A stretch of DNA of 48,450 nt from NCBI GenBank assembly GCA_024687185.1, contig JAILEX010000053.1:1-48450 (forward strand), read 5' to 3'. The position numbers and the translations under genes are program-made. Below, one piece after another: positions 1 through 48,450 of this stretch. The notes under the pieces are model-generated. The model was given only the letters and a program-made list of their open reading frames with translations. It ran no database searches and was not told the origin of the DNA. Each line of letters begins with the position of its first letter. The stretch's first letter is position 1. The stretch comes from Bacilli bacterium. Its GTDB lineage: Bacteria > Bacillota_I > Bacilli_A > RFN20 > CAG-826.

Positions 1-1
1 C

Positions 2-928
2 GAACTGGTCACCGTCATCGATGGCGATATCACCGATGCTAGCTTAGAGGAGCGTCTAAAGGACCTTAGCTTTGACACCATCGTCAACGCAGCGGCTTGC
101 GTCAAGCATTTCGCCAGCGACGATAGCATCGAAAGGATCAATGTCACAGGCGTCAAAAACCTAATTGAGATCGCCAAAAAGAAGAAGGCCAGACTAGTTC
201 AGGTCTCCACCTTGTCAGTGGCAGGTGAAAACATCGATCACGCCTTCGACGAGAACACCCGCATCAAGGAGAACCAACTCTACTTCGGACAAGACCTCTC
301 CAACAAATACGCCCACTCCAAATTCGACGCCGAAGAGGCAATGCTAAAGGAAATGGATAAGGGCGAACTCGATGGCAAGATCGTCAGGGTTGGCAACCTC
401 ATGAGCCGTCAAAGCGATGGCGAGTTCCAAATCAATAGCGGGACCAACGCCTTCATGAGGAACCTTAGGGGCTATAAGGCCTTAGGCAAATTCCCCTTCG
501 CGGGAATGGATAAAAAAATCGACTTCTCGCCGATCGACGAAACTGCGAAAACCATACTTTTGCTAGCAAAAACCCCGCAAAAGTTCACTGTTTTCCATAG
601 TTATAACTCCCACCAGGTTCAAATGGGCGACGTTATCGCCGCCATGAACGAGGTTGGTATCCCCATCGAGACCGTGGATCAAAAACCATTCTATATGGCC
701 ATCCAAGAGGCGATGAAGGATCCCTCTTTGGCCGCGGCGATCTCCCCGCTATTCTCCTATGCTAGCGGGGATGGCCATAGCCACGAATTCATCCAGGCGG
801 ACCAAACCTTCACCATCAAGGCGCTATATCGCCTAGGCTATCGTTGGCCAATCACAGATTTCACCTACCTTAAGCAAGCCATAGAATCCCTTGAATCGCT
901 TGGCTTCTTCGAAAGGGAAGACATCTAA
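2..928 (+). CDS. Thioester reductase-like SDR domain, C-terminal part of a larger protein (5' end outside window)
   Basis: The frame is open from base 2, so the gene begins upstream of the window; the TTG at 212 is internal, because reading continues through it with clear homology-like sequence. The visible 308 residues form the second half of an extended SDR (NAD-binding 4 / thioester reductase) domain. Seen are the stretch ending VNAAACVKHF, the INVTGVKNLIEIA helix, the STLSVAGE strand and the YAHSKFDAE active site (Tyr-x3-Lys). Such domains release thioester-bound acyl or peptidyl chains as aldehydes or alcohols at the C-terminus of NRPS or carboxylic-acid-reductase-like proteins. Here the domain is C-terminal, which fits that role, but the carrier and adenylation domains are not in view. 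A stand-alone epimerase-like SDR is the alternative. Confidence 0.7.
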   Translation, partial: ELVTVIDGDITDASLEERLKDLSFDTIVNAAACVKHFASDDSIERINVTGVKNLIEIAKKKKARLVQVSTLSVAGENIDHAFDENTRIKENQLYFGQDLSNKYAHSKFDAEEAMLKEMDKGELDGKIVRVGNLMSRQSDGEFQINSGTNAFMRNLRGYKALGKFPFAGMDKKIDFSPIDETAKTILLLAKTPQKFTVFHSYNSHQVQMGDVIAAMNEVGIPIETVDQKPFYMAIQEAMKDPSLAAAISPLFSYASGDGHSHEFIQADQTFTIKALYRLGYRWPITDFTYLKQAIESLESLGFFEREDI

Positions 929-986
929 AAATCCAATAGGCGTTTTGCTTACTTAGTTTTGCCTTTATGGCTAGAGGGTTTTCGCT

Positions 987-2699
987 TTATTTTGAAGAGA
1001 ATGCCTTGGTCGCAAGGTCTATTGTGATCTCCTGCCCATAATGCTTTTCGGCGAACATGTTGAGAAGGTCTATCTTTTCGCCACGGCTATTGAGGTAGCA
1101 TATCGTTTGCTTGCCGTTATCTAGGTCAACGTCAGTGTACATGCCAATGTGGCTGCCATTGCCGAATATGGTGGTGGCATCGCCCATTGAGAAGCCTTGC
1201 TTACTGATCATGAAGGAGGGGAAGTTGAAATCGGTAAGGTAACCGTTATAGGTGCCCTTTTTGTATTCGCTATTGTAGGTTAGCTTGGTCTCAGGCTCGA
1301 TTAGTCCTGGCTCGAATATCATGATTTGGTGCTGATGGCCCACTAGCAACATATCGATGTCCATCTGGTTTAGCAAAGAGGTCATCGTCTTTTTGACCTC
1401 GGCGTGGTTATGGCGGGAGTTGACGAAGGTTATGGGGATATGGCAGACGGCTAGATGGTAATCATAGGCATCGTATTCATGCCTATTTACCTCTTCCTTA
1501 AGGAATTCGATTTGCTTGGCGTGATAATCCGCATAATGGGCGGTTCCATAATATTCCCACCAACCATCATCATGGTCCTCGCCTAGGTCCAAGACGATCC
1601 CATAGACGTCATCGAAATAGAAGTTGTAATAGAAATCCTCGCCCTTTGCCCCGACGAATTTATGTAGTTCGGAGCCATATCTTCCCTTAACGTCGTGGTT
1701 GCCTCTAGCGTAGACCACGGGGCATTGGCCCTTGGTGATTTTATAGGCGACCTCATTATTGAAGTTAGCATCGTCGAAGGTCTCTACGTCAGAGATGATA
1801 TCGCCATCGAGGACGAGGAAATCATAATGGTCCGCGAATGTCGAAGTCCTATAGGCTTGGTCGATGTTCATGTGGATGTCGCTAAAGGATAGATATTGGA
1901 TGCCATCGCTACTATCGACTGGATGGAATTCGACCTTTTGGGTCAAATCGCTTCCCATAAACCCTCCGAAAGGACCCGCGTATATCGTCTTCTGGGTGTG
2001 GATTGTATAGGATTTCTCCGCGTCTAGAACTTCCATCGGCACCTCTATCTTATGGATCTTGGTGAAGGTCTTGGTGGTCCCGTTATAGGTGTCATAATAG
2101 TATTTGTCGCCTATTTCGACGTATCCCGTGGCCTCCGCGGTGGTGGAGAAGATTATTTGGTAATCGTCCTCAACGGCATAGACCACAGGGCTGATCAAGA
2201 TGCGGTTGATGGAGAAATTGACCAAATAGCCTAATGCGATGACCGAGATGAGCCCTATCGCCCCGTATTTGAAGTATTTGTTGTCCTTGATGGGGAGATT
2301 GGGATAGAGGAAAAGAAGGAAATACAAGGCCAAGACGATTATGGTGACGCCTAGGGCTAAGAAGAACTTAGGCCAGACAAAGCGCATATAATCGATCGCG
2401 CCCAAGGCGATGACGACGATAATCGCGATGAAGAAGACCGTGTGCAATGCAGCAAAAAGTATATTCAGCCAATCCTTTTTGAATATCTTCTTTAGGATTA
2501 GATCCGCCAATAGCAACACGAAAAGGAATATGCATATTGCCAAAGGGAGATAATAAAGGAAGGCGTTGTCCCCTCCCTTATAGCCCAAAGTCGAGCTGAT
2601 ACCGCTCCAGCAGGGGCGAAGCGCAAACCACATTAGGGCGTTAAAGAAGGCGAGGACGGTTCCGACTATTCTCACAATGAGGAAAATGCGTTGCTTCAT
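987..2699 (-). CDS. Membrane-anchored calcineurin-like metallophosphoesterase
   Basis: A 570-residue protein. About the first 175 residues hold five or so hydrophobic segments. The rest is a metallophosphoesterase domain predicted to lie outside the membrane. The metal-binding motifs appear in family order: SFSDIHMN (D-x-H), LDGDIISD (GD), ARGNHDVKG (GNHD), AVCHIPI (H) and LLVGHQHQ (GHxH). All metal ligands look intact, so it is probably active on phosphate esters or nucleotides; the substrate cannot be told. The start follows AGGAG six bases upstream. It is transcribed away from the endonuclease gene at 2853 and converges on the reductase gene at 928, with only about 58 bases between their stops. 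Confidence 0.87.
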   Translation of the reverse strand: MKQRIFLIVRIVGTVLAFFNALMWFALRPCWSGISSTLGYKGGDNAFLYYLPLAICIFLFVLLLADLILKKIFKKDWLNILFAALHTVFFIAIIVVIALGAIDYMRFVWPKFFLALGVTIIVLALYFLLFLYPNLPIKDNKYFKYGAIGLISVIALGYLVNFSINRILISPVVYAVEDDYQIIFSTTAEATGYVEIGDKYYYDTYNGTTKTFTKIHKIEVPMEVLDAEKSYTIHTQKTIYAGPFGGFMGSDLTQKVEFHPVDSSDGIQYLSFSDIHMNIDQAYRTSTFADHYDFLVLDGDIISDVETFDDANFNNEVAYKITKGQCPVVYARGNHDVKGRYGSELHKFVGAKGEDFYYNFYFDDVYGIVLDLGEDHDDGWWEYYGTAHYADYHAKQIEFLKEEVNRHEYDAYDYHLAVCHIPITFVNSRHNHAEVKKTMTSLLNQMDIDMLLVGHQHQIMIFEPGLIEPETKLTYNSEYKKGTYNGYLTDFNFPSFMISKQGFSMGDATTIFGNGSHIGMYTDVDLDNGKQTICYLNSRGEKIDLLNMFAEKHYGQEITIDLATKAFSSK

Positions 2700-2728
2700 A
2701 AAGATCTCCTAGTTAAAAAGCTACCTTA

Positions 2729-2757
2729 ATTATAGTGATTTTTCCTTTTTCCTTGAA
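2729..2757 (-). promoter_or_regulatory. Promoter of the metallophosphoesterase gene
   Basis: On the minus strand TTCAAG (2757-2752), 17 bases, then a perfect TATAAT (2734-2729), about 30 bases before the start codon at 2699. The -10 is perfect and the -35 weak. Confidence 0.55.
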
Positions 2758-2838
2758 TATATGCGTATAAAGGATGGCCTTATGTCTGCTACCACGATGC
2801 AAGGCATCTATAAACTAGGTTTTACCTAAAAGCATGGG

Positions 2839-2844
2839 TATAAT
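2839..2844 (+). promoter_or_regulatory. TATAAT box immediately upstream of the endonuclease start codon
   Basis: A perfect TATAAT ends eight bases before the ATG at 2853, and no ribosome binding site is visible in between. If it is a -10 box, transcription would start at or next to the start codon, giving a leaderless mRNA. The -35 region (around 2816-2826) is not convincing. Confidence 0.4.
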
Positions 2845-2852
2845 GAAGCGCG

Positions 2853-4439
2853 ATGAATAGACGTCTGCTTGTTTTCTCCATTTTGTCCCTCACCCTCGCT
2901 TCTTGCGGGGCCTCGCCTTCGGTTTCTTCTAGCGGCAGTAGCGCTATGGAGAGCTCTTCTAACAAGGAAAGCCTAGAATCCTCTAGCGAATCTAGTTCCA
3001 TGGATGAGCCCTCTTCCTCTTCTATTAATGAGCCTGCTTTGACTTCGGCTGAAGAATCTTCTAGCGAATCTAGTTCCATGGATGAGCCCTCTTCCTCTTC
3101 TATTAATGAGCCTGCTTTGACTTCGGTTGAAGAATCCTCTAGCGAACCCTCTTCTAGCAAGGAATCCTCCAACGAGGAGTCAAGTAGCGAAAAAGAGGAA
3201 GCCCGTACATTGAAACTCGATTCCTCTAACGGCGCCATAAAGGGCAGCTATTCCACTAACGAAGCAAAAAGCGAAGCGAAGTCTAGCGATGGCTCCACGG
3301 TCACCTTAGGCTATATCTCCTGCATGGGGAAGACCGATTATTTCGCCCAGATGAAGAAAACTAGCGGCAAGCTCTATAACCTAACGGCCTTGCCTAAGAT
3401 CAATTCGATAACCGTCACCTTTGAGACCGCCGATGTCTTAAAGTTAGCCACCTATAATTCCGGTGAAACCCCTGGGGAAGGAAAAGAAATCACCTCAGGC
3501 CAACCCGTTTCCGTCTCCGAGAAAGAACATTTCCTTCTTGCCACGGGCTCCAATGTCGTCTATGTGAAATCCATCGAGATCTGCTATGGCGGTAAAGGAG
3601 GAGGGCAGAAAGAGGATTCCAGCGTAGAAGAAAGTAGCCTTGAATCCACTAGCGAGGAGAAGGAGTCTTCCTCTAATTCTTCCACTAGCGAAGCCTCGTC
3701 GACCTATTCGGGCGGCTATTATGACCGCATTAGCGCCACCTCTACCGGGGCAGCCCTAAAAAACGCCCTATATAACCTCATCAAAGACCATAATAACAGG
3801 GGTTATGACTTCGCCTATGAGGCCTATAAGACTAGCGACGTGGACGAAAACGGAAAGATCATCGATATGTATTCCGCCTACCACTGGGACCCCGAAAAAG
3901 ACCATCAGGGCGCCGCGGGCAAAGGCAACTATTCCAAAGAAGGCGATTTGTTCAACCGCGAACACACCGTCCCCCAAAGCGTATTCAAGGAAGCCTCCCC
4001 CATGAAGGCCGACCTCCATCATTTGCTCCCGACGGATGGCTATGTTAACGGCAAAAGGAGCAATTATCCACACGCCGAGGTGGAGGTCACCAAATATATC
4101 TCCACCAACGGCTGCAAACTCGGCACCTCGGCTACTTCGGGTTATTCTGGAACCGCCTTTGAGGTGATAGACGAATATAAAGGCGACATTGCGCGCATCT
4201 ATTTCTATATGGCCACCCGTTATGAGAACGTCCTTCCCGGCTGGGGCAGCTTCGCCGTATTTACCAAAGACACCTATCCTAGCCTTTCTCCTTGGGCCAA
4301 AACGCTTTACCTAAAGTGGTCCGACCAAGACCCGGTAAGCGAGAAGGAGATAAAACGAAACGAGGCGATATACGGCTACCAAGGTAACCGCAACCCCTTC
4401 GTCGACCATCCAGAATACGCCCACCGCATCTGGGGTTAA
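2853..4439 (+). CDS. Secreted lipoprotein with C-terminal endonuclease I (EndA/NucM/BsnA-like) domain
   Basis: A 528-residue lipoprotein. The N-terminus is a short signal peptide with the lipobox LTLASC (Cys at about 18), followed by an acidic serine-rich linker to about residue 115 that contains a duplicated 26-residue unit. Next come a beta-rich domain (about 120-250), a second serine/glutamate linker (about 255-290), and an endonuclease I domain to the end. That domain shows NREHTVPQS (histidine general base region), HHLLPTDGYVNGKRSNYP and RNEAIYGYQGNRNPFVDHPE, typical of non-specific secreted nucleases of this family. The likely role is degradation of extracellular DNA for nutrients or matrix remodelling. 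The chosen ATG gives the signal peptide directly, although no ribosome binding site precedes it. Confidence 0.88.
   Translation: MNRRLLVFSILSLTLASCGASPSVSSSGSSAMESSSNKESLESSSESSSMDEPSSSSINEPALTSAEESSSESSSMDEPSSSSINEPALTSVEESSSEPSSSKESSNEESSSEKEEARTLKLDSSNGAIKGSYSTNEAKSEAKSSDGSTVTLGYISCMGKTDYFAQMKKTSGKLYNLTALPKINSITVTFETADVLKLATYNSGETPGEGKEITSGQPVSVSEKEHFLLATGSNVVYVKSIEICYGGKGGGQKEDSSVEESSLESTSEEKESSSNSSTSEASSTYSGGYYDRISATSTGAALKNALYNLIKDHNNRGYDFAYEAYKTSDVDENGKIIDMYSAYHWDPEKDHQGAAGKGNYSKEGDLFNREHTVPQSVFKEASPMKADLHHLLPTDGYVNGKRSNYPHAEVEVTKYISTNGCKLGTSATSGYSGTAFEVIDEYKGDIARIYFYMATRYENVLPGWGSFAVFTKDTYPSLSPWAKTLYLKWSDQDPVSEKEIKRNEAIYGYQGNRNPFVDHPEYAHRIWG
2983..3138 (+). repeat. Two tandem copies of a 78-bp unit in the serine-rich linker
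   Basis: Copies at 2983-3060 and 3061-3138 are nearly identical, with only a couple of C/T differences at the 3' end. Each encodes 26 residues including SSMDEPSSSSINEP. The period is a multiple of three, so copy number can change without a frameshift. Confidence 0.9.
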
Positions 4440-4621
4440 AAAAACGCTCAGTTTTCAAAAATTAATTTGGGTTTTGCGGGCTTTTTTGTTTTTAACTTAG
4501 TTTCGACCTTTAATAAACTAAAAGGATTATCAAAGGTTTTTCCTCCCATTATGGCCATTATTCGTACAAGCGGAAAAGGTGATTATCTTGTCCTTTTATA
4601 AGGGACAAATCGCTTTGAGCA

Positions 4622-5164
4622 TTGATTGGTCTTGAGGATTCGAATACCCTTTTCCTAAGGGATATGGGTAAGAAAGCCATGAAAAGAAAAAGGACGACGG
4701 AAGAATTGTTCGAAGCTATTTTCGTTCCCTATAACATCGATGTCGATGATGATGAAATCGCCTTCTTATACAACGAGGCTTCTAAAGGTGATGGCCTCGC
4801 CAAGCTATGTCTTATCCTTTTGGAGTTCTCCCTTTCCTCGATTCACTATAACTTCATTAACGGCACCAAAGACGAACTAGACGAAATCCAAAAGGAGACG
4901 TTTATAAAACTCGAGGAGCTAGGGGAGACCTTCCCCTTGGCCTATAAGGTCGCCGGCGACCTCCACCTTGCCAAGATGGGCAAGATCGTCTATCACAAAG
5001 ACGTCGCTTTCGCCTATTTTAGGAAATACGTCGAAAGTAGCGGAGACGCTTCGCTATTAGAAAACTTCGAGGACTACTCTAGGGAGGCCTATGAAAAATA
5101 TGGGGAAGTCCAAAACCGCCAACAGATCCTAGCGATTAGGAAAGCCTTCCATAAACTGAAATAA
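4622..5164 (+). CDS. Hypothetical protein, probably alpha-helical repeat (Sel1/TPR-like)
   Basis: I do not recognise a family. The frame opens with TTG at 4622, but ATG codons at 4664 (MGKKAMKRK) or 4679 (MKRKRTTEE) are equally possible starts; TAAGG just before 4664 is close for a ribosome binding site. The protein is soluble, charged and mostly helical. The section around NEASKGDGLAKLCLI and KVAGDLHLAKMGK...AFAYFRKYVE has the helix pairing and size pattern of Sel1/TPR repeats. No catalytic motif is visible. It follows the nuclease gene after about 180 bases that contain AT-rich sequence and no clear terminator. Confidence 0.6.
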   Translation: MIGLEDSNTLFLRDMGKKAMKRKRTTEELFEAIFVPYNIDVDDDEIAFLYNEASKGDGLAKLCLILLEFSLSSIHYNFINGTKDELDEIQKETFIKLEELGETFPLAYKVAGDLHLAKMGKIVYHKDVAFAYFRKYVESSGDASLLENFEDYSREAYEKYGEVQNRQQILAIRKAFHKLK

Positions 5165-5209
5165 AGTACCGATTACCGTTAGTCATCTTAAAAAAGGCGA
5201 AAAAGAACC

Positions 5210-5293
5210 ATGGAGAATAGGAATAGGATCATATTGCTTGTCGCTTCCTTTGTCGGTGCGGCTTCCATCGCCTATATTTGCCAAGAGTTCTAA
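5210..5293 (+). CDS. Possible 27-residue single-span membrane peptide
   Basis: The ATG at 5210 opens a 27-codon frame encoding MENRNRIILLVASFV followed by GAASIAYICQEF: a short polar N-terminus, one hydrophobic segment and a short tail. A purine-rich AAAGGCG lies about ten bases upstream. It sits in an otherwise empty 200-base gap, 46 bases after the preceding gene. Small size and lack of homologue evidence make this tentative. Confidence 0.35.
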   Translation: MENRNRIILLVASFVGAASIAYICQEF

Positions 5294-5369
5294 AGGATAT
5301 AAAAAAGAAAGCCCATTTTGGATTTGGGCCTTCAAAGATTGCTTGTTTTAAGAAAAACGTTGGGGGTCT

Positions 5370-6155
5370 TTAGAGGTTTTTTGCCCGTAGTTCGCTTTCT
5401 TCTTTATCGAGTTGATAAAGCGCGTATAGACAATGGATCGCGGCCATTGCCCCGGTGACACCCGTTAAAATCCAAAACACCATATCCTGGAACGCGCCTT
5501 GCCCAAGGCAAGTGACGACGTATCCCCCGGCATCGAAGATCGCGTGGAGGATAAGGGGGTAGAGGATGTTTTTGGTCTTCAATAGCGTTATGGCGAACAT
5601 CCCTCCCACAAGGAAGGTATAGCCCACCTGCATCAAGGTTGCGATTACCCCCGCCCCGGCGGCGAGGTTAAGGAGGTGGTACAAGCCGAATATCGCCGAG
5701 TCCAGGATGATGGCGATTAGGGTTTTGTGGTTTTTGCCCTCTAGATAGTTTAGAAGGAAGTCCAACAAGATGACCCTAAATAACAGTTCCTCGACTAGGC
5801 TAATCGATAGACAATACAAAACGAATACCCAGATATAGTTAGGGTAATCTATGGTCGCTTTCCCTAGTATCAACGCGGAGAAGGGGAAGTTGGCCAAAAC
5901 GGAAACTAGGCAAGGAATTACCCAATAGGGCATCCGCCAGGATTCTTTATGCAAGCCAAAGGTCTTGTGGTAGCCAAAACCGAAATACAAGACCACGATT
6001 CCCGAAAGGATAGTGGCCCTGATGATAAGGTCCGATATCATGTTTTGAAGCTGCTCAACCGTGTTATAGACCGGTTTGACGACCATTAGGACGATGGCGG
6101 CCACGACGCTGATTCCAAGGTAGCCCAAAATTAGGAAGGTACGCGCTTTTTTCAT
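5370..6155 (-). CDS. CPBP-family intramembrane metalloprotease (Abi/Rce1-like)
   Basis: A 261-residue polytopic membrane protein with about seven to eight hydrophobic segments. The three CPBP motifs are present: EELLFR (about 121-126), FGLYHL (Phe-x3-His) and HAIFDAGG (His-x3-Asp). These form the glutamate/histidine zinc site of the Rce1-like fold. Such proteins cleave peptides within or near the membrane; in Firmicutes some act in bacteriocin self-immunity or prenyl-protein processing. No bacteriocin gene is seen here. It is divergent from the Lgt-like gene with only 28 bases between the annotated starts. Confidence 0.85.
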   Translation of the reverse strand: MKKARTFLILGYLGISVVAAIVLMVVKPVYNTVEQLQNMISDLIIRATILSGIVVLYFGFGYHKTFGLHKESWRMPYWVIPCLVSVLANFPFSALILGKATIDYPNYIWVFVLYCLSISLVEELLFRVILLDFLLNYLEGKNHKTLIAIILDSAIFGLYHLLNLAAGAGVIATLMQVGYTFLVGGMFAITLLKTKNILYPLILHAIFDAGGYVVTCLGQGAFQDMVFWILTGVTGAMAAIHCLYALYQLDKEESELRAKNL

Positions 6156-6183
6156 CTAAGTAACTTTAGCATATCTATAGGAT

Positions 6184-6984
6184 GTGTTTGATATAAATGA
6201 TAAAATCATTTCACTTATGTTACCTACCATTGGATTTATTGATTCCTACGTCTTGTTCCTAGTGCTTGGGATTGTCGCCGCGCTCGTCCTTTTCGAATAC
6301 TATTTCAGGAAGGTATTGAAGGAAAAGGAAAGCAACATCTTCTATTTGGAGATGACTTTGATCGCGGCCATCACCATAGGCATATTGGGGGCCTATTTGG
6401 TCCAAAACCTATATGACTTCATCCAAGACCCCTCTTCCTACCATTGGGAATGGAAACTCACCTTCTTCGGAGGCGCCTTATTCGGGGTAGGCGGATTCAT
6501 TGGGCTATATATGCTTTTCGCCTATAAGAAATACAAGGAAGGCCTATATAACATCTTCATCATTTTCCCCGCCTGCATTGCCCTCGCCCATGCCTTTGGC
6601 AGAATCGGCTGCTTCATGGAAGGCTGCTGCTATGGCCTTGAAAGCGATGCCTGGTACGCCATTTATTTCCCCTCGTTAGGGAAAACGGTCATCCCCACCC
6701 AGCTATTTGAGATGATCTTCCTCTTCCTTCTTGCCGGCGTATTGACCTACCTCGCCTTCAAAAAGAGGAACCACATCACCTTAGTCGTCTATGCGATTGG
6801 CTATGGCGTATGGAGGTTCCTAATCGAATTCCTTCGCGACGACCCCCGCGGGCAGTTCATCCCAGGGCTTACCCCGTCGCAATTCTGGGCCATTTTGCTA
6901 GCCGTGTTCGGAATAGGGTATCTGATCTTCATGATTGTAAGGAAGAAGAAGACCCCGCCCGCAACCGAGGAAAAGGAAAACTGA
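6184..6984 (+). CDS. Prolipoprotein diacylglyceryl transferase-family protein (Lgt-like)
   Basis: A 266-residue protein with about seven membrane segments and the Lgt-like signature HAFGRIGCFMEGCCYG (about 136-151). In Lgt this region binds phosphatidylglycerol for transfer of diacylglycerol to the lipobox cysteine. The conserved arginine-rich loop is represented by YGVWRFLIEFLRDDPRG near the C-terminus. Canonical Lgt carries an Asn in the signature (GRIGNF); here it is Cys, as in divergent Lgt-family members, so activity is not certain. The window encodes several lipoproteins that need an Lgt. The start is GTG at 6184; ATG at 6217 is an alternative. A terminator follows at once. Confidence 0.78.
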   Translation: MFDINDKIISLMLPTIGFIDSYVLFLVLGIVAALVLFEYYFRKVLKEKESNIFYLEMTLIAAITIGILGAYLVQNLYDFIQDPSSYHWEWKLTFFGGALFGVGGFIGLYMLFAYKKYKEGLYNIFIIFPACIALAHAFGRIGCFMEGCCYGLESDAWYAIYFPSLGKTVIPTQLFEMIFLFLLAGVLTYLAFKKRNHITLVVYAIGYGVWRFLIEFLRDDPRGQFIPGLTPSQFWAILLAVFGIGYLIFMIVRKKKTPPATEEKEN

Positions 6985-6992
6985 ACCGAATT

Positions 6993-7016
6993 AGGCCTAC
7001 CCGTTAGGCCTTTTTT
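6993..7016 (+). terminator. Rho-independent terminator after the Lgt-like gene
   Basis: AGGCCTA, a five-base loop and TAGGCCT form a perfect 7-bp stem, followed by a run of T. Confidence 0.85.
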
Positions 7017-7210
7017 ATGTCTAACCCCCTTTAACCCTTTTAGGCGCGGATAAAGGAATGGGGCGCTTTGTCCTTGCCTAGACTAAAGGGGGGAGAATGA
7101 TGCATGGAGACGAAAATAAGCCCTTCTAGGCCCAAATAGGGGGAGAAGGGATTAATCTACCTATTGGGCCTATTTTCCTTTCTAGGGCCGAATTAGGTGC
7201 AAATGAGGGC

Positions 7211-7237
7211 AAAAAGAAAGGGGAACCGAAGTTCCCC
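7211..7237 (-). terminator. Rho-independent terminator of the GH3 operon
   Basis: On the minus strand GGGGAAC-TTCG-GTTCCCC is followed by TTTCTTTTT. It lies about 20 bases after the stop of the GH3 gene at 7258. The stretch 7017-7210 holds no gene that I can support. Confidence 0.88.
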
Positions 7238-7257
7238 AATCCATTAGGAGGCTAGGA

Positions 7258-10200
7258 TTATTCCTCTTCTTTGCCCCTGGAGGCACGGATCGTACCAAAG
7301 ACGCCTAGGCCGATTACGACGACGGCGATGGCTACATCCGCCCAGATGAAGGCCATGACCCAAGTCTCGAGGCCATACCCGACGATGCGGGTATTGACGG
7401 AGTTGGAGTTGGCGATCGCATAGAGGATGTTATGGGCCGCGGTGCGTAAGACATAGATATCCTTGGCATCGGTGGCTTTGGAATCGTTCCAACGCAAGGA
7501 GTCGAGGGTGGTGAGGATGAGGTCGTTGCCGGCATAGACCATCTGGCGGGAATCCATGACCGTGTTGTCGGTCTTGTAGTCGCAGATGACCAAGCCGTCG
7601 AAACCCCATTCCTGACGGAGGATCTCGGTGAGTAGACGATAGTCGCCACCGGTCCACTTCGCGCCGATGCGGTTGAAGGAGGACATGATGCCCTTGGTGC
7701 CGACGAAGGTGACCTTATCGGCGGTCGCGGTTGCGCTATGGGCGACGTTGTCGCTGCCTTTGACCGCAAGCTCGAAGGGCTTGAGGTAGAGTTCGCGTAG
7801 CGCTTGCTCGGTGCAATAGGTCGCAACGCCGGAGCGGTTGGTTTCCTGATCGTTGAGGGCGAAGTGCTTTAGGTCGCTGATAACGCCTTTGGAGTAGGCG
7901 CCGTTAACGACGTTGACCGCCATCTTACCCGAGAGGATCGGGTCTTCGCTGTAGTATTCGTAGTTACGTCCAGAGAAGGGTGAGCGATGGAGGTTGACCG
8001 CGGGGGCATACCAGCAGGTGTAGGGCAGATTGTTACCGCCCAAATCGCCTAGAAGGCCGGATTCGCCGACCATTTTGCCCATTTGATAGGCTAGGTCTTT
8101 GTTCCAGGTGGAGGCGATGACGATCTCCGAGGAGAAGGTCGGGTTGTTTTTGTAGTGATCGCTTAGACCGGGCATGAAGTTGACGAAGCCGACGGGGCCG
8201 TCGGAGTCGTTGGTTAGGTTCTTCTCGATCTTGAGGATCGGCTGGGTCTTGAAGTCACCATAGTTGACGAGGTTGATCATGTCGTCATAGGTGAGGCAAT
8301 CAAGGAGCTCGTTCCACATCGCGTCATCATAGGATTTGCCATAGAGGTCGCGGAGGATGTGCTTGACTTCCTGGGCGGTCTTGGGCATTTCGGTGACGGC
8401 GCCTGCGACGGGGTTGTTGTGGGTGCGGTTGGCAAGGTATTCCTTCTCGCCTTCCTTATATTCGCGTTCGTCCGTGTCGGGCGCCTTGGGGAAGGTGCCT
8501 GCGAAGTCGGTGCGGGACATGCCCTTACGGGTGACTTCGTTGCCTTTGGTGTCTTCGACGTGGACGTCGGCGAGACGGTATTGGATATCGTCGAACCCTT
8601 CGGTGGTGTAACGGTTTTCGACCATCGTTCCGGTAACGGGGTCCTTATCGAAGGTCTTCGTTTCCGCTAGTTCGACCTTAACTGAGGCAAAGGCGGTTTC
8701 GTCGACATGGGAATCGCGTCCGATGTAGAAGGTGTATTCGCCCTTTTCTAACTCATACCCCTTGAAGGAGTTGGCGTTAGCGTCGTTATAGTCATAGGAG
8801 ACTAGGTCGTAGGGATTGACGTGGAAGGAGATTTCCTCGCTCCCGCCATTCTTTTCTAGAAGCGAAGTCTTGGCGAAATCGACTAGTTGGACATGGCTTT
8901 TTTCGATGCCGCCGCTAGTGTAGGGCAAGCTGACATAGAGCTGGACCACGTCTTTGCCGGGCTGATCGCCCGTGTTGGTGACCTTGACCTTGAAGTCTAA
9001 GCCGCTAGAAAGATTGCCGCTAGAAGTGAGGGTCTGGGTGAAGGTGGTGTAGCTTAGGCCATGGCCGAAGGGGAAGACGACGGCGTCTTCGTACCAGGAG
9101 TAGTCGCCGCTAGAGGCATGTTCCTCATAGCCGCGGGTCTCATAGTAGCGATAGCCGCTATAGATACCCTCTTCATAGGTGACCATGAAGTTGTTGGAGA
9201 CGTTTTGGCCGTTTTCGGTGAACGCGGCAGCGCTTTGTCCCTCGAAGTTTTGGCTATTGTCGCCGAAGTTTTGCCAGGTCGGATCCTTGCTGAAGTCGCT
9301 AGAGAAGACGTCGACGGTCTTGCCGCTAGGATTGACTTCGCCATTTAGCACGCCGGCAATGCCATCGGCGCCATTGACGCCGGGGCCGCCGATCCACAAG
9401 ACGGCATCGATACGGGGATCGTTTTCAAGGTTGTTGTATTCCTTAATGAAGTCGCACTGGAACGAGGTGAGGGTGTTGAGCATGACGATGACCTTCTTGA
9501 AGCTAGTCGAGGCCATGTCGAGTAGGTCGTATTCGTTTTTGTCTAGCTGCAGGTAGTGGTTGCCTTCGATGCCGCCGTTAGCGGGGTTTTGAGACCTGGG
9601 AAGGTCGAAGGATTCGCCGCCGATACGGGAGATGACCACGATTGCGGCGTCGTTATATTCCTTGAAGGACTTCTTTAGGCTGCTGCTATAGCTGGAAACC
9701 GGGGTTTCGCCGATATCGAGGGTTGGGGCTTTGGTGGAGCCTTCGGTCAACTCGGGGTTGCTGGACCTGCCGGAGCCAGAGGCGCTATCGGCATAGAATT
9801 CCTTTAACCCGGGGTTGAGTTTGAAGCCACCGTTTTCAAGGCCATCGTATAAGGAAATGGCGCCTGCGCTACCTGCATCACCCGAGCCGGAGCCGGATAA
9901 GACGATGTTGGCGGAGTTTTTGCCCAAAACCGAGATCTTGGCTTCTTTGGCCAAGGGAAGGGCGGCTTTGCCGTCGGTTTTTTCGTTTAGAAGGAGTACG
10001 GAACCTTCATGCATGATTTCCTTGTTCAGCTTCGCGCTATCGACAAGAAGATCGTTTTTGTTGGTGTAAGACGAAGTATAGATTTTCTCGACGCTTGAAT
10101 CGAAGATGGGGTTTAGACCACCTAGGAAGGTGTCGATTGTGGAACGGAAGCCCACGGTTGCGACGACGGTGACGGCCGTTGCCAGGACTAGGGCCGAGCC

Positions 10201-10260
10201 ACCTGCGATGGCCCAGGCCTTACCGCTTTTCTTTTTTAGGAATTTGGTGAATCCACTCAT
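7258..10260 (-). CDS. Membrane-anchored GH3 glycoside hydrolase with permuted domain order (beta-glucosidase-like)
   Basis: A 1000-residue protein. An N-terminal membrane segment (about 17-38) is followed by a GH3 C-terminal-type alpha/beta domain (about 55-400, with SVLGKNSANIVLSGSGSGD), a fibronectin-III-like domain (about 410-525) and only then the GH3 TIM-barrel domain (about 640-950). The barrel shows NDSDGPVGF, GRNYEYYSEDP, LKHFALNDQETNR and the nucleophile region GLVICDYKTDN (Asp near 891). This order is the reverse of ordinary GH3 enzymes and matches the known permuted beta-glucosidases of rumen Ruminococcus and Butyrivibrio. A second membrane segment with a KEEE tail ends the protein. 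It likely trims oligosaccharides at the cell surface; glucose or xylose specificity cannot be read. The start has a GGAGGAG ribosome binding site. Confidence 0.88.
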   Translation of the reverse strand: MSGFTKFLKKKSGKAWAIAGGSALVLATAVTVVATVGFRSTIDTFLGGLNPIFDSSVEKIYTSSYTNKNDLLVDSAKLNKEIMHEGSVLLLNEKTDGKAALPLAKEAKISVLGKNSANIVLSGSGSGDAGSAGAISLYDGLENGGFKLNPGLKEFYADSASGSGRSSNPELTEGSTKAPTLDIGETPVSSYSSSLKKSFKEYNDAAIVVISRIGGESFDLPRSQNPANGGIEGNHYLQLDKNEYDLLDMASTSFKKVIVMLNTLTSFQCDFIKEYNNLENDPRIDAVLWIGGPGVNGADGIAGVLNGEVNPSGKTVDVFSSDFSKDPTWQNFGDNSQNFEGQSAAAFTENGQNVSNNFMVTYEEGIYSGYRYYETRGYEEHASSGDYSWYEDAVVFPFGHGLSYTTFTQTLTSSGNLSSGLDFKVKVTNTGDQPGKDVVQLYVSLPYTSGGIEKSHVQLVDFAKTSLLEKNGGSEEISFHVNPYDLVSYDYNDANANSFKGYELEKGEYTFYIGRDSHVDETAFASVKVELAETKTFDKDPVTGTMVENRYTTEGFDDIQYRLADVHVEDTKGNEVTRKGMSRTDFAGTFPKAPDTDEREYKEGEKEYLANRTHNNPVAGAVTEMPKTAQEVKHILRDLYGKSYDDAMWNELLDCLTYDDMINLVNYGDFKTQPILKIEKNLTNDSDGPVGFVNFMPGLSDHYKNNPTFSSEIVIASTWNKDLAYQMGKMVGESGLLGDLGGNNLPYTCWYAPAVNLHRSPFSGRNYEYYSEDPILSGKMAVNVVNGAYSKGVISDLKHFALNDQETNRSGVATYCTEQALRELYLKPFELAVKGSDNVAHSATATADKVTFVGTKGIMSSFNRIGAKWTGGDYRLLTEILRQEWGFDGLVICDYKTDNTVMDSRQMVYAGNDLILTTLDSLRWNDSKATDAKDIYVLRTAAHNILYAIANSNSVNTRIVGYGLETWVMAFIWADVAIAVVVIGLGVFGTIRASRGKEEE

Positions 10261-10274
10261 TTGTTTCTCCTCCC

Positions 10275-11876
10275 TTATTTCCCATTGATGTTGTCATAGA
10301 TCGGAGTCCATGACAGTTTGTTGGTCGCGCCGTCGATCTTAAGATAGTCGATGACGGGGGCGAGGGCCTGCATCGTGCCGGAGCCCTTGTTGTTGTTCGG
10401 GGACAGCTCAATGATGTTGACGCCGGACTTGAGGCTGATGTTCGCGAGTTCGGTCAATTGGAACGGACCCGGGGTGACGTTGGGAACGCCGTTATCGTCC
10501 CTGCCGCCCATTAGGTAGGTGGCGGGATAGCTGAGCGCGGATCCGTTCAACGTGATTTCATAGGCGTATTCGCCAGTCGGGGCGAATTCCGCGTCGAATT
10601 CGGAAGACCAGTTGACGGAGAGCTTGCCGCTAACGGCTTCGGAAGCGGTGATTTCGAAGCGGATGACCGCGTCGCTGGTGTACTGATAGGAAACCGCATA
10701 GGCATTGCCGGCTGGACGGACTGCGTTAGTTGGATAGTTATCGACCATGGCGCCTGAGGCAACGGTCCTGATGATGCATTCGTCGCCTTTAGCCGCGCCG
10801 CTATAGCCGGGATAGTTGAAGGTCGGGTCGAATTCGGTGTATTCGGCCTGGAAGGTATCGGTGGTAACGGGGTTGGAGGTCCAATGCGCGTAGTACTTGA
10901 GGTTACGGTAGCCGGTGGTCGGGAAGGTGACTTTGTTGCCGCCTTTCTCGGAGGTATACCAGCCAGAGAAGACGTAATCCGGACGGGTTGGGTCGGTTTC
11001 GGGCGCGTTGAACTGCTCGCCGCCATAATAAGAGCTGGAGGCGTAGACGCTAGATGGCGCACCGACATAGTTATAGTAGAAGCTCACGGTGTAGCTGACC
11101 TTTTCCCAAACGGCGTATAGATCCATGTTGGCGGTTGGGGTGATGGGCAAGGTGATGATTTCACCGCCATCGGTAAGGGACCAACCCTTGAACTCATAGC
11201 CGCTGCGCTTTTCGGGTTCGGTGATCATGGCGCGGGTTAGCTGTTGGCCGTCCTCGATCTCGATGGTCGCGTTGGCCGGGGCGCCTTCATAGTCGCCATA
11301 ATGGATGGTGACCGTGTAGACCTTGATGTCATCGGCACGCCAAGAGGCGTAGAAGGTGACGTTCTTTTTGACCGTATAGGGGAAGGAGGCCTGGTTTGTG
11401 CCTTCCTTGTCTAGGGTCCAATAACGGAAGACGAATTTGTCGCGGGTCGGATTGGTTTCGGGGGCCGTGACGGTTTTGTTGTATTCGATCTTCACGGAAG
11501 AGGCCGCCGGGGCGCCTTCGTAGTTGTAATCGAAGGTGACGTCGTATTTGGCCGCTTCCCAATGCGCATATAGCGATACGTTCGCGGTGACGGTATAGGG
11601 GAAGGTAACGGCGGTGCCGCTGGTGGCTTCGGTATACCAACCGGAGAATTCATAACCCTCGCGCGCGGAAGGAGTAGGCGCCTTTTCAAGCGCCTTGCCC
11701 TTTTCCACTTCCAAACTATATGGACGCGAGGAGGAATCGTTGAAGTTGAAGGTGACAACGTAATAGTCACCGATTACTTCGCCACTTGTAATCGAAGTAG
11801 TGGAACCGCCTCCGCAGGAGGTTAGGCCCAATAGCAACGATAAGGAAGCGGCGAACACAAAGGATTTATTCCTCAT
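10275..11876 (-). CDS. Surface lipoprotein with four InlB-type B-repeats and a C-terminal carbohydrate-binding (CBM6/35-like) domain
   Basis: The frame extends upstream to 11948, but the ATG at 11876 is the real start: it has AGGAG six bases upstream and yields the signal peptide MRNKSFVFAASLSLLLG with lipobox LTSC. The 533-residue product then has four tandem Listeria-Bacteroides (InlB B) repeats of about 70 residues, each ending in a pattern such as FSGWYTE...YAHWE. The last 180 residues form a beta-sandwich starting FQAEYTEFDP and ending VIDYLKIDG, the layout of CBM6/CBM35-type sugar-binding modules. It lies between the two GH3 genes on the same strand, 14 bases before the smaller one, so it probably holds glycans near the enzymes. 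Confidence 0.8.
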   Translation of the reverse strand: MRNKSFVFAASLSLLLGLTSCGGGSTTSITSGEVIGDYYVVTFNFNDSSSRPYSLEVEKGKALEKAPTPSAREGYEFSGWYTEATSGTAVTFPYTVTANVSLYAHWEAAKYDVTFDYNYEGAPAASSVKIEYNKTVTAPETNPTRDKFVFRYWTLDKEGTNQASFPYTVKKNVTFYASWRADDIKVYTVTIHYGDYEGAPANATIEIEDGQQLTRAMITEPEKRSGYEFKGWSLTDGGEIITLPITPTANMDLYAVWEKVSYTVSFYYNYVGAPSSVYASSSYYGGEQFNAPETDPTRPDYVFSGWYTSEKGGNKVTFPTTGYRNLKYYAHWTSNPVTTDTFQAEYTEFDPTFNYPGYSGAAKGDECIIRTVASGAMVDNYPTNAVRPAGNAYAVSYQYTSDAVIRFEITASEAVSGKLSVNWSSEFDAEFAPTGEYAYEITLNGSALSYPATYLMGGRDDNGVPNVTPGPFQLTELANISLKSGVNIIELSPNNNKGSGTMQALAPVIDYLKIDGATNKLSWTPIYDNINGK

Positions 11877-11901
11877 TGTCTGCTCCTTAAGTTTTACATA
11901 G

Positions 11902-11942
11902 AAAGAAGAAGGCTTTGGGGGAGTTGAGCCCCCAAAGACCTT
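11902..11942 (-). terminator. Strong hairpin between the large GH3 gene and the lipoprotein gene
   Basis: On the minus strand AAGGTCTTTGGGGG and CCCCCAAAGCCTT pair around a 7-base loop, followed by TTCTTCTTTC. It lies downstream of the 11990 stop and upstream of the ribosome binding site at about 11883. It may be a partial terminator, or an mRNA-processing element that lowers expression of the two downstream genes relative to the first. Confidence 0.7.
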
Positions 11943-11989
11943 CCTCAAATATTATTTAGAGATGATGGAGACCATTAAGCTTTTAGGGC

Positions 11990-14900
11990 TTAGTCGTTCT
12001 TTTTACGCTTGAGGGCTAGAGCGACAGCACCAAAGGCTAGCGGAGCAACGATCGCGGCGGAGGCAGCAACGCTACCACCACAACCACCGGTTGCGTCTTT
12101 GCCGTCTTTGCCGTCTTTGCCATCGACGCCATCTTTGCCGGCAGCGCCATCTTTACCAGCGGCGCCGTCTTTGCCGTTAGCGCCGTCGGTGACGGTGAAG
12201 CGGAAGGTGGAACCATCGGTGAAGACGATTTCATAGGTCTTGACGCCGGATTCTTCGGAGACAAGTTTGATCTCGATGATGCCAACGCCGTTTTCGCCGT
12301 TATAGCCGTCTAAGCCGTCCTTGCCATCGACGCCGTTGGAACCGGTGACTTTGCCAAGGTTCTGGCTGGAGCCATTGACGAAGACAACGATGAGGTTGCC
12401 GCTTCCATCGATATAGAAGCTGGAGACCGAGACGCCTTCGGGGGTCGGGGCAACGGGATTGCCAACGACCTTTTCGACGGAGTAGACCGCGACGCTGGTT
12501 TCTCTACGAGAAGACCAACCAGACCTGACGATGGTGGTGGTGGTGACGGAAAGCTTCACGGAGATGCGGTAATCGGTCTCGGCAGTGGTGCCTTCGATCG
12601 CCTTGGTTTCTTCGTTGAAGGTCATGCCTTCTGGTAAATCGACGTCCCAATCGACCGCGGTGACTGCGGAGCCACTGCTGGGTACTGGATGGACGGTGAG
12701 GTCAAGGGAAGGATCAACGGTAACAACGTTCTCAGCGGAGATAGAGAGCGGGTTGGTAACGACGAAGTTGACCCTGAAGGAGCTCTTAACCCAGTAGTCG
12801 GAAACCACGTTGACGGTGACGCTGGAGTTACCGACGGTGGTCGGGGCACCGGTGAAGGTGCAGGTCTGTTCATCAAAGCTAACGCCAGCGGGCAAGGTGC
12901 CGGAAACGCTGTATTTGTTGTTGCTGGTGCCTAGTGTTGCGGCATCTGCAGCAAAGCTTTGGTTGATGGACTGGTTTTGGAGTGCGGTGATAGTCTTGGC
13001 CGAGAAGACATCGGTATCCAATAGGTTCCTGTTGTTGTTGGTGTTTGCGCCGTTCCATAAGACGTGGAGAGCGGCATTACGGATTGCATAGTACTGAGTC
13101 GGGGATTCGGGTTGGACGCCTTCAACGGCATTGCCGAAGCGGACGCCGCCTTTGTTAGAACGGAGAGTGGCATCCCAGACGCCGCCGATGCCGCCCCAGT
13201 TGTTCCTGCCTAGAGGCATTTCGGCGCCGGCACGGATCGCCATGTTACCCTTGGCTAGCGGACCCATGTAGTAGTCGGTGACGATATGGCCATGGAAGCC
13301 CCATTCACCACGGAGGACGCCGTTGATGGACATGTAGTTGCCGGAAGCGGGGATCGCACCGATACGGTTGAAGGAGGTCATGACGGCCTTTGCGCCGCCT
13401 TCCTTGACGGAGATTTCGAAGGCTTTCATGTGGTTTTCACGGATCGCCTGTTCGGTCGCGAAGGTACCGGTACCCATACGGTCGGTTTCCTGATCGTTGA
13501 CGGCGAAGTGCTTGATGAAGGCGTAGCCGCCCTTATCCTGGAAGCCTAGGACGTCCTGGGAGGCGATTTCGCCAGCGAGGAAGCCATCCTGAGAATAGTA
13601 TTCGAAGTTACGGCCGGAGAACGGGGAGCGATGCGTATTCATGGAAGGCGCATACCAGCCGGACTGGCCAGAGAAGAGGGAGTAGTTACCGGTTGCACGG
13701 CCACGTTCGTAGGCTAGCTTCTTGTTCCAGGTCGCGGCGATATTGGTCGCGGAGGCGAAGGTGTAGCAGCCCTTTAGGGAGGCGGGGCCATCCTGGTCGG
13801 TGGCCTGGGCTTTGCCAACGGAGGCTAGGCCAGGAGTCATATACTGACCACTGTTGAGCAAGCTCGTCATTTCGGCGAGGGTCAACTGGTTCATGAATAG
13901 ATCCCAAGCTTCAGCGGCGGTTTTGCCAGCATAGGGATGTCCGGTGGGCATCTTGGTGACGTCGTCGAAGTAGTCATAGCCGGCCATTTGCTTTAACATG
14001 ACGGCGACTTTGCCGTTAGTGCGGCCATCGGTAGAGGCGGCCTGGGTCCAGGTGGCGGGGATATCGTCATTGGTCTTGTACCAAGGATCGGTTACCTTAT
14101 CATCGGAACCATTGATGGCGCCTAGATAACGGGATTCGTTGGTATTGTTGCCAGGGGTGTTGGCTCCGTTATAGGGCAATAGAGCGATTAGACGTTCGCC
14201 ATAGAGCTTATCGGAGTTCTTCGGAGCCGTGGGGAAGGTGCCCTTCATGTCCGCGCGGCTCATGGTCTTCATGGTGGCTTTGGAAGCGGGATCCTTGACG
14301 TTTAGTAAGGAATCGAAGTCATCGCCATTGGAGAAGAGGGTGTTGTTGGTGGGATCGGCGTCATTATCCAAGACGGCGGTCTTGGCGGTGAGGTCGACTT
14401 CCAACGCCTCGATCAACTCGTGGGAGTTCTTCATGAGGCGGAGCTCATATTTGCCCGCTTCGATTTCATAACCCTTGTAGTCGTTCTTGTTGGCGTCGTC
14501 GAAGTCGAAGGAGGCTAGGTCGCCAACGCGGACTTCGACTTTGACGGTTTCGTATTTGCCGGGCTTCAAGATGGAGGTCTTGGCAAATCCGACTAGGGAG
14601 ACTTCGGCTTTCTCGATGCCGCCTTTGGTATAAGGAGCGTGGTTGTAGATCTGGACGACTTCCTTTCCGGCGACGGAACCGGTGTTCCTGACTTCAACTT
14701 CGATCTCGATGGTGTCATCGGCATCGTTTGCATCATTGATGGCTTTGGCGATGTCGGCGGCCTTGGAGACGATCCTCTGTTTGAAAGAGGTGTAGCTTAA
14801 GCCATAACCGAAGGGATAGCAGACGGCCTTGTCATAATCGAAGCCTTCGACCTTATCCGCATGGGCGGTTTCGAAGTACTTGTAGCCTAGGTAGATGCCT

Positions 14901-15985
14901 TCTTCGTATTCGACGGTGTGGGTATCGCCGTTGGCCGCCACATAATTGGGCTCGGTCTCGGAACCATCGTTAACGAACACGCTATTGGAATAATAAGGAT
15001 CTTTGTCGTCTAGCTGGGGAGTGCCACGGTCATAGACATAATTGCCTTCCGCGTCTTTCTTGAAGGCGGCATGCTGGTTGTTGGTGCCAAAGTTCTGCCA
15101 GACGGGATCGAGTTTATGATCGCGGGTCCAGACGTCGACGGTGCGTCCGGAAGGAGCGGCTTTGCCGACTAAGACGTTGGCAACACCGGTGAGGCCATCG
15201 GGACCGGGCTGGCCGACCCATAGGATGGAGTCGACGGCTTTGGAATCCTGAATGGGACCCATTTCGATGATGTTGCAGGAGTTGATCAAGACGACGAGCT
15301 TGTCGATGGCGCCGGTGGCTTTGAGGCCTTCGAGGTAGGCGAGCATCTTGACTTCGTTGTCGTTGAGTTCAAGGTAGTGCTTGGTAGGATCGGAAACATA
15401 GTCTTTGGGAAGGCCGTGGGTAGGAAGGTCGGCGCCTTCGCCACCGGTACGGGTGAGGGTCCAGAAGAATGTCTTGTAGTTGCGATAGCTGCCTTCGATG
15501 GGCTCTAGGATCGCGGGATCTTCCTGGCAGTCGAGGGTGGTGCTTCCGCCGAACATACCGATCGGTAGGGAGACCTGATTATGGACGGTGCCATAGAAGC
15601 TTTCGGCCATCTTGTTGACGCCGATGCCGTTGTTGCGAAGGGCGGTTTGCAAGTTGACCCTGATGCCTCCGCCAGAACCGGAACCGGTGCCTGCGGCGGT
15701 GAAATGGTAGGAACCATTACCGATCAACGTGACGCCTTCGGTGCGAGCAATCGGAAGCGCATCGTTCTCGTTCTTGAGAAGGATGACGCTCTCTTCCATG
15801 ATCTGGTTGTTGATCTTTTCGGAGTATTCGTCTTGGTCGGCTTGCGTCTCGAAGTCGGGGTACCATTTGGCGGAATTACCAGTTCCGTCAGCGAGAACAC
15901 TGGCCGCCGCGGGAGTGGCTGCGATGCCTAAGGCAACACCTCCTGCTGCGAGTGCTAACGCCCCCAGTAGAATTTTTCTTTTCAT
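11990..15985 (-). CDS. Large surface GH3 glycoside hydrolase, permuted, with Ig-like and collagen-like regions and a C-terminal membrane anchor
   Basis: A 1331-residue secreted protein with signal peptide 1-28. The order is GH3 alpha/beta domain (about 55-400), fibronectin-III-like domain (about 440-540), and TIM barrel (about 640-1000) with DQDGPASLKG, GRNFEYYSQDG, IKHFAVNDQETDR and HIVTDYYMG (candidate nucleophile Asp near 905). As in the gene at 7258, the two GH3 domains are swapped. Then follow putative-Ig modules (about 1025-1170, with SGTLPAGVSFDEQ), collagen-like GxDG repeats (about 1180-1215 and 1267-1298) and a tail of GGCGGS, one membrane segment and KRKKND. The tail resembles a cell-surface sorting signal but has no LPXTG. 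GGAGG lies ten bases before the start. It is first in the cluster and follows a CcpA-like site. Confidence 0.87.
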   Translation of the reverse strand: MKRKILLGALALAAGGVALGIAATPAAASVLADGTGNSAKWYPDFETQADQDEYSEKINNQIMEESVILLKNENDALPIARTEGVTLIGNGSYHFTAAGTGSGSGGGIRVNLQTALRNNGIGVNKMAESFYGTVHNQVSLPIGMFGGSTTLDCQEDPAILEPIEGSYRNYKTFFWTLTRTGGEGADLPTHGLPKDYVSDPTKHYLELNDNEVKMLAYLEGLKATGAIDKLVVLINSCNIIEMGPIQDSKAVDSILWVGQPGPDGLTGVANVLVGKAAPSGRTVDVWTRDHKLDPVWQNFGTNNQHAAFKKDAEGNYVYDRGTPQLDDKDPYYSNSVFVNDGSETEPNYVAANGDTHTVEYEEGIYLGYKYFETAHADKVEGFDYDKAVCYPFGYGLSYTSFKQRIVSKAADIAKAINDANDADDTIEIEVEVRNTGSVAGKEVVQIYNHAPYTKGGIEKAEVSLVGFAKTSILKPGKYETVKVEVRVGDLASFDFDDANKNDYKGYEIEAGKYELRLMKNSHELIEALEVDLTAKTAVLDNDADPTNNTLFSNGDDFDSLLNVKDPASKATMKTMSRADMKGTFPTAPKNSDKLYGERLIALLPYNGANTPGNNTNESRYLGAINGSDDKVTDPWYKTNDDIPATWTQAASTDGRTNGKVAVMLKQMAGYDYFDDVTKMPTGHPYAGKTAAEAWDLFMNQLTLAEMTSLLNSGQYMTPGLASVGKAQATDQDGPASLKGCYTFASATNIAATWNKKLAYERGRATGNYSLFSGQSGWYAPSMNTHRSPFSGRNFEYYSQDGFLAGEIASQDVLGFQDKGGYAFIKHFAVNDQETDRMGTGTFATEQAIRENHMKAFEISVKEGGAKAVMTSFNRIGAIPASGNYMSINGVLRGEWGFHGHIVTDYYMGPLAKGNMAIRAGAEMPLGRNNWGGIGGVWDATLRSNKGGVRFGNAVEGVQPESPTQYYAIRNAALHVLWNGANTNNNRNLLDTDVFSAKTITALQNQSINQSFAADAATLGTSNNKYSVSGTLPAGVSFDEQTCTFTGAPTTVGNSSVTVNVVSDYWVKSSFRVNFVVTNPLSISAENVVTVDPSLDLTVHPVPSSGSAVTAVDWDVDLPEGMTFNEETKAIEGTTAETDYRISVKLSVTTTTIVRSGWSSRRETSVAVYSVEKVVGNPVAPTPEGVSVSSFYIDGSGNLIVVFVNGSSQNLGKVTGSNGVDGKDGLDGYNGENGVGIIEIKLVSEESGVKTYEIVFTDGSTFRFTVTDGANGKDGAAGKDGAAGKDGVDGKDGKDGKDATGGCGGSVAASAAIVAPLAFGAVALALKRKKND
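12092..12191 (-). repeat. Short tandem repeats encoding the collagen-like GKDG stretch
   Basis: Units of 9 and 18 bp related to GCCGTCTTT and GCAGCGCCATCTTT are repeated head to tail. On the minus strand they encode GKDGAAGKDG-type Gly-x-x units. Such arrays vary in length by slippage without changing frame. Confidence 0.8.
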
Positions 15986-16087
15986 TTTTTTCTTTCCTCC
16001 TTGGCCCCGGGTTTTCTTAACGAATAACCAAAGCCTTTTTTATGAAAAGCGGCATGTAAAATGCCTAATATGACGATATTAAAGACT

Positions 16088-16102
16088 AAAAAAGCGCTTT
16101 CA
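16088..16102 (-). promoter_or_regulatory. CcpA/LacI-family operator (cre-like) upstream of the large GH3 gene
   Basis: On the minus strand TGAAAGCGCTTTTTT, about 100 bases before the start at 15985. It contains the cre core TGAAAGCGCTTT, with the last two consensus positions (CA) replaced by T. Both CcpA and local LacI-type sugar repressors bind such sites, so carbon control of the GH3 cluster is likely, by inference. Confidence 0.6.
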
Positions 16103-16145
16103 TTAGGTCATGTCGCGCCAAGATGAAATTTTATCGCGTGGTTTG

Positions 16146-17429
16146 TTAGGAGATGGGCAAGGTCCCAAATAGGACGAATTTGTCGTCTACGACCCTGCAG
16201 TCGAAATAGCCGCCATACTTCTTTAAAGTGGTCTTCATCGACTGTACGCCGAAGCCGTGATAATGCTTATTGGATTTGCGGGTGATGGGCATGCCCGAGA
16301 CGAAAACGGGCTTTTCCTTAAAGGAATTCTCAAGTTTGATCTGCACCATTCCCTTCGATCTAGAAATCGTGAAGACGATGTTGCGCCTTTCGGGCTCATC
16401 GATTAATAGTACCGCCTCGATGGCGTTATCGAGCGCGTTAGTCAATAAGGTATATATGTCGACCGCGGACATGCGGTTGAGCAATTGGCCATCCACCATG
16501 CAGGAGAAATTGATGTCGTTATTGAGGCAGAAAAGCTTTTTCTCCGAGACCACGATGTCGACGGTGTCGTTGCCGGTTTGGACGAGGGAATCGTATTTTA
16601 GTAGCGACTCCTCGATCGTATGGACTTCGTTTAGGAGCTCGCCGTTGGCGTGTTTCTTAAGATAGGCGAGAACCTTCTTCAAATCGTGGGACTTTTGGTT
16701 GATTAGGGCGATGGATTCCTGGGTGACGCGGTATTCCTTTTCCTTTTCGATTAGCAACCTTTGCAAAATCTCCTTCTCGGTGACGCGGACGTTATCGCGG
16801 ATGATGAGCATCAAAGCGCCGATGATGAAAACGGAGATGATGAACTGGTTGAAGTGGATCTGCGGGGTCGACCTTGTGCCGAAGGTCAAATAGGAGGAAT
16901 AGACCATCAGGATGCCAAGGGAGGTGATAATGGCGGTGATGATCGGGAAGGCGTTCATCCTGCCCGAGGTAACGAACCACTTCTGGCGCAAAACGCCAAA
17001 ATAGAGCAAACACCAAAGGGCGATGAGGATTCCGAAATAGATTAGGATCGACCAAGGATTCCCGTACAGGGAGAACTGCATGATGAAGAAGAAGTTAAGC
17101 GCGTTGACGGCGTTTTGGAAGGAATAGGCGCCCGTGCCGACATAAAGGATCCTTCTGATGTCGATTTGGTAACAGAAGGCGATTCCCCCTAACCCCGCCA
17201 CGAATTCGATGATGAAGATGAAGGAGAACCAACCGACCTTCAACACCGTTAGCAAATCGATACCCGCGAGGTGAAAGAAGAAATTTATGAATAATAGGGG
17301 AACGAAAATTAGCGTCCTCCAATAGAAGTGGTCGCGACGAGGCATTTTCGTGGCGAACAAAAACAAACCCGCGATGAGGCGGAGCTCAAAGCTATTCAAA
17401 AACCATAAAAAAGGCTGTTCAAAGATCAT
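16146..17429 (-). CDS. Sensor histidine kinase, GHKL / AgrC-LytS type
   Basis: A 427-residue protein with six or so N-terminal membrane segments (to about residue 215), a coiled linker and a GHKL ATPase domain. Motifs seen are the KSHDLKK phospho-acceptor region (His near 246), the N box NALDNAIEAV (about 329-338) and the GFGVQSM glycine loop (about 390). This is the architecture of AgrC-like kinases that sense peptides or cell-envelope signals. Its start overlaps the stop of the response regulator by four bases (ATGA), so the two are translationally coupled. The GH3 gene downstream has its own promoter region, so whether the kinase governs it is an inference from position. Confidence 0.88.
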   Translation of the reverse strand: MIFEQPFLWFLNSFELRLIAGLFLFATKMPRRDHFYWRTLIFVPLLFINFFFHLAGIDLLTVLKVGWFSFIFIIEFVAGLGGIAFCYQIDIRRILYVGTGAYSFQNAVNALNFFFIMQFSLYGNPWSILIYFGILIALWCLLYFGVLRQKWFVTSGRMNAFPIITAIITSLGILMVYSSYLTFGTRSTPQIHFNQFIISVFIIGALMLIIRDNVRVTEKEILQRLLIEKEKEYRVTQESIALINQKSHDLKKVLAYLKKHANGELLNEVHTIEESLLKYDSLVQTGNDTVDIVVSEKKLFCLNNDINFSCMVDGQLLNRMSAVDIYTLLTNALDNAIEAVLLIDEPERRNIVFTISRSKGMVQIKLENSFKEKPVFVSGMPITRKSNKHYHGFGVQSMKTTLKKYGGYFDCRVVDDKFVLFGTLPIS

Positions 17430-18169
17430 TCTTTTTTACCAAAGGAAGCGAAATAGGCTTCTAGCACCCCTTTCTTTTTATTGCGGGACAAAGGAAGTGT
17501 GGTGGACCCGACGACGACCTGGTCCTTAAGGATTTGGTTTATGTGGTTGACGTTGATTAGATAGGATGGCGAGCATTTCACGAAGTCCGGGCTATCGATT
17601 TCCTTGGCCACCGCCGAAAGCTGTTTCCAGGATTCATAGCAAGTGAGGTTATTCTCATCGTCGCCTTCTTTGAAGGTGCCATAGTAATAGCAGATGTGGT
17701 TGATGATGCAGATATAGTAGATATCCTTTACCTTGAGTTTGTAATAGACGCCTTTCGATTTGACCGAAACATAGCGTTCATCGAAACTTAAATAGCGTTT
17801 GACAATGGACCCAAAGCGGAATTTGAAGCCCTCGTAATTGATCGGTTTGAGGATATAGTCGCTTGCGGCCACCTGATATCCCTCGATCGCATAACGGCTG
17901 AGGTTTGTGACGAAGACGATGGTGGCGTCTTTATCTTGGGCACGGACGTTTTTCGCGGCCTCCATGCCATTGAGTTCGCTGTCGTTTAGCTCGATATCGA
18001 AGAATATGATGTCATATTGCTTTTGGAAGTGATCCAAAAAAAGGAGCGAGCTTTGGTAAACGTCTACGTTGACGTCTATTTCCTCCGCCCCGCAGTACTT
18101 ATTGATAAAAGTACTGAGGAGTTTTGCCTCCTTCTCGACGTCTTCAATGATGGCAATGGATATCTTCAT
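17426..18169 (-). CDS. LytTR-family response regulator (AgrA/LytR-like)
   Basis: The frame is open to 18301, but the receiver domain begins at MKISIAIIEDV, so I take the ATG at 18169; the ATG at 18178 is possible. The receiver phospho-acceptor is Asp57 in FFDIELN. The C-terminal half is a LytTR DNA-binding domain (YVSVKSKGVYYKLKVKDIYYI ... KCSPSYLINVNHI). It partners with the kinase encoded next. LytTR proteins bind pairs of direct repeats; a candidate pair (TGACGA twice, 20 bases apart) lies at 18442-18467 in the region upstream. No strong ribosome binding site is visible at either start. Confidence 0.87.
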   Translation of the reverse strand: MKISIAIIEDVEKEAKLLSTFINKYCGAEEIDVNVDVYQSSLLFLDHFQKQYDIIFFDIELNDSELNGMEAAKNVRAQDKDATIVFVTNLSRYAIEGYQVAASDYILKPINYEGFKFRFGSIVKRYLSFDERYVSVKSKGVYYKLKVKDIYYICIINHICYYYGTFKEGDDENNLTCYESWKQLSAVAKEIDSPDFVKCSPSYLINVNHINQILKDQVVVGSTTLPLSRNKKKGVLEAYFASFGKKE

Positions 18170-18589
18170 GTACGGCATACGCACTATACGTGCGAGAAAA
18201 AATGATAAGTAAAGTCTTCGCGTTAGATTGCATTTTTTTTCGCGTAACTTGTCATTTTGGGGTCCATCTAGAAAATAGTGATAAAAATGAATATCTTCCA
18301 TAAATATCGCATTTAGATAACAAAATATATGGATTGGGGTAGCAACGAATAAAACACGCTTATAAAATTTTCAAAAATCCGTTGTTTGAGTACAGGTTTT
18401 CGATTACCCAATAAGGATAACCATTTTAACCGATTTCAAAATGACGAAAACATGATTATTTTGACGATTTTTAATAAATAGTAACAATGTTTCATTATAT
18501 TGATATATGTTCAAATAATACAGATTTTGTCACATTATTACTGATATTTTCGATTGAATTCAATTGACGTTTTTGTAGAATACAAACGG
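18170..18589. promoter_or_regulatory. AT-rich intergenic region between the LytTR system and the c-di-GMP riboswitch
   Basis: About 420 bases with clearly higher AT content than the flanks and no gene that I can support. It must hold the promoters of both divergent units. Elements seen: a short inverted repeat CGCAC-TATAC-GTGCG at 18179-18193 next to the response regulator start; direct repeats of TGACGA at 18442 and 18462 (start-to-start 20 bases, the style of a LytTR site); and the palindrome ATTGAATTCAAT near 18553. No promoter could be assigned with confidence. Confidence 0.45.
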
Positions 18590-18591
18590 AA

Positions 18592-18665
18592 AAATGGCAA
18601 AACCAGGGTGACCTGGCGACGCAAAGCTAAAGGGTCTCCTGTTTCGAAGATAGCCAGTTGCCAAA
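18592..18665 (+). promoter_or_regulatory. Cyclic di-GMP-I (GEMM-I) riboswitch
   Basis: The order of conserved elements matches the GEMM-I aptamer: GGCAAAACC, a 3-bp hairpin AGG-GTGA-CCT with a GNRA loop, GG, then the hallmark GACGCAAAGC, AAGGGTCT, and closing strands GATAGCC and GTTGCC. P1 pairs GGCAA (18596-18600) with TTGCC (18658-18662); GCTA pairs with TAGC around the second arm. Downstream, GGCAA at 18678-18682 can also pair with the same TTGCC, giving a mutually exclusive fold that would occlude AAGG just upstream of the start region. In that model ligand binding would free the start region and turn expression on; the direction is inference. It precedes the TasA-like gene at 18696. Confidence 0.85.
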
Positions 18666-18695
18666 AGAAAAAAACAAGGCAATTAAGCGTAATCC

Positions 18696-19477
18696 ATGGC
18701 ATCCAAACAGCAATTAAAAATCATCGCCGTTACCGCAATATGCATCTTTTCGCTTTTTACTTGCTTTTCTGGCGTTCTTGCGTGGTTTGAGGCGAGTAGG
18801 GCGCTAAATAACGGGGCCACTCAATGGAAGTTGCGTCCTTAACCGGGAGCTTTAGAACCCTTACCGTTCATCCTTGGGATGAGGAAAACAGCACCGACTC
18901 CACTTATGTCTTCGAATCCTCGGCTGTCGCCACTTATACCTACAACGAAAATTCCGACTCGGTCACTTTAACAAAAGCAACTGGAGTCACCACTTTCGGT
19001 TTAGAAAGATATAGCTTGCTTGAGCCTTCCCAGCCCGTACTTTATCTTTTCCAGTTCGAGGCGGACACATTGGATAGTGAAATTTCTATCGAGGCAACCT
19101 CCTCCACCGAAACATTCTTAGGTTCGGTTGAAAATGGCCTAGAAGCCGAAGATAACCCTCTTAGTTCAGTGGTTAAGTTTTCTTCGATCTCCTTTGGAAG
19201 CACACCATCCTATTCGATTACGAAAACCGATTTGTCCGAGGAAGACCATTTCGTGGAAATGAGTCAGGACGGCGGCACTTTTAATAGCTATAACAAAGAG
19301 AAGACTTTCTATTTCGGAACCGCGGATTCTGAGATGCGTTATGTCGGCATCGTCTTTGATTACTACGCCGAAGCGATGGAGTACATCTACAGTATGAACC
19401 TAGGCAACGACGTCTTAATGACCCTCAATATCGATGAAGACGTCGGCTTTAAATTCGATTGGACGGTGACGCTTTGA
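18696..19477 (+). pseudogene. TasA/camelysin-like secreted surface protein, interrupted by a frameshift near 18812-18842
   Basis: The ATG at 18696 begins MASKQQLKIIAVTAIC, a signal peptide ending FSGVLAWFEASRALNNGATQ, then runs into TAA at 18840. The protein continues one frame over from MEVASLTGSFRTLTV (18824) to the TGA at 19475-19477. The combined sequence, an AWF motif just after the hydrophobic core followed by an all-beta domain, is typical of SipW-dependent TasA/camelysin-type fibre proteins. A single missing base, for example one A in CTCAATGG at about 18821-18828, would restore the frame. It could be a true mutation, a sequencing or assembly error, or two coupled ORFs; the last is least likely because the second part has no export signal. 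It is directly under the c-di-GMP riboswitch. Confidence 0.72.
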
Positions 19478-20019
19478 TGAGAAAAGGATTAAGGCGTGCC
19501 TCAATAATAGCGGTTTTATCACTTATATGTGGGCTTTTAACCGTGGCCGCCGCAAGCGGGGTAACCGTAAAAAGCGGGACGACCACCTTAACGCCAACAC
19601 CGACTGGAGAAGCGTCAAGTTCCACCACTGCCACAACAACCGTTTATACCTACAACAGTTCGACCGAGGCGCTTACTACCGAAGTGACGACGGTCGTGGA
19701 TGGCGGTAACCCCGTGGTCACGGAAACGTCTACTAGCATTTCTTCTAGCGATTACGAAGCCATAAAACTACCGGTCCTTACCCCGTCTAGCAACGAGGTA
19801 TACTGCGTTATCAATTACACTGCCGCGGCCTCGGCGAATCTATCGATCTCCTATACCCTCACCTATAATTCGACGACGGAAAATTACACCTATGCCTTTA
19901 CTATCACCGCCGAAAGCGAAGTAACGATCTACCTAGCCTCACTTAATGAGAACTATCTCGTCAGCATGAACGGCACTTCCGTTTCCGAGGGTGGAAGCTA
20001 TACCTATCGACCAAGTTAA
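19477..20019 (+). CDS. Secreted Ser/Thr-rich beta protein, partner of the TasA-like gene
   Basis: I take the ATG at 19477, which overlaps the upstream TGA by one base (TGATG), so translation is coupled; the longer frame from 19459 would extend the N-terminus by six residues. The 180-residue product has a positively charged start (MRKGLRRAS), a hydrophobic signal segment ending near VAAASG, and then a threonine- and serine-rich region of alternating residues (TTTLTPTPTGEASSSTTATT) and beta-strand-like sequence to the end. No enzyme motif is visible. It resembles the small accessory proteins that accompany TasA-like fibres, but I cannot assign a family. A terminator follows. Confidence 0.65.
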   Translation: MRKGLRRASIIAVLSLICGLLTVAAASGVTVKSGTTTLTPTPTGEASSSTTATTTVYTYNSSTEALTTEVTTVVDGGNPVVTETSTSISSSDYEAIKLPVLTPSSNEVYCVINYTAAASANLSISYTLTYNSTTENYTYAFTITAESEVTIYLASLNENYLVSMNGTSVSEGGSYTYRPS

Positions 20020-20020
20020 T

Positions 20021-20084
20021 AAAGTGGTTTTCAAACAAAATATCCGGGTTTTGCGCCGAATTTGAGTATTGAAACCACTTTTTG
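20021..20084. terminator. Bidirectional terminator between convergent genes
   Basis: AAAGTGGTTTTC (20021-20032) pairs with GAAACCACTTT (20071-20081), followed by T on the plus strand and by T-rich sequence on the minus strand. The loop is long (about 38 bases). Confidence 0.65.
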
Positions 20085-20101
20085 TTGTTAAAATAGAGGC
20101 T

Positions 20102-21001
20102 TTATTTGGATTCGTTTTCCCAAAAGGAAGACCAGTTGGAAGCGTATTTATAGGCGCGTTTGGGCATGCTTCTAGGCTTAGGATACCCCGCGATTTCAAA
20201 AGGCCCCCTAGGCACTAGATAGGTCCCTTTTTCGTAATCGTTGCAACAAAGCAAACACATGCCTAAAGCGGCTTTCCAGGCATGGTGGGCGAAAAGATAA
20301 AGGAAGCCATTGCCAAGGCGCTTTATAACCGGGGCGAAGGCGTTGATGATATTGGTTTTGGCAATGCCAGGATGGGCCATATAGACTTTGGTGCCGCTTT
20401 CTAATGCGTTAGCGAATATATTCATGCAGATGCGCTTAGAGATAGCGTAATCGTTATTCCTTTTATCCTTATAGGGCTTTCCTTCCTTATGGCGATGGAA
20501 GTAGGGAGAATAATCACCTTTCTTGGGAGAAGAGTTCACGATGGAATCGATGATGACGTATTTGGAGGAAGGAAAGCGTTTATAAAATTCCTCGAAGCAA
20601 GTCTGGGTGCCTATGGCGTTGACTTGAAGCGTTATGGAGTTGCCCTCTTTCCCCAAGGAATTCTTCTTGGGGTTATAGATGCCCGCGTTTAAGACGATCG
20701 CATCATAAGGGGTATCGGGCAAAGAGCGGATACATTCCCTAATCGAGTTAGGGTCGGCTTGGTCATAGATAACGATATGGGCTGATATGGGGTGCCCTAA
20801 TTCGTTTTCGATGGTATGTATGCACTCTTTTGCCTTTTCTTCGTTTCTTACCATGAAGGTTACTTCTCCTCCTAAATAAAGGAGGTCTTTGGCGCATTCA
20901 TAGCCGATGCCGCTAGTGGAACCCGTGATCAAAAAGCGCTTCCCCTTTTGCTGGGAAGCATGCTTTTCAAGGTAAGAGAGGACTTTCTTATTCACGTGCA
21001 A
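20102..21001 (-). CDS. Short-chain dehydrogenase/reductase, retinol-dehydrogenase-like
   Basis: A 299-residue classical SDR. The nucleotide-binding motif is FLITGSTSGIGYECAK (Thr-Gly-x3-Gly-x-Gly), followed by LNAGIY (the NAG motif), the catalytic serine in the VIIDSIVNSS segment and Tyr-x3-Lys in NDYAISKR. The C-terminal part, with a hydrophobic helix near FLYLFAHHAWKAALGMCLL, fits membrane-associated lipid or retinol-type SDRs. It is NAD(P)-dependent; the substrate is unknown. It converges with the TasA-like operon and is divergent from the ABC remnant. Confidence 0.85.
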   Translation of the reverse strand: MHVNKKVLSYLEKHASQQKGKRFLITGSTSGIGYECAKDLLYLGGEVTFMVRNEEKAKECIHTIENELGHPISAHIVIYDQADPNSIRECIRSLPDTPYDAIVLNAGIYNPKKNSLGKEGNSITLQVNAIGTQTCFEEFYKRFPSSKYVIIDSIVNSSPKKGDYSPYFHRHKEGKPYKDKRNNDYAISKRICMNIFANALESGTKVYMAHPGIAKTNIINAFAPVIKRLGNGFLYLFAHHAWKAALGMCLLCCNDYEKGTYLVPRGPFEIAGYPKPRSMPKRAYKYASNWSSFWENESK

Positions 21002-21090
21002 TATGATACAGCGTTTGAGGAAAATGGAAACGAAGCGATCTCGCTATCCAAAAAGGAAATTATCATATTGATTGATTTGGTGACAAGTCG

Positions 21091-21130
21091 ATGACATATT
21101 TTTCCCAGTTAAGGATAATATTACTTAACT
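21091..21130 (+). promoter_or_regulatory. Promoter with overlapping inverted repeat, upstream of the ABC remnant
   Basis: ATGACA (21091-21096), 17 bases, GATAAT (21114-21119). The inverted repeat AGTTAAG-N10-CTTAACT (21107-21113 and 21124-21130) straddles the -10 box, as expected for a repressor operator of the MarR/TetR kind. Confidence 0.55.
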
Positions 21131-21152
21131 TTATAAGGGGTTCTCATTAAAT

Positions 21153-21503
21153 ATGAGTGACATAAATTATTGGGGCTTCGTCTTGAAATATGCGAAAGGG
21201 AAGAAATGGTTCTTCCCCTTTTCAGTCTTGCTTGCCACCGTCAAAGTAGGGCTGGAACTCGTTCCTTTCTTTATGTTGCCTAATATCATCGACGCCGTTA
21301 TGGCGGGCAATGATGAAATCAGTTTCTATCTGGCTCGCTTTGCCATCATTTTCTCTTGCCTAGTGGGTTCATTGAAGAACATCACCGTCTTAGACGAGGG
21401 CAAGATCGTGGAAGAGGGGACCCACGAAGAGCTTATTGCAAACAATGGTCTATATTCTCACTTCGTTAAGGAAAGAGAAGAGGCCATCGGGTTTAAACTC
21501 TAA
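21153..21503 (+). pseudogene. Remnant of an ABC exporter with a large in-frame internal deletion
   Basis: The 116 residues begin like a half-size ABC exporter: MSDINYWGFVLKYAKGKKW, then membrane segments through FAIIFSCLVG. They jump straight to the extreme C-terminal tail of the nucleotide-binding domain: ITVLDEGKIVEEGTHEELI ... GLYSHFVKEREE. Everything between is missing (most of the membrane domain, Walker A, signature and Walker B), about 450-470 residues judging from normal lengths near 580. The junction is about residue 73 (near 21370). The gene cannot encode a working transporter. Its promoter, operator and terminator are still intact. Confidence 0.85.
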
Positions 21504-21532
21504 GGCAAAACGAAAATACCTCCTTTGCGGAT

Positions 21533-21580
21533 AAGGGCGAAAGGGATAGTTATTTATCCTCTTCGCCCTTATTCTTTTTT
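21533..21580 (+). terminator. Terminator after the ABC remnant
   Basis: AAGGGCGAA pairs with TTCGCCCTT, with an inner stem GGGATA/TTTATCC, followed by ATTCTTTTTT. The minus-strand small gene 21550-21681 ends inside this hairpin. Confidence 0.85.
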
Positions 21581-21681
21581 CGGTGTACAAAGTAGCGGAT
21601 CACGATTGCTATAACGGAAACTAAAACGATGCCTAGGCAAATAGTTAGGGCAATGATTCGGTGGTCGGAGAAATCAAGCAT
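21550..21681 (-). CDS. Small single-span membrane protein (43 residues), translationally coupled to the CydC-like gene
   Basis: On the minus strand the ATG at 21681 overlaps the TGA of the CydC-like gene (AATGCTTGA), then a 43-codon frame runs to TAA at 21550. The product is MLDFSDHRIIALTICL, a hydrophobic span through IAIVIRYF, and a basic tail VHRKKNKGEEDK. The membrane topology follows the positive-inside rule. Stop/start overlap and last place in a five-gene coupled operon argue that it is real. Small membrane subunits of similar size exist in cytochrome bd systems (CydX), but I see no sequence reason to call it that. Confidence 0.68.
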   Translation of the reverse strand: MLDFSDHRIIALTICLGIVLVSVIAIVIRYFVHRKKNKGEEDK

Positions 21682-23335
21682 TGGTGAGGAATCCTTCTTC
21701 TAAGGTATAGATTTTATCGCAGATAGAAAGGGTGGAGTCGCGGTGAGAGACTAGGAGAATGGCCTTGTCTTCCTTTTCCTCTAATAGGCTTTTAAGGATA
21801 TGGGCTTCGGTTTTGGCATCTACGTTACTAGTGGCTTCGTCTAATAGAAGTAGAGGTGCTCCGCTTAGGAAGACCCTAGCTAGGCCTAGCCTTTGCTTTT
21901 CGCCGGTAGAAAGGTTATCTTGGCGGTCATTGACTATGGTATCGAAGCCTTTGGGGGTCTTTTCGATATAGTCTAGGATCCCCGCTTTCTTGCAGGCTTC
22001 CTTTAATTCCTCTATTGTTGCGTCTTCCTTTGCAATCCTTAGGTTATCGGCATAGGACATCTGAAAGAGATAGGTGGACTGCGAGAATAGGACGACGTTA
22101 CTACTTAACGCTTCCCTAGAATATGTTTCTATGTCCTCGTTGTTATATAGGACTTTGCCTGAAGTGGGCCTTTCAAAACGAAGCAATAGTTTTAGTAAAG
22201 TGGATTTGCCACTTCCAGACTTTCCTTTTATGCCTATGACTTCGCCTTTATGGAGAGCGAGGCTAACGTTATTTAAGATCTTGTTTTCATTGTAGCCAAA
22301 CTCCACGTTTTCTAACTTTAAAGAATCGAAAACGAATGTATGTCCGCCTTCTTTTTCCTGAGGCTTGGCTTCAACGATATCCAAGACCCTTTCCGCGGAG
22401 GCAAAGCTCATCGTGAGATTACCAGGCAAATTAGCCAAAGCGACGACCGGGCCAAACGAGGCTACGATAATCGCATAGCCCATAACGGTTGTCGCTGAGG
22501 AAATCACGCCGTTTTGATAAAGGAGAGTGGCCACTATGATTACTAAGATATCAAATAGGGAAATCAATAAATTCGTGATTGAGGAGAATCTAGCAGCCTT
22601 ATCGTTAAGTTTCTTTGAGATGGCATTTAACGTGGACGATACCTTGGCAATCTCTTTTTTCGCGTCCTCTTGGTGAGCGAAGGTCACGACTTCCCTTACC
22701 CCATAGATATGGTTAAGGTATTTGCTTTCGCTTTCCGCGAGGGCTTTGCGGTATTCCTTGCCTAATTTCCTATTGGAAAGATAGAAAAGAGTTGGGACTA
22801 GGAACCCTATGATGAGATAAGAGGCTAGACCTATGAGCATGATTTGATAACCGCATAGAAGTCCTAACGCTATAAGAACGCCTGTTTCGACGAATATCGC
22901 GATGAAGAATGGGGTGATCGTATGGGCATAGAAGACTTCTAAGGATTCCGTATCGCTTTGAAGGATCGAAAGGATGTCCCCTTTGCTTCTATCGTCCAAT
23001 ACTTTGGATCCTTGTTTCCTTAAGGCGTGGAAGACCTTGTTCCTTACGTCTGCAAGAAGAGTAAACGCCATAAAGTGGTTTAGGTATTGTTCGACGAACC
23101 TTAATCCGCCTCTAGCAAAACCAGAGATTAGGATCAATGCGATCAATAGACCAAAGGAAATGGATATTCCTAACCCAAGGCCATTTGCGATAGATAACCC
23201 CGCAAAGAAGGTGATGCCCATCGCGGCGAAGAAACCAAGGGTACCTACGATTACCGCCAATACGATTAGCCAAACGTGCTTTCCAACCAAAGAAAGCATG
23301 CCCTTAATAAGGGTGAATACGTTGCGGCGTTTCAT
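21674..23335 (-). CDS. ABC exporter subunit, CydC-like (membrane and ATPase domains)
   Basis: 553 residues: six membrane segments (to about 300), then a nucleotide-binding domain with Walker A GKSGSGKST, signature LSTGEKQR and Walker B LLLLDEAT followed by the D-loop. It pairs with the next gene upstream to form a heterodimeric exporter. CydDC in Escherichia coli exports cysteine and glutathione to the periplasm and supports cytochrome bd assembly and nitric oxide tolerance. The order after YgbA-like and DUF454 genes suggests a stress-related role here. No cydAB is in this window. Its start overlaps the upstream stop by four bases. Confidence 0.82.
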   Translation of the reverse strand: MKRRNVFTLIKGMLSLVGKHVWLIVLAVIVGTLGFFAAMGITFFAGLSIANGLGLGISISFGLLIALILISGFARGGLRFVEQYLNHFMAFTLLADVRNKVFHALRKQGSKVLDDRSKGDILSILQSDTESLEVFYAHTITPFFIAIFVETGVLIALGLLCGYQIMLIGLASYLIIGFLVPTLFYLSNRKLGKEYRKALAESESKYLNHIYGVREVVTFAHQEDAKKEIAKVSSTLNAISKKLNDKAARFSSITNLLISLFDILVIIVATLLYQNGVISSATTVMGYAIIVASFGPVVALANLPGNLTMSFASAERVLDIVEAKPQEKEGGHTFVFDSLKLENVEFGYNENKILNNVSLALHKGEVIGIKGKSGSGKSTLLKLLLRFERPTSGKVLYNNEDIETYSREALSSNVVLFSQSTYLFQMSYADNLRIAKEDATIEELKEACKKAGILDYIEKTPKGFDTIVNDRQDNLSTGEKQRLGLARVFLSGAPLLLLDEATSNVDAKTEAHILKSLLEEKEDKAILLVSHRDSTLSICDKIYTLEEGFLTNA

Positions 23336-25035
23336 GCTAAGGCCTCCCCAAGACGCTCGAAGGACAAAGCTTTCTTGAATTCGCTTTCTTTGGAGAGTAG
23401 GTCGCTAGGCGTTCCGCTTTCCTTTATGGTGCCATTACTATCGATTCTATAGACCATCCTCGCGTTAAGCGCGTTTTGAAGCCTATGGCTAATTAGCAAT
23501 ACGATTCTAGATTCCGCTAGGGCCTCGGTCATTTTGATGATGATGGCCTCAGACTCCTTATCGATGTTGCTTGTGGTCTCATCGAATATGCAGAAGTCGC
23601 GGGGAGAAGATAAGTAATAGGCTAGAAGTAGTCGTTGTTTCTCTCCGCCCGAGAGATCGCTAGCGCCTTCTTTAGGCAAATAGTCTAAACCTCCTGCCTC
23701 TTTGATCCTTTCTGCCATTGAAACCTTTTCTAGTAATTCCCACATCCTTTCTTCTTCTAGATTTGGACAATAGAAGAGGAAGGCCTCTTTGACGGATTTA
23801 TGTAAGAGGAAGGAATCGCTAGATAGATAGAAGCAACGAGAATGGAAATCGGATAGGGAAATAGAGGAAAGCTCTTTATCGTTTATCTTGATGGAACCCT
23901 CATATCCAAATAGTTGCTTAGATAAGATTTTGGCTAAGGTGGACTTGCCGCTTCCCGTCTCGCCAATCAAGGCGTTTAACCCTTTTTCAAGATGAATATT
24001 GAGGTTTTGAAGCGTTTTTGACTTAGAATCCTTATAAGCGAAGGAAAGGTTTTGAATATCAATATTAGTGAAAGAAGATAAAGTTTCGTTTCCAGAAGGT
24101 AAGTCAGCTTCCTTTAATAGCCCTAGGACTTTTTTCCCTGAGGTCGCTCCGTTCATAGCGACGTGGAAGGCACTTCCTAACGCTCTCATAGGAAGGAAGA
24201 ATTCGGCTCCTACTAAGCATAGGAATAAGGCGACGAACAAAGAGAACTCGCCATTGTTTGCCCCTAGAAGAGTAAGCGTGATTCCAACGGCCGCCCCACC
24301 ATAAGCGACGACGTCCATGATGGTCGTGGATGCTAGTTGCATGACCAAGACCTTCATGGTGATCTTCCTAAATTCTTCGGAATCTCTTTTCATCTTCTCT
24401 TCCATCTGTTTGTCATAATGGAAGATCAATAGTTCCTTCATTCCCGAGACCGAATCTAGATACGCCCCTCCTAGGGAGATATATTTGTCCCAATAGGTTG
24501 CGAATATCTTCTTTGCCCATTTGCTGACCATGATGATGGACATCGGGATAAGGGGTACGCAGGCTAGATATAAAATGGCGACCTTCCAGGAAAAGAACAT
24601 GAACATCACAAATAGGCTTATGGGTGCAAGCATTGCAAAGAAGAAGGAGGGAAGGTAGGAGGTGTAATATAGCCTAAGTTGCTCTACCCCCTCACTAGAA
24701 AGTTGGGCGATCTCTTGGGCGGTATAAGGGCAATGTCCTTCTAAGCGAACGTATTTTTCATAGGTATCATCCCTAACTTTCTTTGAGACATAATCCGCCA
24801 AAGAGGAGGTGAGTTTGCTTTTCCCTATATGGAAGAAAGCGACCAAAATGGCGCATCCTAAAGCGAAAAGTAGATACCACCAGCCATCATTCCCGTTATA
24901 GAAGGATTCAATAGACAAACATAGAAGCGCGGTTAGACCAACCGAAGCCACTAAGGAAAGAAAGGAAAATAGAGTAATCAGGATAAGCAGATGCGTCTTT
25001 CCTTTGATGTATGCAAGTAAGTTTTTATCCATCAT
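23332..25035 (-). CDS. ABC exporter subunit, CydD-like (membrane and ATPase domains)
   Basis: 567 residues: about six membrane segments, then an ATPase domain with Walker A GETGSGKST, signature LSGGEKQR and Walker B FCIFDETTSN. The H-loop is in LLISHRLQ. It overlaps the DUF454 gene upstream and the CydC-like gene downstream by four bases each, so the subunits are made together. Its nearest familiar relatives are the CydD/CydC pair; multidrug or lipid export is the alternative, as these fall in the same superfamily. Confidence 0.82.
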   Translation of the reverse strand: MMDKNLLAYIKGKTHLLILITLFSFLSLVASVGLTALLCLSIESFYNGNDGWWYLLFALGCAILVAFFHIGKSKLTSSLADYVSKKVRDDTYEKYVRLEGHCPYTAQEIAQLSSEGVEQLRLYYTSYLPSFFFAMLAPISLFVMFMFFSWKVAILYLACVPLIPMSIIMVSKWAKKIFATYWDKYISLGGAYLDSVSGMKELLIFHYDKQMEEKMKRDSEEFRKITMKVLVMQLASTTIMDVVAYGGAAVGITLTLLGANNGEFSLFVALFLCLVGAEFFLPMRALGSAFHVAMNGATSGKKVLGLLKEADLPSGNETLSSFTNIDIQNLSFAYKDSKSKTLQNLNIHLEKGLNALIGETGSGKSTLAKILSKQLFGYEGSIKINDKELSSISLSDFHSRCFYLSSDSFLLHKSVKEAFLFYCPNLEEERMWELLEKVSMAERIKEAGGLDYLPKEGASDLSGGEKQRLLLAYYLSSPRDFCIFDETTSNIDKESEAIIIKMTEALAESRIVLLISHRLQNALNARMVYRIDSNGTIKESGTPSDLLSKESEFKKALSFERLGEALA

Positions 25036-25511
25036 AATTCTCTTTCCTCCTTTTCCTTTTCTTCTAAGGCGTCCTTTTCTTTGATGGCAAGATACTCCTT
25101 TCTAGAGACGGGGGTAACCCGAAATACGAAGTATCCGTATTTGCAAGCGATTAAGACGGTGAATACGATCGACATCGCAAGTTTATTGATAAACCAAAGC
25201 GAAGTCATTAGCATTGCTGATACCACTAGCAATAATATCAGTTCGCCATAAAGGGTCATGACGCGGTGTTTGGCGAAGTTGCCAACGTGGTTTTTGTATA
25301 GCTTTGAGTTTAGAAACCATTTCGCAAATCTCTCGCTTCCCCTAACAAAGCAAAAGGCGGTAAGTAGATAGAAGGGCACGGTTGGGATAACCGGTAGGAA
25401 GATACCCACCGTTCCAAGCGCAAGGGAAATAAACCCCACGATAAGAAAAAGGATGCGGATGATCCTGCTTCTGACTAGTTTGATTTCATTTGGGTCTTTC
25501 TTCTTATCCAT
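25032..25511 (-). CDS. DUF454 (YbaN-like) inner membrane protein
   Basis: 159 residues with two to four hydrophobic segments. The family signature is clear: LGTVGIFLPVIPTVPFYLL followed by CFVRGSERFAKWFLNSK and the H-V-G-N turn. YbaN proteins are small inner membrane proteins of unknown function that often occur near heme, electron-transport or ABC exporter genes. The start overlaps the YgbA-like stop by eight bases and the stop overlaps the CydD-like start by four, so this is one transcription unit. Confidence 0.85.
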   Translation of the reverse strand: MDKKKDPNEIKLVRSRIIRILFLIVGFISLALGTVGIFLPVIPTVPFYLLTAFCFVRGSERFAKWFLNSKLYKNHVGNFAKHRVMTLYGELILLLVVSAMLMTSLWFINKLAMSIVFTVLIACKYGYFVFRVTPVSRKEYLAIKEKDALEEKEKEEREL

Positions 25512-25863
25512 TCTTTTCCCTTTCCTTCCTTTTTAACCTTCGTTTTTCGCGTTTGGTTTCGATTAGGTGAGAAACCGCCAAAACCGGATGATGAAACATC
25601 ATCCTAGGACCGGAGAAGCGCATGACTTCCCTTATCCTTTCCCGATGTGCTTTGTCATAGCAATGGATTTTGCAGTTGGAGCAAAACGGTTTGTTATCAC
25701 CATGTGGGCAAAGGGAAAGGCGATAATGGCAATAGGAGGAGAGTTCCTTGCATTCTTCGCAGAGTTCGCCTTTCTTAGGGTGATGATGCTTTTTGCAATA
25801 CAGGGCGATCATCATATCGACGACCTCCGTCTCCTTCTTATATTTCTGCTCCGTCATCCTCAT
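25504..25863 (-). CDS. YgbA-family protein (nitrous oxide-stimulated promoter family)
   Basis: 119 residues, rich in Cys and His. The features I recognise are CKKHHHPKKGELCEECKEL, CPHGDNKPFCSNCKIHCYD and RERIREVMRFSGPRMMFHHP, which fit the YgbA family. In enterobacteria ygbA is controlled by the nitric oxide repressor NsrR and supports recovery from NO. The cysteine pairs suggest metal or Fe-S binding (inference). It is the first gene of the operon with DUF454, the CydDC-like exporter and a small membrane protein. An alternative ATG lies two codons downstream. Confidence 0.8.
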   Translation of the reverse strand: MRMTEQKYKKETEVVDMMIALYCKKHHHPKKGELCEECKELSSYCHYRLSLCPHGDNKPFCSNCKIHCYDKAHRERIREVMRFSGPRMMFHHPVLAVSHLIETKREKRRLKRKEREKNG

Positions 25864-25890
25864 AGGGAAAAGTTAAATAAGATTAACCTT

Positions 25891-25910
25891 ATGAATCATA
25901 CATGTTTCAT
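25891..25910. promoter_or_regulatory. Imperfect palindromic operator upstream of the YgbA-like operon
   Basis: ATGAATCATACATGTTTCAT: eight of ten base pairs match across the dyad. It lies about 28-47 bases before the start of the YgbA-like gene, the expected promoter region. The spacing and AT-rich arms are compatible with an Rrf2 (NsrR) or FNR-type regulator, but no exact consensus match is claimed. Confidence 0.5.
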
Positions 25911-25976
25911 AAAGGAAACGGAATGAAGAACCTTAGGCGATTTGAATGGAAGAAACCAAAAACTACCCATCGATTT

Positions 25977-26000
25977 AAAAAAAAGAAGGGGTTCTCCCCT
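25977..26000 (-). terminator. Terminator of the pyrG-phosphatase unit
   Basis: On the minus strand AGGGG-AGAA-CCCCT followed by TCTTTTTTT; about 50 bases after the phosphatase stop. Confidence 0.8.
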
Positions 26001-26052
26001 CCTATTGGTGTCTATCTCTTCTTTATGCCTAAGCTTTATGAACGTAAGTAGG

Positions 26053-26730
26053 CTATTGCCTAAGGTATTTTCCCTTTAGCAAGGCGATTTTATCTTCGTC
26101 TAGGCCGCAGATTTCTTTTAGGAAAACATCCACCGACCCATAGAGTTCATCGATCTCATCAAAGGTGGCGTCCAAATATTCTTTTCTAGCCGCGTAGTTA
26201 GCAAGGAAGGCTTCCTTTTGTTCGCCTTGGTATCTTTCCGCGATCACTTTGTAATATAGGGGGTTATCGTTAGTTAAGAGATAGTCTTTGTAGATCGTTT
26301 CCTTATCGAAACCCAAGGCGTATTCGGCTATGGCCGCGACTACGCCGGTCCTATCTTTGCCCGCGGAGCAATGGAAAAGAATGCCGTGCTTGCTTTCTAA
26401 AAAGAGTTCAAAGATCTTGGTCCAGATCTCTTTCTTTTCCTTGTGGACCATGCAGCGATAGTAATAAACCATATCGCCCAAGCTAAGGCCTTTGACTTCG
26501 ATCGTCTTCCTATCGGAAATTAGGGGCAAGTTGATGTGTTTGACCAGAAACATCCAGGAATCCTTCCTTTTCTTACATTCCTCGGGCCTTCTTAAATCGA
26601 TGATCAAACGGAGGTCATGCCCCTTCTTAAGCATCCTCTTGTCCTTAAGGGTAAGTTTATAGGGAAGGTCGCTTCTAAGAAGCTTCCCCGTCTTAAGCCC
26701 AATGTAATCAAGATCCCTAAAATTTCTCAT
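26053..26730 (-). CDS. Tyrosine-protein phosphatase (Tyr_phosphatase3 / DSP-like)
   Basis: 225 residues. The active-site P-loop is HCSAGKDRTG (Cys-x5-Arg, Cys near 120), and the N-terminal part has the FRDLDYIGLKTGKLLRSDLP motif that opens the MptpB-like family (R-D-x-GG region). The general acid loop lies upstream. It may act on phosphotyrosine or phosphoinositides; the substrate is unknown. It follows pyrG by 38 bases and probably shares its transcript. Confidence 0.87.
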   Translation of the reverse strand: MRNFRDLDYIGLKTGKLLRSDLPYKLTLKDKRMLKKGHDLRLIIDLRRPEECKKRKDSWMFLVKHINLPLISDRKTIEVKGLSLGDMVYYYRCMVHKEKKEIWTKIFELFLESKHGILFHCSAGKDRTGVVAAIAEYALGFDKETIYKDYLLTNDNPLYYKVIAERYQGEQKEAFLANYAARKEYLDATFDEIDELYGSVDVFLKEICGLDEDKIALLKGKYLRQ

Positions 26731-26768
26731 ACGAGAATAATCATATAGGAAAACGCATGCGCGTGGGT

Positions 26769-28370
26769 CTATTTCCCTGTTTTTGCTAGTGCGTTAGAGA
26801 CTAGCCCTAGGAACAAAGGATGGGGCTTATTGGGCCTAGACTTGAATTCGGGGTGGAACTGGACTCCCACGAAGTAGGTGTTATTGGTCTCGATGGTTTC
26901 GACGATATAGCCATCGGGGGAAGTGCCTCCGATAATCAAGCCCGCCTTTACTAGGACATCCCTATAATCGTTATTGAATTCATAGCGGTGCCTATGGCGT
27001 TCAAAGATGACCTCTTCCTTATATTGCTCTTTTATCTTGCTGCCTTCCCTTAGGTGGCATTCATACCTTCCTAGGCGGAGAGTCCCACCTTTATCGGTGT
27101 TGTCATTTTGATCTGGCAGAAAATCGATGACCCTATGGGTGGAATCGGGGTTGAATTCACGCGAGTTTGCATCCGAATATCCACACACGTCCCTTGCGAA
27201 TTCGATAACGGCGATCTGCATTCCAAGGCAAATCCCAAGATAGGGAATATCCTTTTCCCTACAGTATTTCGCGGTCAATATCATCCCTTCTATGCCTCTA
27301 GAGCCAAATCCTCCTGGGACGATGACGCCGTCTACGCCATGAAGCTTTCTTTCTATTGTTTCTTCTTCGATGGTCTCACTATCGATCCATTTGATTTTGA
27401 TTTTTGCCCCTAATCTAAACCCGGCGTGGGCCAAGGCTTCCGCGACGGACAAATAAGCATCATGGAGTTTAACGTATTTACCTACTAAGCCAATCGTGAC
27501 GGTTTTATCTAGATGCTTGATTCGGTGAACTAGGTCTTTCCAATCGGATAGATCTGGACGAGAGGTCTTTAACTTTAATTCCCTGCATACGATGTCTCCA
27601 AAATGCTGTTTCTCTAACATCAAAGGGGCTTCATATAGAGTGGGAAGAGTCCTATTTTCAAAGATGCAGTCTTCTTTGATGTTACAAAATAAGGCGAGTT
27701 TGGAGAACATGTCCTTATCTAGTTTTTTGGTGCAGCGAAGCACCAAGATGTCAGGATGGATTCCTAAGCCCTGAAGCGTCTTAACGGAATGTTGGGTGGG
27801 TTTGCTCTTATGTTCCTTTGAGCAATCTAAATAGGGGATAAGAGTGACATGAACATATAAGGCGTTATCCTTGCCTACTTCTAATCCGATTTGCCTAATG
27901 GCTTCTAGGAAAGGCTGAGATTCGATATCGCCAACCGTGCCTCCTACTTCGCAAATTAAGACATCGGGGTTTTCGTGCTTTGCCGCGGCGTAGATGAATT
28001 TTTTGATCTCATTGGTGATATGAGGGATGACTTGGACGGTTTTTCCTAGATATTCTCCTCTTCTTTCCTTATTTAGGACATTCCAATAGACCTTACCGGT
28101 AGTAAGGTTGGAGAAACGGTTAAGATCTTCATCGATGAATCTTTCATAGTGCCCTAAGTCGAGGTCAGTTTCCGCGCCGTCTTCGGTTACATAGACTTCG
28201 CCATGTTGGTAGGGTGACATGGTGCCAGGATCGACATTGATATAGGGGTCGAGCTTTTGTGAGGCGACTTTTAGGCCCCTTTCCTTTAATAATCTACCTA
28301 GACTTGCCGCGGTGATCCCCTTGCCTAAACCGGAGACAACCCCGCCAGTAACAAATACGAATCTGCACAT
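26769..28370 (-). CDS. pyrG: CTP synthase
   Basis: The reading frame can be extended to 28385, but the ATG at 28370 is preceded by GGAGG seven bases upstream, and the protein then begins [18 protein letters not shown], as usual for this enzyme. 533 residues, the normal family length. The N-terminal amidoligase domain carries the P-loop VVSGLGKG and the conserved [20 protein letters not shown]-like section (seen as [16 protein letters not shown]). The C-terminal class I glutaminase has the nucleophile Cys in [10 protein letters not shown] and the catalytic HPEF (FHPEFKSRP). It makes CTP from UTP, ATP and glutamine. A strong promoter and a hairpin-bearing leader precede it. Confidence 0.97.
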
Positions 28371-28436
28371 ACGTTTTCCTCCCATAAAAAGAAAACAACA
28401 TCCTTGGATGCCGTGACGTAAAGGCTAACAAAGTAC

Positions 28437-28531
28437 CTTCGCGAAAATGCCGATTTCACGAAGAGTTTTCATTGCTGGCCATGCAATAAAAACAACGCAT
28501 TTTAGTATAAAAAACATACGTTGCGTGTCAA
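28437..28531 (-). promoter_or_regulatory. pyrG promoter and structured leader
   Basis: On the minus strand the -35 is TTGACA (28531-28526) and the -10 TATACT (28509-28504), 16 bases apart. The roughly 130-base leader then has two hairpins: ATTGC-N7-GCAAT, and a ten-pair stem with arms CTTCGTGAAA and TTTCGCGAAG (28463-28437). No U-tract follows the second, so it does not look like a simple terminator. Confidence 0.75.
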
Positions 28532-28561
28532 ATGTTTTTTGTCGCTAAATCGATAAATTTT

Positions 28562-29134
28562 TTACTCTTGGGTTTCGGTTTTCTTCTCTTTGAGCAAGAC
28601 GAATTTCTGAAGCGGGAAAAGCGCGACCATCTGCACGGTCCCCGCGGCCATCGCGGCAATCGTTGGGGCAGCTCCCTCTAAGCCAACTGAAGTTAGCCCG
28701 TTGACGATAAGGCCCTGCAACCAGGTGGAGAAGAAGATAAGAAGAAGCAAGATGATGATATAGGCTACATAATGCCACCATGGGGCATCGCTTCTAAATG
28801 TCTTGGACTTATTAACGAAATAGCCGATTGTGTTGGCGATTAGATTAGAAAGGAAGAAGGGGAGGATATAGCCCCAGTTAGAATGACCAACCCCTATTGT
28901 TTCTTCGGTGAAGATAACGGAGAGGAAGCTAGGAAGAGGCTCGGTCCAGCCTTTCATCATGAAATATAGAAGATTCACTAGACCTAGCTGGATGAGGGTG
29001 ACCCCAATGGAGACAAATAAAAACTTTATGGCTTGCCACAAGGTCTTAATGCCTTTTTTCTCGGCTTTGGAGTCGAGGTTAGTCAGAAAGTCGCCTTTCT
29101 TTTTCTTTGGGGTATCTTCCTTCATGCCTTTCAT
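28562..29134 (-). CDS. GtrA-like membrane protein
   Basis: 190 residues with a basic N-terminus (PKKKKGD) and four hydrophobic segments. IANTIGYFVNKSKTFRSDAP matches the GtrA signature, where N-Y-F/V-N-K precedes a hydrophobic helix. GtrA-family proteins help flip lipid-linked sugars or modify polysaccharides. No glycosyltransferase lies beside it. Start candidates are 29134 and 29125; neither has a clear ribosome binding site. Confidence 0.7.
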   Translation of the reverse strand: MKGMKEDTPKKKKGDFLTNLDSKAEKKGIKTLWQAIKFLFVSIGVTLIQLGLVNLLYFMMKGWTEPLPSFLSVIFTEETIGVGHSNWGYILPFFLSNLIANTIGYFVNKSKTFRSDAPWWHYVAYIIILLLLIFFSTWLQGLIVNGLTSVGLEGAAPTIAAMAAGTVQMVALFPLQKFVLLKEKKTETQE

Positions 29135-29296
29135 TGTATGGAATAAACGAAGTAGGTCAATTGTTTATAGGAAAAATTCCAATGGGTTTTGAACGTGACA
29201 AAAAGAAGGGAATCTTGAGAAGAAAAATCGAGTTTTGTATAGAAACCAGCGTTAAAACGAAAAGGATTGGAACCAAATCAATGGACAAATAAAGAT

Positions 29297-30529
29297 TTAG
29301 ATTCCGGCAATAGGAATGGCATAGACCTGTCCTTTTACGATGGGGTAGACCTTATCGGTGGAACAGATTAAAAGGGAGGTTCCTAGATTATAAGAAGTTC
29401 CTTCGACTTGTTTGAATGCCTTGATTGCTTTGCTATCGTAAGCGATGCCAGATTTGATTTCGATGCGGTGGAGACTCCCGTCCTTAAGCACCAATAGATC
29501 GATCTCGTTACCGTTATTATCGCGGTAATAATAAAGGCCAACGTTCTTTCTGTTATTGAGGTAAGAAGAACGGATTTCGTTGACGACATAGGTCTCTACA
29601 AAGCCTCCGCTAAAAAAGCTAGAGGCAAGAGTGGCGGCAGAATTGACTTTGAGAAGATGACAGGCAAGACCGGTGTCAGAAAAATATACCTTGGGTCGTT
29701 TAACCACTCTTTTAATTACCGAAGTATCGTTATAGGGCTCTAATAGATGAATGATGTCGCCAGCAAGAAGTACCGAAGTCCAGGCTTGTATGGTTTTAAC
29801 ATCCATTTCGATTGCTTTAGCGATATTGTTATAGATAAGTTCTTGTCCCGTTAAAGAAGCGAGAACCTCCATGTACCGGCGGAAGGCAAGTTTATCACGC
29901 ACATTGATTATCTCGGAGACATCCCTCTCGATATAGGACTCGATGTAATCCTCGTAGAAGGTATCTTGGTTTATATTCTCATTATCATATAGTTCGGGGA
30001 AATGGCCTCTTACGATCTCTTCATAAAGACTAAGGGGAGGAAGGGGAGAAGCGGTTGCTCTATTTTGAATGGAGGCCAAGTCAAAATTAAAAGGCGGTTC
30101 CTCTTGCCCAAGGATTTCGCTTCTAGATAATGGGAGCATATGGATGATGGAGATCCTACCTGCCATCGATTCGGTAACGCCTTGCATAAGGCGATAAGCT
30201 TGAGAACCCGTAATAATGTACATCCCATAATTGTGAGGGTTGTTTATCTTTTCCTTATTTACGACCGACTCCATAGCGTCAAATAATCCGGGTGCTTTCT
30301 GTATTTCGTCTATGATAAGGGGCCAAGGATGGAGGGAAAGAAACAGTTCAGGGTCTTCCCTAGCCATTTCTCTTTCCCTTGGAGAATCTAAGGAAACATA
30401 GGAAAACCCTTTCTCTATGAACAGAGTTGCAAGAGTGGTTTTACCAACTTGTCTAGCCCCGGTTATCAAAGTGACAGGCTTGGTCTTAACTGAGATTTCT
30501 ATTTGCTTAAGTACCGTTCTGTTAATCAT
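29297..30529 (-). CDS. AAA_14 / DUF4143 ATPase
   Basis: 410 residues. The N-terminal AAA domain has Walker A TGARQVGKTTL (about 22-32) and Walker B PLIIDEIQ, and the C-terminal DUF4143 domain includes the KRPKVYFSDTGLACHLL motif. A final section (EIDLLVLKDGSLHRIEIKSG) resembles the E-x-D-x(n)-E-I-K core of restriction-like nuclease folds. These proteins are common in uncultured bacteria and often act alone; roles in DNA metabolism or toxin-like systems have been suggested, none proven. It is monocistronic. Confidence 0.85.
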   Translation of the reverse strand: MINRTVLKQIEISVKTKPVTLITGARQVGKTTLATLFIEKGFSYVSLDSPREREMAREDPELFLSLHPWPLIIDEIQKAPGLFDAMESVVNKEKINNPHNYGMYIITGSQAYRLMQGVTESMAGRISIIHMLPLSRSEILGQEEPPFNFDLASIQNRATASPLPPLSLYEEIVRGHFPELYDNENINQDTFYEDYIESYIERDVSEIINVRDKLAFRRYMEVLASLTGQELIYNNIAKAIEMDVKTIQAWTSVLLAGDIIHLLEPYNDTSVIKRVVKRPKVYFSDTGLACHLLKVNSAATLASSFFSGGFVETYVVNEIRSSYLNNRKNVGLYYYRDNNGNEIDLLVLKDGSLHRIEIKSGIAYDSKAIKAFKQVEGTSYNLGTSLLICSTDKVYPIVKGQVYAIPIAGI

Positions 30530-30547
30530 TTTCGAACCTCTATCAGT

Positions 30548-30580
30548 AATATAATCTAGTATTTTTTGGAATTCAATTCC
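30548..30580 (-). promoter_or_regulatory. Promoter of the AAA ATPase gene with palindromic operator
   Basis: On the minus strand TTGAAT (30576-30571), 17 bases, TATATT (30553-30548). The perfect inverted repeat GGAATT-C-AATTCC (30568-30580) overlaps the -35, which suggests repression, possibly by the gene's own product or a separate factor. Confidence 0.55.
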
Positions 30581-30758
30581 ATTTTTGTATAAAAACCGTT
30601 ATCTAATTTATATGGTGATGGGCGCTCTCTTAATAGAAGAAAAAGGAAACTCAATAGTATTCGCTAAGTGAATTCCCTATTTCTTTTCTGTTCATATAAC
30701 GTTGCCTTAAGGGTTATAAAAGAGATTAAAAAACAATGCAGAAATCAAAGATTTGCCA

Positions 30759-30772
30759 TGAAAACGTTTACA
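30759..30772 (+). promoter_or_regulatory. CcpA-like cre site upstream of the lysine transporter unit
   Basis: TGAAAACGTTTACA fits the classic cre consensus. It lies 58 bases upstream of the -35 of the riboswitch transcript, and about 230 bases upstream of the divergent ATPase gene, so either could be the target. Confidence 0.55.
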
Positions 30773-30792
30773 TCTATCCCCTTTTACCTCCC

Positions 30793-30810
30793 TTTATGAA
30801 TATTCATAAA
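30793..30810. promoter_or_regulatory. 18-bp perfect palindrome upstream of the riboswitch promoter
   Basis: TTTATGAATATTCATAAA, 20 bases upstream of the -35. The TGAAT/ATTCA half-sites recall ArgR boxes, but the usual four-base AT spacer is missing, so the regulator is unknown. A further ATTCATG half-site follows at 30815-30821. Confidence 0.5.
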
Positions 30811-30829
30811 AAGAATTCATGCAAAAATG

Positions 30830-30857
30830 TTGACATTGGTAAAATGGAAACTATGAT
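30830..30857 (+). promoter_or_regulatory. Promoter of the lysine riboswitch transcript
   Basis: TTGACA (30830-30835), 16 bases, TATGAT (30852-30857). The transcript would start just before the aptamer. Confidence 0.8.
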
Positions 30858-30861
30858 ATTG

Positions 30862-31045
30862 GCGATCGAATAGAGGAGCGCTACAGAAGAGTAGCCTAGT
30901 CCCATTAGGCAAAACGGGATTATGGCGAAAGGCAAGAGCGCCGAAACCCTCACCTTCGCCTAAAGGTGTTGAGTTGGGCCAAGTGGAAATACTTCTTGGA
31001 CTCTCCTAGATGAAAAGTCTAGGTTGGCACTATTGATGCTAGCGG
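30862..31045 (+). promoter_or_regulatory. Lysine riboswitch (L-box)
   Basis: Conserved L-box elements appear in order: ATAGAGGAGCG, AGAAGAGTAGCC, then AAAGGCAAGAGCGCCGAAA, and TTGGGCCAAGTGG followed by the CCTAGA-N7-TCTAGG hairpin and TTGGCACTATT. The ends close as P1 (ATC and AATAG pairing with CTATT and GAT). Downstream, CCGGTCG and CGATCGG can form a hairpin directly before the AGGAGG ribosome binding site at about 31096, so control may be at translation; no U-tailed terminator is visible. It precedes the amino acid ABC importer, naming lysine as the likely substrate. Confidence 0.92.
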
Positions 31046-31110
31046 TCCTTCTGGGGCGCCGGTCGCATTGGTAAATAAGCCATCGATCGGGCACAGGAGG
31101 TTTTCTTTTT

Positions 31111-31965
31111 ATGAAAACAAATTTATTGAGGCATTTCGCCTTGGCCGCGATGACCGTGGCAACGCTGGCATCTTGCGGAAACGGTGCAACCGACGCAAAC
31201 GTCATCCGAATCGGACTCGAATGCGCCTATATTCCCTTTAACTGGGTGGCGGAAGGGGAAAACGAATTCACCCTCCCCATCAAAAACCATGCGGGCAGCT
31301 TTGCCGATGGCTATGACATCCAAATCGCCAAGAGGATTTCGGAGAAGCTCAACAAGAAAGTCGAGATCGTCCAGACCAAATGGGAATCGCTCATCACCGA
31401 TCTTCAGATGAATTCCATCGATTTGATCATCGCCGGCATGACCGAGACCGAGGAAAGGGCGAGGCAAATCGCCTTTACCAGCGAATATTATCGTTCCGAA
31501 CTCGTTTTGGTTACCTCGTCTACCGTGGCCGCAAAATACAACACGTCCTTAACCGCGAACGAATTCAAGACCTTGGTGACTGGACAAAACATCGTCTCCC
31601 AGGTATCGACCGTCACCAATGACGTCATCGATACCTTCGTCTCTAACTATGGCGCGGTCCATGTCACCCCCGTGGCGACGTTTGCCTTAGCTGCCCAAGA
31701 CGTCGTTAACGGCTCGGCTTTCGCCATGACCGCCGAACTACCGGTCGCCTCTAGTATCGTATCCAAGCTCCCTTCCCTAGGAATCGTTCGCTTTGCCCAA
31801 GAGGTTTTAGGCGAAGCCCAAAGCGAATTAGGTGTTTCTATCGGTGTCAGGAAATCCGACACCACTCTTCTATCCGACGTCAACTCCGTCCTCTCTGGCA
31901 TCACCAAAAATGAGCGCGAAGCCGTCATGGCAGCGGCCGTGAGTAGGTCCGGAGGCGCAGAATGA
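31111..31965 (+). CDS. Lysine-type amino acid ABC transporter, substrate-binding lipoprotein
   Basis: 284 residues. The signal peptide ends in lipobox TLASC (Cys near 22), then a bacterial SBP family 3 domain: VIRIGLECAYIPFNW, YDIQIAKRISEKL, IDLIIAGMTETEERA. The riboswitch directly upstream makes lysine the best guess for its ligand. AGGAGG lies ten bases before the ATG. The stop overlaps the permease ATG by four bases. Confidence 0.92.
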   Translation: MKTNLLRHFALAAMTVATLASCGNGATDANVIRIGLECAYIPFNWVAEGENEFTLPIKNHAGSFADGYDIQIAKRISEKLNKKVEIVQTKWESLITDLQMNSIDLIIAGMTETEERARQIAFTSEYYRSELVLVTSSTVAAKYNTSLTANEFKTLVTGQNIVSQVSTVTNDVIDTFVSNYGAVHVTPVATFALAAQDVVNGSAFAMTAELPVASSIVSKLPSLGIVRFAQEVLGEAQSELGVSIGVRKSDTTLLSDVNSVLSGITKNEREAVMAAAVSRSGGAE

Positions 31966-32729
31966 ACCTGGGAGAGGACCTATCCCGTTTACTCTCCACC
32001 TATTGGAGTCAATTCCTACTCGGTTTGGCAGGTACCCTCGTCCTTTCGATCGTGGGTACCGGCGTCGGTTTGTTCCTAGGCGTTTTCTTGGCCCTAGGGA
32101 AAAGATGGAAGGTCAAAGACGGCGACCCTATCCCCCTAAGGGTAGGGAAATACGCGGTCAGGGGTCTTTGTGTCGGCTATAGCGCCGTAATTCGTGGCAC
32201 CCCCATGATGGTGCAGGCCCTTTTGTTCAAATATGGCTGTATGGCCATGGGGTTAAACTGGAATAACGTTTTGCCTGGGATCGACGTCTTCAATGGCTGG
32301 ATGATTGCGGGTTTGATCGTCATCACATTAAATACCACCGCCTATATGGGAGAAGTGGTAAGCAGTGGATTAAACGGTGTCGATAGGGGACAGGAAGAAG
32401 GGGCGAGGTCGCTAGGATTATCTTCTTCGCAGGCCCTATGGTCCGTCATTTTGCCCCAGGCGTTAAGAAACGCGATTCCCACGATCGGCAATGAATGGAT
32501 CGTAAACATCAAGGACTCCTCCGTTTTAAACGTCATCGGCGTCGCCGAGCTTTATTTCGCCGCCTATAACGCGGCCAACGATTCCTATGCCTTCATGGCG
32601 AGCTATCTCATCATCGCGGCCATCTATTTGATCTTGACCTTGGTCAGCAACCTCGTTTTGAAGCTCATCGGCATCAAACTCGAGGGCAAGGCCATATTCG
32701 GGTTTAGGAAAAGGAGGGTTGCCGTATGA
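31962..32729 (+). CDS. Lysine-type amino acid ABC transporter, permease
   Basis: 255 residues, about five membrane segments, HisM/GlnP type. The EAA loop that contacts the ATPase is seen in GQEEGARSLGLSSSQALWSV (EAA-x3-G form), and RGTPMMVQALLFK is typical of polar amino acid permeases. It overlaps both neighbours by four bases (ATGA), so the three subunits are made in step. Confidence 0.93.
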   Translation: MNLGEDLSRLLSTYWSQFLLGLAGTLVLSIVGTGVGLFLGVFLALGKRWKVKDGDPIPLRVGKYAVRGLCVGYSAVIRGTPMMVQALLFKYGCMAMGLNWNNVLPGIDVFNGWMIAGLIVITLNTTAYMGEVVSSGLNGVDRGQEEGARSLGLSSSQALWSVILPQALRNAIPTIGNEWIVNIKDSSVLNVIGVAELYFAAYNAANDSYAFMASYLIIAAIYLILTLVSNLVLKLIGIKLEGKAIFGFRKRRVAV

Positions 32730-33454
32730 GTATCCTCGAAGTCAAAAACCTACGTAAATCTTTCGATGGGGAAATCGTATTGGACGATGTCTCCTTTACT
32801 TTGGAAAAGGGGGAATGCCTTGTAATCCTAGGCAATTCGGGCTCTGGAAAGTCTACTTGCCTGCGCTGCATCAACCTTTTGGAACACCCGGACAGCGGGG
32901 AGATCCTATTTAACGATGAGAACATCCTTTCTAGGGGCGTGAACGAAAATACTGTCCGCTCCAAGATCAACATGGTCTTCCAATCCTTCAATCTGTTCGC
33001 GAATATGTCGGTTTTATCTAACTGCATGCTCGCGCAAAGGAAGGTATTGAAAAGAAGCAAATCCGAAGCTAGGGAAATCGCCTTGGCCAACTTAAGGAAA
33101 GTGGGTCTACTAGATAAGGCAGATGCCTTTCCCTCTTCCTTATCTGGAGGTCAAAAGCAAAGGGTCGCGATCGCGCGTTCCCTCTGCATGAACCCCGAGA
33201 TCCTTTTATTCGACGAACCCACCAGCGCCCTCGACCCAATGATGGTCGCCGAGGTATGCAACGTCATGGCGAACCTTAGGAAAGAAGGGGTCACCATGAT
33301 TTTGGTAACCCACCAAATCGACTTCGCCAAGAAAATCGCAAGCAAAACGATGTTTCTATATTCGGGCAAAGTCGACTGTTTGGATGAGACCTCAAAGGTC
33401 TTCTCTTCCCCTACTGCGAAGTTTGCCGAGTTCCTGGCGGCGGAAACCAAATAG
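32726..33454 (+). CDS. Lysine-type amino acid ABC transporter, ATPase
   Basis: 242 residues with Walker A GNSGSGKST, Q-loop VFQSFNLF, signature LSGGQKQR, Walker B ILLFDEPTSALD and H-loop LVTHQ. This is the GlnQ/HisP group. It completes a three-gene importer under one lysine riboswitch. The 190-base gap to the next (convergent) gene at 33649 has a weak hairpin near 33525 (ACCCT/AGGGGT) but no clear U-tract. Confidence 0.94.
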   Translation: MSILEVKNLRKSFDGEIVLDDVSFTLEKGECLVILGNSGSGKSTCLRCINLLEHPDSGEILFNDENILSRGVNENTVRSKINMVFQSFNLFANMSVLSNCMLAQRKVLKRSKSEAREIALANLRKVGLLDKADAFPSSLSGGQKQRVAIARSLCMNPEILLFDEPTSALDPMMVAEVCNVMANLRKEGVTMILVTHQIDFAKKIASKTMFLYSGKVDCLDETSKVFSSPTAKFAEFLAAETK

Positions 33455-33648
33455 GTTTTTGTCGCTACCAAAAAATCACAGCACTTGTCTTTTTTGCGTC
33501 TAAGTAATTCTAGTAGAGGCGAAACGAAGAGACCCTATTGATGAGGGGTTCGCTATTTCTTTTGGTGAAGAAACTAGGGGGGGACGGCGTTTCCCCTTTA
33601 TGGCAAAAAACGGTGCAAAACCCGGATATCTTTTTTGAATTCGCTAGG

Positions 33649-34635
33649 CTATTTGACCTTTGCTTCGTCTTCTTCCTCGAAGGAAGCATAGGTCGGAGTC
33701 TTTAACAAAGCGCCGCATTTTGGGCAGCGCTCCAAAGTTCCTTCATAGTATTCGTTGCCGCAATATTCGCAGCTTTTCTTCACCAGTTCCTTAGGCGCCT
33801 TTACAGCCTTGGACAGGTTTTTGTTCCTGATGCTTCCGATGATGGAAGTTCCGATCAAGAAGGCGACAACGGCTTCCCAGAAGGCGGTGAAGACCCAAGC
33901 CCCGGGATCGACTTCGAAATAGGATTCCATGGCTTTTGGGATGGCGGATTTTATCGCGTCGTCGAAAGCTTTGCCGATGGAGCAAGAGGAATCCTCTAAG
34001 TTAACGGAGATCCCATTTCCTATGGCGTAGATGGTCTTTTGGCTTAATGCGGGGTCGGTATCGTTTCCCTGCATCAGTTCATAGTTATATTTCCCTTTGT
34101 TCCCATCGTCATCGGCATAGACGAATAGCCAATGGGATTCGTCTTTGAACATATTGAGGTATAAATCATAACTATATCCGGACAAAGAGGCATAACTAGC
34201 CTTCCAATCGGCGTTTTTGATGGTGACTAGGCTTGGGGAGACCCCCGTCACCTCATAGAATTGGTGGAAGGTATCAAGCAAAGCCTCCTCTTCTTCGGCT
34301 GAGATTACGCTTGTGTTATCGACGACCTTAAAGGAAGAAGGGTAATCGGTGGAAATCTTTTTGGGGTTATGGAATCCTGAAAGGAGGATGACGGCTATAG
34401 GGGCTAGGGCGAAGATTCCTAGGAAAACGAAACCCCCGATGCCCGTCTTTTTCCTACTTGCGGGATCGACGTTGGTAAATAGGGCATGTGGCCTAAAACG
34501 AGAATCGTAATAGACGTAGCAAGTGGAACCAGGGAAATAGGTCCTCGAGGAACGATAGGAAGAGCCTCCGCCGCCAGAAGAGCCGGAGCTATGGAATCCG
34601 CCACCGCTAGATCCACCACCAGAAGAATGAGGCAT
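33649..34635 (-). CDS. TPM-domain-like membrane protein with C-terminal zinc ribbon
   Basis: The frame is open to 34710, but the ATG at 34635 follows GGAGG by seven bases, so this is the start (328 residues). The N-terminus is a glycine/serine-rich stretch (MPHSSGGGSSGGG...). A membrane segment follows (GFVFLGIFALAPIAVILLSG), then a domain of about 150 residues that starts VVDNTSVISAEEEEALLDTF and reads like a TPM/YgcG domain. A second membrane segment lies near TAFWEAVVAFLIGTSIIG. A zinc ribbon (CEYCGNEYYEGTLERCPKCG) ends the protein. TPM proteins act in membrane protein turnover; the zinc ribbon is on the cytoplasmic side if two spans are assumed. Confidence 0.7.
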   Translation of the reverse strand: MPHSSGGGSSGGGFHSSGSSGGGGSSYRSSRTYFPGSTCYVYYDSRFRPHALFTNVDPASRKKTGIGGFVFLGIFALAPIAVILLSGFHNPKKISTDYPSSFKVVDNTSVISAEEEEALLDTFHQFYEVTGVSPSLVTIKNADWKASYASLSGYSYDLYLNMFKDESHWLFVYADDDGNKGKYNYELMQGNDTDPALSQKTIYAIGNGISVNLEDSSCSIGKAFDDAIKSAIPKAMESYFEVDPGAWVFTAFWEAVVAFLIGTSIIGSIRNKNLSKAVKAPKELVKKSCEYCGNEYYEGTLERCPKCGALLKTPTYASFEEEDEAKVK

Positions 34636-34758
34636 GCTTTGCCCTCCTTTCCACAACAAGACATTGTAATAGAAATAATCCTTCGTGGGGGAACGAATTG
34701 GGACAATCAAACAAAAAGAAGGGAGACATGCCCCCTTCTTTTGCTTTGTTTGCCTTAT

Positions 34759-36120
34759 CTATTTTCTAGCCTTAAGCTCTTTCTTACGGGCATACATTAG
34801 CGCATCGGCCCTTTCGAAGACCTCATGCAGGTTTTTGTCCTTGCCCTTTTCGAAGTTAGCCATGCCGATTGAAATCGATTCCTTCTTCTGAAGGTGGTTT
34901 TCCTCGATTAGATGGTTGACCTCTACTAAGATCTCATCCCGATGGTCGTAGTCTTCCCCTTCCAGGATGACCACGAATTCGTCTCCCCCAATCCTATAGA
35001 CTGGGGAATGCTTATAGGCTTTGCAGATGATCGTGCAGGCGTCTTTGATATATCTATCGCCTACTTTGTGGCCATAGGTGTCATTTACTTCCTTTAATCC
35101 ATTGACGTCGCATACAAGTAGGCTAAAGGGGAGTACGGAGCCATCCTCGATATCGTCGTTGATCTTGGTTTCGATCTCGGAGAAGGCGTGCTTGCTCTTA
35201 ACCCCCGTCAAAGGATCGCGGTAGGCGATTTCCTTGACTTCATCAAGAGACCTCGCGTAATTTTCCTCGCGCTTAACCTGGTCGTCGATGTTGCTGATGC
35301 CGACGACGACGTGGTATTGGTCCTCTAGCATCATCTTGGTGATCTTGATTCTGCTATAGTAGGGCCTCCCTTCCACCATTATGCGGATGGTAAGGGCGAA
35401 GCTTCTGTCTTTAGAAAGGACGTTTAATACGTTTTCTTTGTTGCAGGCGGCGAAATAGATAGGCAAATCGTCTGGATGGACGTGCTTCATCAGTCCCTCG
35501 GGACTACTAAAGAACATCGTTCCCTCCTCAGGGATTCCCAATGTTTTGAATTTGTCCGTGGAGGAATATTGCTTATAAACGTCGTTTTTGGTGTCGACAT
35601 AGAAGAGGGCGACATAGTCGGATGCGAGGGCTTCGGCGATGCCGGCGAAGGTAAGATGGTTCTTTTTGGCGTTTTCGTATGCCTCGATACGTTTCATGTG
35701 GGCATCGATGTTTTTGAATCCCACGACGATATGGTCGTTGTCGTTGATCATCTTCGTGACCTTCATCTCGACATATAGGGGAGCGTCTTTGACTATGATC
35801 CTAAAGATGAGACCGAAGCTTTTGTCGACGGAGAGTACCTTGCCCACGTTTTCTGGGGTAAAGGCGGTCCTTACCATATCAACATCCTCGACGTAGACGA
35901 GGTTCATGAGGCTATTGCTAGTCAAAGAAAAGAAATCGTCCCCAACGGCTGGGAAGTTGAGGGAGCGATAGAATTCGCTTGAGGAATATTCGATGTAACT
36001 CCCTGTTTTGCAATTGACGTAGAAACTGCTGACAAAGTCAGATGCCAGAGCTTGTGCAATCGCGGCTTGGGACAAGCGAAAGCTTTTCTTCAAAGCCTCC
36101 GCTTCTTTCTCTTTTCTCAT
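34759..36120 (-). CDS. PAS-like diguanylate cyclase (GGDEF)
   Basis: 453 residues, no membrane segment. Two PAS-like repeats of about 135 residues (1-140 and 145-275) start with similar sequences (ALASDFVSSFYVN and ALASDYVALFYVD), then a GGDEF domain with RDPLTGVKSK, DVNGLKEVNDTYGHKVGD and YRIGGDEFVVIL (about 375-386). Active-site residues are complete, so it should make c-di-GMP from two GTP. No RxxD inhibitory site is seen just before the motif. A TATAAT box (minus strand, 36152-36147) and an AGAGG ribosome binding site lie upstream. The product could feed the riboswitch at 18592. Confidence 0.9.
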   Translation of the reverse strand: MRKEKEAEALKKSFRLSQAAIAQALASDFVSSFYVNCKTGSYIEYSSSEFYRSLNFPAVGDDFFSLTSNSLMNLVYVEDVDMVRTAFTPENVGKVLSVDKSFGLIFRIIVKDAPLYVEMKVTKMINDNDHIVVGFKNIDAHMKRIEAYENAKKNHLTFAGIAEALASDYVALFYVDTKNDVYKQYSSTDKFKTLGIPEEGTMFFSSPEGLMKHVHPDDLPIYFAACNKENVLNVLSKDRSFALTIRIMVEGRPYYSRIKITKMMLEDQYHVVVGISNIDDQVKREENYARSLDEVKEIAYRDPLTGVKSKHAFSEIETKINDDIEDGSVLPFSLLVCDVNGLKEVNDTYGHKVGDRYIKDACTIICKAYKHSPVYRIGGDEFVVILEGEDYDHRDEILVEVNHLIEENHLQKKESISIGMANFEKGKDKNLHEVFERADALMYARKKELKARK

Positions 36121-36146
36121 TAAGTTTCCTCTTTCTAAGGGACCCC

Positions 36147-36152
36147 ATTATA
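36147..36152 (-). promoter_or_regulatory. -10 box of the diguanylate cyclase gene
   Basis: TATAAT on the minus strand, 27 bases before the start codon at 36120. The -35 is not convincing. Confidence 0.45.
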
Positions 36153-36234
36153 TCCCCATGTGGATAAATTGATAGGAAAAACTATGTGATTGTGCATTTA
36201 AACTCTGCCAATCTATTGTTTTAACCGCCAAAGG

Positions 36235-36528
36235 CTATATCGATGTTTCCTGCTTTATTAGGATGTAGCGTTTCCGTTTTCTATCGTAAAGCAGTTCGTA
36301 AAAAACGTCGAAATTATAGAAGAATACCTTGATCTCCTGGATGTTTCTCCAGAAGGTGAGTTCTGAGATCTGTAGTTCCGCCAAAGCCTCTGCCTTGGTG
36401 ATGAAACCCTTCTCCATAAGCGTGTTGAAAATATAGAGTAAGGCCTGCGATTTCGTGACCCTCATGTTCCTATGCCTCTCTTTTGTAAAGAAAGGTGCAC
36501 CCATTTCGTCGACGCCGTTATTATTCAT
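36235..36528 (-). CDS. Small HTH protein (DeoR/HTH_11-like)
   Basis: 97 residues if started at 36528; the ATG at 36465 (76 residues, MRVTKSQALLY) has a better GAGAGG ribosome binding site nine bases upstream. The helix-turn-helix runs from QALLYIFNTLMEKGFITKAE through LAELQISELTFWRNIQEI, the winged N-terminal type of DeoR/WYL regulators, followed by a short strand-rich tail (YELLYDRKRKRYILIK). There is no effector domain. It lies directly downstream of the XRE-LRR gene, and a copy of the CTATCA-N5-TGATAG repeat sits 138 bases upstream, so the two genes may act in one circuit. Confidence 0.65.
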   Translation of the reverse strand: MNNNGVDEMGAPFFTKERHRNMRVTKSQALLYIFNTLMEKGFITKAEALAELQISELTFWRNIQEIKVFFYNFDVFYELLYDRKRKRYILIKQETSI

Positions 36529-36665
36529 CTAGAATCGCTTAAAGGGTTTCAAGAGGGCTGAATATGCTTAAAGAAAAGAGAAGATTCGACTCCCGTTTAC
36601 TTTAATCCCCCTACTGTATCGGCTTTTTCCTCCGTTTTCCTATTCGTTTATTGTAGGAAAGGAGC

Positions 36666-36682
36666 CTATCATTATTTGATAG
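36666..36682. promoter_or_regulatory. Inverted repeat CTATCA-N5-TGATAG, copy 1
   Basis: CTATCA (36666-36671), TTATT, TGATAG (36677-36682). It lies between the XRE-LRR gene and the small HTH gene. The same arms occur at 39068-39084 on the other side of the XRE-LRR gene. Read on the minus strand, this copy is CTATCAAATAATGATAG; the other copy on the plus strand is CTATCAAATTCTGATAG. Confidence 0.65.
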
Positions 36683-36713
36683 TGGAATAGAAAAATATAA
36701 GGGGTAAGCGGTT

Positions 36714-38981
36714 TTATACGCCCCAATTGACGGGTCGGTTATTGGGGTTCCAGGAGGAAGACCAGCCGGAGGGTTTTGAGGTGGCTTCGCAGTTTATCGT
36801 CAAGGAGGTGCAGTTGTAGAAGGCGTGGGTCCAAATGGTGTCCACGTTATAGGGAATATAGACGCTAGTCAACCCAGTGCAACCCGCAAAGCTATAATCC
36901 CCCAATATGACCATGGAGTCGGGCAGGGTTATCTCCTCGATGTTGGTTTTCCCATAGAAGGCATTGGTGGAGACCATGGCAACGGGAAGGCTATTTACGG
37001 TAGAACGTATCGTTGGGTGGTCATTATATGCCCTCACCACGGTATAGGCATCCGTATAACCATCGGTTAAAGCGCAATATAAGACGCCTTCATAACCGAT
37101 GGCGCTAAACCCTTTGCCTCCTATGACGACCGGTTTATGTTCGCTATTCCATTTCGTTCCCCAATCCGGATCATAGGCGCCTTCGGTCATGATGATGAGG
37201 TTTTCGTGGGAGCCGACAAAGATATCGTCGCCCAAAGAAGTGATTTGATAGCCGATTTTTGCCCACTGCAACTTTGAGCAAGAGGAGAAGGCGCCGGTTC
37301 CAATCGTCATGGCGCAGTCGCTGCTGGATAGGATCTTCACACCCTCTAAGGAAGTGCAGCCCCTAAAGGCATAGTTACCGACGGTTTCAAGGTATTTTGG
37401 GAAGACGATGGTATCGATGCCCGAATACCCGTCGAATGCGTAGGGACCGATTTCGGTGACGGTATACTCTTCGCCGTCCAATTCGATGGCGTCAGGGATG
37501 ACCAGGGTCGTTCCAACCTTGGATTCGTCTTCGCCAAGGACCTTTGCCTTTTTGCCGCTAAGCTTAACGAAGGATAGATAGGGATAGTTATAGGGATCGA
37601 GGGAGTTATAGCGATATTTGGCATAAACGGTGATGCTCCCTTTTTCCTTTGCATCGCTTCCTTTGATGGTCGTTATTTCGCTAGTAAGTTCTGAATCTGA
37701 GCACCAAGAAACGAAAACATATCCGTCTTTTGCAGCGTTTTCTAGCAATACTTCCTCATTATATAAAATAGAGGATGGGTTATTCTCGCTATTGGCCCCG
37801 CCATTAAGAACGTAGTTGACGGGGTAGGAAACGGCTTCGTATTTGGCGACGAAGACCATGTTGTCGACTATGGAAACGGAGACGAGGACGGTACCGTCTT
37901 CGTCTATGATGTGCTTATTGTTATAGGTCCATCCCTTGAAGATATGGTTTTCCTTTGTCACGTCGAAGAAGAATGCGTCATCTAGAGAAGTAACTTCGAT
38001 TGGCCCAGAATAGGAAGGGGATGTCCCTCCGTCTAAGTTAAAGTCGATGGTATAGGTGATGGGGGCCTCGCTTGAGGACGATTCCTCGCTTGATGAGGAT
38101 TCCTCATTACTAGATTCCTCCTCGCTAGATGAAACCGAGGATTCCTCGATGCTAGATTCCTCTATACTGCTTTCTTCGCTTGTGATTTCGCTCGATGATT
38201 CTTCGCTTGTAGATTCTAAACTAGACTCCTCGCTACCAGATTCTTGAATTGAAGACTCAGACGAAGCGGCCTCAATAGACGATTCCGCTAAACTTGATTC
38301 ACTAGAGGAGGCTTCTTCGATACTAGATTCGCTATTCTGGCTTTCGGTAGAAGACGCCTCAATTGAGGAAGAAGAGGAAGAATCCCAAGGGGAGTTATTC
38401 TTGTTGTTGCTATTAAATAGACTGATTCCAATCCCAACCGCGCTTCCAATTGAGATTAGACCGGCGAGGATGAGCACGCCCGTGATGACCCAAACAGATG
38501 CTTTGCCGGTGTTTTTCACCGTGGGAATCGGGGCAACGGCGATAGGTTCGATGCAAAAATAGAGTTCATCGATTTTGATGCCATAGAAATAGACGAGGGA
38601 AAGAAACTCCTCTTGGTTAGGGAAAGACACGCCTTGCTCAAAACGGATTATCGCCCCAACGGGGATAGAGAGCTTTTCCGATAGTTCTGCCTGGGTGAGG
38701 CCTTTCGACTTCCTTAATTTCCTTAGGTTGGCCCCGAATTCCTTCGCGTCAAAGGATTTCTCCTCGCACAACGAGCTTTCCTTTTTGACCTCCCCTAACA
38801 ATAGGCCCTCAAGATCGATTTGATAAAGTGATGCCAGCTTTCCCCAGACGGGAAGGCCAGGGCTGCCCTTCCCATTTTCCCATAAGGAAATCGTTTGGGT
38901 CGAATACCCAAGGGATTCGGCGACCTTGGTTTGCGATAAACCGATTTCCGCTCTGCGTTGGGAAAGAAAATCCTTATCCAT
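36714..38981 (-). CDS. Membrane-spanning protein with two XRE HTH domains inside and B-repeats plus BspA-type leucine-rich repeats outside
   Basis: 755 residues. Two XRE DNA-binding domains come first: about 1-62 (LSQTKVAESLGYSTQTISLWENG) and about 82-140 (LTQAELSEKLSIPVGAIIRFEQG). One membrane segment follows (about 165-190, WVITGVLILAGLISIGSAVG), then an acidic serine-rich linker (about 200-310), two InlB-like B-repeats (about 315-455) and BspA/LRR_5 leucine-rich repeats (about 460-755, for example YAFDGYSGIDTIVFPKYLETV). This predicts DNA-binding domains in the cytoplasm and a ligand- or host-binding surface part. XRE-plus-membrane architectures exist (RodZ-like, anti-sigma-like), but this set of domains is unusual. 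Signal transfer could be by oligomerisation or proteolysis (inference). The start is MDKDFLSQRRA at 38981. Confidence 0.87.
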   Translation of the reverse strand: MDKDFLSQRRAEIGLSQTKVAESLGYSTQTISLWENGKGSPGLPVWGKLASLYQIDLEGLLLGEVKKESSLCEEKSFDAKEFGANLRKLRKSKGLTQAELSEKLSIPVGAIIRFEQGVSFPNQEEFLSLVYFYGIKIDELYFCIEPIAVAPIPTVKNTGKASVWVITGVLILAGLISIGSAVGIGISLFNSNNKNNSPWDSSSSSSIEASSTESQNSESSIEEASSSESSLAESSIEAASSESSIQESGSEESSLESTSEESSSEITSEESSIEESSIEESSVSSSEEESSNEESSSSEESSSSEAPITYTIDFNLDGGTSPSYSGPIEVTSLDDAFFFDVTKENHIFKGWTYNNKHIIDEDGTVLVSVSIVDNMVFVAKYEAVSYPVNYVLNGGANSENNPSSILYNEEVLLENAAKDGYVFVSWCSDSELTSEITTIKGSDAKEKGSITVYAKYRYNSLDPYNYPYLSFVKLSGKKAKVLGEDESKVGTTLVIPDAIELDGEEYTVTEIGPYAFDGYSGIDTIVFPKYLETVGNYAFRGCTSLEGVKILSSSDCAMTIGTGAFSSCSKLQWAKIGYQITSLGDDIFVGSHENLIIMTEGAYDPDWGTKWNSEHKPVVIGGKGFSAIGYEGVLYCALTDGYTDAYTVVRAYNDHPTIRSTVNSLPVAMVSTNAFYGKTNIEEITLPDSMVILGDYSFAGCTGLTSVYIPYNVDTIWTHAFYNCTSLTINCEATSKPSGWSSSWNPNNRPVNWGV

Positions 38982-39067
38982 GCCTCTAGATTTTATTACA
39001 TAAAACCCCTTGTCGGGGTCATAAACTCATGTACGTTTCGCTTATTTTTCAAAAAAGCGTCGGTTCT

Positions 39068-39084
39068 CTATCAAATTCTGATAG
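39068..39084. promoter_or_regulatory. Inverted repeat CTATCA-N5-TGATAG, copy 2
   Basis: CTATCA (39068-39073), AATTC, TGATAG (39079-39084), 41 bases before the start of the lipoprotein gene at 39125 and about 87 bases upstream of the XRE-LRR start on the other strand. It overlaps a possible plus-strand -10 (TATCAA, 17 bases after TTTTCA), as expected for repression. Confidence 0.65.
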
Positions 39085-39124
39085 TCAGCGGCTCTAGAAT
39101 TGAAGGATATTAAGGAGACTATCC

Positions 39125-40228
39125 ATGAATAAATTCGCCATTACCCTTTCCCTTGCATCCTTGTCATTATTGCTAGGAAGCTGCTCTTTCACCAACAAAA
39201 CCTCTTCGACGCCGTCAGAGTCAAAGACGTCGTCTATTGTGGAGAGCTCTTCTAAGGAAGAAAGCAGCAAAGAACAATCCTCCAAAACATCTTCCTCCAG
39301 TGAAGAAAAATCAAGCGAACGCAAAACCATCAACGTCACCGGCGTCTCATTAACGACTACTTCGGCAACGCTAGAAGAAGGAAAAACCAAACAACTTTAT
39401 GCGACTGTATCGCCATATAACGCGGATAACCGCAAAATCAGTTGGACTAGCAGCAACAAATCCGCCGCGACCGTTACCAACGATGGTTTGGTAACCGCTG
39501 TCAAAAAGGGTGAAGCCGTCATCACGGTCAAAACCGAAGACGGAGGTTTCACGGCCTCATGCACGATAAAAGTCGTCGAACAGGAAAAATTCTCCTATGC
39601 GATTGGGGATACAACCGTCGAGATCATCACGAAGAAAACCACCTATTCGAGTTCCAACTATATTCGTATCTTCACCCCCGTTACCAATAACGGCAACGTA
39701 AACATCTATTTGTCTAGCTGCAGCTATGACGTCTATTCGTCTACCGATGCGGTCGTGACTTCCATCTCGACTTATAGCGTCGATAGGACACCGGGGATAT
39801 TGATGCCTGGGGAGACCGGGTATTACACCGTGTTCAAAACTTATGAGGAGGAAGTGAAGGAAGGCCTTAAGGTTGAGCCGCACATCACGATAAAAAACGC
39901 GAAAAACTATGATGCCAATCGTTATGACGTTTCTAATGTCTCCTTCTTCGTCGACGATATGTTCGGACTTTCCGCAAGAGGAAAAATGACCAACAACACT
40001 AAGGAAAAAGGCTCCACTCTCGATAGCGTCGATGTCGTCCTTTTCGACAAGGCGGGCAAATATCTTGATACGCTTTCCACTTTGGCCCCGGCTTCTTTGG
40101 AACCAGGGGAAAGCGCCGTATTCGAAGCGAATAGCCTTTATGCGACCCGAGATGCCAATATCGTGGAATCCAACATTGGCAAATATGTCGTCTACGCCTA
40201 TTTCTATGAAATCGTAATCACTCTCTAA
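39125..40228 (+). CDS. Surface lipoprotein with Big_2 Ig-like domain
   Basis: 367 residues. Signal peptide with lipobox LLGSC (Cys near 20), an acidic serine linker (about 25-65), a group 2 bacterial Ig-like domain (about 67-150: INVTGVSLTTTSATLEEG ... ISWTSSNKSAATV ... GLVTAVKKGEAVITVKT), and a C-terminal beta domain of about 210 residues in two similar halves (YIRIFTPVTNNGNV and FGLSARGKMTNNTKEKG), resembling FxLYD-type modules. It is probably exposed on the cell surface. It is divergent from the XRE-LRR gene, with the shared inverted repeat between them. Its ribosome binding site is AAGGAG. Confidence 0.83.
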   Translation: MNKFAITLSLASLSLLLGSCSFTNKTSSTPSESKTSSIVESSSKEESSKEQSSKTSSSSEEKSSERKTINVTGVSLTTTSATLEEGKTKQLYATVSPYNADNRKISWTSSNKSAATVTNDGLVTAVKKGEAVITVKTEDGGFTASCTIKVVEQEKFSYAIGDTTVEIITKKTTYSSSNYIRIFTPVTNNGNVNIYLSSCSYDVYSSTDAVVTSISTYSVDRTPGILMPGETGYYTVFKTYEEEVKEGLKVEPHITIKNAKNYDANRYDVSNVSFFVDDMFGLSARGKMTNNTKEKGSTLDSVDVVLFDKAGKYLDTLSTLAPASLEPGESAVFEANSLYATRDANIVESNIGKYVVYAYFYEIVITL

Positions 40229-40243
40229 GGGGGAAGGAAAGAA

Positions 40244-40276
40244 GGATCCTGCTGGAATTCAGCAGGATCCTTTTTA
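40244..40276. terminator. Strong terminator between the lipoprotein and the hybrid kinase
   Basis: GGATCCTGCTG, a 5-base loop and CAGCAGGATCC form a perfect 11-bp stem, followed by TTTTTA. Purine-rich sequence on the other side makes it also usable by the minus-strand unit. Confidence 0.92.
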
Positions 40277-40298
40277 CGTTAATTGATGTATGTATCGC

Positions 40299-42605
40299 TT
40301 ATTTTTCCAAAAACTCCAATAGACGCTTGAATAAACGGTTCTCTTGGATTGGCTTGGAAAGGTGTGCGTTCATGCCCGCGGCCAAACACTTTTCGACGTC
40401 TTCTGCAAAAGCGTCGGCGGTCATGGCGATGATGGGGATTTTCTTGGCGTCTTCCCTATCGAGTTTACGGATTGCTTCGGCGCATTCTAAGCCAGTCATC
40501 CTCGGCATCCTTAGGTCCATTAGGATCACATCGTAATAGCCTTCTTCGCTGGCTTTGAATTTATCTAGCGCATATTGGCCATCTTCCGCGGGATCGACGA
40601 TCATTTCCTTGTCTTCGAGGATGGCGGAGATGATCTCCATGTTGATCTCATAGTCCTCCGCGACCAACACGCGCTTTCCTTTTAATATTTCATACGCGCG
40701 CTCGCTATATTCCTGTTCGCTTACCTCAACCGTGCTATTGGCGCCTTTTTCGAAGGTGAGGGTTACGACGAAGGTTGAGCCTACGTCGAGTTCGCTTCTC
40801 ACCTCGATTGTGCCACCCATCATTTCCACTAGGTATTTGGTGATGGCCATGCCTAAACCCGTGCCTTGGGTCTTATCGACGCGCTTGCTATCTTCTCTTT
40901 CGAAGGCCGAGAAGACCTTTTCGACGAATTCCTTCGACATGCCTATGCCATTGTCCTTGACCGTGAAGATGGTTTTGACTTGGTTTGGATCCTCGCATTC
41001 CTGCTGCGTGACACTTAGCTCGATATGGCCTCCGTCATTGGTGTATTTAACGGAATTGGAAAGGAGGTTAAGGAGTACTTGGTTAAGCCTAGTGGGGTCG
41101 GCATAGACCATTTTGTGGATGATGCCTTCCTTATGGATTACGAATTCGTGGTTTCTGGATTTCGCCTGTTCGCCAATGATGTTCTCCACACCATTGATAA
41201 TGTCATTTAAGTCGATGACAAGGGTCTTAAGGACCATCTTGCCGCTTTCAATCTTCGACATATCGAGGATATCGTTGATTAACCCTAGCAATTGGGCGGA
41301 GGAATAGGAGATTTTCTCAAGGCATTCCTCGACCTTGGGCGAATCGCCGATATTCTTCTTCGCCATATTCGTCATGCCGATGATCGCGTTCATGGGAGTA
41401 CGGATATCGTGGGACATATTGGAAAGGAATTCGCTTTTTGCCTTGGAGGCGTTTTCGGCTTGCGTCCTTGCGCTTGCGGCGGCTTGGGCGGCCAAATCGG
41501 CTTGTTTCCTCGCGCTTTCCGCCGCGTTATAGGCTTTGGTTAGGTCGGCGATGTTCTTCTTATTGACCAATATGAACACCACTAGGAACGCGGCAAGAGA
41601 CAAGGCGACGACGCCAACGGCGACGAAGGTTGCGACGTTCCTTGACGTCGACATGACGTTGATTAGGTTATCTAGCGTCCCTTCATAGGACATGATGGAG
41701 AGGAGGAACCAATCGCAATTGGGCAAGGTGCTTACGGCGATGGCGCGCCTTTCGTTGATGTTATAGTCCGGATTGACGTAGTCGGCGACGAAGATGAACT
41801 GGAAGCCCGTGGCCATATGGTGTTTCATCTTCTCTATCGCCTCTTCCTTACTCATGCCGATGGGGGTGATATAAAGATGGATCTTCTCGAAGTAATTCAC
41901 CATGTTCTCTTGGTTGATGATGGGGTTAGAGTAGACGAAGTCGCCATTATATTTGATGATGCAGGAGTGGACTAGACCATCTTCATTGTCTAGGTTCATA
42001 TGGGAGATGAAACTATCGAATTTGCGGCCAAGGACGAAGGCGGCGGATTCTGTTCCGCTTTCCATCTCTATGTTGGTTTTGAAGAAATAGACGAGGAGCT
42101 TTTCCTTCGTTTCGTTTTTGTTGCTATCTAGGGTTACCGTATAGGCCGTATCGGTGATGACGTTTCCAGCAGGCAAAAGGGTTAGGGAAGTGAATAGGCT
42201 TTCCTGTTCATCGAAATAGGTGCCATCGCTTGATTTGGTTAACTCTGGGCCCGCCAAGTTCTCGATATTGGCGTTTTCATCGATCAATCCGACAAACATG
42301 AAGTCGGTCTGGCCGCACCATTCCTCGGCGGTGGCGACCATTGCGGATTTGTCTCCGGCGACTTCCTTGACGTGGTTATAGATAAGAGTGCCTTCCTCGA
42401 TCCTGACGTCAGTTAGGGTTTCATAGTGGTCGATGACTTCCTTGGTGACGCCTTGGACGTAGTTATAGGAAAGGTCGGTGACGTTTTGCTCGTTTTGTAT
42501 ATGCATATAAACGGCGAGCGTGGTGAAGGTGGCCGTCGTGATCGCGGCTAGGGCGGCAATGCCGATAAGAACCGGTAGGTTACGTTTGATTGCAGAACGA
42601 TTCAT
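40299..42605 (-). CDS. Hybrid sensor histidine kinase with extracytoplasmic sensor and receiver domain
   Basis: 768 residues. Membrane segments near 12-34 and 330-353 flank an extracytoplasmic sensor (about 40-325), probably a dCache-like domain. A coiled coil rich in Ala and Gln follows (about 360-390), then HisKA with NMSHDIRTPMNAI (His399), HATPase_c with NLLSNSVKYTNDGG, DNGIGMS and GTGLGMAITK, and a C-terminal receiver with MDLRMPRMTG (Asp697). This type passes phosphate to a partner (HPt or response regulator) not seen in the window. It is next to the EAL gene on the same strand, separated by terminators, so they may not share a transcript. Confidence 0.93.
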   Translation of the reverse strand: MNRSAIKRNLPVLIGIAALAAITTATFTTLAVYMHIQNEQNVTDLSYNYVQGVTKEVIDHYETLTDVRIEEGTLIYNHVKEVAGDKSAMVATAEEWCGQTDFMFVGLIDENANIENLAGPELTKSSDGTYFDEQESLFTSLTLLPAGNVITDTAYTVTLDSNKNETKEKLLVYFFKTNIEMESGTESAAFVLGRKFDSFISHMNLDNEDGLVHSCIIKYNGDFVYSNPIINQENMVNYFEKIHLYITPIGMSKEEAIEKMKHHMATGFQFIFVADYVNPDYNINERRAIAVSTLPNCDWFLLSIMSYEGTLDNLINVMSTSRNVATFVAVGVVALSLAAFLVVFILVNKKNIADLTKAYNAAESARKQADLAAQAAASARTQAENASKAKSEFLSNMSHDIRTPMNAIIGMTNMAKKNIGDSPKVEECLEKISYSSAQLLGLINDILDMSKIESGKMVLKTLVIDLNDIINGVENIIGEQAKSRNHEFVIHKEGIIHKMVYADPTRLNQVLLNLLSNSVKYTNDGGHIELSVTQQECEDPNQVKTIFTVKDNGIGMSKEFVEKVFSAFEREDSKRVDKTQGTGLGMAITKYLVEMMGGTIEVRSELDVGSTFVVTLTFEKGANSTVEVSEQEYSERAYEILKGKRVLVAEDYEINMEIISAILEDKEMIVDPAEDGQYALDKFKASEEGYYDVILMDLRMPRMTGLECAEAIRKLDREDAKKIPIIAMTADAFAEDVEKCLAAGMNAHLSKPIQENRLFKRLLEFLEK

Positions 42606-42783
42606 CCTTCATATTCTAAACGAAATCCCTTATTTCGTATATTTCAAAACTCAAGGAAAGTCAAATTAATCGCATCTAGGGTTTTTGATACATATTGATG
42701 AAATTGCCATAAGGAAAAATAAGCCTAATCGAATAGGCGTTTTCGTGGGCTGTAAACGGAGCTTACGTTACCTTTGCCCAATA

Positions 42784-42830
42784 AAAAACCGCGCAATAGG
42801 GGAATTAAATCCTAAAAATGCGCGGTTTTT
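42784..42830. terminator. Bidirectional terminator between the EAL gene and the hybrid kinase
   Basis: AAAAACCGCGCA (42784-42795) pairs perfectly with TGCGCGGTTTTT (42819-42830). As the EAL gene ends at 42840, the hairpin would stop its minus-strand transcript before the kinase gene. A smaller hairpin GCCTA-N6-TAGGC lies near 42725. Confidence 0.9.
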
Positions 42831-42839
42831 ATGATATAG

Positions 42840-44732
42840 CTATTTCTTTTCGACAAAGAATTCGACCAACTCTTCTTCTGGCATTGGATGACAATAATAG
42901 AAGCCTTGGATGAAGTCGACTCCCATCTTGATGACCTTGTCCGCAAGCTCTTTGCTTTCCACACCCTCGAGTAGGATTTCCTTGCCGCCGGCATGGAGCA
43001 TGTCGAATAGGTTTTGGAAGGTCGCGTCCTGCTTATCGCCGATTAGGATGTCGGTTAGGGACTTATCGAATTTGATGATTGTGGCGGGTAGGTTGATGAT
43101 GCGGGCGATATTGGAATAGCCCGTGCCGAAGTCGTCGATCGCGATTCTAAAACCGACTTTGTGGAGAGAGACGATGTTCTCTATCGCGACGGGGTTATCC
43201 ATGACCTCGACGCTTTCGGTGATCTCGAAGACGATCTTGCTTGGTGAGACGTCATATTGCGAGGCAAGGAAAAGGACACGGGTGATTAACGTTGGGTCAA
43301 GAAGCTGAAGCGAGGAGAGGTTGATTTCGAGGAAGTCGAGGTTGTATTTGAGGCTATTGGAGATAAAGGCGAAGCTCTTCTCCATCACGATGTCGCCTAT
43401 TTTGGCGATTTTGCCTCGCTTTTCCGCGTAGGGGACCATAAGTCCTGGGAAGATCATGCCGAAGGTGCCATTGGCCAATCTAAGCAAGGCTTCCGCGCTA
43501 GTGAAACGCTTTCTTCTGGTGTCATAGACGGGTTGGTAATAGACGTCGAAGCTTTTCTCTGCGATGGCTTTCTCCAAGACGTTATCCAAAGCGAATAGGA
43601 GGTTGCCCTTCTCGCTGCGATAGGGGGTGATATCGAGATAGAGTTCGTTGGTCAGGTCGGAGAAGGTCGTTGAGAAGGCGACCAGGGATTCGATGTCGCT
43701 AAAGTCCTCTGGGCAATCCACGAGGGTAAGCCTAGAGATGAAATGGAAGTTGACCGTATCGGCCTTAATAAGCGAATTGAAACGCTCGTTTAATAGTTCC
43801 CTAAGGTCATTGTCCTTTTCCTTATCGTCATGGACGATTGCGAAGGTGCCTTGGTCTAGATAGTAGAGTATGCCGCTTTTATCGACCCTTCTTATGGTCT
43901 CGTTGACCCTATTTAGGAACGACCTAAGGAAGGTGGTGACCTGCCTATGGCCATACATGTTATAAAGCGAGGTGTGGTTGAGGGTGTGGACGAAGACGAT
44001 GCCGAATTCCTCTTTTAGCCCAAGCTTCCTATCCATTAGGGAGATAAAGGAATTGAAGCTAGGGAGCTGGGTCCTATAGTCGATGAAGTTCTCGGGGTTT
44101 TCGATGAAGACCGAAAGGATGAGAAGGGAAAGGGCGGTCGCAAGCATCTCAACCAAGATAAAGCCTAGGAAGAACTGGACTACGCTGGCCGCGATTTGAA
44201 GCAATAGGGCCAAGATGACCGTGATGAACTTCGACATATCGAAGAGCTTGCGGTTGAACAAGATGATCATGACCGCGCTAAAGGCATAGGCGTAGGCGAT
44301 GAAATATAGGATCAACGCAAGCGGCTCGCGGTGATAGGCGCCGACTTCGTAATAGAAGATCCAGTGGTTCCAGATGTTGGCGATTAGCAAAACCAACATG
44401 ACTAGGCCTGGAACGGTCAAAAGGGAGATGAGACCCTTTTTCCTTTTTAATGGGTAATAGATCTTGGCGATGATAAGGGAATAGAAGAAAAGCATCAAAG
44501 GGATCATGACCCTGAAGAGCATATAGAAGGTGTTGGCGGCGAATAATCCGTCCACGGGCATTCAGTCCACCGAGGCAAAAATGTCGGCGACACTTGATAA
44601 AAGGGTGATGAAAAGGAGCGCAAGATAAAGCTTGTTGCTTGTGTTTTTATACTGTTTTCTAACTATGACCGAGGCAATCAAAAACAGCAAAAGCGCGATG
44701 GCTGCGTAGTCGAAGTAGAGAATGAATCCCAT
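42840..44732 (-). pseudogene. Membrane EAL-domain c-di-GMP phosphodiesterase with degenerate GGDEF, split by an in-frame TGA at 44562-44564
   Basis: The ATG at 44732, with AAGGA seven bases upstream, starts MGFILYFDYAAIALLLF and 56 residues ending IFASVD, followed by TGA. The next codon in the same frame is ATG (44561), from which a 573-residue frame continues with membrane segments, a degenerate GGDEF domain (GGDEF replaced by DQGTF) and an EAL domain with intact SAEALLRL, FEITESVEV, AIDDFGTGYSN and QGFYY motifs. Joined, the two parts make one normal protein of about 630 residues. A Trp codon (TGG) changed to TGA would explain it. The shorter protein alone would lack its first two membrane segments; restart at the ATG is possible, since it is in frame. 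Confidence 0.75.
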
Positions 44733-44815
44733 ATCTATTTCCTTTCTTCACCCCTATTTTAGTCCAATTAGGCATTTTTGCCACAGTAGGTATTAATTAA
44801 GCCCTCCTTATAAAA

Positions 44816-44833
44816 CTATCGATTTACCGATAG
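44816..44833. promoter_or_regulatory. Inverted repeat CTATCG-N6-CGATAG in the divergent region
   Basis: CTATCG (44816-44821) and CGATAG (44828-44833) are perfect 6-bp arms. It resembles the CTATCA-N5-TGATAG repeats at 36666 and 39068 but differs at the inner base and in spacing. It lies between the EAL gene and the reductase gene, so it could serve either. Confidence 0.45.
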
Positions 44834-44857
44834 AAAACATTATGAACATAGGTCCGT

Positions 44858-44873
44858 CTTAATTATAATTAAG
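44858..44873 (+). promoter_or_regulatory. 16-bp palindrome that contains the -10 of the FabG-NfnAB unit
   Basis: CTTAATTATAATTAAG is its own reverse complement, and it encloses TATAAT at 44864-44869, about 40 bases before the ATG at 44910. The arms extend imperfectly (CCG...CGG) outside. A short hairpin CGGTC-CAACC-GACCG with a T-rich tail (44875-44897) follows, directly at the expected transcript start. Confidence 0.55.
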
Positions 44874-44909
44874 GCGGTCCAACCGACCGTTTCTTTTGAA
44901 AGGACAAAC

Positions 44910-45707
44910 ATGAAAGAAAAGTATTTCGATTATTCCGGTAAGGTCGTCGTCGTTACCGGAGCTTCCTCTGGCTTAGGGAAGCAAATGGCCGAAGGCTTCG
45001 CCGCCGTCCACGCCAATCTCGTCCTCCTCGCCCGCCGCGTCGAGAGGCTAGAGGCCACCGCCAAAGAACTCTCTGAGAAGTTCGGCATCGACGTCCTCCC
45101 CGTCAAGTGCGACGTCACCAACAACGAATCCATCGCCGCCGCCATCAAGGCCGTCAAGGATCACTTCGGCCACGCCGAGGTCCTAGTCAACTGCGCCGGT
45201 GGCGAAAAGGGAACCGGCACTCCCCTTCCCGATTTCAAGGACGAAGACTGGGAATTCACCCTTGCCCTAGACCTCACCTCCATCATGAAGATGACCAGGG
45301 GCTTCGCCAACCTCATGCTCGAAGGCATGGCCAATGGCAAGCAGACCTATGGCCGCATCATCAACATCGCCTCCATCTATGGCCTTGTCGGCAATACCGC
45401 CCTTCCCACCATCGCCTACCACACCACCAAGGGTGGCGTCGTCAACTTCTCTCGTGGCGCCGCCGCGGAACTAGCCACCAAGGGCATCACCGTCAACACC
45501 ATCTGCCCCGGCTATTTCTACACCGAGCTCACCGAAGAAACCCTTAAGAGCGACTATTTCCAGGCCTTCGCCAACCAGTCCGTTCCTATGAAGAGGTATG
45601 GCAACCCTGGCGAACTTAACTCCGCCGCCATCTTCCTTGGCGCCGAAGAGAGCAGCTACGTCACTGGCCAAGCCATCGCCATCGACGGCGGTTATACCTG
45701 CGTTTGA
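44910..45707 (+). CDS. FabG-like short-chain dehydrogenase/reductase
   Basis: 265 residues: VVVTGASSGLGKQMAEG (Thr-Gly-x3-Gly-x-Gly), NCAGGEKG (NAG region), IINIASIYGL (catalytic Ser), YHTTKGG (Tyr-x3-Lys) and the C-terminal SSYVTGQAIAIDGGYTC typical of 3-oxoacyl-ACP or gluconate-type reductases. It is NAD(P)H-dependent. Transcribed with the nfn genes after an 88-base gap that holds a strong hairpin. Its codon use is strongly C-ending, like the nfn genes, hinting at high expression. Confidence 0.88.
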   Translation: MKEKYFDYSGKVVVVTGASSGLGKQMAEGFAAVHANLVLLARRVERLEATAKELSEKFGIDVLPVKCDVTNNESIAAAIKAVKDHFGHAEVLVNCAGGEKGTGTPLPDFKDEDWEFTLALDLTSIMKMTRGFANLMLEGMANGKQTYGRIINIASIYGLVGNTALPTIAYHTTKGGVVNFSRGAAAELATKGITVNTICPGYFYTELTEETLKSDYFQAFANQSVPMKRYGNPGELNSAAIFLGAEESSYVTGQAIAIDGGYTCV

Positions 45708-45737
45708 TATTCACTAGTTTTAGCAAAGGACTATACT

Positions 45738-45768
45738 ACGGGGGACGGGTTACATCCTCGTCCCCCGT
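45738..45768 (+). other. Perfect hairpin between the SDR gene and nfnA
   Basis: ACGGGGGACG (45738-45747) pairs with CGTCCCCCGT (45759-45768). It is a very stable 10-bp stem without a U-run after it. It may be an mRNA-processing or insulating element or a weak terminator. Confidence 0.7.
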
Positions 45769-45795
45769 TAGCTTGTAAAAAGAAGGAGGTTATCG

Positions 45796-46653
45796 ATGTA
45801 TAAAATTCTAACCAAGAAATTTTTGAATCCGACCGTCGTCCAGATGGAAATCGAATCCCCGCTCGTCGCCAAAAAGGCCAAGCCAGGGCAATTCATCATC
45901 CTTCGCGTCGACGACATGGGTGAAAGGATTCCGCTGACCGTTGCGGGTACCGATCCCGAACGGGGCGCCACCAAGATCATTTTCCAGGTCGTCGGAGGCA
46001 CCACCGAAAAACTTAAGTACAAGGAAGCAGGCGACTATATCGCCGACTTCGTTGGCCCCCTAGGCGTTGCGACCCATACCGAAGGCATCAAGAGGGTTTG
46101 CATCGTCGGTGGCGGCGTCGGCTGCGCCATTGCCATGCCCGTCGCCCAGGAATTCCATAAGCTCGGCGCGGAAGTCACTTCCATCATCGGCTTTAGGAAT
46201 AAGGACCTATTGATCCTCGAAGACGAATTCAAAGAGGCCAGCAACAAATTAGTCGTCATGACCGACGATGGCAGCTATGGCCGCCATGGCAACGTCACCG
46301 TTCCCCTAAAGGAAATGCTAGAAGAGGATCCTAACCGCTTTGATTGCATCATCACGATCGGACCGCTCATCATGATGAAGTTCGTCGTTTTGGCCGCCAA
46401 ACCCTTCAACGTCCCCGTCACCGTCTCCATGAACCCCATCATGATCGATGGCACCGGTATGTGCGGCTGCTGCCGCCTTACCCTAGTCCAAGGCGACAAG
46501 AGGGTCATGAAGTTCGCCTGCGTCGACGGTCCCGACTTCAACGGTTACGAAGTCGACTTCGACGAAGCGATGAGCCGCAGCAGGCAGTATTTCGATTTCG
46601 AAAGACATGCCCACGAAGAGACCTGCAACCTCTTCAAGAAGGAGGTCAAATAA
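45796..46653 (+). CDS. nfnA: NfnA-type ferredoxin:NADP oxidoreductase small subunit (SudB/PyrK-like)
   Basis: 285 residues. FAD-binding beta barrel first (FILRVDDMGERIPLTVAG), then the NAD-binding domain (VGGGVGCAIAMPVAQEF) and a C-terminal [2Fe-2S] site made by GMCGCCRL (about 221-227) and FACVDG (Cys near 242). Together with NfnB it transfers electrons between NADH, NADPH and ferredoxin by electron bifurcation, important in strict anaerobes. It starts after AGGAGG and is followed by nfnB after three bases. Confidence 0.88.
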   Translation: MYKILTKKFLNPTVVQMEIESPLVAKKAKPGQFIILRVDDMGERIPLTVAGTDPERGATKIIFQVVGGTTEKLKYKEAGDYIADFVGPLGVATHTEGIKRVCIVGGGVGCAIAMPVAQEFHKLGAEVTSIIGFRNKDLLILEDEFKEASNKLVVMTDDGSYGRHGNVTVPLKEMLEEDPNRFDCIITIGPLIMMKFVVLAAKPFNVPVTVSMNPIMIDGTGMCGCCRLTLVQGDKRVMKFACVDGPDFNGYEVDFDEAMSRSRQYFDFERHAHEETCNLFKKEVK

Positions 46654-46656
46654 CCT

Positions 46657-48114
46657 ATGCCACCCAGAATGACACCCGATAAGCATCCGATGCCGACCCA
46701 GGACCCAGAGGTCCGTGCGACCAACTTCCTAGAGGTCGCCACCGGTTACACCGAGGATATGGCCGTAGAAGAGGCCGAAAGGTGCTTGCATTGCCCCACC
46801 ATGCCCTGCGTGAATGGCTGCCCCGTCCATATCCACATCCCCGATTTCATCGAGAAGGTGAAGGAAAGGGATTTCGAGGGAGCATACAAGATCATCTCCT
46901 TGTCCTCCTCCCTTCCCGCCGTCTGCGGACGTGTCTGCCCGCAGGAAAGCCAATGCGAATGCCTTTGCATCCGCGGCAAGGGCGCCGTTCCCAAGAAGGA
47001 TGAAAAAGGCGCCATCGTCAAAGGCGAAAACGGCAAGCCCGTCATGGTCAAATCCGAAGCCGTCGGCATTGGCCGTCTTGAGCGCTTCGTCGCCGACTAT
47101 CATTTGGCTCATGCCACCGAAAAGCCTGCAAAACCCGCCTTTAATGGCCATAAAGTCGCCGTTATCGGTTCCGGTCCCTCGGGCTTAACCTGCGCTGGCG
47201 ACCTAGCCAAACTCGGCTTTAAGGTCACCGTCTTCGAGGCCCTCCACGTCGCTGGTGGCGTCCTTGTATACGGCATCCCCGAATTCCGTCTACCGAAGTC
47301 GATCGTCCAAAAGGAAGTCGAAAACCTCAAGGCCCTCGACGTCGATATCGAAACCAATGTCGTCATCGGTAGGACCTTGACCGTCGACGAACTATTCGAA
47401 GAGGGCTATGAAGCCGTCTATATCGGTTCTGGCGCTGGCTTGCCCAAGTTTATGAACATCCCTGGCGAAGGACTAAAAGGCGTTTTGTCCGCCAACGAGT
47501 TCCTCACCCGTATCAACCTCATGAAGGCCTATACCGACCATAGCGATACCCCCGTCAACCACTCTAAGAAGGTTGCCGTCATCGGCGGTGGCAATGTCGC
47601 CATGGACGCCGCGCGTAGCGCAAAGCGTCTAGGTGGAGACGTCACGATCGTCTATCGCCGCACTAGGGAAGAGCTTCCCGCCCGTGCCGAAGAAGTCGAG
47701 CACGCCATGGAAGAAGGCATCAAGTTCGCCTTCCTCACCAATCCCACCAGGATCAATGGCGACGATAAGGGCAATGTCACTTCCATCACCTGCGTCAAGA
47801 TGGAGCTCGGCGAACCCGATGCTTCCGGACGTAGAAGGCCCGTTGAAATCCCCAATAGCGAATTCGATATGGAGATGGATGAGGTCATCATGTCCCTTGG
47901 TACCTCCCCGAACCCCCTCATCAAGTCCACGACCTCCGGTCTAGAGACCCAAAGGTGGGGTGGCATCATCGCGGACGAGGATACTGGAAAGACCTCCAGG
48001 GACCACGTCTATGCCGGTGGTGACGCCGTTACCGGTGCCGCAACCGTCATTCTCGCGATGGGCGCTGGCAAGAAGGCCGCCGCGGCCATTTCCAAAGAAT
48101 TGCTCGGTGAGTAA
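46657..48114 (+). CDS. nfnB: NfnB-type NADPH:ferredoxin oxidoreductase large subunit (glutamate synthase small subunit-like)
   Basis: 485 residues. Two cysteine clusters near the N-terminus, CLHCPTMPCVNGCP (about 44-57) and CGRVCPQESQCECLC (about 90-104), carry the iron-sulfur centres. Then FAD-binding VIGSGPSGLTCAGDL (about 168) and NADPH-binding VIGGGNVAMDAA (about 308), and a C-terminal GGDAVTGAATVILAMGAGK. Alone, it resembles GltD; the partner directly upstream identifies it as the Nfn large subunit. A perfect terminator follows. Confidence 0.9.
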   Translation: MPPRMTPDKHPMPTQDPEVRATNFLEVATGYTEDMAVEEAERCLHCPTMPCVNGCPVHIHIPDFIEKVKERDFEGAYKIISLSSSLPAVCGRVCPQESQCECLCIRGKGAVPKKDEKGAIVKGENGKPVMVKSEAVGIGRLERFVADYHLAHATEKPAKPAFNGHKVAVIGSGPSGLTCAGDLAKLGFKVTVFEALHVAGGVLVYGIPEFRLPKSIVQKEVENLKALDVDIETNVVIGRTLTVDELFEEGYEAVYIGSGAGLPKFMNIPGEGLKGVLSANEFLTRINLMKAYTDHSDTPVNHSKKVAVIGGGNVAMDAARSAKRLGGDVTIVYRRTREELPARAEEVEHAMEEGIKFAFLTNPTRINGDDKGNVTSITCVKMELGEPDASGRRRPVEIPNSEFDMEMDEVIMSLGTSPNPLIKSTTSGLETQRWGGIIADEDTGKTSRDHVYAGGDAVTGAATVILAMGAGKKAAAAISKELLGE

Positions 48115-48135
48115 TTCCTAACCCATAATCGACTA

Positions 48136-48168
48136 AGACTCTTAGGTTCGCCTAGGGGTCTTTTTCTT
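48136..48168 (+). terminator. Terminator of the FabG-NfnAB unit
   Basis: AGACTCTTAGG-TTCG-CCTAGGGGTCT (11 pairs, two G-U) followed by TTTTCTT. Confidence 0.92.
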
Positions 48169-48450
48169 ATCCCTAGCCGCACTAACATAAGGGTGAACCT
48201 AGCGGCCTCGTCCTTTTATCCTAATTTAAACGCGCGCGATAAGATCGCCTTCCATGGGGTCTTTGGGGGCTCTCCCTTCATCAATGAGAGAATCGATCCT
48301 GGAAAGACGCTTAAGGAAAATGTTGTCTCTACGTTTCTTCGCGCTAGAAGCGCGGTATACAACTATGCGGATTCCCTGCTTTAAGCGATGCGATAAACGC
48401 GAATCAGGCGAGGCGTGTACCCGATTTCCCTAGGAAACGGGAAGAAGTAC
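48169..48450. other. Right end of window, no supported gene
   Basis: About 280 bases. A GTG-started 63-codon frame on the plus strand (48193-48384) and an open minus-strand frame over nearly the same bases exist, but neither has a ribosome binding site or recognisable sequence. I see no RNA gene. Confidence 0.4.

Follow-up and report, generated by a model that had tools for sequence, protein, structure and literature searches.

The window, that is, the whole stretch of 48,450 nucleotides that was analysed (contig JAILEX010000053.1, from a Bacilli bacterium), harbours a c-di-GMP-I riboswitch aptamer in front of an interrupted gene for a predicted exported protein, together with genes for a diguanylate cyclase and a phosphodiesterase. 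The features discussed are the following:

16146 to 17429, minus strand: GHKL histidine kinase (Pfam), divergent from the switch gene
17426 to 18169, minus strand: LytTR response regulator (Pfam), divergent from the switch gene
18554 to 18581, plus strand: promoter-like TTGAAT-16-TAGAAT (consensus scan); the -10 element TAGAAT ends 4 nt 5' of the aptamer
18586 to 18665, plus strand: c-di-GMP-I (GEMM-I) riboswitch aptamer, RF01051; the G at 18596 is the equivalent of Vc2 G20 (cmscan alignment)
18656 to 18662, plus strand: AGTTGCC, 3' strand of the aptamer, common to the ligand fold and the alternative hairpin (sequence)
18678 to 18684, plus strand: GGCAATT, alternative partner strand, without the 3' U-tract of relatives (sequence pairing)
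18696 to 18842, plus strand: frame-0 5' part of the interrupted exported-protein gene, with basic tail, hydrophobic segment and AWF motif (translation; match to profile A1)
18824 to 19477, plus strand: -1 frame segment of 217 aa, mature beta-sandwich domain of the interrupted AWF gene (ORF; profile A1; AlphaFold)
19477 to 20019, plus strand: second gene, 180 aa, Ser/Thr-rich, signal-peptide-like N-terminus; intact, no family match
34759 to 36120, minus strand: GGDEF diguanylate cyclase, motif intact, with Asp and not the Hypr Ser at the guanine-contacting position
42840 to 44561, minus strand: EAL phosphodiesterase with a weak N-terminal GGDEF remnant

The search of the whole window with all Rfam families revealed the presence of two curated RNAs. 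One is the c-di-GMP-I aptamer, with 59.4 bits and an E-value of 3.4e-9 (gathering cut-off, 35 bits). An earlier note, made from the sequence alone, had recognised a GEMM-I core 5' of an exported-protein gene and proposed a run of the Rfam covariance model; this run gave a significant match and the reading is borne out. The other is a lysine riboswitch (RF00168, 30863-31040, plus strand, 63.8 bits) upstream of plus strand genes at 31111-33454. The cyclase and phosphodiesterase genes that the note had placed in the same window were likewise found. The window also encodes, at 36717-38981 on the minus strand, a protein with HTH_3 domains, a Listeria-Bacteroides repeat and BspA-type leucine-rich repeats. 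The genes for the GHKL kinase and the LytTR regulator (16146-18169, minus strand) are separated from the switch gene by an AT-rich region of about 400 bp, and may represent a second input.

Downstream of the aptamer, the AWF gene (MASKQQ...AWFEASRALNNGATQ...) starts with the ATG at 18696, which begins MASKQQLKIIAVTAICIFSLFTCFSGVLAWFEASRALNNGATQ, and runs in frame 0 to the stop TAA at 18840-18842. The rest of the gene is open only in the -1 frame, at 18824-19477. The family profile A1 matches the frame-0 piece at 18693-18854 (E 9.8e-13) and, separately, the -1 frame piece at 18806-19474. Since this homologue-derived profile matches both pieces separately and in order, they are read as one gene, broken near 18822-18826. 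In-frame homologues are present in the same genome (G000, the paralogue on contig C109) and in the genomes G148, G151, G155, and G158. The break may be either a sequencing or assembly error or a real loss. Programmed frameshifting is not favoured, as no slippery heptamer was noticed and every inspected homologue is in frame. The second gene overlaps the stop of the first (TGATG at 19475-19479), so its earlier description as a coupled Ser/Thr-rich partner is fair.

An exported protein of the AWF type does follow the switch, as had been claimed, although not in one open frame. No Pfam family matched the window AWF protein, and Pfam gave no match to TasA or camelysin for it or for the intact C109 paralogue. 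The SipW-type signal model TIGR04088 scored 14.4 bits for the C109 paralogue and 13.8 bits for one AWF protein of the FLG operon described below, against a cut-off of 19. The AlphaFold model of the 217 aa mature domain (pLDDT 85.5) is a jelly-roll/discoidin-like sandwich. Its best structural match has Z 6.0, and TasA is not in the list of matches, an absence that is not evidence for a different fold. With the gene frameshifted, a jelly-roll-like model, TasA unlisted and no Pfam family, the proposed TasA or camelysin likeness of the window protein is not supported. The search for related loci with this protein across the genome contigs gave no match, the window's own genome having perhaps been excluded.

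The promoter-like element of the window leader comes from a consensus scan in which the number of matches was no higher than in shuffled sequences. Across the family, however, 73 of the 89 switches show a hexamer resembling TATAAT (5/6 or better) at most 20 nt from the aptamer, versus 117 of the 623 control windows, and a predicted promoter adjoins the aptamer in this switch family. On the 3' side, AGTTGCC pairs with GGCAATT in a 7 bp alternative helix. The expression platform previously drawn through the GGCAA at 18678 stands as far as this pairing is concerned, but the helix has no U-tract and no intrinsic terminator was found 3' of the aptamer in the window leader. The leader folds at -36.6 kcal/mol when free and at -22.5 kcal/mol when constrained to form the aptamer. 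Under this constraint the unpaired probability of the start codon goes from 0.25 to 0.32 for the U and from 0.10 to 0.19 for the G, so that the aptamer fold is predicted to expose the start codon only slightly more. Because the helix is devoid of a U-tract and the exposure of the start codon is nearly unchanged, the mode of control at the window is uncertain. The leader being without the terminator U-tract of its relatives, the window copy may be in decay or under translational control.

The source genome (1.62 Mb, 88% complete) possesses six RF01051 matches, which correspond to five distinct switches, one of them being shared by the ends of contigs C28 and C109. Besides the one in the window, three stand before intact AWF genes (one on C109 and two on C80) and one before a HAMP-GGDEF cyclase gene. 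Within the family, the switch is present in 66 of 146 genomes, and the 92 switches with a usable downstream gene were read. Fifty-four precede AWF-type genes, thirty-two FLG genes, five genes for GGDEF proteins (diguanylate cyclases) and one another gene. The FLG class is defined by a basic cytoplasmic tail, a transmembrane segment, the motif AFLGRxxGxFTVxL with its donor-strand-like FTVxL, and later N-G and WLEG motifs, and the AWF products downstream of switches vary in size between about 230 and more than 1,300 aa. The predicted switches are thus placed almost exclusively before AWF or FLG genes (86 out of 92). The reverse test, performed in the genus, found a switch just upstream of 10 of the 11 full-length homologues of the window protein and of all 17 strong FLG matches; lower-scoring FLG paralogues were mostly without one. 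Outside the family but within the class, the downstream frames of 28 switches were scanned, and 7 of these switches lie before proteins matching the FLG profile (E 4e-15 to 4e-23). Several of these loci then carry an AWF/AWL protein, and the order switch-FLG-AWF recurs in the families f10, f15, f17, and f22. No alignment was obtained between the AWF and FLG profiles; therefore, no single common AWF/FLG family is claimed. A permissive AWF rule was kept out of the enrichment because of its numerous false positives, and the motif 'YF..G.G..DP' proved too stringent to help in searching the second genes. Taken together, the window switch is probably one member of a c-di-GMP regulon that is conserved in uncultured Bacilli and comprises exported AWF-type proteins and a TasA-like fibre operon.

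Some individual loci deserve mention. The sole family switch before neither AWF, FLG nor GGDEF genes (L011, G013:C58:5780-5869, plus strand) precedes an ORF that resembles, by eye, a small mobile-element protein. At L050 (G121:C51, 2288-3541, minus strand), the C-terminal part of the switch-linked AWF frame matches BREX BrxB (PF08747, 4.9e-31), an odd fusion or an assembly chimera. In other families of the class, c-di-GMP-I switches at L225, L227, and L243 stand before genes identified by eye as MreB/actin-like (MNVGVDLGTSSLLVYVEGRGTIFNEPS...).

The leaders of the relatives provide the expression platform that the window leader lacks. Most of them consist of the aptamer ending in ...GCCAGTTGCC, a short spacer, GGCAACTGGC, TTTTT and the ATG. 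A terminator formed by a helix with the aptamer 3' strand and a U-run passed the shuffle test in 41 of 54 AWF, 22 of 32 FLG and 0 of 5 GGDEF leaders, which gives 63 of 86 AWF/FLG switches with a terminator that re-uses this strand. The re-used stem shows matched base changes (T-A in 34 and C-G in 13 cases at one position), in helices that were picked for pairing, which biases the paired percentages upwards. As terminator and aptamer have one strand in common, the ligand should block termination, and we infer that the family switches are mostly ON by ligand. The ON direction given in the earlier note is supported mainly in this way, through the terminators of relatives competing for the aptamer 3' strand. 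The functional class-I switches of C. difficile are uniformly OFF, while the class-I switch Bc2 of B. thuringiensis, located before an adhesin, is ON (PMC6366702); with a terminator built from the aptamer's own 3' strand, an OFF switch as in C. difficile is very improbable here. Some FLG leaders (e.g. L012, L019, L028, and L047) show a long nested structure from aptamer to start codon. In leaders of this type, a stem like GGAATAAA/TTTATTCC could hide the terminator U-run, and a further hairpin precedes the ATG.

Against this family pattern, the window copy may be a dead or dying paralogue, in which the aptamer persists while the first gene is disrupted and its terminator is gone; a fibre protein would then no longer be regulated here. 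This is a serious possibility, to which we give somewhat less than even weight. It would account for the frameshift near 18822-18826, at a site where the homologues of C109, G148, G151, G155, and G158 are in frame, and for the anti-P1 helix without a U-tract after it. Nevertheless, the aptamer retains its conserved core, the 217 codons past the break are still open and recognised by the family profile, the overlapping second gene has remained intact, and a one-base error of the metagenome assembly is possible. Given the lost U-tract and the frameshifted first gene, the window copy would be a paralogue that was damaged recently or one whose control works by masking the 5' end of its coding region, and the working copy would be the intact C109 paralogue.

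The ligand of these switches is likely c-di-GMP. Sixteen GGDEF matches were found in the source genome, fourteen of them over the cut-off, and the recognisable domains carry the usual Asp, not the Hypr Ser, at the position which we take to separate diguanylate cyclases from Hypr enzymes. The ligand-contacting position 20 (Vc2 G20) is G in the window switch (18596) and in 5 of 5 switches of GGDEF genes. However, it is A in about half of the family switches (24 of 54 AWF and 23 of 32 FLG switches, with two apparent T at this position being misread G), a change that can alter ligand preference. As G20A class-I aptamers can bind cGAMP (PMC6274999), many switches of the regulon might sense 3',3'-cGAMP or be promiscuous. 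This is improbable in view of the G20 of the window switch, the Asp-type GGDEF enzymes of the source genome, and the EAL enzymes within the FLG operon. Position 20 also varies between A and G among paralogous switches of one genome, which could reflect graded sensitivity or different ligands.

The switches before FLG genes head an operon that is syntenic across genera, in the order switch, FLG, one to three AWF/AWY proteins, AAA+, DUF2357-type protein, SipW-like peptidase, EAL enzyme and nucleosidase. The AAA+ protein (about 510 aa) has a hydrophobic N-terminal part and a McrB-like AAA+ domain, the protein after it has 480-715 aa (DUF2357 in one), and the nucleosidase is PNP/MTA-nucleosidase-like. 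The EAL enzyme (E below 1e-62) was present in 8 of the 8 FLG operons checked, and some operons add a protein of about 1000 aa with a weaker EAL match. Among 60 SipW-family (TIGR02228) matches, 23 follow a same-strand switch at a distance of less than 10 kb, where about 1% would be expected. The peptidase of the relatives' operon is assigned by similarity to NF046067/TIGR02228, two operon proteins scanned scoring below the equivalog cut-offs. The source genome encodes the operon core (AWY, AWY, AAA+ and the next gene) on contig C46 of 6.9 kb. No SipW or FLG matches were found in this genome, which is uninformative given that C46 is truncated on either side. McrBC-type parts usually act as restriction enzymes. 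It would be unusual for the membrane McrB-like AAA+ ATPase, found with the DUF2357-type protein inside the fibre-like operons L201, L199, L196, and L206, to take part in export or assembly.

Weak structural similarity to TasA was found for the FLG subunit. Its AlphaFold model (pLDDT 85) has the TasA fibre 8aur as first structural match (Z 7.1, 3.3 A, 132 residues, 14% identity), under the mark of Z 8 at which structural matches are reliable. The list also includes the archaeal bundling pili 7ueg, the Sulfolobus filament 7pnb and FimA-type subunits, and in the model a predicted N-terminal strand FTVxL directly follows the transmembrane segment. The resemblance of FLG to the TasA fibre is thus suggestive. 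The search of PDB sequences with the AWF and FLG profiles revealed no meaningful relative, and no sequence relation to solved TasA. The link between c-di-GMP and matrix proposed earlier finds support in the relatives, through the SipW-like peptidase and an FLG model that best matches the TasA fibre, and its TasA part is not supported for the window gene; the TasA link is better for the switch-headed system than for the window's own protein. AWF and FLG could instead be exported surface or adhesin proteins that share only a common beta sandwich with TasA-type fibres. This we regard as rather unlikely: a structural Z of at most 7.1, the absent sequence match to TasA and the wide size span of the AWF products (about 230 to over 1,300 aa) are compatible with it, but it does not readily explain why the FLG list combines TasA with two archaeal donor-strand pili and FimA, why the operon encodes a SipW-like peptidase, or why the predicted FTVxL strand follows the transmembrane segment. 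We give about even weight to the full reading of the FLG operon as a c-di-GMP-controlled surface-fibre system of uncultured Bacilli, with TasA-like donor-strand subunits, a SipW-like peptidase and a membrane-anchored McrB-like AAA+ ATPase with a DUF2357-type partner, which would be switched ON by its riboswitch and limited by its own EAL phosphodiesterase.

The wiring is read from the gene order and the leaders, and we infer binding, direction, export and assembly as follows. At low ligand, the aptamer 3' strand, its downstream complement and the U-tract would form the terminator and transcription would stop. When c-di-GMP rises, the aptamer would capture this strand and allow read-through of AWF and FLG genes. 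The FLG subunits, and probably the AWF proteins too, would be exported, trimmed by the operon's SipW-like peptidase, and joined at the surface through donor strands. The EAL enzyme of the FLG operon would lower c-di-GMP as a negative feedback, and the switch-driven diguanylate cyclase of some genomes would reinforce the signal as a positive one. With switches controlling fibre-like genes almost exclusively, plus a cyclase, and a phosphodiesterase in the main operon, this feedback circuit is testable. If true, it would connect a TasA-type matrix system directly with c-di-GMP in uncultured bacteria that have small genomes and a surface biology about which very little has been learned. Being so exclusively associated, RF01051 can also serve as a finder for unknown surface-protein families.

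Both the RNA class and the control of surface fibres by c-di-GMP switches have been described before, the latter for C. difficile pilA1 and B. thuringiensis cap (PMC6366702). Among the papers covered by the literature search, there was no report of c-di-GMP riboswitches with TasA/SipW-like, camelysin or AWF genes. The class-wide regulon and the FLG operon appear new, the window copy being an apparently damaged member.

In Clostridioides difficile, c-di-GMP turns on pilA1 fibres by a class-II switch and sortase-substrate adhesins via riboswitches (PMC6366702). That system likewise has riboswitch-run, c-di-GMP-induced surface fibres or adhesins, but differs in its class-II aptamers and type IV pili. 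Bacillus thuringiensis Bc2 is a class-I c-di-GMP switch on the collagen adhesin gene cap, ON by transcription read-through (PMC6366702; PMC4933901). It resembles the switches described here in aptamer class, surface-protein target and the read-through mode that we propose; unlike its single adhesin, the present switches form a genome-wide set on AWF/FLG genes with cyclase and phosphodiesterase feedback. BsaA-SipW of Clostridium perfringens, a temperature-regulated pellicle matrix system (PMC7395162), is similarly a SipW-linked matrix protein system in a Firmicute, but no c-di-GMP switch is described in the accessible portion of that report. Similar to Bacillus subtilis tapA-sipW-tasA, the FLG operon combines a subunit that best matches the TasA fibre with a SipW-like peptidase, and FLG has a hydrophobic signal segment followed by a donor-strand-like stretch. 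However, tasA is controlled by SinR in B. subtilis (PMC9674648) and the FLG operon by a predicted c-di-GMP riboswitch. Beyond the parts of tapA-sipW-tasA, to which it does not belong at the sequence level, the FLG operon also encodes a membrane McrB-like AAA+ protein, a DUF2357-type protein, an EAL enzyme and a nucleosidase.
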